Assembly (NCBI GenBank): GCA_021767685.1
Contig: JAASSV010000001.1
Coordinates: 1 to 33,006, forward strand
From: Caryophanales bacterium
GTDB lineage: Bacteria; Bacillota_I; Bacilli_A; Izemoplasmatales; Izemoplasmataceae
Direction: 5' to 3'
Length of the DNA: 33,006 nucleotides
Shown: positions 1 to 33,006 of the stretch, one piece after another
Layout: each line of letters begins with the position of its first letter
How positions within the stretch are numbered: the first letter of the stretch is position 1
Notes under the pieces: generated by a model
The model's input: only the letters and a program-made list of their open reading frames with translations
Databases searched by the model: none
What the model was told of the DNA's origin: nothing
Position numbers and translations under genes: made by a program

Positions 1-1
1 A

Positions 2-901
2 ACATTACGCTTCAATGACAATGGAGGATACTTTGATTTAGCGCCTGTAGATGGGGCGGAAGATTGTCGGCGTGATATTGTATTGGAACTTGAAAAAATA
101 GGATTCATTATGGAAGCTTCTCATCATGAAGTAGCGCCAGGACAACATGAAATTAACTTCGAATTTGAAAATGCATTACAAGCATCTGATTCCTTACAAC
201 TGTTTAAGCTTATTGTTAAAAATGTGGCAAAACGTCATGGATTACATGCAACATTTATGCCAAAACCAATCGCAAGTATTAACGGTTCAGGAATGCATAC
301 AAACTGTTCGCTATCTGATAAAGATGGAAATAATGCATTTTATGACAAAGATAAAGATTTGCAACTAAGTACAACGGCCAAACAATGGATTGCCGGAATT
401 ATTAAACATGCTCGTGGATTTACTGCATTAACCAACCCAACGGTAAACTCGTATAAACGCTTAGTCCCAGGATACGAAGCACCATGTTATATTTCCTGGA
501 GTGACGCGAATCGCAGTGCGATGATTCGTATCCCTGCTAAACGTGGAAAAGCGACGAGAACGGAAATTAGAAGTGTAGATCCGTCTGCAAATCCTTATTT
601 AGCTTTTAGTGTTATCTTAGCGAGTGGACTTGATGGAATTGAAAACAAGTTAGATGCCATTGATCCGGTTTATATCAATTTATATGAGTTAACTCGTAGT
701 GAGAGAGAAGAACAAGGAATTAAAAACTTACCTGAAAACTTAAAAGACGCCTTAAAAGCATTAAAAAATGATGATCTTATTCAAAAAGCTCTCGGTAAGC
801 ACGTTACTGATAGGTTTGTTTTCGAAAAACAACTAGAATGGGATGACTTTAGATTAAGTGTCACTGAATGGGAGATAAAAAAATACTTACGTGTTTTCTA
901 A
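2..901 (+). CDS. glnA: Glutamine synthetase type I, C-terminal part (5' end outside window)
   Basis: ATP-dependent ligation of ammonia to glutamate, the central nitrogen assimilation step; cytosolic dodecamer. The frame is open from base 2, so the gene starts upstream; 299 codons are visible, about the last two thirds of a usual 440-450 residue protein. Visible family motifs: [11 protein letters not shown] at the very start, the active-site stretch [13 protein letters not shown] (visible codons 40-52), the ATP-binding NGSGMHTN, and [20 protein letters not shown]. The protein ends in LRVF, typical of short Bacillota GSI. A Tyr lies in INLYELT where proteobacterial enzymes are adenylylated, but the surroundings are unlike that site, so regulation by adenylylation is not expected. 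An apparent start at 83 (TTG) is internal to conserved sequence and was rejected. No terminator follows; pfkB starts 47 bases on. Confidence 0.97.
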
Positions 902-915
902 AAATCATGTAAACT
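887..915 (+). promoter_or_regulatory. Possible promoter for the PfkB kinase gene
   Basis: TTACGT (887-892), 17-base spacer, TAAACT (910-915). The -35 lies in the last codons of glnA. Both boxes are imperfect, so read-through from glnA is an equally good explanation. Confidence 0.3.
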
Positions 916-948
916 AGAAGTATCAAGTTACATGAAGAGGTGACACAA

Positions 949-1827
949 ATGAATATTGTTGTAATTGGTGGCGTAAGTTATGACACAATTATTGATGTGG
1001 ATGAACTGAAGATTAACAGTGAAGATCAAAGTATTTTTGCCAAAGATAAACGTCATAGTATTGGTGGAACGGGTGCTGGTAAATCGCTTGCATTAGATGT
1101 TTTAGGACATAAGAATCATCTATATACCGTAATTGGAAATGATCCAGAAGGCCAGGTTATTAAAGAGTATTTTAATAAAACAGGGATTACTGTCTCATAC
1201 TGTAAGGCAGACCACTCAATATGCCACACTAATATTATGTATGGTGAAGGAAATAGACTTAGTATCTTTACACAAGTTCCAACAGAATCAGAAACTAGTT
1301 ACTCAAAAAGTAATAACGACATACAAGAAGCCGATTTAATTTTTCTAAATATTGATACATTCACAAAACACTATTTTAAAGACATTGCTCAATCAAGCGC
1401 ATTACTAGTGGTAGATGTGCATGACTATGATGAGGGAAACACCTATCATCAACCATTTATAGATCTTGCAGATATTGTTGTTGCAAGCGCGGTAAATATT
1501 CCTGAACAAGAGACCTTTTTAGCCCGTCTTATAGATTCTGGTAAAGAGTTAGTTGTCTTAACGAGAGGGAAAAATGGATATATTGCAATGGATAACAAGA
1601 AAACAATTTACCAAGGACCAGGATATACATTAGATAATTTTGTTGATTCTAATGGCGCAGGAGATGCATTTACAGCATCGTTAAGTGTACAATATCTACT
1701 AACTAAAAATATAGGGAAATCGCTTGAATATGCCAATTTATGTGGAGCTATAGCATGCACAAGTCATGACTTATTTCCTTTGGATTTAGATAAAAGTTTC
1801 ATAACCAAGACATTAAAAAACCAGTAG
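949..1827 (+). CDS. PfkB/ribokinase-family sugar or nucleoside kinase
   Basis: Cytosolic ATP-dependent kinase of the ribokinase fold; the substrate cannot be read from sequence. 292 residues, a normal family length. The N-terminus MNIVVIGGVSYDTIIDVDEL is the first strand and substrate lid. A PfkB signature-1-like region GGTGAGKSLALDVLGH is followed by a GNDPEGQVI motif. The C-terminal signature DSNGAGDAFTASL contains the anion hole and catalytic Asp (GAGD), so the enzyme should be active. Start: ATG at 949 with AGAGGTGA 7-10 bases upstream; a GTG at 940 is in frame but is itself part of the ribosome binding site. The TAG stop lies in the left arm of a hairpin shared with the convergent hslO. 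It could be a fructose, ribose or nucleoside kinase; the neighbours give no hint. Confidence 0.88.
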   Translation: MNIVVIGGVSYDTIIDVDELKINSEDQSIFAKDKRHSIGGTGAGKSLALDVLGHKNHLYTVIGNDPEGQVIKEYFNKTGITVSYCKADHSICHTNIMYGEGNRLSIFTQVPTESETSYSKSNNDIQEADLIFLNIDTFTKHYFKDIAQSSALLVVDVHDYDEGNTYHQPFIDLADIVVASAVNIPEQETFLARLIDSGKELVVLTRGKNGYIAMDNKKTIYQGPGYTLDNFVDSNGAGDAFTASLSVQYLLTKNIGKSLEYANLCGAIACTSHDLFPLDLDKSFITKTLKNQ

Positions 1828-1843
1828 AATCTACTGGTTTTTT
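1815..1843. terminator. Bidirectional terminator between PfkB kinase and hslO
   Basis: Perfect inverted repeat: A6 plus CCAGTAG (1815-1827), loop AAT, CTACTGG plus T6 (1831-1843). It gives a stem followed by a U-run on both strands. Both genes' TAG stop codons (1825-1827 on +, 1831-1833 on -) lie inside the stem. Confidence 0.92.
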
Positions 1844-2706
1844 GTTTCATTAATCAATGCGTTTATTTCATCAAGGCTAAACTCGTATTTACTATTACAA
1901 AACTGACAGGTTGTTTCAACAACTTCTTCTTCATCATATAATGATTGAAGTTCTTCTTGTCCAAGCGAGAGTAATCCTTTTTCAAATTTTTCTTTCGAAC
2001 ACGGACAATGATAATGAAGGTCTAACGTTTCTAATAAGGTGTAATCACCATCTGTCATCTTGTCGATAATTTCCTCTGGTGTTAAGTTATCTTGGATCAT
2101 TTCACTAACTGGTGGCAATTCTTTTAACCGTTTCTCAATCTTGTTTAGGGTTTCATCTGAGATTCCTGGCATAACTTGTAATATAAAGCCACCACTTGCT
2201 AGTATAGAGTTATCTTCATCAACTAATACACCAAGCCCAACAGCACTTGGGATTTGTTCACTAGCAGTAAAATAATAAGCAAAATCTTCAGCAATTTCAC
2301 CGGTTTGAATTGGTGCACTTGAAGTAAAAGGTTGCTTTATCTTTAAATCTTTTGTGACATGAATAAAGCCATTTCCTACGGATTGTCCAACATTAAGTTT
2401 ACCACTATTGTACTGTAGAAAAACATGATTGTTTTCAAGATATCCACGAACGTGTCCTTTAGCATTTGCGACAGTAACCATATTGCCTATAGGACCATCA
2501 CCTTCAACACGAATCGTGAGTTCTTGTTCACCTTTGTACATTGCACCCATAGTTACTGATGCGGTTAATAAACGACCAAATGCAGCGGCACTTGTTGGCC
2601 ATAAATCATGTATTTTTTGTGCTTCATTAACAAGATTTGTCGATCGGGTTGCATAAATTCTAACCGAATCCTCAAATCCATACGCTTTTACTAAATAATC
2701 TTTCAT
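1831..2706 (-). CDS. hslO: Hsp33 redox-regulated holdase chaperone
   Basis: Cytosolic chaperone kept inactive by zinc bound to four cysteines; oxidation releases zinc and unfolds a linker, exposing the client-binding surface. 291 residues, the usual length. The N-terminal substrate-binding domain begins MKDYLVKAYGFEDSVRIYA. The C-terminal redox switch is complete: CPC near residue 234 (CxC) and CQFC near residue 267 (CxxC). Start: ATG at 2706-2704, preceded by AGGTGCGGTG. A TGATATAAT promoter element ends only 15 bases upstream of the start, giving an extremely short leader. It is transcribed divergently from dusB and convergently with the PfkB kinase, with a shared terminator. Confidence 0.97.
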   Translation of the reverse strand: MKDYLVKAYGFEDSVRIYATRSTNLVNEAQKIHDLWPTSAAAFGRLLTASVTMGAMYKGEQELTIRVEGDGPIGNMVTVANAKGHVRGYLENNHVFLQYNSGKLNVGQSVGNGFIHVTKDLKIKQPFTSSAPIQTGEIAEDFAYYFTASEQIPSAVGLGVLVDEDNSILASGGFILQVMPGISDETLNKIEKRLKELPPVSEMIQDNLTPEEIIDKMTDGDYTLLETLDLHYHCPCSKEKFEKGLLSLGQEELQSLYDEEEVVETTCQFCNSKYEFSLDEINALINETKNQ

Positions 2707-2721
2707 ATTATCACCGCACCT

Positions 2722-2730
2722 ATTATATCA
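2722..2730 (-). promoter_or_regulatory. Extended -10 promoter of hslO
   Basis: On the minus strand the sequence is TGATATAAT, a perfect extended -10. The -35 region (CTTTAA) is poor. The start codon follows only 15 bases after the hexamer, so the transcript leader should be under about 10 nt. Confidence 0.7.
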
Positions 2731-2765
2731 CGTTTTTTCTAAATTTAAAGTCATTAACATTGCAA

Positions 2766-2793
2766 TTGTTTAGTGAATTATGTAAAATATAAA
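2766..2793 (+). promoter_or_regulatory. Probable promoter of dusB
   Basis: TTGTTT (2766-2771), 16-base spacer, TATAAA (2788-2793); start codon 23 bases further on, with GAGGTG between. Confidence 0.55.
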
Positions 2794-2816
2794 CACTGTT
2801 TTAATGAGGTGACAAA

Positions 2817-3791
2817 ATGTTTAAAATTAAAGATATAGAATTAAAGAATAAAGTCGTTGTGGCGCCAATGGCTGGAGTAACTAATCATGCGTATCGATCG
2901 ATTATGAAAGAGTTTGGTGCAGGGTTAATCTACACTGAGATGGTTAGTGATAAAGCCCTTGTTCATGGGAATGAAAAGACCTTTAAGATGCTTTATATTG
3001 ATGAGGATGAGAAACCAGTAGCCATACAATTGTTTGGATCTGAAGTTGATACGATGGTTAAGGCAGCTAAAATTATTGAGGAGCATGCCAATTGTGATAT
3101 TTTAGATATCAATATGGGATGTCCTGTTAAAAAAGTAACAAAAACAGGTGCGGGGTCAAAATTGATGACAACGCCTGAGTTAACAGAAGACATTGTTCGT
3201 TCAATAGTTGAAGCGGTGGATATCCCTGTCACTGTTAAAATAAGAAGTGGCTGGGATCATCACAGTATTAATGCTGTTGAAATTGCAAAACGGTGTGAAC
3301 GGGCTGGAGCTAGTGCTATTGCTGTACATGGACGTCCGAAATCGCAACTCTACCGTGGAAAAGCTGATTGGAGCATCATAAAAGATGTTAAAGATGCGGT
3401 ATCTATTCCTGTTATTGGAAATGGCGACATTACTAGCCCAGAAAAAGCGAAACAAATGCTTGAAGAGACTGGATGTGATGCCATTATGATTGGTCGAGCA
3501 ACCCAAGGGAATCCATGGATTATAAAGCAGACAGTTGAGTATCTAGAGTCTAATGACTATGATAAGGATATTTCTAGTGATCGAAAAATTAAAATGATGA
3601 TTGATCACATGGATCGTTTGATTGATTTAAAAGGTGAGAAACTAGCGATGCTAGAGATGAGAACACATGGGCCATGGTACATCAAAGGCATGAAAAACGC
3701 TACATACATGAAACGGGAAATGGCTCAAATAAAGGATAGAGAATCATTTATAGAAATGGTTAATAAATATAAAAACGAATCAATTACTTGA
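2817..3791 (+). CDS. dusB: tRNA-dihydrouridine synthase (DusB type)
   Basis: FMN-dependent reduction of uridines in the tRNA D-loop using NAD(P)H. 324 residues with a TIM-barrel catalytic domain and helical C-terminal tRNA-binding domain. Visible motifs: APMAGVTNHAYRSIMKEFGAG at the N-terminus (FMN phosphate and substrate entry), MGCPVKKVTKTGAGSKLM with the catalytic Cys (near residue 101), the FMN-binding VKIRSGWD and AIAVHGR, and MIGRATQGNPWI. This is the DusB/Dus1-like set seen in most Bacillota. Start: ATG at 2817 with GAGGTG 6 bases upstream. The TGA stop lies in the right arm of a terminator shared with hflX; the two genes overlap tail to tail by 8 bases. Confidence 0.96.
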   Translation: MFKIKDIELKNKVVVAPMAGVTNHAYRSIMKEFGAGLIYTEMVSDKALVHGNEKTFKMLYIDEDEKPVAIQLFGSEVDTMVKAAKIIEEHANCDILDINMGCPVKKVTKTGAGSKLMTTPELTEDIVRSIVEAVDIPVTVKIRSGWDHHSINAVEIAKRCERAGASAIAVHGRPKSQLYRGKADWSIIKDVKDAVSIPVIGNGDITSPEKAKQMLEETGCDAIMIGRATQGNPWIIKQTVEYLESNDYDKDISSDRKIKMMIDHMDRLIDLKGEKLAMLEMRTHGPWYIKGMKNATYMKREMAQIKDRESFIEMVNKYKNESIT

Positions 3792-3802
3792 TTCGTTTTT
3801 TT
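3771..3802. terminator. Bidirectional terminator between dusB and hflX
   Basis: 13-bp perfect stem AAAAACGAATCAA (3771-3783) / TTGATTCGTTTTT (3788-3800), loop TTAC, seven Ts on + and five on -. The stop codons of both convergent genes fall inside the hairpin. Confidence 0.92.
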
Positions 3803-5037
3803 GTTATATAAGGTTCATAAGTACTATATTGATTTTGTGATAATTCAACATCTAAATAGGTTCCAGTATCCTCATAAGATTGATGTATAATATGAGCTTC
3901 TTCATTAAGTTTCGATACAATATCACCATCTTTGAAGGGAATCAATAAGGATACGGCTCGATAATCCTTGAAAAGCTGATCCTCAATAAATGTTTTCGCT
4001 TTTTCAATTCCTTCAGGATCTGTTAATGAGATAACGATGTTAGGAAAGAAATGTGGTGATATCGAGGTTTCTAGTAAATCCGCCTTGTTATAAATATAAA
4101 GCGTTGGGATATCAGTAACTCCGATATCTTTTAATGTTTGTTGGGTTGTTTCTATTTGTTGATCATGATGTGGGTTACTAGCATCAACAACGTGAATAAG
4201 ATAATCCGCTTCAGTTATTTCTTCAAGAGTTGATTTAAAAGCCTCCACTAAGCCATGTGGTAAATGTGAAACAAAGCCGACGGTATCGGTTATAATGTAG
4301 TTTTTATTCGATTCTGGAGCTATTTTTCGGGTTGCGGTTTCTAGCGTGGCAAATAACATGTCTTTTTCTGTAACATGCTTGTCCGATGGTGAATGATATT
4401 TCACTAATGCATTCATCAACGTGCTTTTTCCAGCATTGGTATATCCCACAATAGCGGCTTTTATAATAGGTGACTGTTGTCGTTTTCGACGCTGTATTTG
4501 TCGAGACTGTACAACACTTTTTAATTCTTCTTTAAGTTTTGTACGTTCTTTTTCAATCTTTCTTCGGTCGGTTTCCAGTTTCTTTTCTCCAGGACCTCTT
4601 GAACCAATTCCCCCTTGTTGTCGTTCTAATGAGGGTCTTAATCCCTGTAATCTTGGTAGCATATACTCAAGTTGTGCTATTTCTACTTGTAACATCGCTT
4701 CTTTTGTCTTAGCTCGTGTGGCAAAAATGTCGAGGATAAGAAGTGTCCGATCAATCACACGACAGTTTAAGATTTCCTCTAAGTTTCTAATTTGAGACCC
4801 GGATAATTCATCATTAAATACGCATATGTCTGCGTCTAGATTAGATACAAATGTAGCGATTTCCTGGGCTTTTCCTGAGCCAATATATGTTGCTGGATTA
4901 ATTGATTTTAGTGTTTGCGTAAAGGTGTAGACTACCTCTAGATTTCGTGCATGTGCTAGATTAGCTAATTCTTCCATGTAGTAATCAATCAAACCATCTT
5001 GTCTAATGTCTGGTCCGACGAGTATTGCTTTTTGCAT
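3784..5037 (-). CDS. hflX: HflX ribosome-associated GTPase
   Basis: Obg-HflX superfamily GTPase that binds the 50S subunit and splits or rescues stalled ribosomes, notably in stress. 417 residues. The N-terminal HflX domain (about 1-190) includes a glycine-rich motif (LERQQGGIGSRGPGEKKLE) and a basic helical stretch rich in Arg/Lys (KIEKERTKLKEELK). The G domain (about 197-370) has G1 GYTNAGKST, G3 DTVGFVSHLPHGLVEAFKST and G4 NKAD. The GTP-binding set is complete. Start: ATG at 5037-5035 with AGGAG at the expected distance. A promoter appears to overlap the terminator of nrdJ just upstream, so hflX can be expressed independently of it. Confidence 0.97.
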   Translation of the reverse strand: MQKAILVGPDIRQDGLIDYYMEELANLAHARNLEVVYTFTQTLKSINPATYIGSGKAQEIATFVSNLDADICVFNDELSGSQIRNLEEILNCRVIDRTLLILDIFATRAKTKEAMLQVEIAQLEYMLPRLQGLRPSLERQQGGIGSRGPGEKKLETDRRKIEKERTKLKEELKSVVQSRQIQRRKRQQSPIIKAAIVGYTNAGKSTLMNALVKYHSPSDKHVTEKDMLFATLETATRKIAPESNKNYIITDTVGFVSHLPHGLVEAFKSTLEEITEADYLIHVVDASNPHHDQQIETTQQTLKDIGVTDIPTLYIYNKADLLETSISPHFFPNIVISLTDPEGIEKAKTFIEDQLFKDYRAVSLLIPFKDGDIVSKLNEEAHIIHQSYEDTGTYLDVELSQNQYSTYEPYITKKRIK

Positions 5038-5058
5038 GTTATCATCTCCTGTAGAATA

Positions 5059-5087
5059 ATAATAGCATTAATAAAAAGAAAGCGCAA
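5059..5087 (-). promoter_or_regulatory. Probable hflX promoter embedded in the nrdJ terminator
   Basis: On the minus strand: TTGCGC (5087-5082), 17-base spacer, extended -10 TGCTATTAT (5067-5059), then 21 bases to the hflX start. The -35 box lies in the hairpin that terminates nrdJ. Confidence 0.5.
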
Positions 5088-5100
5088 TAGAGCGCTTTCT
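5073..5100 (-). terminator. Terminator of nrdJ
   Basis: Read on the minus strand: AGAAAGCGC (5100-5092), six-base loop, GCGCTTTCT (5085-5077), then a T-run ending at 5073. It lies 5 bases past the nrdJ stop. Confidence 0.88.
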
Positions 5101-5105
5101 AAATA

Positions 5106-7637
5106 TTATAAACCACATTTTAATTGTGCATTACAGTTGGTGCATGTATGACATCCACCAAGATCTTCTACGGTACCTTCTAAACAAATAGGGCATATAT
5201 CTCCAACATCTACACCAATGTTTCGATCTTGTCTATCAGCACGTAATCCTTTTGTTTTTGTTTCTTTAGGTTCTTTTTTCTTTTCATCGACTTCAACGCC
5301 TAGTTCAGCGATATCCACCTGTTTAGGTTGTGATGATTTTTCATCTTCATCTTTAGATAAAGATAAGACTTGTGTATCACGTGATCCATCGACATAAACG
5401 GTTCCACCTTTAGCACCACCGTTGTACAATCTCATGTAAACATCTTCTACTTCTTCAACAGAATAGCCTTTAGGGGCATTAACTGTTTTTGAGATTGATG
5501 AATCTACCCAATTTTGGATAGTACATTGAATATCAACGTGTGCTTCTGGTGATAATTCCATAGCACTTACAAAGGTATCTGGTAACGTATCTTTAGTTAA
5601 CTCAGGATGTTTATCAAGATACTCGTTTACGATTGGTGCATTAACTTCAATGTATTTACCTAAACGTCCACTGCGGAAGTAGGTAAAGGCGAAGTATGGC
5701 TCAAGTCCAGTTGAAACCCCAACCATAGTACCTGTTGATCCAGTTGGTGCAATCGTTAATAAGTGTGAATTACGGATACCATATTTGACGATATCATCTT
5801 TAATATCTTGTGGTAATTTTTTAATATAACCACTTTGAATGAATTGTTCTCTGTTTCCTTTTTCGTCTAAGAATGGGAATGGTCCTTTTTTCTTAGCGAT
5901 ATCAATTGAAGCACGGTAAGCAGTTGTTGCGATAAAGTTAAATAACTTGTCAACTAAGCGATTTCCTTCTTTTGATCCATATCGCTTTCCTGACCAGATT
6001 AAGAGATCATGTAATCCCATAATACCCAGTCCTATACGGCGTTCACCAAGCGCTTGTTTTTTATTCTCTTCAAGGAAGTAATGTGTTTTATCAATAACAT
6101 TATCTTGTAATGAAATAGCTGTTTTTACAGTATTTTCAAGTTGTTCCCACTTAATTTCTTTGCTTTCTTTATCAACCATATTAGCTAAGTTAATAGCTGC
6201 TAAGTTACAAACAGAATACGGTGCTAGAGGTTGCTCACCACAAGGGTTAGTTGAAACAACTTTTTGATTATACCCTTTAGCATTTGTCATTTCGTTGGCA
6301 TTATCGATAAAGAAGATGCCAGGTTCAGCAGAATATGTAGCACAAATGTTAATTAAATTCCAAAGTTCGCGAGCTTTAATCGTATGATAGTCTTTAATAG
6401 GATAGCCCATTGCTTCCCATTCTCTAACATCTCCTACTTCTCCCCATTTTTCATCATAGACTTCTTTTAACTCATCATTGTAGTTGTCAATGTCAGGGAA
6501 ACGTAAGGTGTAGTCAGCATCATTTTGAATAGCGTCCATAAATTCTTTAGTGATTGCAACACTGATATTAGCTCCACTTAGGAAATCAGGGTCATTAACA
6601 TCATAATGACCGCCTTTATTGATGCGTTCAAATGCGGTATCAACTATTTTTTTAGAGAAGACACCAGGATTTGATTTAGATTGTTCTAAAATATATTCGT
6701 TAATTTCGATTTCTGATTCAGTTAACGGTACAAATTTCAATTTGTTCTTAGCTGCATTAACAATAAGTGGATCATCTAAAGAATCAATTAAAAATTGTAA
6801 TATTTTTGGATTTTGCATTTTTGAAATAATGAACTGTACGATATCTGGATGCCAGTCAGCAAGCATAATCATTTGTGCTCCACGACGTGATCCACCTTGT
6901 TCAACAAGGTGAGTTAATTGGCTTAAATCATTTAACCAACTAACAGCGCCACTAGACTTTCCATTAACACCTTTAGCTAAGGCGTTTTTAGGTCTTAAGG
7001 TGCTTCCGTTAGTTCCAACACCACCACCGCGACTCATGATTTCCATTACTTGTTTACGATGGTCACTAATACCACCACGTGAGTCTTCAATAAATGGCAT
7101 TACGAAGCAGTTAAAGTATGTTACATTGGTTTCACTACCAGCACCAAATAAAACACGTCCTGCAGGGACTAAGTTAAGTGAAGAAACCTCTTTGTAGTAC
7201 TGATCTATGACGTCTTGTCCTTCATCTTCACCTAAATGGTGAGCGAGACGTTTAGCAATTTGTTCAAAGTAAAGTTCAAGGGGTTTATCAATTTGGCGGA
7301 TATTACGCACAATAACACCGTCTTTATCTGCATCTTCAGCATTGACGATATATTCTTTCTCAAGTTTAACATAGACTTTATGACCCTTAATTTTAGTAAC
7401 GTTACCAATTCCACGAGCTGGGAATTTAGGATCATCTTTTACTATGGTAACAACAAGATCTCCTTCTTGAAGTGTTTTCAGCGATAAGTCTTTTTGGGTA
7501 TAACGATCAATCATAACTAATCTTGATACCCCATCAAAGGTCATATGCATATCGTCAGTTATAGGAAAAAGATGGTTAAACCCATCTTTAATATCTTCAT
7601 TTATTCGGTTAATCAGTGTCTTCTCATATGTTATCAT
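5106..7637 (-). CDS. nrdJ: Adenosylcobalamin-dependent (class II) ribonucleotide reductase
   Basis: Reduces ribonucleotides to deoxyribonucleotides with a radical from adenosylcobalamin, so it needs no oxygen and no small subunit. 843 residues. An N-terminal extension (about 1-115) looks like a small beta domain. The core has PAGRVLFGAGSETNVTYFNC, with the first redox Cys near 177; RGGGVGTNGSTLRPKNA; EQGGSRRGAQM; NPCGEQPL near 463, holding the radical Cys with its Asn and Glu; and PTGSTGTMVGVSTGLEPYFAF. A charged linker (about 755-810) leads to a Cys-rich tail (CPIC, CHTC, NCNAQLKC) that should re-reduce the active site. About 60-80 residues between WHPDIVQFI and ISVAITKEFM look longer than in compact homologues. 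No B12 riboswitch was seen upstream. The ribosome binding site (AAGGGG) is weaker than its neighbours'. Confidence 0.95.
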   Translation of the reverse strand: MITYEKTLINRINEDIKDGFNHLFPITDDMHMTFDGVSRLVMIDRYTQKDLSLKTLQEGDLVVTIVKDDPKFPARGIGNVTKIKGHKVYVKLEKEYIVNAEDADKDGVIVRNIRQIDKPLELYFEQIAKRLAHHLGEDEGQDVIDQYYKEVSSLNLVPAGRVLFGAGSETNVTYFNCFVMPFIEDSRGGISDHRKQVMEIMSRGGGVGTNGSTLRPKNALAKGVNGKSSGAVSWLNDLSQLTHLVEQGGSRRGAQMIMLADWHPDIVQFIISKMQNPKILQFLIDSLDDPLIVNAAKNKLKFVPLTESEIEINEYILEQSKSNPGVFSKKIVDTAFERINKGGHYDVNDPDFLSGANISVAITKEFMDAIQNDADYTLRFPDIDNYNDELKEVYDEKWGEVGDVREWEAMGYPIKDYHTIKARELWNLINICATYSAEPGIFFIDNANEMTNAKGYNQKVVSTNPCGEQPLAPYSVCNLAAINLANMVDKESKEIKWEQLENTVKTAISLQDNVIDKTHYFLEENKKQALGERRIGLGIMGLHDLLIWSGKRYGSKEGNRLVDKLFNFIATTAYRASIDIAKKKGPFPFLDEKGNREQFIQSGYIKKLPQDIKDDIVKYGIRNSHLLTIAPTGSTGTMVGVSTGLEPYFAFTYFRSGRLGKYIEVNAPIVNEYLDKHPELTKDTLPDTFVSAMELSPEAHVDIQCTIQNWVDSSISKTVNAPKGYSVEEVEDVYMRLYNGGAKGGTVYVDGSRDTQVLSLSKDEDEKSSQPKQVDIAELGVEVDEKKKEPKETKTKGLRADRQDRNIGVDVGDICPICLEGTVEDLGGCHTCTNCNAQLKCGL

Positions 7638-7788
7638 TTTTATCGGCCCCTTTTGTTTTTAAGTTGTATTTACATTATATAATAAAGTGATTAAAAAAGA
7701 TAGAGATTAAATTCAACAAATTGATGTGAAATCGCTTTAATCAGCGACATCACACGCAATACTCATAATAAAAAAATTTTCTAAAGTT

Positions 7789-7827
7789 AAATGTAAAATT
7801 TACATTTTATCATGAAAATAGTTTCAT
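7789..7827. repeat. Two adjacent operator-like palindromes upstream of cdaA
   Basis: Palindrome 1 (7789-7807): AAATGTAAA, one A, TTTACATTT; 9-base arms, perfect. Palindrome 2 (7812-7827): ATGAAA, ATAG, TTTCAT. They lie 40-78 bases upstream of the cdaA -10. No T-run follows, so these are not terminators. They look like binding sites for dimeric regulators; none was identified. Confidence 0.5.
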
Positions 7828-7863
7828 AAATTTGTCATTTTTGTTTCATGATTTTTGCGCTTG

Positions 7864-7872
7864 TGCTATAAT
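7864..7872 (+). promoter_or_regulatory. Extended -10 promoter of cdaA
   Basis: TGCTATAAT, a perfect extended -10; weak -35 TTTCAT (7844-7849) at 17 bases. The start codon is 19 bases downstream, so the leader holds little beyond the ribosome binding site GGGAGTG. Confidence 0.75.
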
Positions 7873-7891
7873 AAATATGGGAGTGATAACG

Positions 7892-8629
7892 ATGAGTAAT
7901 TTTGACATTATAGCCATCAACATCTATTTAATAGTTCTTATTATAAATATACTAAAAAATAAGACGATTATTCAAGTATATCGCTTTTTTAAATTGATTA
8001 TTTTTGCAATGTTCATCTTTGCGATAGCAATTGCAATTGAAGATAACGTTTCCTACTTAAACTTACTGTTAAAGGGAATCCCACTATTGTTAGTTGTTGG
8101 CTTAGTGTTGGAACCGGAAGTCGCTGCTATATTTAAAAAATTAGGCATTTTCGGTCATGGTTTGTTTTCTGAAACCATTGAAGATGTAACCAAAAATGAA
8201 GTATTGAAAAGTATTGAATTTATGAGCCAACGCAATATAGGGGCATTAATAACCTTTGAAAAGAATGCTTCGTTGCAAGAGTTTGTACAGACGGCTTATC
8301 CCATTAAAACGACACTAAGTAACGAACTTCTGTCGACTATTTTTGTTCCCGAAACTCCATTGCATGATGGTGGTGTTATTATACGAGGTGATCAGATCAT
8401 ATGCGCTGGAGCTTACTATCCTCCAACAGATCGATTGGATATTCCGAAGCAATTAGGATCGCGCCATAGAGCGGCAATTGGTGTTAGTGAAATCAGTGAT
8501 GCACTCACAATAGTTGTTAGTGAGCAAACCGGAAATATAAGTGTTGCATTGGATGGATATTTGGACTTAGATGTTGATCATGAAACACTTGTTAATTATT
8601 TAGAAACACATTTACAAGGTAAATCATAG
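7892..8629 (+). CDS. cdaA: Membrane diadenylate cyclase (c-di-AMP synthase, CdaA family)
   Basis: Condenses two ATP into cyclic di-AMP, the messenger controlling potassium and osmolyte uptake and wall homeostasis. 245 residues. Three membrane helices (about 5-21, 33-49, 56-74) precede a cytosolic DAC domain. Catalytic motifs: PLHDGGVII with Asp159 and GSRHRAA with R191-H192-R193. The usual DGA and GTRHR read here as DGG and GSRHR; both changes are conservative and the core residues remain, so activity is likely. The usual neighbours, a YbbR-domain regulator (cdaR) and glmM, are absent. Start: ATG 7892 with GGGAGTG upstream; an in-frame TTG at 7832 and an ATG overlapping the ribosome binding site were rejected. 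Confidence 0.94.
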   Translation: MSNFDIIAINIYLIVLIINILKNKTIIQVYRFFKLIIFAMFIFAIAIAIEDNVSYLNLLLKGIPLLLVVGLVLEPEVAAIFKKLGIFGHGLFSETIEDVTKNEVLKSIEFMSQRNIGALITFEKNASLQEFVQTAYPIKTTLSNELLSTIFVPETPLHDGGVIIRGDQIICAGAYYPPTDRLDIPKQLGSRHRAAIGVSEISDALTIVVSEQTGNISVALDGYLDLDVDHETLVNYLETHLQGKS

Positions 8630-8657
8630 CGAAATGATGAGAATCATTCGCTTTTTT
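8629..8657 (+). terminator. Terminator of cdaA
   Basis: GCGAAATGAT (8629-8638), loop GAGA, ATCATTCGC (8643-8651) with one bulged A, then six Ts. The stem begins in the last base of the stop codon. Confidence 0.85.
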
Positions 8658-8690
8658 CTTTAAGAATGTATTAATAGTGTATAAAAACTA

Positions 8691-8699
8691 TGTTATAAT
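8691..8699 (+). promoter_or_regulatory. Extended -10 promoter of the flavoprotein/GGDEF-like unit
   Basis: TGTTATAAT, a perfect extended -10; the start codon follows after 29 bases. With the cdaA terminator just upstream, this makes the next two genes a separate transcript. Confidence 0.65.
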
Positions 8700-8728
8700 G
8701 AGTTAAGTATAAAAATAGGGTGATTGCT

Positions 8729-11062
8729 GTGGAAAAGTATGATGTAGTCATTATTGGTGGGGGACTTGGTAGTTTAACCACCGCAACGTATTTAACAAAG
8801 CGACTGAGAAATATCGCTGTTTTTGAACAGAACTCGAAACGTAAAATTGCAAGTTATACAAAGAACTTTCGCGATAAACATAGACATAAGTTTGAATTTA
8901 AATATTTCCACCAAGACTTGGGTGGTGTTCATAAAGGTGATTTGTTCTACGAATATTTAAAGAGATGTGGATTAGACAAGCGTTTTGAATATGTGGATAA
9001 TCGCCAAACAATGGTCGTAACTGAAGATAGAAGAATTGTCAAAAGACCAAATACATTTAAAGAATTAAAAATCTATTTAGTAAGACATTATCCAAAGCAA
9101 CGTGATAATACTTACCGATTATTTGATGATATTGAACGTCATTACAATGATTTTAGAAAACAGAAATTAGCTAGGTTATCAAACCAAGAGTATACGATTT
9201 CTTCGCTTATGATTGAGTGGGGTGATTTAAGCTTATTTGATGTTTTAAATCAATATTATAACGATGACAAAATAATGGAAGAGTTTCTCTATGTTCATAA
9301 TGCAATTGGATTAGACTTAACAGCTATTAATGCCTATAACTACTTTGTGAAATGGTTTGATACGTTTGTTGATGGAAACCATTTAATCGCTACTTCTTTT
9401 GATGAGATTGTAGAAGAGTTAACAAAAGAAATCTCTAAAAGCCGGCAAAAAATATTTACAAATCGAAAAATTGAACACGTTGTAATTAAAGATAATGAAA
9501 TCGATTATATCATTGATACAGAAGGTAATGAAATAGAAGCAAAACACTATGTGATTAACATGCGTACTGATGAGTTTGCTGATATGTATTTAGACTCTGA
9601 TGAAGAGATTAAATCTGATTTTTATGAGTTTTATCCGGATGCAAATAATGGGGTATATACAAATCGAGTGTATCTTGGGTTATCGGTACTGCCAGAAGAC
9701 ATTGGCATGAATCATTTACAATATTTCTTCAGTCATATTGAAGAAGATGATGTTAGATTTCTAAGTTTAACCAACTATAATAAACTTGATCCATCATGCT
9801 GTACAGGTAATCGTGGTGCGATAATGATTGAATATATCGACACAGGAAAATCAAAAAAGGACCAAATCAATCAAGTTGTAACGCAGTTCTTAAAATATTA
9901 TCCTAAAGCAAAAGACGCGATTTTATTAAAACGAATTGATGATAAAACACCATACTTTGGCAGTCAAGCTGAAGCATCTTTTTGGGAAGGGAAATCGCTT
10001 AATGACTTGTTTTTCATTGATGATTACTCTGCTTTAAACCCATTTGATAATAGTTATTTTATTGGGTACTGGACAAAACCAGAATCGGGGATCACAGGAA
10101 TTCTTCAAACAGGTGTAGAATACGGAGATATTATTGATGAAGATATTTATCATGGCGATGATGATGATTACTTTATCACCCATGATGAGCTAATGAACAT
10201 CATAACAAACCAGTTTATTCCCCATAGTTTAGGGAAAACCGAGAAGAATATTCAGTTCTTTATTGGTAAAGATTCGTATTTTGTTCGTACAAAAGGTAAA
10301 CATCAACGGTTATATAAAGGGACAAGTGAAATATCTGATATTATTATTGTCGCAACGAATGAATGCTTATATGACCTAAGTGTGGGAAATACCACTCTTG
10401 ATCAAGCAATCGATAACGGGACATTGGAGTATGTCGGTAATCGTGAGTTTCTAAACAATGTTATCGAAGCCTTTGATATGGGTATTGTTATTTCAAAACC
10501 TGATCGATATAAATTTGTACCAGGCAAATGGGGCTTAAAAATCATGTTGGCGCAATTATCTATTGTTTTCTTATCAAATTTATTAGGGAATTACCATTTG
10601 TACATTTATTTGGCTCCTCTTACACTTTTAGCCTTTGGGGCTACTGTATATTATAAATACAAATTACTTGGAAAAATAACGGTATTTGAGTATGTTGTAA
10701 TGACAATTTACTTATTGCTATCTGTTACAAGTGTGTTTGTGGAAGAAGTGAATAGCTTAAAAGATAGTACATATACTATGACTTTCTTTACTGTATATTT
10801 CATAGGGACATGGTTAATTAACCTTCCTATAGCGCTTGGTTATGTCCGACATGATTATCGCATCGATTATACAAGAACAAAGTTATTTATGAAAATGACT
10901 GGCGGCTTAACCTTTATATGGGGTGTGACTTTCTTTGTCATTCTTGTAGCTGATTTATTAATGGATCAAAGTTATGCAGCGCTATTCTACTACTTAGTTC
11001 CACTATCAGTATATCTATCATTTTACTACCCATCTAATTATATTCGTGGCTATTTCAATTAA
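8729..11062 (+). CDS. FAD-dependent oxidoreductase (CrtI/amine-oxidase-like) with SCP2-like and membrane domains
   Basis: No exact family recognised. 777 residues in three parts. (1) An N-terminal dinucleotide-binding fold with VVIIGGGLGSLTTATYL and an acidic end to the second strand (VFEQ), followed by a long region organised like phytoene desaturase/carotenoid isomerase-type flavoproteins; HQDLGGVHKG near residue 70 lies where those bind flavin or substrate. (2) About residues 485-585 resemble an SCP2 lipid-binding domain: VATNECLYDLSVGNTTLDQA then GTLEYVGNREFLNNVIEAF. (3) About 606-768, roughly six hydrophobic segments ending in YYPSNYIRGYFN. The inference is membrane-bound redox chemistry on a lipid, perhaps an isoprenoid. 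Start: GTG 8729 with AGGGTGAT upstream; a GTG at 8720 lies in that site. The next gene follows 15 bases on, probably co-transcribed. Confidence 0.72.
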   Translation: MEKYDVVIIGGGLGSLTTATYLTKRLRNIAVFEQNSKRKIASYTKNFRDKHRHKFEFKYFHQDLGGVHKGDLFYEYLKRCGLDKRFEYVDNRQTMVVTEDRRIVKRPNTFKELKIYLVRHYPKQRDNTYRLFDDIERHYNDFRKQKLARLSNQEYTISSLMIEWGDLSLFDVLNQYYNDDKIMEEFLYVHNAIGLDLTAINAYNYFVKWFDTFVDGNHLIATSFDEIVEELTKEISKSRQKIFTNRKIEHVVIKDNEIDYIIDTEGNEIEAKHYVINMRTDEFADMYLDSDEEIKSDFYEFYPDANNGVYTNRVYLGLSVLPEDIGMNHLQYFFSHIEEDDVRFLSLTNYNKLDPSCCTGNRGAIMIEYIDTGKSKKDQINQVVTQFLKYYPKAKDAILLKRIDDKTPYFGSQAEASFWEGKSLNDLFFIDDYSALNPFDNSYFIGYWTKPESGITGILQTGVEYGDIIDEDIYHGDDDDYFITHDELMNIITNQFIPHSLGKTEKNIQFFIGKDSYFVRTKGKHQRLYKGTSEISDIIIVATNECLYDLSVGNTTLDQAIDNGTLEYVGNREFLNNVIEAFDMGIVISKPDRYKFVPGKWGLKIMLAQLSIVFLSNLLGNYHLYIYLAPLTLLAFGATVYYKYKLLGKITVFEYVVMTIYLLLSVTSVFVEEVNSLKDSTYTMTFFTVYFIGTWLINLPIALGYVRHDYRIDYTRTKLFMKMTGGLTFIWGVTFFVILVADLLMDQSYAALFYYLVPLSVYLSFYYPSNYIRGYFN

Positions 11063-11077
11063 TATGGAGGGAACAAC

Positions 11078-12229
11078 ATGATTGACAATATTATTCTCGC
11101 TATTATCGTATTATGGTTTATCTATGCGATAGCTATTAAATTGACAAAAAAACGTAAACACGACTATAGCTTCTTTATAGCGTTTTTAGCCGCGCTCGGA
11201 TATGGATACTTCCAGTATTATGATACATATCCGGCCGTTTATAAAGAGATATACCAGTACAGTGTTATTGGAATATTTGCTTTGTGGATGATAATGGATA
11301 ATATTATTGTTTTATTTAAAAAGAATGTATCAGAGTTTGATTTTTATCATCTGGAGAAAGAGTTAGATGAGTTAAAACATAGTTCTGAGTTATTACGCTT
11401 ACGGTTTATTTCAACAATCGAGTTATTAAGCGATGGAATAGCATTTCGTGAGGATAAAGGAATCTTTGGTACTGATCAATATATTGAGTACTTAGGGTTA
11501 TCAGAGAACCAGTTTACAGTTGATACATTTGAAAATATCATGATAAAAGATGATTTAGTCCAATATAAGATGCTAATAGATAAATTATCTAAAAGAAATC
11601 CTGTTTATTCAATGAATTATCGTATTGAAAAAGATGGACAACAATTGTGGATAAAAGAAAAAGGAAAAGCTATTTTTATTGGTAAGAAAAAACATGTCAT
11701 TTCTATTATTAGACCGATGGATGTAAGACGCTTTCCAACAACCGAAGTTGATGTCTTAAATTCATTGCCAAAGTTTAAAGAAATGTACAATGAAATGCAG
11801 CGACTAACACGCAAAAAAAATCCTTACCATTTAGTTGTAATTCAATTAACAAATATTCCGAAAATAAATGAAAAATATGGTCGCGATTTTGGTGATTTAA
11901 TGATGGGAGAATATCTTTCAAAATTACGATTTAAATTTATAAAAGATAATCGAAGTTTATTTCGAATATCAGGTATCCAATTTGGGTTATTAATTAAAGA
12001 TCAGAAGAAGTTTGAATTACTTGATAGAGCACTTGTAGGTACCGGAGAATTATTAACAATGAGAATGAAATTTGGTGGTGTATCGCAAGTTATTTATCCA
12101 AACTTGGGAATATCAGAATCGCCTTATGAAGGTAAAAACCCTGATGATGTTTATAATGAGGCAATTACTGCACTCAAGCGAACAGAAAAAGAATCCTACC
12201 AAAAAAGTTTTGCTTTCTATGAAAAATAA
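11078..12229 (+). CDS. Membrane PAS and degenerate GGDEF-domain protein
   Basis: 383 residues. Three predicted membrane helices (about 3-21, 31-46, 60-83), a short helical coil (about 90-110), a PAS-like domain (about 112-210, with SDGIAFREDKG and KDGQQLWIKEKG), then a GGDEF-like fold (about 220-375). Where cyclases have the metal-binding motif, this protein has LTNIPKINEKYG, losing the first Asp. The signature GGDEF reads SGIQF near residues 298-302, so diguanylate cyclase activity is not expected. Membrane-PAS-degenerate GGDEF is also the N-terminal half of GdpP, the c-di-AMP phosphodiesterase, but the DHH/DHHA1 domains are absent. It may sense signals or bind a nucleotide for the flavoprotein upstream. 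Start: ATG 11078 with GGAGGG upstream. No clear terminator follows. Confidence 0.75.
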   Translation: MIDNIILAIIVLWFIYAIAIKLTKKRKHDYSFFIAFLAALGYGYFQYYDTYPAVYKEIYQYSVIGIFALWMIMDNIIVLFKKNVSEFDFYHLEKELDELKHSSELLRLRFISTIELLSDGIAFREDKGIFGTDQYIEYLGLSENQFTVDTFENIMIKDDLVQYKMLIDKLSKRNPVYSMNYRIEKDGQQLWIKEKGKAIFIGKKKHVISIIRPMDVRRFPTTEVDVLNSLPKFKEMYNEMQRLTRKKNPYHLVVIQLTNIPKINEKYGRDFGDLMMGEYLSKLRFKFIKDNRSLFRISGIQFGLLIKDQKKFELLDRALVGTGELLTMRMKFGGVSQVIYPNLGISESPYEGKNPDDVYNEAITALKRTEKESYQKSFAFYEK

Positions 12230-12497
12230 ACAGTAACTAATATTATAAAAAATGTGGAAAACTCACAACAATCACACCTTCATTTATCAAGTGCTTAAAA
12301 TGTGGAAAACGCATTAAAAAAATAATAGATATATTATTTAAAAGAGTATACATGTATTATGTATTCAAAAATAATAAATACATAAAAAATTGAATAGGTA
12401 TATACAAAAAATAAATGATGAAAAAATATTAAACATAGTCACATTTATTTTGTGGATATTATTAATAATTTACTTAACAAATATTTAGGTGATAAAC
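12230..12497. other. AT-rich spacer with DnaA-box-like repeats upstream of ispD
   Basis: 268 non-coding, very AT-rich bases. TGTGGAAAA occurs at 12253-12261 and 12301-12309, both inside the 14-base repeat AAAATGTGGAAAAC where the first copy reads AAAAATGTGGAAAAC. TGTGGATAT lies at 12451-12459. The first two match the relaxed DnaA box (complement TTWTNCACA); the third misses by one base. An 8-base inverted repeat TATGTATT (12358-12365) / AATACATA (12377-12384) lies between. A possible -10 for ispD (TATTAT, 12457-12462) overlaps the third site. Confidence 0.5.
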
Positions 12498-13154
12498 ATG
12501 AAATATTCTGTATTAATTATGGCTGCGGGAAACGGTACTCGAACAGGGCTTCCATATAATAAAATTTTTCACAAAATTAATGGAATGACTGTACTAGATT
12601 ATAGTTTAAAATTTTTTAAAAATGATGAGCAATGTGAGACTATTTTAATTGTATGTAATGAAGCGGATTATGACCGTCTGATTTCAACGATTAATGATGA
12701 AAATATATCACTTATTGTTGGAGGAGATACGAGACAGCAAAGTGTATATAACGGCTTAAGTAAAGTGAATACTGAGTATGTATTAGTTCATGATGCTGCT
12801 CGACCATTTATTAATCATACAATTATGAAGCGATTTTTAACGGATTTAGTTAAATATAATGCTTGTTCATTAGCTGTGCCATCAAAAAATACGCTTGTAA
12901 AAGTCGATGGAAATCGCTTTGTTGAGTCGTTAAATAGAAGTAATATTTTGCAAGTTCAAACTCCACAAGGGTTTAAAACTAGTTTGCTCATGAAAGCTCA
13001 TAAAAAAGCCCTGCAAGATGATCACATGGCAACCGACGATGTGTCTTTAGTTGCTTTATATACAGATGTTATACCAAGATATATAATTGGTGATGAACGC
13101 TCAATTAAGCTAACAACACCATATGATATTCAATTGTTAGAGGTGATTTTATGA
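12498..13154 (+). CDS. ispD: 2-C-methyl-D-erythritol 4-phosphate cytidylyltransferase
   Basis: Third step of the MEP (non-mevalonate) isoprenoid pathway: transfers CMP from CTP to methylerythritol phosphate. 218 residues, usual length. Nucleotide-binding N-terminus LIMAAGNGTRTGLPYNK carries the glycine-rich loop and the conserved Lys. Other family motifs: VHDAARPF, LQVQTPQGFK, and ATDDVSLV near the C-terminus. Start: ATG 12498 with TAGGTGAT upstream; the in-frame GTG at 12489 belongs to the ribosome binding site. The end overlaps the ispF start by 4 bases (ATGA), so the two are translationally coupled, as in many bacteria where ispD and ispF are adjacent or fused. Confidence 0.96.
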   Translation: MKYSVLIMAAGNGTRTGLPYNKIFHKINGMTVLDYSLKFFKNDEQCETILIVCNEADYDRLISTINDENISLIVGGDTRQQSVYNGLSKVNTEYVLVHDAARPFINHTIMKRFLTDLVKYNACSLAVPSKNTLVKVDGNRFVESLNRSNILQVQTPQGFKTSLLMKAHKKALQDDHMATDDVSLVALYTDVIPRYIIGDERSIKLTTPYDIQLLEVIL

Positions 13155-13627
13155 TACGCATAGGTAAAAGTACTGATATTCATCAATTGGCTCCTGGAAA
13201 CAGCATAGTTATTGGGGGTGTAACTATCCCGAGTACAGTAAAAAGTGTTGGACATAGTGATGCTGATTGTCTTTTGCATACTGTCGCAGAATGCCTAATT
13301 GGTGCGCTTTCCCTCGGAGATTTAGGTAAATTATTTCCAGATGATGATCCACAGTATAAAGGCATTGATTCACAGAAACTCGTTAAGGAAGTTATGTATT
13401 TGGTTAAGAATAAGGGTTATAGAGTTCTGAATATTGATTCTACCGTGTTTCTAGAACAACCAAAACTTCAATCATATGTTAAGGAAATGAGACAAATCAT
13501 TGCAGAACTTCTGGATATTGATATGAACTATGTGAGTGTTAAGGCTACAACTAGCGAAAAAGTTGGGATTGTTGGAAGAGAAGAGGCCATTGTAGCAGAA
13601 AGTACTGTACTAGTAACGGACGATTAA
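13151..13627 (+). CDS. ispF: 2-C-methyl-D-erythritol 2,4-cyclodiphosphate synthase
   Basis: Fifth step of the MEP pathway: closes CDP-methylerythritol phosphate to the cyclic diphosphate with release of CMP; a trimer with zinc. 158 residues, the normal size. Metal ligands Asp9 and His11 lie in the family motif near the N-terminus (STDIHQLAPG) and the third ligand His in VGHSDADCLLHTVAECLIGA. GDLGKLFPDDDPQYKG and the C-terminal VSVKATTSEKVGIVGREEAI are also family hallmarks. It overlaps ispD by ATGA. The last codons and TAA form the left arm of a hairpin without a U-run, so termination here is unclear. Confidence 0.97.
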   Translation: MIRIGKSTDIHQLAPGNSIVIGGVTIPSTVKSVGHSDADCLLHTVAECLIGALSLGDLGKLFPDDDPQYKGIDSQKLVKEVMYLVKNKGYRVLNIDSTVFLEQPKLQSYVKEMRQIIAELLDIDMNYVSVKATTSEKVGIVGREEAIVAESTVLVTDD

Positions 13628-13696
13628 ATAGTTAAAGGCTTTTAATCGTGAGAATACGACCTAGTAGATTCTTATAGTTTTTTATAAGTGCCTTAA
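13621..13696 (+). other. Possible structured RNA 3' of ispF (pseudoknot-capable)
   Basis: Hairpin CGATTAAA (13621-13628) / TTTAATCG (13641-13648). Its loop contains TTAAAGGC, which can pair with GCCTTAA at 13690-13696, apart from one extra A. Between them lies a second hairpin, CTTATA (13671-13676) / TATAAG (13683-13688). No U-run follows either hairpin. It does not match a riboswitch I know. Confidence 0.35.
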
Positions 13697-13726
13697 TAAA
13701 GCCATTTCCCATAAATGTATCATATG

Positions 13727-13754
13727 TTTCCATATGACTATGATTATATGGAAA
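13727..13754. repeat. Inverted repeat upstream of yutD
   Basis: TTTCCATAT (13727-13735), 10-base centre, ATATGGAAA (13746-13754): perfect 9-base arms, no U-run on either side. About 60 bases upstream of the yutD -35, where an operator could sit. Confidence 0.5.
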
Positions 13755-13812
13755 TTATGAACACATAAACAGGTTAAACATATTTATTTACTTAACTGTT
13801 GTTTTATTTTTG

Positions 13813-13841
13813 TTTACGATATAATTATGTTATGATATAAA
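13813..13841 (+). promoter_or_regulatory. Promoter of yutD
   Basis: TTTACG (13813-13818), 17-base spacer, TATAAA (13836-13841) preceded by TGA, making an extended -10. Confidence 0.6.
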
Positions 13842-13876
13842 ATAATAATACTTAGTTTTTAACCGAGGTGAGAAAG

Positions 13877-14122
13877 ATGATAGAAACGGATCACGGTAAG
13901 TTTGAAGTTTTAAAAGATTACAAAGAGGCTTTAGAAATAAAAACATTTAATGATCGTTATACCCCTTACTTAAATAAATATGCATATATTGTTGGAGATG
14001 TTAGCGCAGAGATGTTGCGTCTAAAAGGGTTCACGAAGAAGAATTATAATACAATTCCAGATTATTTAGCTGAGAGTTGTAACCCGAATACCCCATATTT
14101 TGTATTGAAGCGATTAAAATAA
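13877..14122 (+). CDS. yutD: YutD-family small protein (DUF1027)
   Basis: 81 residues, function unknown; the family is widespread in Bacillota. Matches to my memory of B. subtilis YutD: KFEVLKDYKEALE, FNDRYTPYLNKYAYIVGDVSAEMLRLKGF and a C-terminal DYLAESCNPNTPYFVLKRLK. The Bacillus protein has the same order: a YD.YIVGDW-like core, an LRLKGF motif and a CN...YFVLK ending. Start: ATG 13877 with GAGGTG 7 bases upstream; the in-frame GTG 13868 is part of that site. It has its own promoter and terminator, so it is probably monocistronic. In Bacillus, yutD lies close to a NifU-like gene (yutI), as here. Confidence 0.82.
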   Translation: MIETDHGKFEVLKDYKEALEIKTFNDRYTPYLNKYAYIVGDVSAEMLRLKGFTKKNYNTIPDYLAESCNPNTPYFVLKRLK

Positions 14123-14136
14123 TTGCTTCTTTTTTT
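14107..14136 (+). terminator. Terminator of yutD
   Basis: GAAGCGATT (14107-14115), loop AAAAT, AATTGCTTC (14121-14129) with one G-T pair, then seven Ts. The stop codon TAA straddles loop and right arm. Confidence 0.88.
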
Positions 14137-14146
14137 AGCATATGAT

Positions 14147-14175
14147 TTAACAATAATGCTAAGATTGAGTATAAT
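14147..14175 (+). promoter_or_regulatory. Promoter of the Nfu gene
   Basis: TTAACA (14147-14152), 17-base spacer, TATAAT (14170-14175). One mismatch from the vegetative consensus; the best promoter in the window. Confidence 0.8.
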
Positions 14176-14201
14176 AAATCTTGAAATAAGAGGTGAGCTT
14201 A

Positions 14202-14441
14202 ATGAGCAACGATACAATTGAAAAGCAAATTCAAGAAGTGATCAATAAAGTTAGGCCATATATACAACGTGATGGTGGAGACATTCGCTTTGTTCGTTTC
14301 GAAGATGGAATTGTCTATGTCGAAATGTTAGGAGCATGCGTTGGCTGTGGTTTTGTGGATACAACCTTAACTGATGGTGTTGAAGCGATATTACTTGAAG
14401 AAGTACCAGGAATTATTGGTGTAGAAAATGTCGGACAGTGA
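14202..14441 (+). CDS. nfu: Nfu/NifU C-terminal-domain iron-sulfur scaffold
   Basis: Small carrier that holds and passes on a [4Fe-4S] cluster to apo-enzymes. 79 residues containing only the Nfu domain: VRPYIQRDGGDIRFVRFEDG at the N-terminus, then GACVGCGF with the CxxC cluster ligands (near residues 46-49), and a helical end TLTDGVEAILLEEVPGI. This matches B. subtilis YutI in layout rather than the two-domain NfuA of proteobacteria. Start: ATG 14202 with AGGTGAG upstream; GTG 14193 is in the ribosome binding site. Single-gene transcript: a strong promoter upstream and a terminator whose left arm includes the TGA stop. Confidence 0.95.
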   Translation: MSNDTIEKQIQEVINKVRPYIQRDGGDIRFVRFEDGIVYVEMLGACVGCGFVDTTLTDGVEAILLEEVPGIIGVENVGQ

Positions 14442-14468
14442 TGATCAATCTAGGTCACTGTCTTTTTT
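14434..14468 (+). terminator. Terminator of the Nfu gene
   Basis: GACAGTGA (14434-14441), 13-base loop, TCACTGTC (14455-14462), then six Ts. The left arm ends with the TGA stop codon. Confidence 0.88.
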
Positions 14469-14469
14469 A

Positions 14470-14499
14470 TTGGCTAAATTCCGACTTTTTTGATATACT
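14470..14499 (+). promoter_or_regulatory. Promoter of the S1-domain gene
   Basis: TTGGCT (14470-14475), 18-base spacer, TATACT (14494-14499) with TGA before it (extended -10). It begins directly after the T-run of the preceding terminator. Confidence 0.65.
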
Positions 14500-14533
14500 A
14501 GTTACAAGTAATCTTATAACGAGGTGTTTCATC

Positions 14534-14860
14534 ATGAAAGTTGGAAGCATTGTTAAAGGAGAGATTACAGCAATAAAACCTTACGGAGCATTTGTAAAAG
14601 TAGGGAATGATTATGTTGGACTAATTCATATTTCTGAAATTAGTGACAATTATGTGCGTAATATTGAAGATTATGTATCTAAAGGTGATGTTAGAACGTT
14701 AAAAGTACTAGCTATTGATGGTAATAAACTAAGTTTAAGTTTTAAAGCGTTACATAAACGAAAAAAACGCTATAAAATCAAATTAGATACAGGATTCACT
14801 CCTTTACAAGAAAAACTTGAAGAATGGGTAGAAAACTATTCACTTAAAAACGGCGATTAG
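14534..14860 (+). CDS. S1 RNA-binding domain protein (GSP13/CvfD-like)
   Basis: 108 residues. One S1 (OB-fold) domain covers about 1-70: MKVGSIVKGEITAIKPYGAFVKV, then GLIHISEIS and VKVLAID-like KVLAIDGNKLSLSF. A basic segment KRKKRYKIK and an acidic C-terminal tail follow. This is the layout of B. subtilis general stress protein 13 (YugI) and CvfD, ribosome-associated translation regulators. YugI also lies near pgi in Bacillus as I recall, which supports the call. Start: ATG 14534 with GAGGTG upstream; the longer frame from 14438 runs back through the promoter and the Nfu terminator and was rejected. Own promoter and terminator. Confidence 0.88.
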   Translation: MKVGSIVKGEITAIKPYGAFVKVGNDYVGLIHISEISDNYVRNIEDYVSKGDVRTLKVLAIDGNKLSLSFKALHKRKKRYKIKLDTGFTPLQEKLEEWVENYSLKNGD

Positions 14861-14869
14861 CCGTTTTTT
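14846..14869 (+). terminator. Terminator of the S1-domain gene
   Basis: AAAAACGGC (14846-14854), loop GATTA, GCCG and six Ts (14860-14869). The TAG stop codon lies mostly in the loop. Confidence 0.88.
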
Positions 14870-14872
14870 AAT

Positions 14873-14902
14873 TTGTGAAAATGTATACAAATACGGTATT
14901 AT
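14873..14902 (+). promoter_or_regulatory. Probable promoter of pgi
   Basis: TTGTGA (14873-14878), 18-base spacer, TATTAT (14897-14902); start codon 41 bases downstream with GGAGGT between. Confidence 0.5.
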
Positions 14903-14943
14903 ATGATAAGATTTATACGTAAAATATTATGGAGGTTAAAGAT

Positions 14944-16275
14944 ATGAAAAAAATTGATGTTAAGTTAGACAATGCTCTTGACTTTGTTGAACTTGATAAT
15001 TTAGAGAAAGCGCGTAATGAAGTAGTTGAAGCACACAAAAAACTACAAAATAAAACAGGAGAAGGTAATGATTATTTAGGATGGGTGTCTTTACCTGAAA
15101 CCTATGATAAAGACGAGTTTTCACGAATTAAAAAGGCTGCGAAGCAGATAAGAGAACAGTCAGATATTTTATTAGTTATCGGAATTGGTGGATCATACCT
15201 CGGAGCAAAAGCTGCGATTGAGTTATTAAACAAGCATTTTAACCGTGATAGAGATTTAGAGATTATCTTTGTCGGGCATCATATTTCAAGTAGTTACATG
15301 CGTGATTTAATGGATTATATTGATGGCTATGATTTTTCAATTAATGTAATCAGTAAATCAGGTACGACAACTGAACCAGCAATTGCTTTTCGTGAGTTTA
15401 AGAAAATGTTATTTGCAAAATACGGTAAAGAAGGCGCAAAAGACCGTATTTATGCCACTACGGATAAAGAAAAAGGAGCGCTTCGTACATTAGTTGAAGA
15501 ACAAGGTTATGAATCATTTGTTGTTCCTGATGATGTTGGAGGACGTTATAGTGTATTAACAGCCGTTGGATTATTACCTATTGCCGCTAGTGGAGTAGAT
15601 ATTGATCAAATCATGGCAGGAGCACAGGATGCACAAGCTCACTATGCTAAAGGTGAAAAAGGCAATGCTGCTTTTGAATATGCTGCTATTCGTAACGTGT
15701 TATACCGCGATGGTAAAAAAATAGAGTTATTAGTAAACTATGAACCGTCACTTTTCTATTTCGGAGAATGGTGGAAACAGTTATTTGGTGAAAGTGAAGG
15801 AAAAGACAAAAAAGGTATTTTCCCTGCAAGTGCGTCTTTTAGTACAGATCTTCATAGTTTAGGACAATATATTCAAGATGGAGAACGCCATTTATTTGAA
15901 ACGGTAATAAATGTTGAGACACCACGTCGTGAAGTTGTCATAGAAGAAGATGAAGCTAATCTTGATGGTCTTAACTATTTAGCTGGAAAAACCGTAGATT
16001 ATGTTAATAAACAAGCCTTTTTAGGTACTGTTATGGCACATAATGATGGTGGCGTACCAAATATTATTGTTAATATTCCAGAAATTTCACCTTATTACTT
16101 CGGAAAATTAGTGTACTTCTTTGAGTATGCATGTGGATTAAGCGGTTATATGCTTGGAGTGAATCCGTTTAATCAACCTGGTGTTGAAGCATATAAGAAA
16201 AACATGTTTGCATTATTAGAAAAACCAGGATATGAAGAATTAACAAAGACATTAAAAGAACGCTTGGATGACTAG
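14944..16275 (+). CDS. pgi: Glucose-6-phosphate isomerase
   Basis: Interconverts glucose 6-phosphate and fructose 6-phosphate in glycolysis. 443 residues, the short Bacillota form. Two SIS folds with the expected motifs: sugar-phosphate binding [11 protein letters not shown] and [17 protein letters not shown] signature [16 protein letters not shown]; catalytic Glu in [11 protein letters not shown], His in [10 protein letters not shown], and Lys in the C-terminal signature [15 protein letters not shown]. Start: ATG 14944 preceded by GGAGGTTAAA; an ATG at 14929 is inside the ribosome binding site and was rejected. The downstream permease gene starts only 3 bases after the stop, so pgi probably heads a three-gene operon. 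Confidence 0.98.
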
Positions 16276-16278
16276 AAA

Positions 16279-17172
16279 ATGACCGATAAAAAGGTTATAT
16301 TTGCTGAAGTATCTCTCTTTTTTGTTACGATTATATGGGGACTTGGGTTTCCGATTACGAGAATTGCAATTGATTTAGGATTTGGTGCAAATACGATTAT
16401 GGTTGGCCGGTTTTTAACGGCCACCATTGTACTTGCAGTTGTTTATCGAAAGAAACTAAAACATATTGATTCGAAGTTAATTATATATGGTTCAATTGCA
16501 GGTGTTTTTTTATTTTTGGGATTCTTTTTCCAAACACTGGGAAACGCTGCAACTACGCCATCTAAGAATGGGTTTATAACACAACTAAATATCGTATTTG
16601 TTCCCTACCTCTACTATTTATTTTTCAAGAAAAAGGTCGATATTTATAATGGGTTAAGCATTATTTTAGCCGTGTTTGGATTATTTCTATTAAGTTATGA
16701 GCAAGGAACCTTTAATAACTTTAATATTGGAGACTTTTATACCTTAATTTGTGCTATAATGGTTGCATTTCACGTTGTGACGGGGAGTTACTTCCAGAAG
16801 ACACACGATTTTGATCCTGCTCTATTTGTATTGATCAATATTACTATTTCTGCAGTATTTTCAGTTGTGGCTGCGTTGATTTTTGAGACATTACCGCCAG
16901 TAATCATTTATATGTATTGGCCGCTTGTCTTTTTAGGAGTCTTTAATACGGCATTGGGATTCTTAGTTCAGAGTTATGCGTTGAAACTTAGCTTACCAAC
17001 AAAAGTAAGTCTTATAGTCGCATTAGAAAGTGTATTTGCTGTCATTGGATCAGTCTTAATCGTTGATGAATTATTGAACGCTCAACTTGTTATTGGCGGA
17101 TTACTGATTATTGGAGCGGTTTTATTTTCAGAGCTTAAGCCTTTCCGTAGACGTTTTATCAAAATTACTTAA
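16279..17172 (+). CDS. EamA/DMT-family permease
   Basis: Drug/metabolite transporter of the 10-helix EamA type; exports or imports a small metabolite that cannot be named from sequence. 297 residues formed by two homologous five-helix halves. The first half starts at FFVTIIWGLGFPITRIAID, the usual DMT opening with W-G-x-x-(F/P). The second starts near FYTLICAIMVAFHVVTG and contains ALESVFAVIGSVLIVDELL, which matches the LEPVFA-type motif with E in the last helices. The start has no good ribosome binding site; it lies 3 bases after the pgi stop, so translational coupling is likely. A basic tail (FRRRFIK) follows the last helix. Confidence 0.9.
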   Translation: MTDKKVIFAEVSLFFVTIIWGLGFPITRIAIDLGFGANTIMVGRFLTATIVLAVVYRKKLKHIDSKLIIYGSIAGVFLFLGFFFQTLGNAATTPSKNGFITQLNIVFVPYLYYLFFKKKVDIYNGLSIILAVFGLFLLSYEQGTFNNFNIGDFYTLICAIMVAFHVVTGSYFQKTHDFDPALFVLINITISAVFSVVAALIFETLPPVIIYMYWPLVFLGVFNTALGFLVQSYALKLSLPTKVSLIVALESVFAVIGSVLIVDELLNAQLVIGGLLIIGAVLFSELKPFRRRFIKIT

Positions 17173-17187
17173 AAGGAGTTATAAAGT

Positions 17188-17832
17188 ATGTTTAACTTAA
17201 TTGCATTATCACCTATCGTTTTAGAGTGGATTGGATATATTGCCTCACTAATTGTTTTAATTAGTTTGTTAATGAGTTCACTGAAAAAACTACGATGGAT
17301 TAACTTAGTAGGATCATTATTATTTGGAACTTACGGGTTTTTGATTGGCTCAGTACCTACAGGATTAATGAATGTTGGAATTGCGCTTATTAATATATAT
17401 TATTTGTTTAAAATGTACGGTTCAAAAGAATATTTCAAGTTATTATTTGTTGATGAAGATAGTAGTTATTTAAAAGCTTTTATTGATTATTACAAAGATG
17501 ATATTCATGGGTATAAAACTATTGACTACAACACCGTAAAAGACGCTGACTTTAAATTGTTTATCCTCAGGGATATGGCTCCAGCAAGCGTTTTTGTTGC
17601 TAATAAAGTACAAGATACAACTGCTGAAGTGTTGCTTGATTATGCTATTCCAATGTATCGTGATTTTAAATTGGGACGTTTCTTATTTGTAAAAAATAAA
17701 GATGTTTTTGAGAAACATGGTATAAAAACATTGGTAACAACTACTACAGTTCAAGAACACATTGTTTATTTACAAAAGATGGGCTTCACTCGCGTAGATG
17801 ATAATTCCAATGTATATGAAATGAATCTATAA
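17188..17832 (+). CDS. YgjV-like membrane domain fused to a GNAT-like domain
   Basis: 214 residues. The first about 80 are three membrane helices resembling the YgjV inner-membrane family (EWIGYIASLIVLISLLMSSLKKLRWINLVGSLLFGTYGFLIG, given here only as an outline: helix, basic loop, helix). The remaining 130 look like a GNAT acetyltransferase fold: DYAIPMYRDFKLGRFLFVKN at the position of the acceptor and acetyl-CoA strands, and the terminal VYLQKMGFTRVDD, the typical YxKxGF ending. The glycine-rich acetyl-CoA loop (RxxGxG/A) is not clear, so activity is uncertain. Start: ATG 17188 with AAGGAG. It lies 15 bases after the DMT gene and ends in a terminator shared with the convergent lipid-kinase gene. 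Confidence 0.7.
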   Translation: MFNLIALSPIVLEWIGYIASLIVLISLLMSSLKKLRWINLVGSLLFGTYGFLIGSVPTGLMNVGIALINIYYLFKMYGSKEYFKLLFVDEDSSYLKAFIDYYKDDIHGYKTIDYNTVKDADFKLFILRDMAPASVFVANKVQDTTAEVLLDYAIPMYRDFKLGRFLFVKNKDVFEKHGIKTLVTTTTVQEHIVYLQKMGFTRVDDNSNVYEMNL

Positions 17833-17838
17833 ATAAAT

Positions 17839-17868
17839 AAAACACATTCTTTGCTAGAATGTGTTTTT
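17839..17868. terminator. Bidirectional terminator between the YgjV-GNAT gene and the lipid kinase gene
   Basis: 12-bp perfect stem AAAACACATTCT (17839-17850) / AGAATGTGTTTT (17856-17867), loop TTGCT, T-runs on both strands. The minus-strand gene's TAG stop (17854-17856) lies at the loop. Confidence 0.9.
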
Positions 17869-18714
17869 CTTATACTTTCGTAAATGAATTGTTTTCTTTG
17901 AGGATGTCGCATTTAATGTTGTAATATCATCAAATTTTTCTCCATCTGTTTGGGCAATTTGTGGTGTATCAAAGGTAACTGAAATATCTTTACAACGCGT
18001 ACTGTAGACATATTTAGTAAATTTGGTATGAAGACCCAAGTATACAGTTATAAAGATAAAGAATAGAAGTATTTTGGGAATTGAATGGATGATAATAATA
18101 TCTAAGTAATCATCATTTAATGATGCATTAGGCGTCATTTTCATGCCGCCTCCAACATATTTACCATTATTAATAATAACAGAATACGTTTTGTTAAAAT
18201 GATGTTCTTTACCATCGATAACACACTGTGCATGTTCTGGGACATAGTTTACCATAGCTTTAAGGGTTGAGAAGTAATATGTGAATTTCCCTTTATTACT
18301 CGCTTTATCTACATAATCAATGACTAATCCATCGATTCCCAGCCCGCATCCGTTCATAAAGTATTGAGTATGGGAATCAAGCGTTGCTTTCATAATGGTT
18401 TGTGGTGCGTTATCTTGGTCTTTTAAGGATCTTAAATAATCATTACCTGATCCATTACGTTTGATAAATATTTCTTGATGGAGATCTTCATTATAGAGGC
18501 TGTTTACCATGTAATTAATGGTTCCATCTCCACCTAAAAGGATGATGTTATTGATATGGTCTTTATCCTTTAAGTAGGATCTTATGTCGTCTATTTTAAG
18601 TAAACTTTTTAGACGAAAAGGGTGTTGAATTTTTTTATAGTGTCTAACCAGTTTGTGTGTCTGAACATTACTACGACTATTTTTTGATTTGGGGTTGTAC
18701 AAAATGAGATCCAT
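17854..18714 (-). CDS. Diacylglycerol kinase family protein
   Basis: Phosphorylates a lipid such as diacylglycerol, returning it to phosphatidic acid for membrane synthesis; undecaprenol or sphingoid-type substrates occur in the same family. 286 residues. Family motifs: N-terminal LILYNPKS, the ATP-binding GGDGTIN (near 61-67), GSGNDYLRSL, the C-terminal lobe with GLGIDG and GKYVGGGMKMTPNA, DDYLDIIII, and QTDGE near the end. It matches the DgkB/YegS/BmrU group. Start: ATG at 18714 with GAGGAG 8 bases upstream; the in-frame GTG at 18723 overlaps that site. Divergent from tsaE. Confidence 0.92.
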   Translation of the reverse strand: MDLILYNPKSKNSRSNVQTHKLVRHYKKIQHPFRLKSLLKIDDIRSYLKDKDHINNIILLGGDGTINYMVNSLYNEDLHQEIFIKRNGSGNDYLRSLKDQDNAPQTIMKATLDSHTQYFMNGCGLGIDGLVIDYVDKASNKGKFTYYFSTLKAMVNYVPEHAQCVIDGKEHHFNKTYSVIINNGKYVGGGMKMTPNASLNDDYLDIIIIHSIPKILLFFIFITVYLGLHTKFTKYVYSTRCKDISVTFDTPQIAQTDGEKFDDITTLNATSSKKTIHLRKYKKNTF

Positions 18715-18734
18715 ATCAATCACTCCTCGGATGT

Positions 18735-18743
18735 ATTATATCA
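18735..18743 (-). promoter_or_regulatory. Extended -10 promoter of the lipid kinase gene
   Basis: TGATATAAT on the minus strand; the start codon follows after 20 bases. Back to back with the tsaE promoter. Confidence 0.65.
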
Positions 18744-18771
18744 TAATACTATATATATTATGGCATAATTA

Positions 18772-18780
18772 TGTTATAAT
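18772..18780 (+). promoter_or_regulatory. Extended -10 promoter of tsaE
   Basis: TGTTATAAT, a perfect extended -10; 30 bases to the TTG start. Confidence 0.65.
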
Positions 18781-18810
18781 TTTTAATAACAATAAATTGT
18801 GGTGATCAAA

Positions 18811-19260
18811 TTGAGAAAAGAGATAATTATTAACAATTTAATAGAAATGGAAGAGTTGGCAAAAGACTTATCTAATAAGCTTTTTCCAGGATTTGTTCTA
18901 TGTCTTGAAGGAGACTTAGGTGCTGGAAAAACAACCTTTACCAAATACTTAGGGAAACATATGGGAATAAAAGATACAATTAACTCTCCAACATTTACGA
19001 TTTTAAAGATTTATGAACATACATTACCTTTATATCACATGGACGTGTACCGACTACAAGGAATTGGTGCGGATTATGACTTAGAGGAATACATTTATGA
19101 TGACGGAGTCTGTGTGATTGAGTGGTATCACCATATCGAAGAAAGTTTACCAGAGGCATTTTTGTCAATGACAATAACTATTGATGAAGATAATAAACGT
19201 CGAATTATGTTAGAAGGAAGTGACCAATATGAAGCAATCATTTCATCGCTTAATTATTGA
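18811..19260 (+). CDS. tsaE: tRNA t6A biosynthesis ATPase TsaE
   Basis: ATPase that, with TsaB and TsaD, installs threonylcarbamoyl on A37 of ANN-decoding tRNAs. About 149 residues. Walker A GDLGAGKTTF (about 34-43) preceded by LCLEG; switch motif SPTFTILKIYE; HMDVYRL; and CVIEWYHHI, where bacterial homologues have the Walker B-like VEWxE. The start is a judgement: TTG 18811 with GGTGAT upstream fits the local pattern, while GTG 18799 and 18802 overlap that site. The end overlaps tsaB by 32 bases, so the two are coupled. The usual partners rimI and tsaD are not in this cluster. Confidence 0.93.
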   Translation: MRKEIIINNLIEMEELAKDLSNKLFPGFVLCLEGDLGAGKTTFTKYLGKHMGIKDTINSPTFTILKIYEHTLPLYHMDVYRLQGIGADYDLEEYIYDDGVCVIEWYHHIEESLPEAFLSMTITIDEDNKRRIMLEGSDQYEAIISSLNY

Positions 19261-19840
19261 TTCAGCAACCCCTTATTTATATGTTGCCTTGTTAGAGGGA
19301 AACCGCACTATTCAGACGTATTATAAAAAGGGTGATAATAATCATTCTGAAATTTTAATGCCAACTGTAGAAACCCTGTTCAAAAATAGTGGGTTACATG
19401 TTAATGATATTGATGAGATTATTATTGGTATTGGGCCTGGAAGTTATACAGGGGTAAGAATAGGCGTAGTCGTTGCCAAGATGTTAGGGTGGAATCAAAA
19501 TATATCTGTTAAAACAGTAAGTTCTTTAGCTCTTATTGCCTCAAGCACCAATGCAGAAGGGTATGTTTTGTCTCATGTTGATGCAAGACGGAAAAATGCC
19601 TTTATGGGCCTTTATTTAAAACAAAATGATCAAATTGAAGCAGCGGGAGAAGAAGTATTCATGTCTTCTAAACAATTTCAAGATCAATTACCTTATGAAT
19701 ATACTGTTGTTGAGTCGGGAGAGCCAAATCCTTCGATTATCTTGCAATCTAATGTACTTACAGAGGTAGATAATATTCATCATTTAGCGCCCAACTACCT
19801 ACGTAAAACTGAAGCAGAAAGAAATTTAGATAATTCATAG
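19229..19840 (+). CDS. tsaB: tRNA t6A biosynthesis protein TsaB
   Basis: Non-catalytic ASKHA-fold partner that holds TsaD and TsaE in the t6A complex. 203 residues, slightly short. N-terminal LIIDSATPYLYVALL (phosphate-1 loop type), HSEILMPTVETLF, the signature IGPGSYTGVRIG (about 68-79), and SSLALIA. The C-terminal half is short and ends LAPNYLRKTEAERN, the PxYLR motif common to TsaB. Start: ATG 19229 with AAGGAAG upstream, inside tsaE; a GTG at 19220 was rejected. No terminator follows; the ABC operon promoter begins within 20 bases. Confidence 0.95.
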   Translation: MKQSFHRLIIDSATPYLYVALLEGNRTIQTYYKKGDNNHSEILMPTVETLFKNSGLHVNDIDEIIIGIGPGSYTGVRIGVVVAKMLGWNQNISVKTVSSLALIASSTNAEGYVLSHVDARRKNAFMGLYLKQNDQIEAAGEEVFMSSKQFQDQLPYEYTVVESGEPNPSIILQSNVLTEVDNIHHLAPNYLRKTEAERNLDNS

Positions 19841-19856
19841 GATTTTCATATGTATT

Positions 19857-19865
19857 TGGTATAAT
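19857..19865 (+). promoter_or_regulatory. Extended -10 promoter of the ABC/LRR operon
   Basis: TGGTATAAT, a perfect extended -10; the -35 region is poor. The TTG start of the first transporter is 21 bases downstream. Read-through from tsaE-tsaB is also possible, as no terminator intervenes. Confidence 0.6.
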
Positions 19866-19886
19866 TGCCGATAGGTGGTGATTTGT

Positions 19887-21347
19887 TTGAGTATTCTTCA
19901 TATAGAGAACCTTCACAAGACGTATAAAAATGGGGGTACGAAAACACACGTTTTAAAGGGCATTAATTTAGATATCGACGAAGGTAGTTTTGTCTCGATC
20001 TTAGGGAGAAGTGGATCAGGTAAAACCACTCTTTTGAATGTCATAAGCACCTTATTAGAGTTTGATGAAGGATCCATCATAATTGATGGAGAAGATGTTA
20101 CAAAAGCAAAGAATAAAAAATTGAATAGTATTCGAAATAATTACGTTGGTTTTGTTTTTCAAGACTTTAACTTAGTCAATGAAATGAGCGTTTTGGATAA
20201 TGTAGCTACACCTCTCATATTAAATGGGGTGTCTTTTCGTAAAGCGCGGGAAAAGGCCACTGAAGCATTAGAAGATGTTGGTCTTGGACAATATACCAAA
20301 GTACGACCACCTGAGTTATCAGGGGGACAACAACAACGTGTTGCAATTGCTAGAGCAATAGTAAATGATCAAAAGATATTATTGTGTGATGAACCAACCG
20401 GGGCATTGGATGATTATACAGCAACAGAAATTCTAGACCTATTAAAGGTTTTATCTAAGACAAAAACCGTTATTATGGTAACCCATGATGAAGAGTTTGC
20501 AAAGAAGTATAGTGATCGTTTAATCATGTTAGTTGATGGAAAAATAGTTAAAGATGTAACAACTGAAAAAGGAATGTTGTTTGAAGCAGATATTGACGAT
20601 AATGACAAAACATTAAATATTAGATCAGCAGGATTTATTAACTTATTGATGTATTCTTTTTTAAGTATGGATATTGATAAAAAGAAATTCGGGAAAACGT
20701 TTAAAACATTTAGTTTATCATTAACGCTTTTTATTGTGATAAGTGTGATTAATGAGAACCTAGATGTTTTTACAGAACGTTATCTCGACTTTTTTGTTAC
20801 GCGAGAAGTAGCAGATACGAATGTTTTGCTAGATTTTATCTATCAATTCTTTGAACAAAATGTGACCGTACTTATTCAAACAATACTCTATGTACTGATT
20901 GGGTTCTGTGTTGTCTCATATCTCTTTGTATTCACCATAAATATTATTAATAAGAAACGGGAAATCGCTGTATTAAAAGCATTTGGAGCGTCGCAAGAAG
21001 CCATCGCTATCCTCTTTATGCTACGGCCAATCAAGTTCATTTTAGCAATATTTAAAGACACATTAATCTATACTGCAATACTTATGTTGTTGATTAATGG
21101 GGTCCTTAGTTTTAGAGCATTGTTCTATACGGAGTATTTAACATTTGTAACTAATATTTTTGTAGTAACATTTAATATGATCAAAGCGTTTGTTATAAAC
21201 TCATCTACCGCAATTGATTTTCCACTGTTAGTTGGCCATATCTATCCGATATTCTTAATTGTACTGGGACTATTTATGATTGGTAGTCTACTCCCTGCGT
21301 ATTACATTTCAAAAAGTGATACGATAAGGATGTTGGCAAGAGAATGA
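19887..21347 (+). CDS. ABC transporter, ATPase-FtsX permease fusion, minimal ectodomain (1st of 4)
   Basis: 486 residues. ATPase about 1-220: Walker A GRSGSGKTT (about 40-48), Q-loop FVFQDFN, signature LSGGQQQRVAIARA, Walker B ILLCDEPTGALD, switch VTHDEE; all intact and of the MacB/LolD type. The permease half has helix 1 (about 271-289), an outer loop of only about 37 residues, helix 2 (about 327-354), the FtsX cytoplasmic motif KKREIAVLKAFGASQEAI, helix 3 (about 389-409), a further hydrophobic loop, helix 4 (about 448-473), and the FtsX-style tail SDTIRMLARE. Start: TTG 19887 with AGGTGGTGA upstream; two GTGs further up overlap that site. ATGA overlap with the next gene. Substrate unknown. 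Confidence 0.9.
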   Translation: MSILHIENLHKTYKNGGTKTHVLKGINLDIDEGSFVSILGRSGSGKTTLLNVISTLLEFDEGSIIIDGEDVTKAKNKKLNSIRNNYVGFVFQDFNLVNEMSVLDNVATPLILNGVSFRKAREKATEALEDVGLGQYTKVRPPELSGGQQQRVAIARAIVNDQKILLCDEPTGALDDYTATEILDLLKVLSKTKTVIMVTHDEEFAKKYSDRLIMLVDGKIVKDVTTEKGMLFEADIDDNDKTLNIRSAGFINLLMYSFLSMDIDKKKFGKTFKTFSLSLTLFIVISVINENLDVFTERYLDFFVTREVADTNVLLDFIYQFFEQNVTVLIQTILYVLIGFCVVSYLFVFTINIINKKREIAVLKAFGASQEAIAILFMLRPIKFILAIFKDTLIYTAILMLLINGVLSFRALFYTEYLTFVTNIFVVTFNMIKAFVINSSTAIDFPLLVGHIYPIFLIVLGLFMIGSLLPAYYISKSDTIRMLARE

Positions 21348-24300
21348 TTGAGTTAAAGAATCTTACAAAAGTTTATGAAACAATAAACTATAATATTATC
21401 GCACTAAGCGATTTATCAATGACATTTGATATCGGAGAAGTCATTGTCCTCTTAGGGAAAAGTGGTAGTGGAAAAAGTACGTTACTCAATATTATTGGCG
21501 GATTTGATCGCGATTATGTCGGAGAGTGTCGAATTCAAGACACCGATTTAAAAAGTAAAACACAACGCGAAATTGACACAACAAGAAAACGAAACATTGG
21601 TTTCGTTTTTCAACAGTATATCCTACTCAACAACCTAACGGTGATTGAGAATGTTGAACTATCATTACGCGTTAGCGGTGTAGTGAACGCCGGAAGTCGC
21701 CGACGGGCGGCGAAACATGCATTAAAACTTGTTGGACTTGAAGATCATATGAATAAGTACCCTCATCAAATTTCAGGTGGACAAAAACAACGTGTTGCAA
21801 TAGCTAGAGCGTTTGTTAAAAACCCTGATGTTATCATTGCTGATGAACCAACGGCAGCGTTAGATAGCCGTACCTCAAAAGAAATATTAGACTTATTGGC
21901 AGATTTATGTCGAAATAAACTACTCATTATCGCAACCCATAATAAGTCTATCGTAAGAGATTATGCATCCCGTGTTATTGAGCTACGTAGTGGATATGTA
22001 GTTCGTGATCAATTAATCACAGATCCATCAAAAGTACGTGTTGATGAGCTTGATTTGGTCATTGATAAAGAAATTAAAGAAGATGAAGAGAAAATAAAAC
22101 AACTCATTGAAGTTGAGAAAGTTGTATCTGACGATAATAAATCAACTGTCTTAAAAGATATGGGAATCAATATTGAAAACTTCCGTTTAAATAATGATCA
22201 ACCATTTAGTATCGATGATGAGTTAAAAAAACGCCTTATTAAAGAGCGGATGCGCAATTCAAAGTTATCCACACGGATTTATCGATTTTTACAAACATCG
22301 GATAAGTTTTATGGTAAGAAAACCTATGCGAATAAATCCTTTTTCAGAAATATTGGCCTTCATTTATTTAGTGCTATTATTTTTGCTGTGTTTTTACTGA
22401 CGATAGTCTTTGGATTAAACTTTGTCTCAGAAACCTTTGGCGGGTTCAATGAGAAAGCGTTATATACAAGAAACATGAATAATGCGAACCACGTTTACTT
22501 TGCCCCTAGTGAGTTTACAATGGAAGACTATGAAACGACAATTTACGATTCGTTAGAACAATCGTTTATCAATGATTTTTCACAAACCGAGTTAACACGC
22601 AATGATTTTTATGAAATGCTTTTAACAGATCCGTATGTAGAATATCAGTATTATCAAGATAAACTAAGTTATCTTGATTCTGAATTATCTAGTAATGATG
22701 CGATTAACCTGTACTATAACAACTCAAGCATTATTATGCTTGAAGAGAATCCTAATATTATTTTTGAACCACTTCAATATGAATACCAAAATATCGTTAC
22801 TTTCCCTGAACCTTATGTCTATGTTACTGATTTTATGGATATAGCACTAGAGGAATCGAAATTATACCAATTTAATTTTCTTTATGCGGAGAACAATGAG
22901 GACATTTTAGAACAACATATCCTTGAAGGTGGAGAATTGCCAGACGAAGCCAATGAGATTGTCATTCCTGTCGCATATTTATTTCATTATGAAATACTAA
23001 ACCCGAGTGATTTTAAAGATAATTATGGTAATGATTTAAGAATGATTCCATCCGAACGCATCAAAGAAGCATTTGATGCATTAAACCCTTCGCGAAAAAC
23101 AATTGACATCACAAAAACCATAGTAACATTTGATGATACTACTGAAGGATATACGGAATCTTATGCAACTACAACACAGACATTTAATATTGTCGGATTA
23201 ATCAACTTTGATGGTGATATTAATCCGCAATTAGCCTTACGGGAAGATCTTTATATCCCAAATACGGCGTCACAACATTACAGTTTTATCGTCAGTAAGG
23301 CGTCAGAAGATGATGTTAACTTTGACATTATTGATAATGTCTCAGATAAAACATTTATGAAAAGTGTGCAATATGCAGAAATTAATAATGAAAATTACAT
23401 AGAGTACCAAGTCGCTGACTTAGAACAAACCTTTGAAGAAACGTATAAAAACACCCTATATAATAACTTTTCTGATCAATTCTCAATATGGGTTGAGGCA
23501 CTAAATAATGCGACAGGATTAGTGAGTGACTACGTGCAAGCTGATCTAGCAGGGGACAATCCAGATGATACCTTTATGGATAACGTCATTGATAATGCAT
23601 TATTCGAAGGACTCACTTATCGCGATCTTTTACGGTATTATATTGCGGATCATATGACAGTTATTAGTGATGAAAACGAGTTTAACTATCTATGTCCAAG
23701 CTGTGATTTTGATGATCGTAGTATTTCATCCTTATACAGTGTCGCCATGGATGCTTACCCAAGAATAAAACAAAGCAGCGAGTATGTGGATATGTTAGAG
23801 AACTATGGCGATGTCAGACGATTAACCTATCAAGAAAGCACAAACTATATCATGTATCAGGAATATGCGCATCGGTTTAATAACCACTTTTATGAAACAT
23901 CTCAAGGCAATACCTATGAGTTATCACTAGTGAGTGCATTTGAAGAAGAAAAAGGAAGTCTTACGTCATTAGTTTATGTTGTTTTGCCTAGAGTTTTAAT
24001 TGAGAACCTGCCATTTTTAGATACATTTGTATCCATGATTGAAAGAATGGAAGCCAATCAATCCTTCCAAAGTTTTATGCAACAAACGAATCTTGATTTA
24101 CTCATTAGTAGTATTGGGACAAATGCCATCAGAAGTGTGGTTATGATTATTCTATATATTGTAATTTACCTAGCATTAGCGCTTTCTGTTGTCTTTTTGA
24201 GTATTGTCCTGATTAATCTGTATGGCAATATCTATGAGACAGCAACACGGAAGCGGATACGTGAACTTGCGAGTTTACGCGTGCTGGGAACAAGCTATGA

Positions 24301-24619
24301 TGATATTCATGACATGGTTAAAATAGAAAACAAGCGTGTAGCGATATTTAGTTATATCTTATTTGCAGCGACATTACTAGGCTTAAGTCGTCTAGATTTA
24401 TTTGTGTCCGCGCCCGTACAACACTTTTATATGCCGTTATTTGGATTGTTCTTTGACTTTAATTTATATGATGTTTTTGTCATAAATCCAGTTGTCATTA
24501 TTTTTGCAACACTATTATTTTATTTCTTTGTTTATCGCTTTATTATTCGCAAAGTATCGACAAAGAAAATTAAGAATATTGACACTATTCGGGCAATTAG
24601 GGATGGTGAGAATGTATGA
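21344..24619 (+). CDS. ABC transporter, ATPase-FtsX permease fusion, large ectodomain (2nd of 4)
   Basis: 1091 residues. ATPase about 1-225 with GKSGSGKST, FVFQQYI, ISGGQKQRVAIARA (Ile for the usual Leu), VIIADEPTAALD and ATHN; functional in principle. A charged linker (about 225-330) rich in Lys, Glu and Asp follows. Helix 1 (about 336-363) leads into an extracytoplasmic domain of about 565 residues, far larger than in MacB, with no family recognised and only two cysteines, as CPSC near 784-787. Helices 2-4 follow from about 929, with the FtsX motif RKRIRELASLRVLGTSYDDI and tail DTIRAIRDG. ATGA overlaps at both ends. Confidence 0.9.
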   Translation: MIELKNLTKVYETINYNIIALSDLSMTFDIGEVIVLLGKSGSGKSTLLNIIGGFDRDYVGECRIQDTDLKSKTQREIDTTRKRNIGFVFQQYILLNNLTVIENVELSLRVSGVVNAGSRRRAAKHALKLVGLEDHMNKYPHQISGGQKQRVAIARAFVKNPDVIIADEPTAALDSRTSKEILDLLADLCRNKLLIIATHNKSIVRDYASRVIELRSGYVVRDQLITDPSKVRVDELDLVIDKEIKEDEEKIKQLIEVEKVVSDDNKSTVLKDMGINIENFRLNNDQPFSIDDELKKRLIKERMRNSKLSTRIYRFLQTSDKFYGKKTYANKSFFRNIGLHLFSAIIFAVFLLTIVFGLNFVSETFGGFNEKALYTRNMNNANHVYFAPSEFTMEDYETTIYDSLEQSFINDFSQTELTRNDFYEMLLTDPYVEYQYYQDKLSYLDSELSSNDAINLYYNNSSIIMLEENPNIIFEPLQYEYQNIVTFPEPYVYVTDFMDIALEESKLYQFNFLYAENNEDILEQHILEGGELPDEANEIVIPVAYLFHYEILNPSDFKDNYGNDLRMIPSERIKEAFDALNPSRKTIDITKTIVTFDDTTEGYTESYATTTQTFNIVGLINFDGDINPQLALREDLYIPNTASQHYSFIVSKASEDDVNFDIIDNVSDKTFMKSVQYAEINNENYIEYQVADLEQTFEETYKNTLYNNFSDQFSIWVEALNNATGLVSDYVQADLAGDNPDDTFMDNVIDNALFEGLTYRDLLRYYIADHMTVISDENEFNYLCPSCDFDDRSISSLYSVAMDAYPRIKQSSEYVDMLENYGDVRRLTYQESTNYIMYQEYAHRFNNHFYETSQGNTYELSLVSAFEEEKGSLTSLVYVVLPRVLIENLPFLDTFVSMIERMEANQSFQSFMQQTNLDLLISSIGTNAIRSVVMIILYIVIYLALALSVVFLSIVLINLYGNIYETATRKRIRELASLRVLGTSYDDIHDMVKIENKRVAIFSYILFAATLLGLSRLDLFVSAPVQHFYMPLFGLFFDFNLYDVFVINPVVIIFATLLFYFFVYRFIIRKVSTKKIKNIDTIRAIRDGENV

Positions 24620-26862
24620 TTGATATTCGTGACTTAGAGAAAATTTACCATACTAAAGAACGCGATTATGTAGCGCTTAAAGATGTGAACTTAACATTTG
24701 AACCAGGCGAATTTATCGCTGTTTTAGGTGAGAGTGGAAGCGGTAAAACAACATTCTTGAACATGATCAGTGGTGTCGATACAAAAACATCGGGCACCAT
24801 TTTGTTTAACGAAGAAAACACGGGTAAATGGAAAGATAAAAAATGGCGTGAAATCCGGAACACAGAAATAGGCTTCATTTTTCAACGATTTAATCTTATT
24901 GAACACTTAACCGTGATGGAAAATGTAACCTTGCCACTAATTCTAACAGGTAGTGATGATAAGGTGGCAATTGAGATTGCCCGCCGGTTACTTAAAGAAG
25001 TTGGCTTAGAAGGAACAGAAGATAAACTAGCAAGCGAGTTATCAGGTGGACAACGGCAACGTGTTGCCATCGCACGTACGATTATTATCAATCCTACAGT
25101 TATTTTAGCCGATGAACCAACGGGTGCACTTGATAGTACAACCGCAAAAGAGATCTTAGAATTATTACAACACTTTGCACCAGGGCGAATTATCATCATG
25201 GTAACGCATGATGAAGATTTGGCTTATGATAATGCAACACGTGTTGTCAGACTTCATGATGGAAAAGTTATTAGTGATGAGATTATTAAAGAAAAGAACG
25301 CAGATAAGCGACTTACCACCGATGACTTACTGTCATATAATACGAAAATCACACGACGTAAACGTCGTCATTTGGTTAAGCAATTTCCTGAGTTAGAAGG
25401 ACAATTAGAGTTAGGCGAAACAACAAAAATTCCGTTGCACCGTAAATATATTGCCAATAATCCTGTCTTTACTAGGATGATTGCACGTGAGAATTATCGT
25501 CAAAAACGTGCCATAAACCGGCGTATTTTATGGAGTTTTGTGATTGGGATTAGTTTGTTATTACTTGTGAACATCGTGATGAAAAACATCACAGCGTATA
25601 ATTTTCATTTATTTGATATCAATAATGACTATGAACAGTATTTAGTCACAGACATAGGGACTTACGATACAGAAACAACCACTGAAGATGAACACATTGC
25701 GAGTTTAATGGCATCACTAGAAACTGAAGAGAATGTGGATGATGTGTATCTGTACTATGAACACTATGTCCAAGAACTTTATTTAGCAACAACCAATAAT
25801 TTTTATTCATCAGATTCAGGAGAACGGACCATCAACGCCGGGGTATACAGCCCTCGGATTACGACACTTGGTCCTGACACCATTACCGAAGAAGACTTCT
25901 ATTTACGTGATCAGATCTTTATTGGGCGCTTTCCCAACCCTGACGCGACAACACCAGAAGTACTCATTAGTAGTGAATACCTCTTATCTCAGTTCTTAGG
26001 TATTAGTCTAAATGAAGCATTAAATGATGGGGCTAGTACAGATAATATACGCTTAGAAGCGTTTGTAGATAAAACACTATTCATATGTGGGGAAACGGTG
26101 AAACTAGGCGATACAGAGCCTAACTTAACCACCGTTGATGGCTCCTGTTTTGCGTATACGATATCGGGTATTTTAAATAGTTATTATCAAGGAATAAACT
26201 ATGTGGGTAATATTTATATGTTTAATGATGGGTTTGAGTTATACGTAGAATATTTGAAAGATGACAAAGGCTTTACTCGGGCAGATGAATATTATGATAA
26301 GTATATTGCATTAACACCTGATAATGTGAATGAGCCTTTATCGATCAGCGAACTAAATGCAACATACGATATCACAATCGAAAACCCTGAATACAGACAA
26401 TATCAAGAAACACGAGATCTAGAGTTAATGCTAGAATATATGTATTATGCAATCTTTGCCAGCCTATTTGTTATTAGTGGAACCGTCGCCGTTAATATTG
26501 TTATCTCTAGTATTCATGAACGGATTCGTGAGATTGGAATTTATTCAAGTATTGGAGTTAGTAAAAAAAGCATACGTAACATGTTTGTCTTTGAAACTGT
26601 TGAAACCGCATGGCGGATTCTTCTCATTACAGGGGCATTATATGGCATACTAGCACTTACATTCCAATATGCTTATCGTTTTGTTGTTGTAAATTTAACA
26701 AATTTAGAACCAATATTCGGATATAATCCAGTATTTAGTTATGAAACTACCTTTAGCATCACGGTAATTATCGGCGCTGTTATATTCTTATTTGTCAGTG
26801 TCTTATTACCGTCCTTTAAAGCTGCCAATATGCGGGCAATCGATGCCCTAAGAAGTGGGTGA
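24616..26862 (+). CDS. ABC transporter, ATPase-FtsX permease fusion (3rd of 4)
   Basis: 748 residues. ATPase with GESGSGKTT, FIFQRFN, LSGGQRQRVAIART, VILADEPTGALD and VTHDED. A basic linker (KITRRKRRH) precedes helix 1 (about 304-323). The extracytoplasmic domain is about 283 residues (325-607) with two cysteines near 490 and 510, 20 residues apart. Helix 2 (about 608-631) leads into the FtsX loop HERIREIGIYSSIGVSKKSI; two more helices and the tail MRAIDALRSG end the protein. The N-terminus KIYHTKERDYVALKDV and the FtsX loop resemble those of the next gene, so these two may be a more recent duplication. ATGA overlap upstream; 6-base gap downstream. Confidence 0.9.
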   Translation: MIDIRDLEKIYHTKERDYVALKDVNLTFEPGEFIAVLGESGSGKTTFLNMISGVDTKTSGTILFNEENTGKWKDKKWREIRNTEIGFIFQRFNLIEHLTVMENVTLPLILTGSDDKVAIEIARRLLKEVGLEGTEDKLASELSGGQRQRVAIARTIIINPTVILADEPTGALDSTTAKEILELLQHFAPGRIIIMVTHDEDLAYDNATRVVRLHDGKVISDEIIKEKNADKRLTTDDLLSYNTKITRRKRRHLVKQFPELEGQLELGETTKIPLHRKYIANNPVFTRMIARENYRQKRAINRRILWSFVIGISLLLLVNIVMKNITAYNFHLFDINNDYEQYLVTDIGTYDTETTTEDEHIASLMASLETEENVDDVYLYYEHYVQELYLATTNNFYSSDSGERTINAGVYSPRITTLGPDTITEEDFYLRDQIFIGRFPNPDATTPEVLISSEYLLSQFLGISLNEALNDGASTDNIRLEAFVDKTLFICGETVKLGDTEPNLTTVDGSCFAYTISGILNSYYQGINYVGNIYMFNDGFELYVEYLKDDKGFTRADEYYDKYIALTPDNVNEPLSISELNATYDITIENPEYRQYQETRDLELMLEYMYYAIFASLFVISGTVAVNIVISSIHERIREIGIYSSIGVSKKSIRNMFVFETVETAWRILLITGALYGILALTFQYAYRFVVVNLTNLEPIFGYNPVFSYETTFSITVIIGAVIFLFVSVLLPSFKAANMRAIDALRSG

Positions 26863-26868
26863 TGACCG

Positions 26869-29607
26869 ATGAGCCGAGGCGATATTATATTACGTTTGGT
26901 AGGCGTTAAACGCATCTACCATACCAAAGCAAACCGCGAGATTGTTGCGCTTAACGGCATAACAACGTCTTTTAAACGTGGCGAATTTGTCGGTGTTGTC
27001 GGTAAAAGTGGTAGTGGAAAAAGTACATTAATCAATATATTAGGGGGATTAGATACCCCGGATGCTGGAGATTATTTCTTAGAAGGAAATAACATCACCG
27101 CCATTAATGAAGGCCAGTGGGATGCGATTCGTAACGAAAAGATTGGATTCATTTTTCAAGAGTATCACTTATTAGAATACTTAAGTGTGTATAAAAACGT
27201 GGAAATTGCTTTAAAGTATCAAGAAGGCAATAGCCGTAAAGAAAAAGATGCCAAAGTAAAAGACATCTTAAATAAAGTTGGATTAAGTGATCATATTCAT
27301 AAGTTACCTAGTCAGTTATCGGGGGGACAACGCCAACGGGTTGCAATCGCAAGAGCGCTAGTTAAAGACCCTGCGATTATTTTAGCTGATGAACCAACAG
27401 GGGCGCTTGATTATAATACAAGCCAAACCATTATTGAGTTAATCAAAGGATTGAGTAAAGAACGGTTAGTAATAGTTGTGACACATGACCGCGGGATTGC
27501 GAATGAACATGCGACACGCATTATTGAGTTGTCAGAAGGGGTATTCACTAATGATTTAATTAAAGAAGATATCCCGCAAACCTATCAAAATACCTATCGT
27601 AAGACAGATCCAACAGATTTATCGATAAGAGATAAGTTTGAATTAACCTTTCAAAAGATTAGTTCCCGTTTCTTTAGAACGCTATTTACAGCCCTTTCCC
27701 TTGCGTTAGCATTTAGTTTTACCATTGTATTTAATGGGATTGAGCGCGGGGTTACAGAAGCGTATGATGCCTATTATGAAGCCCTTAATAAAGCAAATAG
27801 TTATGCGTTTAGTCTTGTGCCAGAAGAACCGGTTATTGATGACGCAGATTATTTTACTGCGCAAGAAGATTTGATCCAAACATACGAAAGTTATTTTGAA
27901 GATAAAAACAGTGAACTTGTCAGTAGTTATTCTACTGATGTGATGATCTCGCCAATCACGAGTGGAGTTGAGCGTGTTGTCGATAATCCATCATCCCCAG
28001 ACTTGTTAAATGATCATAAGTTACGGTTGTTCCATAGTGATCGTATCGCTGATTATAGTTATGATGATTTATTCATCGGGGATAGCCAGTATCCTGATCC
28101 AAACGTTAATGAGATTATGGTGACAAGTCGATTTTATCGAGATGTCATGCAGTTATCAGACAATATTGTTAACTTAAATAATTATGTCAATGAAGAAATA
28201 GACATCCCGATTTATAGTTTTACCATTGAAGAAGGAATCTTTGGTGTGTCAGAGTATTTGGACACACTTGCTGAAAATGAAAACCAAGAAATTGTACTTG
28301 GTGATGACACAGATGAGACCTTAGTACCAATACGGTATTTACCAATTAATTTACCGATGTATTGTTATAATTATGATAATCTTAATAATTATTACCAAGA
28401 TAAGTGTGAAGCGCGAATCAGAGACCAAAGAATCACCGAATACTTTGATTCTGTTGATGACTTTATTGCGTATATTGATGATTTTAGAACACAAGTAAAT
28501 ACGATTGATCCAAATTACTTTGATATCTTATTAAGAAGTAACGCCGTCTATTATTTAGTTGATGAGCGAGATGCCTTTTTAGACCCAGGAGAACCACGAT
28601 ACATAGAACGGGTTTATCAGACAGTGTATGACGAAACTACCGCCGTATTTCCTCAAGTTGAGATACGCGATGCGGTATTTAAAAGTCAGACAGATACCGT
28701 ATCTATGGTAGTTACCGCAATTATTGATAACGAGAACGAATCGGTTGTCTATATTGATAAAGATACTTATGAAAATACATTATTCCAAAAACAGGCGTTA
28801 CTTGACTATGTTGATGGGTATTTTAGTGTCAACTTAGATAGCGGTATTTTAGAAAGTGGACTTTTAGAAGATGTGAATGAAGAAGATATCTTAGAAATTG
28901 TGACGATTGAGAATTTCCATGATCCGATTAATGACTTTGCCCAAGAAGGTGGCAATAACTATGCCGCAACGTTTAACATCATTCGTAAAGAGCCGATTGA
29001 ACAAGGGGACGAATGTGCTATTTATACAGTTGATAATGTCTTAACACAGAGTAATATTGAGTTATCTCCAATTGTTGATGATGTATTTACAGTCACAGAT
29101 TACTCTAATTGTAAAGTAAATAGTGAAGCCTACCATTACTTAAATAGTGTTCGTACACTATTTGGGGTCTTCTTTAATACGTTACTGGTTATTAGTATTG
29201 TATTCTTTAATATTTTACTTAAAGTAATTCTTGGTGAGCGAATTAAAGAAATTGGTATTTACCGAAGTGTTGGTTCAACCGCAAAAGATATTAAAATGCT
29301 CTTCTTTATTGAAATTGTCACAGAAGTCTTAATGGCAATTATTATGAGTGTTGTCATGATTTATTATGCTAATCAGTTAATTAATGCGGTGTTCTTAGAT
29401 GTTATTAATCAAGGAACAGGTGTCATTAGTTTTGCAGGAATGAAGTTAAGTATTGGAAATAACCGGATGTTAACGGATATTTCATTCTTTAATCTACTCT
29501 TTTATAGTTTCATTGTATTTGCTTTATTAGGCTTTTTAAGTTATCGTAATGTCACAAAACTAGCCAAAACAAAACCAATAGATATTATTCGGGAGGTGTC
29601 ATCATGA
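26869..29607 (+). CDS. ABC transporter, ATPase-FtsX permease fusion, large ectodomain (4th of 4)
   Basis: 912 residues. ATPase with GKSGSGKST, FIFQEYH, LSGGQRQRVAIARA, IILADEPTGALD and VTHDRG. Helix 1 (about 267-290, FRTLFTALSLALAFSFTIVF) leads to an extracytoplasmic domain of about 470 residues (291-763), acidic and Tyr/Asn/Asp-rich, with four cysteines in two close pairs (about 498/512 and 714/747). Helix 2 (about 764-787) runs into the FtsX loop GERIKEIGIYRSVGSTAKDI; two more helices and the tail PIDIIREVSS follow. Start: ATG 26869, 6 bases after the previous stop. Its TGA overlaps the ATG of the lipoprotein gene (ATGA). Confidence 0.9.
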   Translation: MSRGDIILRLVGVKRIYHTKANREIVALNGITTSFKRGEFVGVVGKSGSGKSTLINILGGLDTPDAGDYFLEGNNITAINEGQWDAIRNEKIGFIFQEYHLLEYLSVYKNVEIALKYQEGNSRKEKDAKVKDILNKVGLSDHIHKLPSQLSGGQRQRVAIARALVKDPAIILADEPTGALDYNTSQTIIELIKGLSKERLVIVVTHDRGIANEHATRIIELSEGVFTNDLIKEDIPQTYQNTYRKTDPTDLSIRDKFELTFQKISSRFFRTLFTALSLALAFSFTIVFNGIERGVTEAYDAYYEALNKANSYAFSLVPEEPVIDDADYFTAQEDLIQTYESYFEDKNSELVSSYSTDVMISPITSGVERVVDNPSSPDLLNDHKLRLFHSDRIADYSYDDLFIGDSQYPDPNVNEIMVTSRFYRDVMQLSDNIVNLNNYVNEEIDIPIYSFTIEEGIFGVSEYLDTLAENENQEIVLGDDTDETLVPIRYLPINLPMYCYNYDNLNNYYQDKCEARIRDQRITEYFDSVDDFIAYIDDFRTQVNTIDPNYFDILLRSNAVYYLVDERDAFLDPGEPRYIERVYQTVYDETTAVFPQVEIRDAVFKSQTDTVSMVVTAIIDNENESVVYIDKDTYENTLFQKQALLDYVDGYFSVNLDSGILESGLLEDVNEEDILEIVTIENFHDPINDFAQEGGNNYAATFNIIRKEPIEQGDECAIYTVDNVLTQSNIELSPIVDDVFTVTDYSNCKVNSEAYHYLNSVRTLFGVFFNTLLVISIVFFNILLKVILGERIKEIGIYRSVGSTAKDIKMLFFIEIVTEVLMAIIMSVVMIYYANQLINAVFLDVINQGTGVISFAGMKLSIGNNRMLTDISFFNLLFYSFIVFALLGFLSYRNVTKLAKTKPIDIIREVSS

Positions 29608-32600
29608 AACAAGTGAAATCATTCATAAAATATAGTTTAATTGTGATGACTGTCATCCTTCTTTCAAGCTGCCGGGAAACAGTTGAAAATACGCATCTTC
29701 CGGAGTATTGCCGAACGTATGCTGGGTTTGCGGATGTTGCTAGTGCTGATTTATATGAGTTAATCGCAACATCAACTCCTGAAAGAGAAACGATTAATCG
29801 CGATAATTACACCCAAATAATTAATATGACAGAACTTGTCTTTGAAGAGAATACACCAGACCGAAATATTGATTTAGGTGGGATTCAATGTTTTCAAAAT
29901 TTGACTTCATTAACTTTGATTGGACAAGGGTTCAAAGATATTAGTGAAATTAGTGCCTTGCAAAATATCCAAGCCTTAGAACTTACCAATACACAAGTCG
30001 TGAGTATTGATAGTTTTAAAAATCTCAGTAAAATGAGCGAGTTAATTTTAAATGGTAACGATGCCTTACAAAGTGTTGAAGGTGTTGAAGAAATGACCAA
30101 GTTAACATCTTTAGATTTAAGTGATAACGGAATTGTTGATATTAAAGGATTAGATAATTTAATTAATTTAGAGACACTACTTTTACGTAATAACGATATT
30201 TATGAGTTACCATCGATTACCCAATTATATCAATTAGAACAGCTAGATGTGTCAGATAACAATATCCAACAGTTTGGGGATAGTCTAACCGGGCTATCTA
30301 ATCTTCGGCTATTTAACGCTGAAAACAACAATATTTGTGATTTAGAGCCATTAGGTGCAATGGACAGTCTAAGAGTCCTTAATCTAGCAAATAATGATTT
30401 AGGATGCGATTTAGACGGGTTAGGTGATGGTCCTAATTTTAGTAGTTTACAAAATGCGACAGAGTTAGAAGAGTTATATTTGAATGATAATAATTTAACC
30501 TCTATTGCTGACTTAAGTGATAAAGTACTTCCAATAACTACCTTACACCTACATAATAATCAGTTAACAGACATTACACCGTTATCTCAATTTACCAGTG
30601 TTACAACCTTGACACTTCATAATAATAACATTAGTAGTATTGGTACCCTTAGTGGAATGACGGGCTTAACAGAGATAGATCTATCTAATAATAGTATCAC
30701 TGATTTTACGGATTTACTGGATATTCCGAATTTACAAAATGTTTACTTGAGCGGAAATGCAATCACGCATATTCCAGATATTTCACCATGGACAGAATTA
30801 AGTGTTCTTGATTTACACAGTAATTATGATGAAAGTGGACCGACACTGACAGATACATCAGGTGTTAATGGACATCCATCGCTAGAAGCCTTAATCCTCT
30901 ATGATAATGGCTTAGAGACATTACTTGATATCAGTGGTATTCCTAATCTTGATCAGCTTATTATTGATACACCAGAACTATATCTTGATGAAGAACTATA
31001 TCCTAATGTTATTACGCGAATCGAGAATAGTTTCAATCAATTACCTGAACTAGACATGCAGGCAACTGATGAGAATGGTGATGTGATTGAAGGAGAATTT
31101 GCCTTCCCATTTACCTTGGGTAATAATCTTGAAATTATTAACTCATTAAGAGAAGTACCGAACATCACAACAATGGATTTATCCGAGATGAATATTGCAC
31201 ATATTGATGAGGCGTCAATTGCGATTCCAGGTTTAGAATCGCTACTGGTTAACGATAATCTTTTAACCGATATACGTTTTATCCTTGAAAATCCTAATCT
31301 GATTGAAATTGATGTTTCCAATAACCTCATCACGAACTTATCTGTTGTGACAAATAATGAAGGGTTAAATGAGTTGTTACATTTTACCGCCCAGAATAAT
31401 CCAACAAATAGCTTAGACGGTGCATTTGAAGGACTTGCAAATATTGAAACAATTGATTTAACAAATACACCACTACTGGACATTAATCAAAGTTTTAATC
31501 AGCTTAGTGACTTAACATTATTAAGTCTTGAGTTAAGCAATACCACCAGCATAACAAATGCCTTTAATGACATATTTACTTTAGCACTAGACACCAATGT
31601 TATTACGATTGAAGACGGTGTTATTGAAACCATTGATAATAGTTTTAATAACGGGAATTATTATCAGATTACAATTGAGAATAATACTCCTAACGCAACC
31701 GAAACAAAGATAACAGCTTCATTCAATGATATTATCGTTGACGCTTCTTTAGGAATTGAGATTAGAGGAAATGATTTTGCGGCGATTAATGATAGTTTTA
31801 ACCGGATAGAAACTGATCAACTTATTCTCCGGGAAAACGCTACAAATAGTCTTTTAACTAGTTTTGATTCATCGATAATTAATGGGGTGTTGGATGTATC
31901 AAATAATCAATTAAGTACTGTCCCTAGTATCAATAGTTTAACCACAATAGAAACGATTGATATTAGTCAGAATGCCTTAACAACAGTCAGTGACTTTACA
32001 GCGATGCCAACACTTGAAACACTTGATATTTCTTCTCAATATGATTCCGATACCGCGTTGCCTACATTAACAGTCATTGATGGTATTAATCAGTTAACGA
32101 GTTTAACAACGCTTTATTACAGTGATTTAAATATTACAAGCATCACAGGATTACAAGAGACAGGATTAACATCTTTTGAACTGTCTTATGAAAACAATAA
32201 TGATACATTAATTACAACAATTGGTGATTCAGCATTTAATAACTCGCCATTAACCGTATTAAACTTAGGGGATCATGCGATTGCTAGTTCTAACTTCTTA
32301 AGCAATCTATCAAGTCTAGAGTTCTTAACGATTGGGCTTGATTATACAGACTATACGCCATTTAGTGGTCTTGATATGGCAACAACATTACAGAGTTTAG
32401 TGTTGTCTAATCAACAAGCCGTTTCAGATTTATCGGCGTTTAGTGGCTATGATCAACTCACTGGATTTACTTACGATAATCCAGCGCAAACAATTAGTCA
32501 TTTAAGTGATCTTGATAGTTTGGCTATTATCAATCTTGAAAATAGTGACAATATCATTTCGTTTACGGATAGCTTTAATAATCTCCCAGAAGTATCACTC

Positions 32601-33006
32601 CCAACAGAATATTTATCAAATTATCCAAATCTTAGTAGTGTGACACGCTCATTTGATGTCTATCAATCAACACCAGTGACTATTTCTAATACATTATCTA
32701 TCACTGATGGATTTAATAATGCGCGAGAAGTTACACTGTTAGCAGAGGGTGATACATCAACTATATTATTTGATACAGCCTCATTCGATAACATCGTTGA
32801 TTTCACTATTGAGAATGCGGGGTATGCAACTTATGACTTCTTGGATGGATATGAGCTCTTAACAGATCTCACAATTAATCAATTATCAGCCAATATGACG
32901 GCGCTTAACAATACGACTCTAACATCATTAACTGTCGAAGCGCTTGATAACACAATAACAGATATCAACGCAACAATTGCCGAAGTTGGCTTAGTGACAC
33001 TAACAG
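29604..33006 (+). CDS. Giant leucine-rich-repeat lipoprotein (3' end outside window)
   Basis: At least 1134 residues, open to the window edge. Signal peptide 1-22 (basic MKQVKSFIKYS, then a hydrophobic run) with lipobox LSSC; Cys23 should be lipid-modified and anchored outside. After a spacer (about 24-90), 22-residue internalin-type repeats run on, such as LTSLDLSDNGIVDIKGLDNL, with consensus LxxLxLxxNxIxDIxxL. From about residue 470 a second, looser repeat appears, built on an I-x-x-SFNxLP motif (IENSFNQLPEL, INDSFNRIETD, FTDSFNNLPEV) and mixed with the first type. The likely role is surface binding or adhesion. Start: ATG 29604 with GGGAGGTG upstream, overlapping the fourth ABC stop (ATGA), so it is translationally coupled to the transporter genes. 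It could be longer than 2000 residues. Confidence 0.9.
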   Translation, partial: MKQVKSFIKYSLIVMTVILLSSCRETVENTHLPEYCRTYAGFADVASADLYELIATSTPERETINRDNYTQIINMTELVFEENTPDRNIDLGGIQCFQNLTSLTLIGQGFKDISEISALQNIQALELTNTQVVSIDSFKNLSKMSELILNGNDALQSVEGVEEMTKLTSLDLSDNGIVDIKGLDNLINLETLLLRNNDIYELPSITQLYQLEQLDVSDNNIQQFGDSLTGLSNLRLFNAENNNICDLEPLGAMDSLRVLNLANNDLGCDLDGLGDGPNFSSLQNATELEELYLNDNNLTSIADLSDKVLPITTLHLHNNQLTDITPLSQFTSVTTLTLHNNNISSIGTLSGMTGLTEIDLSNNSITDFTDLLDIPNLQNVYLSGNAITHIPDISPWTELSVLDLHSNYDESGPTLTDTSGVNGHPSLEALILYDNGLETLLDISGIPNLDQLIIDTPELYLDEELYPNVITRIENSFNQLPELDMQATDENGDVIEGEFAFPFTLGNNLEIINSLREVPNITTMDLSEMNIAHIDEASIAIPGLESLLVNDNLLTDIRFILENPNLIEIDVSNNLITNLSVVTNNEGLNELLHFTAQNNPTNSLDGAFEGLANIETIDLTNTPLLDINQSFNQLSDLTLLSLELSNTTSITNAFNDIFTLALDTNVITIEDGVIETIDNSFNNGNYYQITIENNTPNATETKITASFNDIIVDASLGIEIRGNDFAAINDSFNRIETDQLILRENATNSLLTSFDSSIINGVLDVSNNQLSTVPSINSLTTIETIDISQNALTTVSDFTAMPTLETLDISSQYDSDTALPTLTVIDGINQLTSLTTLYYSDLNITSITGLQETGLTSFELSYENNNDTLITTIGDSAFNNSPLTVLNLGDHAIASSNFLSNLSSLEFLTIGLDYTDYTPFSGLDMATTLQSLVLSNQQAVSDLSAFSGYDQLTGFTYDNPAQTISHLSDLDSLAIINLENSDNIISFTDSFNNLPEVSLPTEYLSNYPNLSSVTRSFDVYQSTPVTISNTLSITDGFNNAREVTLLAEGDTSTILFDTASFDNIVDFTIENAGYATYDFLDGYELLTDLTINQLSANMTALNNTTLTSLTVEALDNTITDINATIAEVGLVTLT

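Follow-up and report, generated by a model that had tools for sequence, protein, structure and literature searches.

In a 33,006-nucleotide stretch of an Izemoplasmatales draft genome (hereafter the window), we found a gene whose product joins three parts in one chain: residues ~4-480 have a CrtI/RetSat-type flavoenzyme fold, residues 485-590 form an SCP2-like domain, and residues ~604-770 a membrane domain of six helices. The architecture is real, unusual and so far found in a single order, the Izemoplasmatales, in which 61 of 90 genomes encode it; its chemistry and role are putative. Our leading, if tentative, explanation is a protein anchored in the membrane that handles or senses lipid, descended from a CrtI/RetSat-type flavoenzyme and possibly tied to c-di-AMP signalling.

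The mechanism we propose would work as follows: The cytosolic SCP2-like domain would pick up a membrane lipid and hand it to, or share it with, the cap pocket of the flavoenzyme fold, and the six-helix domain would keep both of these domains at the membrane. Lipid binding would be the function retained throughout the family, with redox chemistry not obligatory, and in the clade of the window protein a bound nucleotide cofactor, probably FAD, may add redox sensing or chemistry. Together with a PAS/GGDEF-like partner encoded downstream, the protein would most likely report the state of the membrane to the neighbouring c-di-AMP system.

Features of the three-part gene and its surroundings in the window (positions of the whole stretch)
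Feature	Position	Residues	Strand	Basis or detail
cdaA, membrane-bound diadenylate cyclase (DAC domain)	7832..8629		+	PF02457, E 1e-37
Intrinsic terminator after cdaA	8629..8657		+	stem 8629-8651, one bulge; T run 8652-8657
Promoter of three-part gene	8671..8699		+	TTAATA-17-TATAAT, TG before -10
Three-part protein gene	8729..11062		+	777 aa from GTG 8729; 780 aa if GTG 8720
CrtI/RetSat-type flavoenzyme fold	8729..10162	4-481	+	hhalign to CrtI-type paralogues; NAD_binding_8, 3.2e-6
Dinucleotide-binding loop GGGLGS	8756..8773	13-18 (8720 numbering)	+	intact in window protein
Cap (substrate) subdomain	9062..9364	115-215	+	15/21 invariant residues of the fold
C-terminal flavin-fold motif GYWTKPESGITGILQTG	10058..10135	447-472	+	E455 invariant in 26/26 aligned members
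SCP2-like domain, predicted to bind lipid	10172..10489	485-590	+	Pfam and PDB profile matches
Six-helix membrane domain	10529..11026	604-769	+	hydropathy, loop charge, low-confidence model
Protein with N-terminal hydrophobic stretch, PAS and degenerate GGDEF-like domains	11078..12229		+	PF00990, 6.5e-10; PF08447, 1.6e-6

Architecture and distribution of the three-part protein

The gene occupies a single uninterrupted frame (8720/8729-11062). Its likely start is GTG 8729, because GTG 8720 is itself part of the ribosome-binding site (AGGGTGAT, 8717-8724) and relatives have a methionine at the position aligned with GTG 8729; the start chosen in the first-pass annotation of this DNA is thereby backed. 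An alignment of 26 relatives, with identities of 26-86%, revealed conservation over the full length and in all three parts, which excludes a chance or chimeric reading frame. The earlier view of the chain as a flavoprotein followed by SCP2-like and membrane parts is confirmed by profile matches and by this conservation, and no curated family was found to span the whole chain, a match that the annotation had named as counter-evidence. In Pfam, a short NAD_binding_8 segment (3.2e-6) was the sole match above the cut-off for the window protein alone, and no NCBIfam model came near its cut-off, the best matches lying far below. AlphaFold modelling of the full-length chain from two input sequences gave low confidence (pLDDT 34). 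A literature search returned nothing useful on this architecture.

The SCP2-type pattern, which had been proposed for residues ~485-585, proved to be real. PF14864 (Alkyl_sulf_C, SCP2-like) matches 23 of the 26 members (best E 2.6e-7) and PF02036 (SCP2) matches four, and PDB profiles of PSdsA (4nur, E 3.9e-4) and of the SCP2-like 2 proteins 2nbm, 3bdq and 2qzt (E 1.4e-3 to 2.1e-3) match in register with TTLxxVLxSGxLKYKGD. Relatives were needed for a convincing call, since the window protein alone reaches E 0.073 against SCP2-like profiles. A low-confidence AlphaFold model of the domain from two sequences (pLDDT 46, best Foldseek E 1.1) has a secondary-structure order that is roughly compatible with this fold. 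SCP2 relatives are rare in the class (3/198 genomes), and no further fusion of SCP2 and flavoenzyme was detected among 392 genomes of the phylum.

In the membrane domain, hydropathy indicates five to six segments within residues 604-757, and the low-confidence model has six C-terminal helices that reach residue 769. The charge pattern places the basic loops inside, and both large domains are accordingly predicted on the cytosolic side. The domain belongs to no curated family. Its combination of six helices with a lipid-carrier domain, together with a weak likeness to the VC0807 membrane family in three of the 26 members (best 5.4e-8), could be read as a lipid transporter or scramblase, in which the membrane domain moves lipid across the leaflets and the SCP2 domain receives it. 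We consider this very unlikely, as the flavoenzyme fold would be left unexplained and a profile-profile comparison (hhalign) with stand-alone VC0807-like proteins fails, with probabilities of only 5.8 and 8. An assignment of the membrane domain as VC0807-like is doubtful, its weak profile match not being reproduced by the profile comparison.

Outside the order, sampling 395 genomes of the class yielded no full-length relative, and searches with the membrane and SCP2 domains yielded none among 295 and 392 genomes of the phylum. Viral contigs held no relative, and plasmids yielded only weak matches, to FAD oxidoreductases. The draft genome from which the window derives comprises 1.22 Mb and is 72% complete; among named relatives, a Candidatus Izimaplasma MAG is the closest, with a copy of 83% identity. 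Two cultured carriers, X. coldseepsis zrk13 and H. nucleasis zrk29, very likely exist, with the dinucleotide motif intact in the zrk13 copy and broken in the zrk29 copy (rows L009 and L033). Cultured Izemoplasmatales have no cell wall (PMC8397711, PMC10470597), and the carriers of the gene are marine bacteria akin to these wall-less strains.

Flavin-site decay and conservation of the cap

We identified the first domain as a carotenoid-type flavoenzyme fold from its end-to-end alignment with CrtI-type paralogues over 452 columns (hhalign probability 99.8, E 5.3e-30; the comparison set consists of paralogues of the same group and one 485-aa protein from another family of the class) and from recurring weak NCBIfam matches, which include carotenoid isomerase, CrtO, CrtD and CrtI. 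Canonical paralogues (n=4) keep the GxGxxG motif, the ribose glutamate, a GG pair ~6 residues further on, a middle GG and the C-terminal motif. Of these elements, the window protein retains GGGLGS, E36 and the C-terminal motif, but it has lost both GG pairs, as has every other family member.

The remaining part of the site has been lost unevenly. GxGxxG and the ribose acid are intact in the window clade (19 members), and among the 50 family members compared the dinucleotide motif is also intact in two divergent rows, which are without the glutamate. It is broken in all 22 members of the sister family, mostly to GxD.., and in most divergent members. On a tree built without the dinucleotide-motif columns, the intact or broken label requires four changes, with a root made uncertain by long branches.

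Conservation differs between the two groups as well. In the window clade, conservation is highest in the Rossmann (0.87) and C-terminal flavin (0.86) segments, which speaks for a functional cofactor there; this clade probably still binds a nucleotide cofactor, FAD being the probable one. Sister-family members are conserved best in the cap and the SCP2 domain, and they keep the membrane domain too. The cap (residues 115-215) holds 15 of the 21 positions that are invariant in the fold (hypergeometric p 5e-7). The loss of the motif and the conservation of cap and SCP2 domain make ligand binding a more likely family-wide property than flavin chemistry.

The same data bear on an active FAD enzyme of the CrtI/RetSat type, which would desaturate, saturate or isomerise an isoprenoid or acyl lipid of the membrane that its SCP2 domain delivers to the active site. 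The signalling neighbours would then be bystanders, and the sister family would have lost activity or would use another cofactor mode. The match to the fold over its full length, the GGGLGS-type motif with ribose acid in the 19 window-clade members, the strong conservation of their Rossmann and C-terminal segments and a transcription start apart from that of cdaA would all fit such an enzyme. H. nucleasis zrk29, a very likely carrier from the sister family, raises its unsaturated acyl chains under pressure (PMC10470597), although its copy is without the motif. We regard an active enzyme as doubtful, since both glycine pairs are lost even in the window protein and the sister family gave up the dinucleotide motif yet kept cap, SCP2 and membrane domains. 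In view of the losses in the flavin site, lipid oxidation or desaturation in cis, the interpretation originally attached to this architecture, is no more than a possibility, while the architecture itself stands.

A conserved three-gene cluster was observed elsewhere in the genome itself (L114 1519-4495, contig C154) and also in L110 and L111. It encodes a small NTF2-like protein and an SDR-type dehydrogenase, both named by eye, and a canonical CrtI-type flavoprotein with all flavin motifs. The cluster resembles an isoprenoid or lipid pathway and offers a good positive control.

The cdaA neighbourhood and the PAS/GGDEF-like partner

The three-part gene lies immediately 3' of cdaA (DAC match) and on the same strand in 59 of the 61 carriers; in the remaining two, cdaA and the gene are on separate contigs, at contig ends where checked. 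A terminator follows cdaA at 23 of 25 loci (2.0 expected), and TATAAT, mostly preceded by TG, is found upstream of the three-part gene at 22 of 25 (4.7 expected). Owing to this conserved terminator and promoter, the gene and cdaA are probably separate transcripts, and a simple cdaA operon was rejected, as both elements intervene in most relatives. The three-part gene probably opens its own transcription unit, with the PAS/GGDEF-like gene behind it. The proposed link to c-di-AMP therefore draws on conserved adjacency and a shared partner, not on co-transcription with cdaA.

The partner gene starts 15 bases downstream of the three-part gene and is likely co-transcribed with it. It is the next gene in all aligned loci, and a similar-sized reading frame stands downstream wherever a full-length locus extends far enough for one to be seen. 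Where the three-part gene is absent, cdaA is followed directly by the PAS/GGDEF-like gene in seven of eight inspected loci, with a gap of ~20-26 bases where reading frames are cleanly readable; the eighth stops at a contig edge. The GG[DE]EF signature is replaced in 17 of 17 PAS/GGDEF-like proteins, and this degeneration led us to reject an active diguanylate cyclase.

The usual gene order in Firmicutes is cdaA-cdaR-glmM (PMC8573169). With its position directly after cdaA, in the place of cdaR, the three-part gene could encode a CdaA regulator that replaces CdaR and, through contact with CdaA in the membrane, adjusts the activity of the cyclase. YbbR/CdaR (PF07949) was detected in none of the 90 genomes of the order, the window genome included, by a search that was positive in B. 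subtilis and L. lactis, and a family of seven genomes without a DAC match is also without a full-length three-part gene, both of which would suit this role. We nevertheless hold a replacement of CdaR to be quite improbable, given the separate transcript, the 17 genomes that keep cdaA without the three-part gene, the missing sequence likeness to YbbR and the extra gene that intervenes at some loci (gap up to ~1 kb).

Several further observations concern these loci. At one of them (G011, L008 588-1412), cdaA and the three-part gene have between them a gene classed by eye as nucleotidyltransferase-like, and similar gaps occur in several other genomes. The window genome has a GdpP-type phosphodiesterase domain, as do most of the 90 genomes. 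In family f2 (G037, G039, G041, G045, G049), the GdpP-type GGDEF domain was found and the DAC domain was not; this may be a phosphodiesterase with no cyclase to be detected beside it, or one that has diverged or is unrelated. The DGA motif of cdaA (8363-8374) has the form HDGG in two lineages, one of them the window genus, and HDGA elsewhere. Further downstream (19875-29607), the window encodes four ABC-transporter ATPase proteins in a row, the last two with FtsX-like permease domains. The literature searched gave nothing useful on c-di-AMP in Izimaplasma.

Our preferred reading as a lipid-handling or lipid-sensing protein has to be weighed against the Rossmann and C-terminal conservation in the window clade, the terminator and promoter, and the cdaA-bearing genomes that do without the gene. 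Its most specific version, a carotenoid-type flavoenzyme turned lipid sensor, which gained an SCP2 domain and an anchor, saw its flavin site disappear in several lineages and reports lipid state to c-di-AMP signalling in wall-less bacteria that lack CdaR, is unlikely. The peptidoglycan steps with which the usual partners of CdaA are connected have been lost in wall-less bacteria. A conserved, probably lipid-binding neighbour of cdaA is thus a testable candidate for linking c-di-AMP to the cell surface, and two cultured strains apparently carry the gene. If true, the family would clearly exemplify a flavoenzyme fold retained for ligand binding after flavin-site decay, and an SCP2 domain acting in cis with a fold of this kind.

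Comparison with known systems

With CrtI, CrtO, carotenoid isomerase and RetSat-type enzymes, the three-part family shares a fold that can be aligned over ~450 columns and the C-terminal motif, and the window protein also GxGxxG and the ribose glutamate. Unlike these enzymes, the family is without the two flavin-site glycine pairs, is fused to SCP2-like and membrane domains, and shows a conservation that centres on the cap. Its middle domain agrees in sequence pattern and register, over ~75 residues, with SCP2 proteins and with the C-terminal domain of SdsA-type alkylsulfatases. In those proteins the domain is free or stands behind a lactamase-type domain, whereas here it is placed between the flavoenzyme fold and the membrane domain.

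Two functional parallels can be drawn. Some of the enzymes beside UbiJ in the ubiquinone complex are flavin hydroxylases. UbiJ likewise brings an SCP2 domain next to enzymes for a membrane isoprenoid lipid (PMC9499169), but as a separate protein, while the SCP2 domain of the three-part protein is provided in cis and is membrane-anchored. CdaR (YbbR), the regulator of CdaA, is similarly a membrane protein encoded directly after cdaA (PMC8573169); the three-part protein differs from it by having no YbbR domain and by belonging to a separate transcription unit.

Follow-up and report, generated by a model that had tools for sequence, protein, structure and literature searches.

A membrane protein with PAS and degenerate GGDEF domains, encoded beside cdaA, is a candidate partner of the diadenylate cyclase in bacteria without CdaR

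Downstream of the diadenylate cyclase gene cdaA, many bacteria of the order here called Candidatus Izemoplasmatales carry a gene for a membrane PAS protein whose GGDEF domain has lost its catalytic residues. In this study, we characterized one such gene in a stretch of 33,006 nucleotides (the window), a single contig (C135) of a 1.22-Mb assembly that is 72% complete, and we followed its homologs through related families, labelled f1, f2 and so on in this analysis. On balance, we lean towards the view that the protein, without catalysis of its own, acts in the membrane as a signalling partner of CdaA, in the place of CdaR. What we observed by computation is its domain make-up, the loss of its catalytic residues, the selective constraint upon it, its linkage to cdaA and the absence of CdaR. 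A role around c-di-AMP is plausible because a membrane PAS part and a degenerate GGDEF domain are joined here to cdaA linkage, with no DHH or DHHA1 domain.

Domain make-up and state of the GGDEF domain

The C-terminal part of the protein (Table 1) matches the Pfam GGDEF domain (PF00990; E=6.5e-10, 39.4 bits against a cut-off of 23.8, residues 234-372), and PAS_3 matches ahead of it (E=1.6e-6, above the cut-off, residues 132-209). Pfam found no DHH, DHHA1 or YbbR domain in the protein. In an AlphaFold model built on 67 sequences (mean pLDDT 83.6), the membrane helices are joined by a long helix to a PAS fold, and a GGDEF fold comes after it; the pTM of 0.47 leaves the relative placement of the domains not fixed. 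In this model the third helix continues to residue 116 (53-116); only the first and third helices exceed a hydropathy of 1.4. Structure alignment of the GGDEF part with those of PleD, DosC and Thermotoga maritima gave Z 16-18 and rmsd 2.4-2.9. The nearest solved folds belong to the PAS-GGDEF proteins DosP and PA0861, from which the window protein differs in lacking an EAL domain and the catalytic GGDEF signature, and in having a membrane anchor and cdaA linkage. A sequence-only reading of this DNA had proposed PAS and GGDEF folds, an SGIQF signature and missing DHH/DHHA1 domains, all of which the Pfam matches and the model bear out. It had named a structure prediction with no PAS or GGDEF fold as the outcome that would speak against it, and this outcome did not occur.

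Table 1. Coordinates of the PAS-pseudo-GGDEF gene and its neighbours in the window
Feature	Position	Strand	Basis
Membrane PAS-pseudo-GGDEF protein	11078..12229	+	ORF, 383 aa; Pfam; AlphaFold model
Three predicted membrane helices	11081..11317	+	Residues about 2-24, 31-47, 53-80 (AlphaFold model)
PAS domain	11435..11716	+	Residues 120-213; PAS_3 match at 132-209
Pseudo-GGDEF domain	11744..12226	+	Residues 223-383; Pfam, AlphaFold model, alignment columns
SGIQF at GGDEF signature	11969..11983	+	Residues 298-302
cdaA-type diadenylate cyclase, two genes upstream	7889..8629	+	PF02457 E=9.7e-38
Membrane flavoprotein (NAD_binding_8)	8720..11062	+	Pfam; ends 15 nt before PAS-pseudo-GGDEF gene
ispD, downstream	12489..13154	+	PF01128 4e-52
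ispF, downstream	13151..13627	+	PF02542 4.4e-57

Alignment columns were assigned through a profile alignment with solved cyclases, not by sequence to PleD itself, and are numbered by what we take to be the PleD residues (D327, D329, K332, N335, H340, D344, R366, E370 and K442). The metal-binding aspartate had been read as threonine; the D327 column in fact holds Gln256, and Thr258 occupies the second acidic position (D329). At position 300, where cyclases have the catalytic acid, isoleucine is found in 59 of 59 Izemoplasmatales orthologs, with signatures such as SGIRF (16), TGIQF (13), TGIRF (9) and others similar to these. A further set of 36 domains from f12, f16 and f22 has leucine (27), isoleucine (7) or serine (2) at this position and an acidic residue in none, and 21 ordinary GGDEF domains used as controls have aspartate (16), glutamate (3) or asparagine (2). 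Altogether, the catalytic acid is replaced in 95/95 domains of f1, f2, f3, f12, f16 and f22 and intact in 19 of the 21 ordinary ones; the phosphate-binding lysine is lost in 90/95 and intact in 21/21. The phosphate and metal positions lost are the K332, K442, D327 and E370 columns. The guanine-contact asparagine (N335 in PleD) is retained in all 95 domains, arginine stands at the R366 position in all 95 and at the H340 position in 92, and the second guanine contact, D344, is aspartate in just 41. Six residues are invariant among the 59 orthologs: N259, N264 (guanine contact), R269, G272, R296 and G299. The 13 domains of f18 and f5 have also lost most of the positions that the other families keep.

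When the gene was compared with two same-genus relatives, the ratio of nonsynonymous to synonymous changes was 0.020 and 0.047 in the GGDEF domain and higher in the PAS domain (0.047 and 0.084), all rough values because synonymous sites are near saturation. A GGDEF-domain ratio near 0.02 and the 90% protein identity to the nearest complete relative confirm that the observation, a PAS protein of the membrane whose GGDEF domain is degenerate, is real and beyond chance. Judged from these residues and ratios, the pseudo-GGDEF domain appears to be non-catalytic, and its degeneration is a selected state and not decay. In a tree of 101 domains, the 21 ordinary GGDEF domains form one clade (100/99) and the cdaA-linked domains all lie across that branch. 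This tree took in about half of the Izemoplasmatales rows, the others being left out for size, and the placement of its one GdpP row, with a branch length of 3.93, is unreliable.

Linkage to cdaA and spread of the family

As the sequence-only reading had stated, cdaA lies two genes upstream, with the NAD_binding_8 flavoprotein gene between; its product carries the DAC domain (Table 1), and its match to TIGR00159 (CdaA), at 176.1 bits, is slightly below the cut-off of 188.8. All 61 genomes compared (our own and 60 relatives) match the PAS-pseudo-GGDEF protein at E 0.001 or better and 59 have an ortholog. The exceptions, G055 and G060, give no DAC match either, which is consistent with a missing locus. 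Named genome contigs searched with the profile yielded 67 loci, mostly from Candidatus Izemoplasma/Izimaplasma, Izemoplasmatales, Tenericutes and Mollicutes. In a phylum-wide search 55 of 392 genomes matched; among the matches listed, all belong to the same class, with no new lineage. Homologs outside the order are about 420-540 aa long and share the N-terminal membrane part, followed by PAS and pseudo-GGDEF domains, mostly with an additional PAS-like segment. Relative to them, the Izemoplasmatales proteins are short of one PAS domain and those of f7 of the GGDEF domain: the three f7 homologs examined all stop after the PAS region, with no GGDEF match.

Of 52 f1 and f3 loci, 47 have cdaA upstream and on the same strand; in the other five the contig ends within about 1.5 kb upstream, so that the count among assessable loci is 47/47. 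For f12, f16, f22, f18 and f5, 48 loci were fetched of 64 candidates, four f10 genomes being dropped as ordinary GGDEF-EAL matches, and cdaA is upstream in 45. The three misses are L222, at a contig end, and L238 and L240, which have no cdaA nearby. At L296 (G371) cdaA is present and no homolog was detected in the stretch, which ends at the contig end. Nothing separates cdaA from the homolog in f12, f16, f22, f7, part of f1 and two f18 loci; elsewhere the gene between is the flavoprotein (most f1, f3) or a methylglyoxal synthase (f18, f5), and at L226 an opposite-strand ORF also intervenes. Where f1 loci lack the flavoprotein, the gap measures -74 to 36 nt; for f12, f16 and f22 it is 145-237 nt, and for f7 and two f18 loci 8-14 nt. 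The intervening gene of f18 and f5 had been considered as a small CdaR; this was rejected, the gene being methylglyoxal synthase-like (PF02142, one member scanned).

We also looked in the reverse direction, from cdaA, at 20 loci: 19 with DAC but no profile match, and one YbbR control. A relative follows cdaA in f7 (3/3) and in f18 (3/3, in the order cdaA-mgsA-relative), and none follows in f9 (0/6), f20 (0/3), f10 (0/1), f12 genus g143 (0/2) or f17 (0/1). Four of the seven f9 and f10 loci have a glmM-like gene after cdaA (one by Pfam, the others by eye), and in the f13 control locus a protein with a YbbR match follows. The f7 genes, lacking GGDEF, begin 8-13 nt after cdaA in 3/3 loci examined; hence the linkage outlasts the GGDEF domain, which argues for a partnership with CdaA. 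Proteins that came up in the searches as possible relatives with an intact catalytic motif (four f10 loci and L255) proved to be ordinary GGDEF or GGDEF-EAL proteins with no cdaA upstream and were left out of the linkage counts; of the f10 matches, one was judged GGDEF-EAL by Pfam and the rest by signature. At two f10 loci (L237 and L252) the six-frame match around the PAS-GGDEF-EAL gene spans 4 and 6 in-frame stops, and the GGDEF-EAL ORF is open.

The flavoprotein is more weakly linked to the PAS-pseudo-GGDEF gene than cdaA is, because it is absent from many loci where the latter two stay adjacent. In the window it is a 780-aa protein that carries NAD_binding_8 at its N terminus and whose C-terminal part is hydrophobic; most f1/f3 loci have it between the two genes, and others lack it. 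In four f1 loci (L082-L085) a diverged version has 690 aa, and the single one scanned gave no Pfam match. Elsewhere in the window, the AT-rich gap of 259 nt before ispD (12230-12488) holds two TTTTCCACA sites and one near match, and DnaA-box-like 9-mers with at most one mismatch number 45 over the whole window against 25.6 expected. No c-di-AMP riboswitch or other known RNA was found in the window at gathering thresholds. Four large ABC-transporter ATPase-permease genes stand in a row at 19875-29607, followed by a leucine-rich-repeat lipoprotein gene that runs off the contig (all by eye).

Absence of CdaR and the exception of family f2

Passages of two papers (PMC10243994, PMC8573169) describe CdaR as a membrane-bound protein that is encoded after cdaA and contacts CdaA through its membrane part. 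According to them, CdaA activity changes when CdaR or GlmM binds, and GlmM acts by blocking the active oligomers. The order cdaA-cdaR-glmM is described as conserved in Firmicutes, and the mechanism of CdaA regulation by CdaR as unclear, in passages of PMC8573169. We found CdaR/YbbR in none of the 61 genomes, and the control searches matched in B. subtilis and L. lactis. A cell-wall reading, in which GlmM would have been lost along with CdaR, was considered and not taken up: the glmM model matched in 59 of the 61, above its cut-off in 4 only. Among 395 genomes of the class, 121 match the PAS-pseudo-GGDEF profile (at 1e-12), 117 match YbbR and 351 match DAC, and comparison of the lists by reading revealed no genome matching both the profile and YbbR. 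This split follows families, so a few evolutionary events may explain the pattern. In f9, f10, f17, f20 and f12 genus g143, nearly all genomes listed have DAC and neither protein. The window protein resembles CdaR as a membrane protein encoded downstream of cdaA and proposed to tune CdaA. CdaR itself, in the part of PMC10243994 that deals with it, combines a transmembrane domain with external YbbR domains; unlike it, the window protein has about three helices, PAS and pseudo-GGDEF domains taken as cytoplasmic, and no YbbR domain.

On the other hand, several observations speak against a partnership with CdaA, among them the family-wise split just described, the families that have DAC only, the two loci without cdaA (L238 and L240) and, above all others in its effect on our confidence, family f2. 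The gene lies beside cdaA in f1, f3 and other families, but in none of the seven f2 genomes, where a whole-genome search found no DAC domain (0/7). All seven retain a well-conserved PAS-pseudo-GGDEF gene beside Maf/TilS (TilS by eye) and ispD-ispF, and five have GdpP. These rumen-type loci (L086-L092) thus belong to genomes with c-di-AMP machinery and no synthase. The f2 copy has either a second role or been re-used in this family. Because f2 keeps the protein without any DAC, we hold the CdaA reading with no more than a slight preference.

Alternative readings and a proposed role

A second reading, possible but doubtful, is that the protein is an independent nucleotide receptor, its pseudo-GGDEF domain binding GTP, (p)ppGpp or another purine and relaying this across the membrane, with cdaA just an inherited neighbour. 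The retained guanine-contact asparagine and the two arginines would suit such a pocket, as would the strong constraint on the domain, and f2 keeps the protein with no cyclase to regulate. However, the phosphate and metal columns are lost, the second guanine contact is kept in fewer than half of the domains, and f7 has dispensed with the whole domain while its gene still sits beside cdaA.

It is improbable that the partner is the isoprenoid pair ispD/ispF, or the downstream folate gene, instead of cdaA. The ispD/ispF block is downstream in 39 of the 48 non-Izemoplasmatales loci and in 7/7 f2 loci, so that part of the cdaA adjacency may be inherited gene order. Yet the other nine loci, all f12, keep cdaA and the homolog with no ispD/F within five genes, the same is true of f1 genus g5 (L082-L085), and in the window 259 nt separate the PAS-pseudo-GGDEF gene from ispD.

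The protein is very unlikely to be a truncated GdpP paralog or a remnant of the c-di-AMP phosphodiesterase, although the sequence-only reading had likened it to the front half of GdpP. It shares with GdpP (YybT) the membrane helices, PAS domain, degenerate GGDEF domain and c-di-AMP context, and the degenerate GGDEF domain of GdpP is treated in passages of PMC10243994 and PMC5508000. In contrast to GdpP, it lacks DHH/DHHA1, and its GGDEF part matches PF00990 and not the GdpP-specific model; set against the heme PAS of GdpP, its PAS part gave a match to PAS_3 only. The gdpP gene, which that reading had advised seeking elsewhere in the genome, was found on contig C207, where a GGDEF_GdpP match of 86.8 bits and DHHA1 share one frame, open as far as the contig end (791 aa read); the PAS-pseudo-GGDEF protein is therefore not the organism's GdpP. 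Within this genome, GGDEF_GdpP (PF24898) matches C207 only, and DHHA1 occurs on C93, C207 and C11 but not on C135. GdpP is above the cut-off in 58 of the 61 genomes, the PAS-pseudo-GGDEF family is old, and 34 scanned orthologs had no DHH/DHHA1 among 25 of the 28 Pfam families listed. On the strength of the coexisting GdpP and the missing GGDEF_GdpP match at the locus, a truncated GdpP was rejected. Least probable of all is that the protein, despite its unusual residues, works as a diguanylate cyclase or as an I-site receptor for c-di-GMP: the GGDEF fold and the profile are there, above the Pfam cut-off, but the catalytic and metal acids and the GG[DE]EF signature are not, 95/95 domains lack an acidic residue at the catalytic position, and the column table shows no RxxD pattern before the signature (K289 and R292 in the window protein).

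Returning to a partner of CdaA, the membrane position beside the cyclase and the relay of a signal by the PAS domain are proposed by analogy. The membrane helices would anchor the protein beside CdaA, and the cytoplasmic PAS domain or domains may sense a small molecule or the redox state and pass the signal on. The pseudo-GGDEF domain could act as a dimerisation or output module, structural or ligand-gated, possibly with a purine-nucleotide pocket, and would change the assembly or activity of CdaA. Contact with CdaA, what the PAS domain senses and the sign of regulation are points that we infer. Tentatively, a PAS sensor may even have taken over the control of CdaA from CdaR, its dead GGDEF domain serving as a purine-nucleotide allosteric switch.

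We found no description of a cdaA-linked PAS-pseudo-GGDEF family in the open papers searched, and the protein is a candidate CdaA-neighbour regulator in which known domains would have a new role. In families without CdaR, mostly those with small genomes, it makes a good candidate for the missing c-di-AMP controller. In this large family, a GGDEF domain is conserved though strictly non-catalytic, then degraded and finally lost beside the same gene. If control did shift from CdaR to a PAS sensor in this large, mostly small-genome branch of Bacillota, a fold of c-di-GMP signalling would govern c-di-AMP synthesis. Such a natural replacement experiment may reveal the feature that a CdaA partner must have, and the signal that reaches CdaA in wall-less cells.
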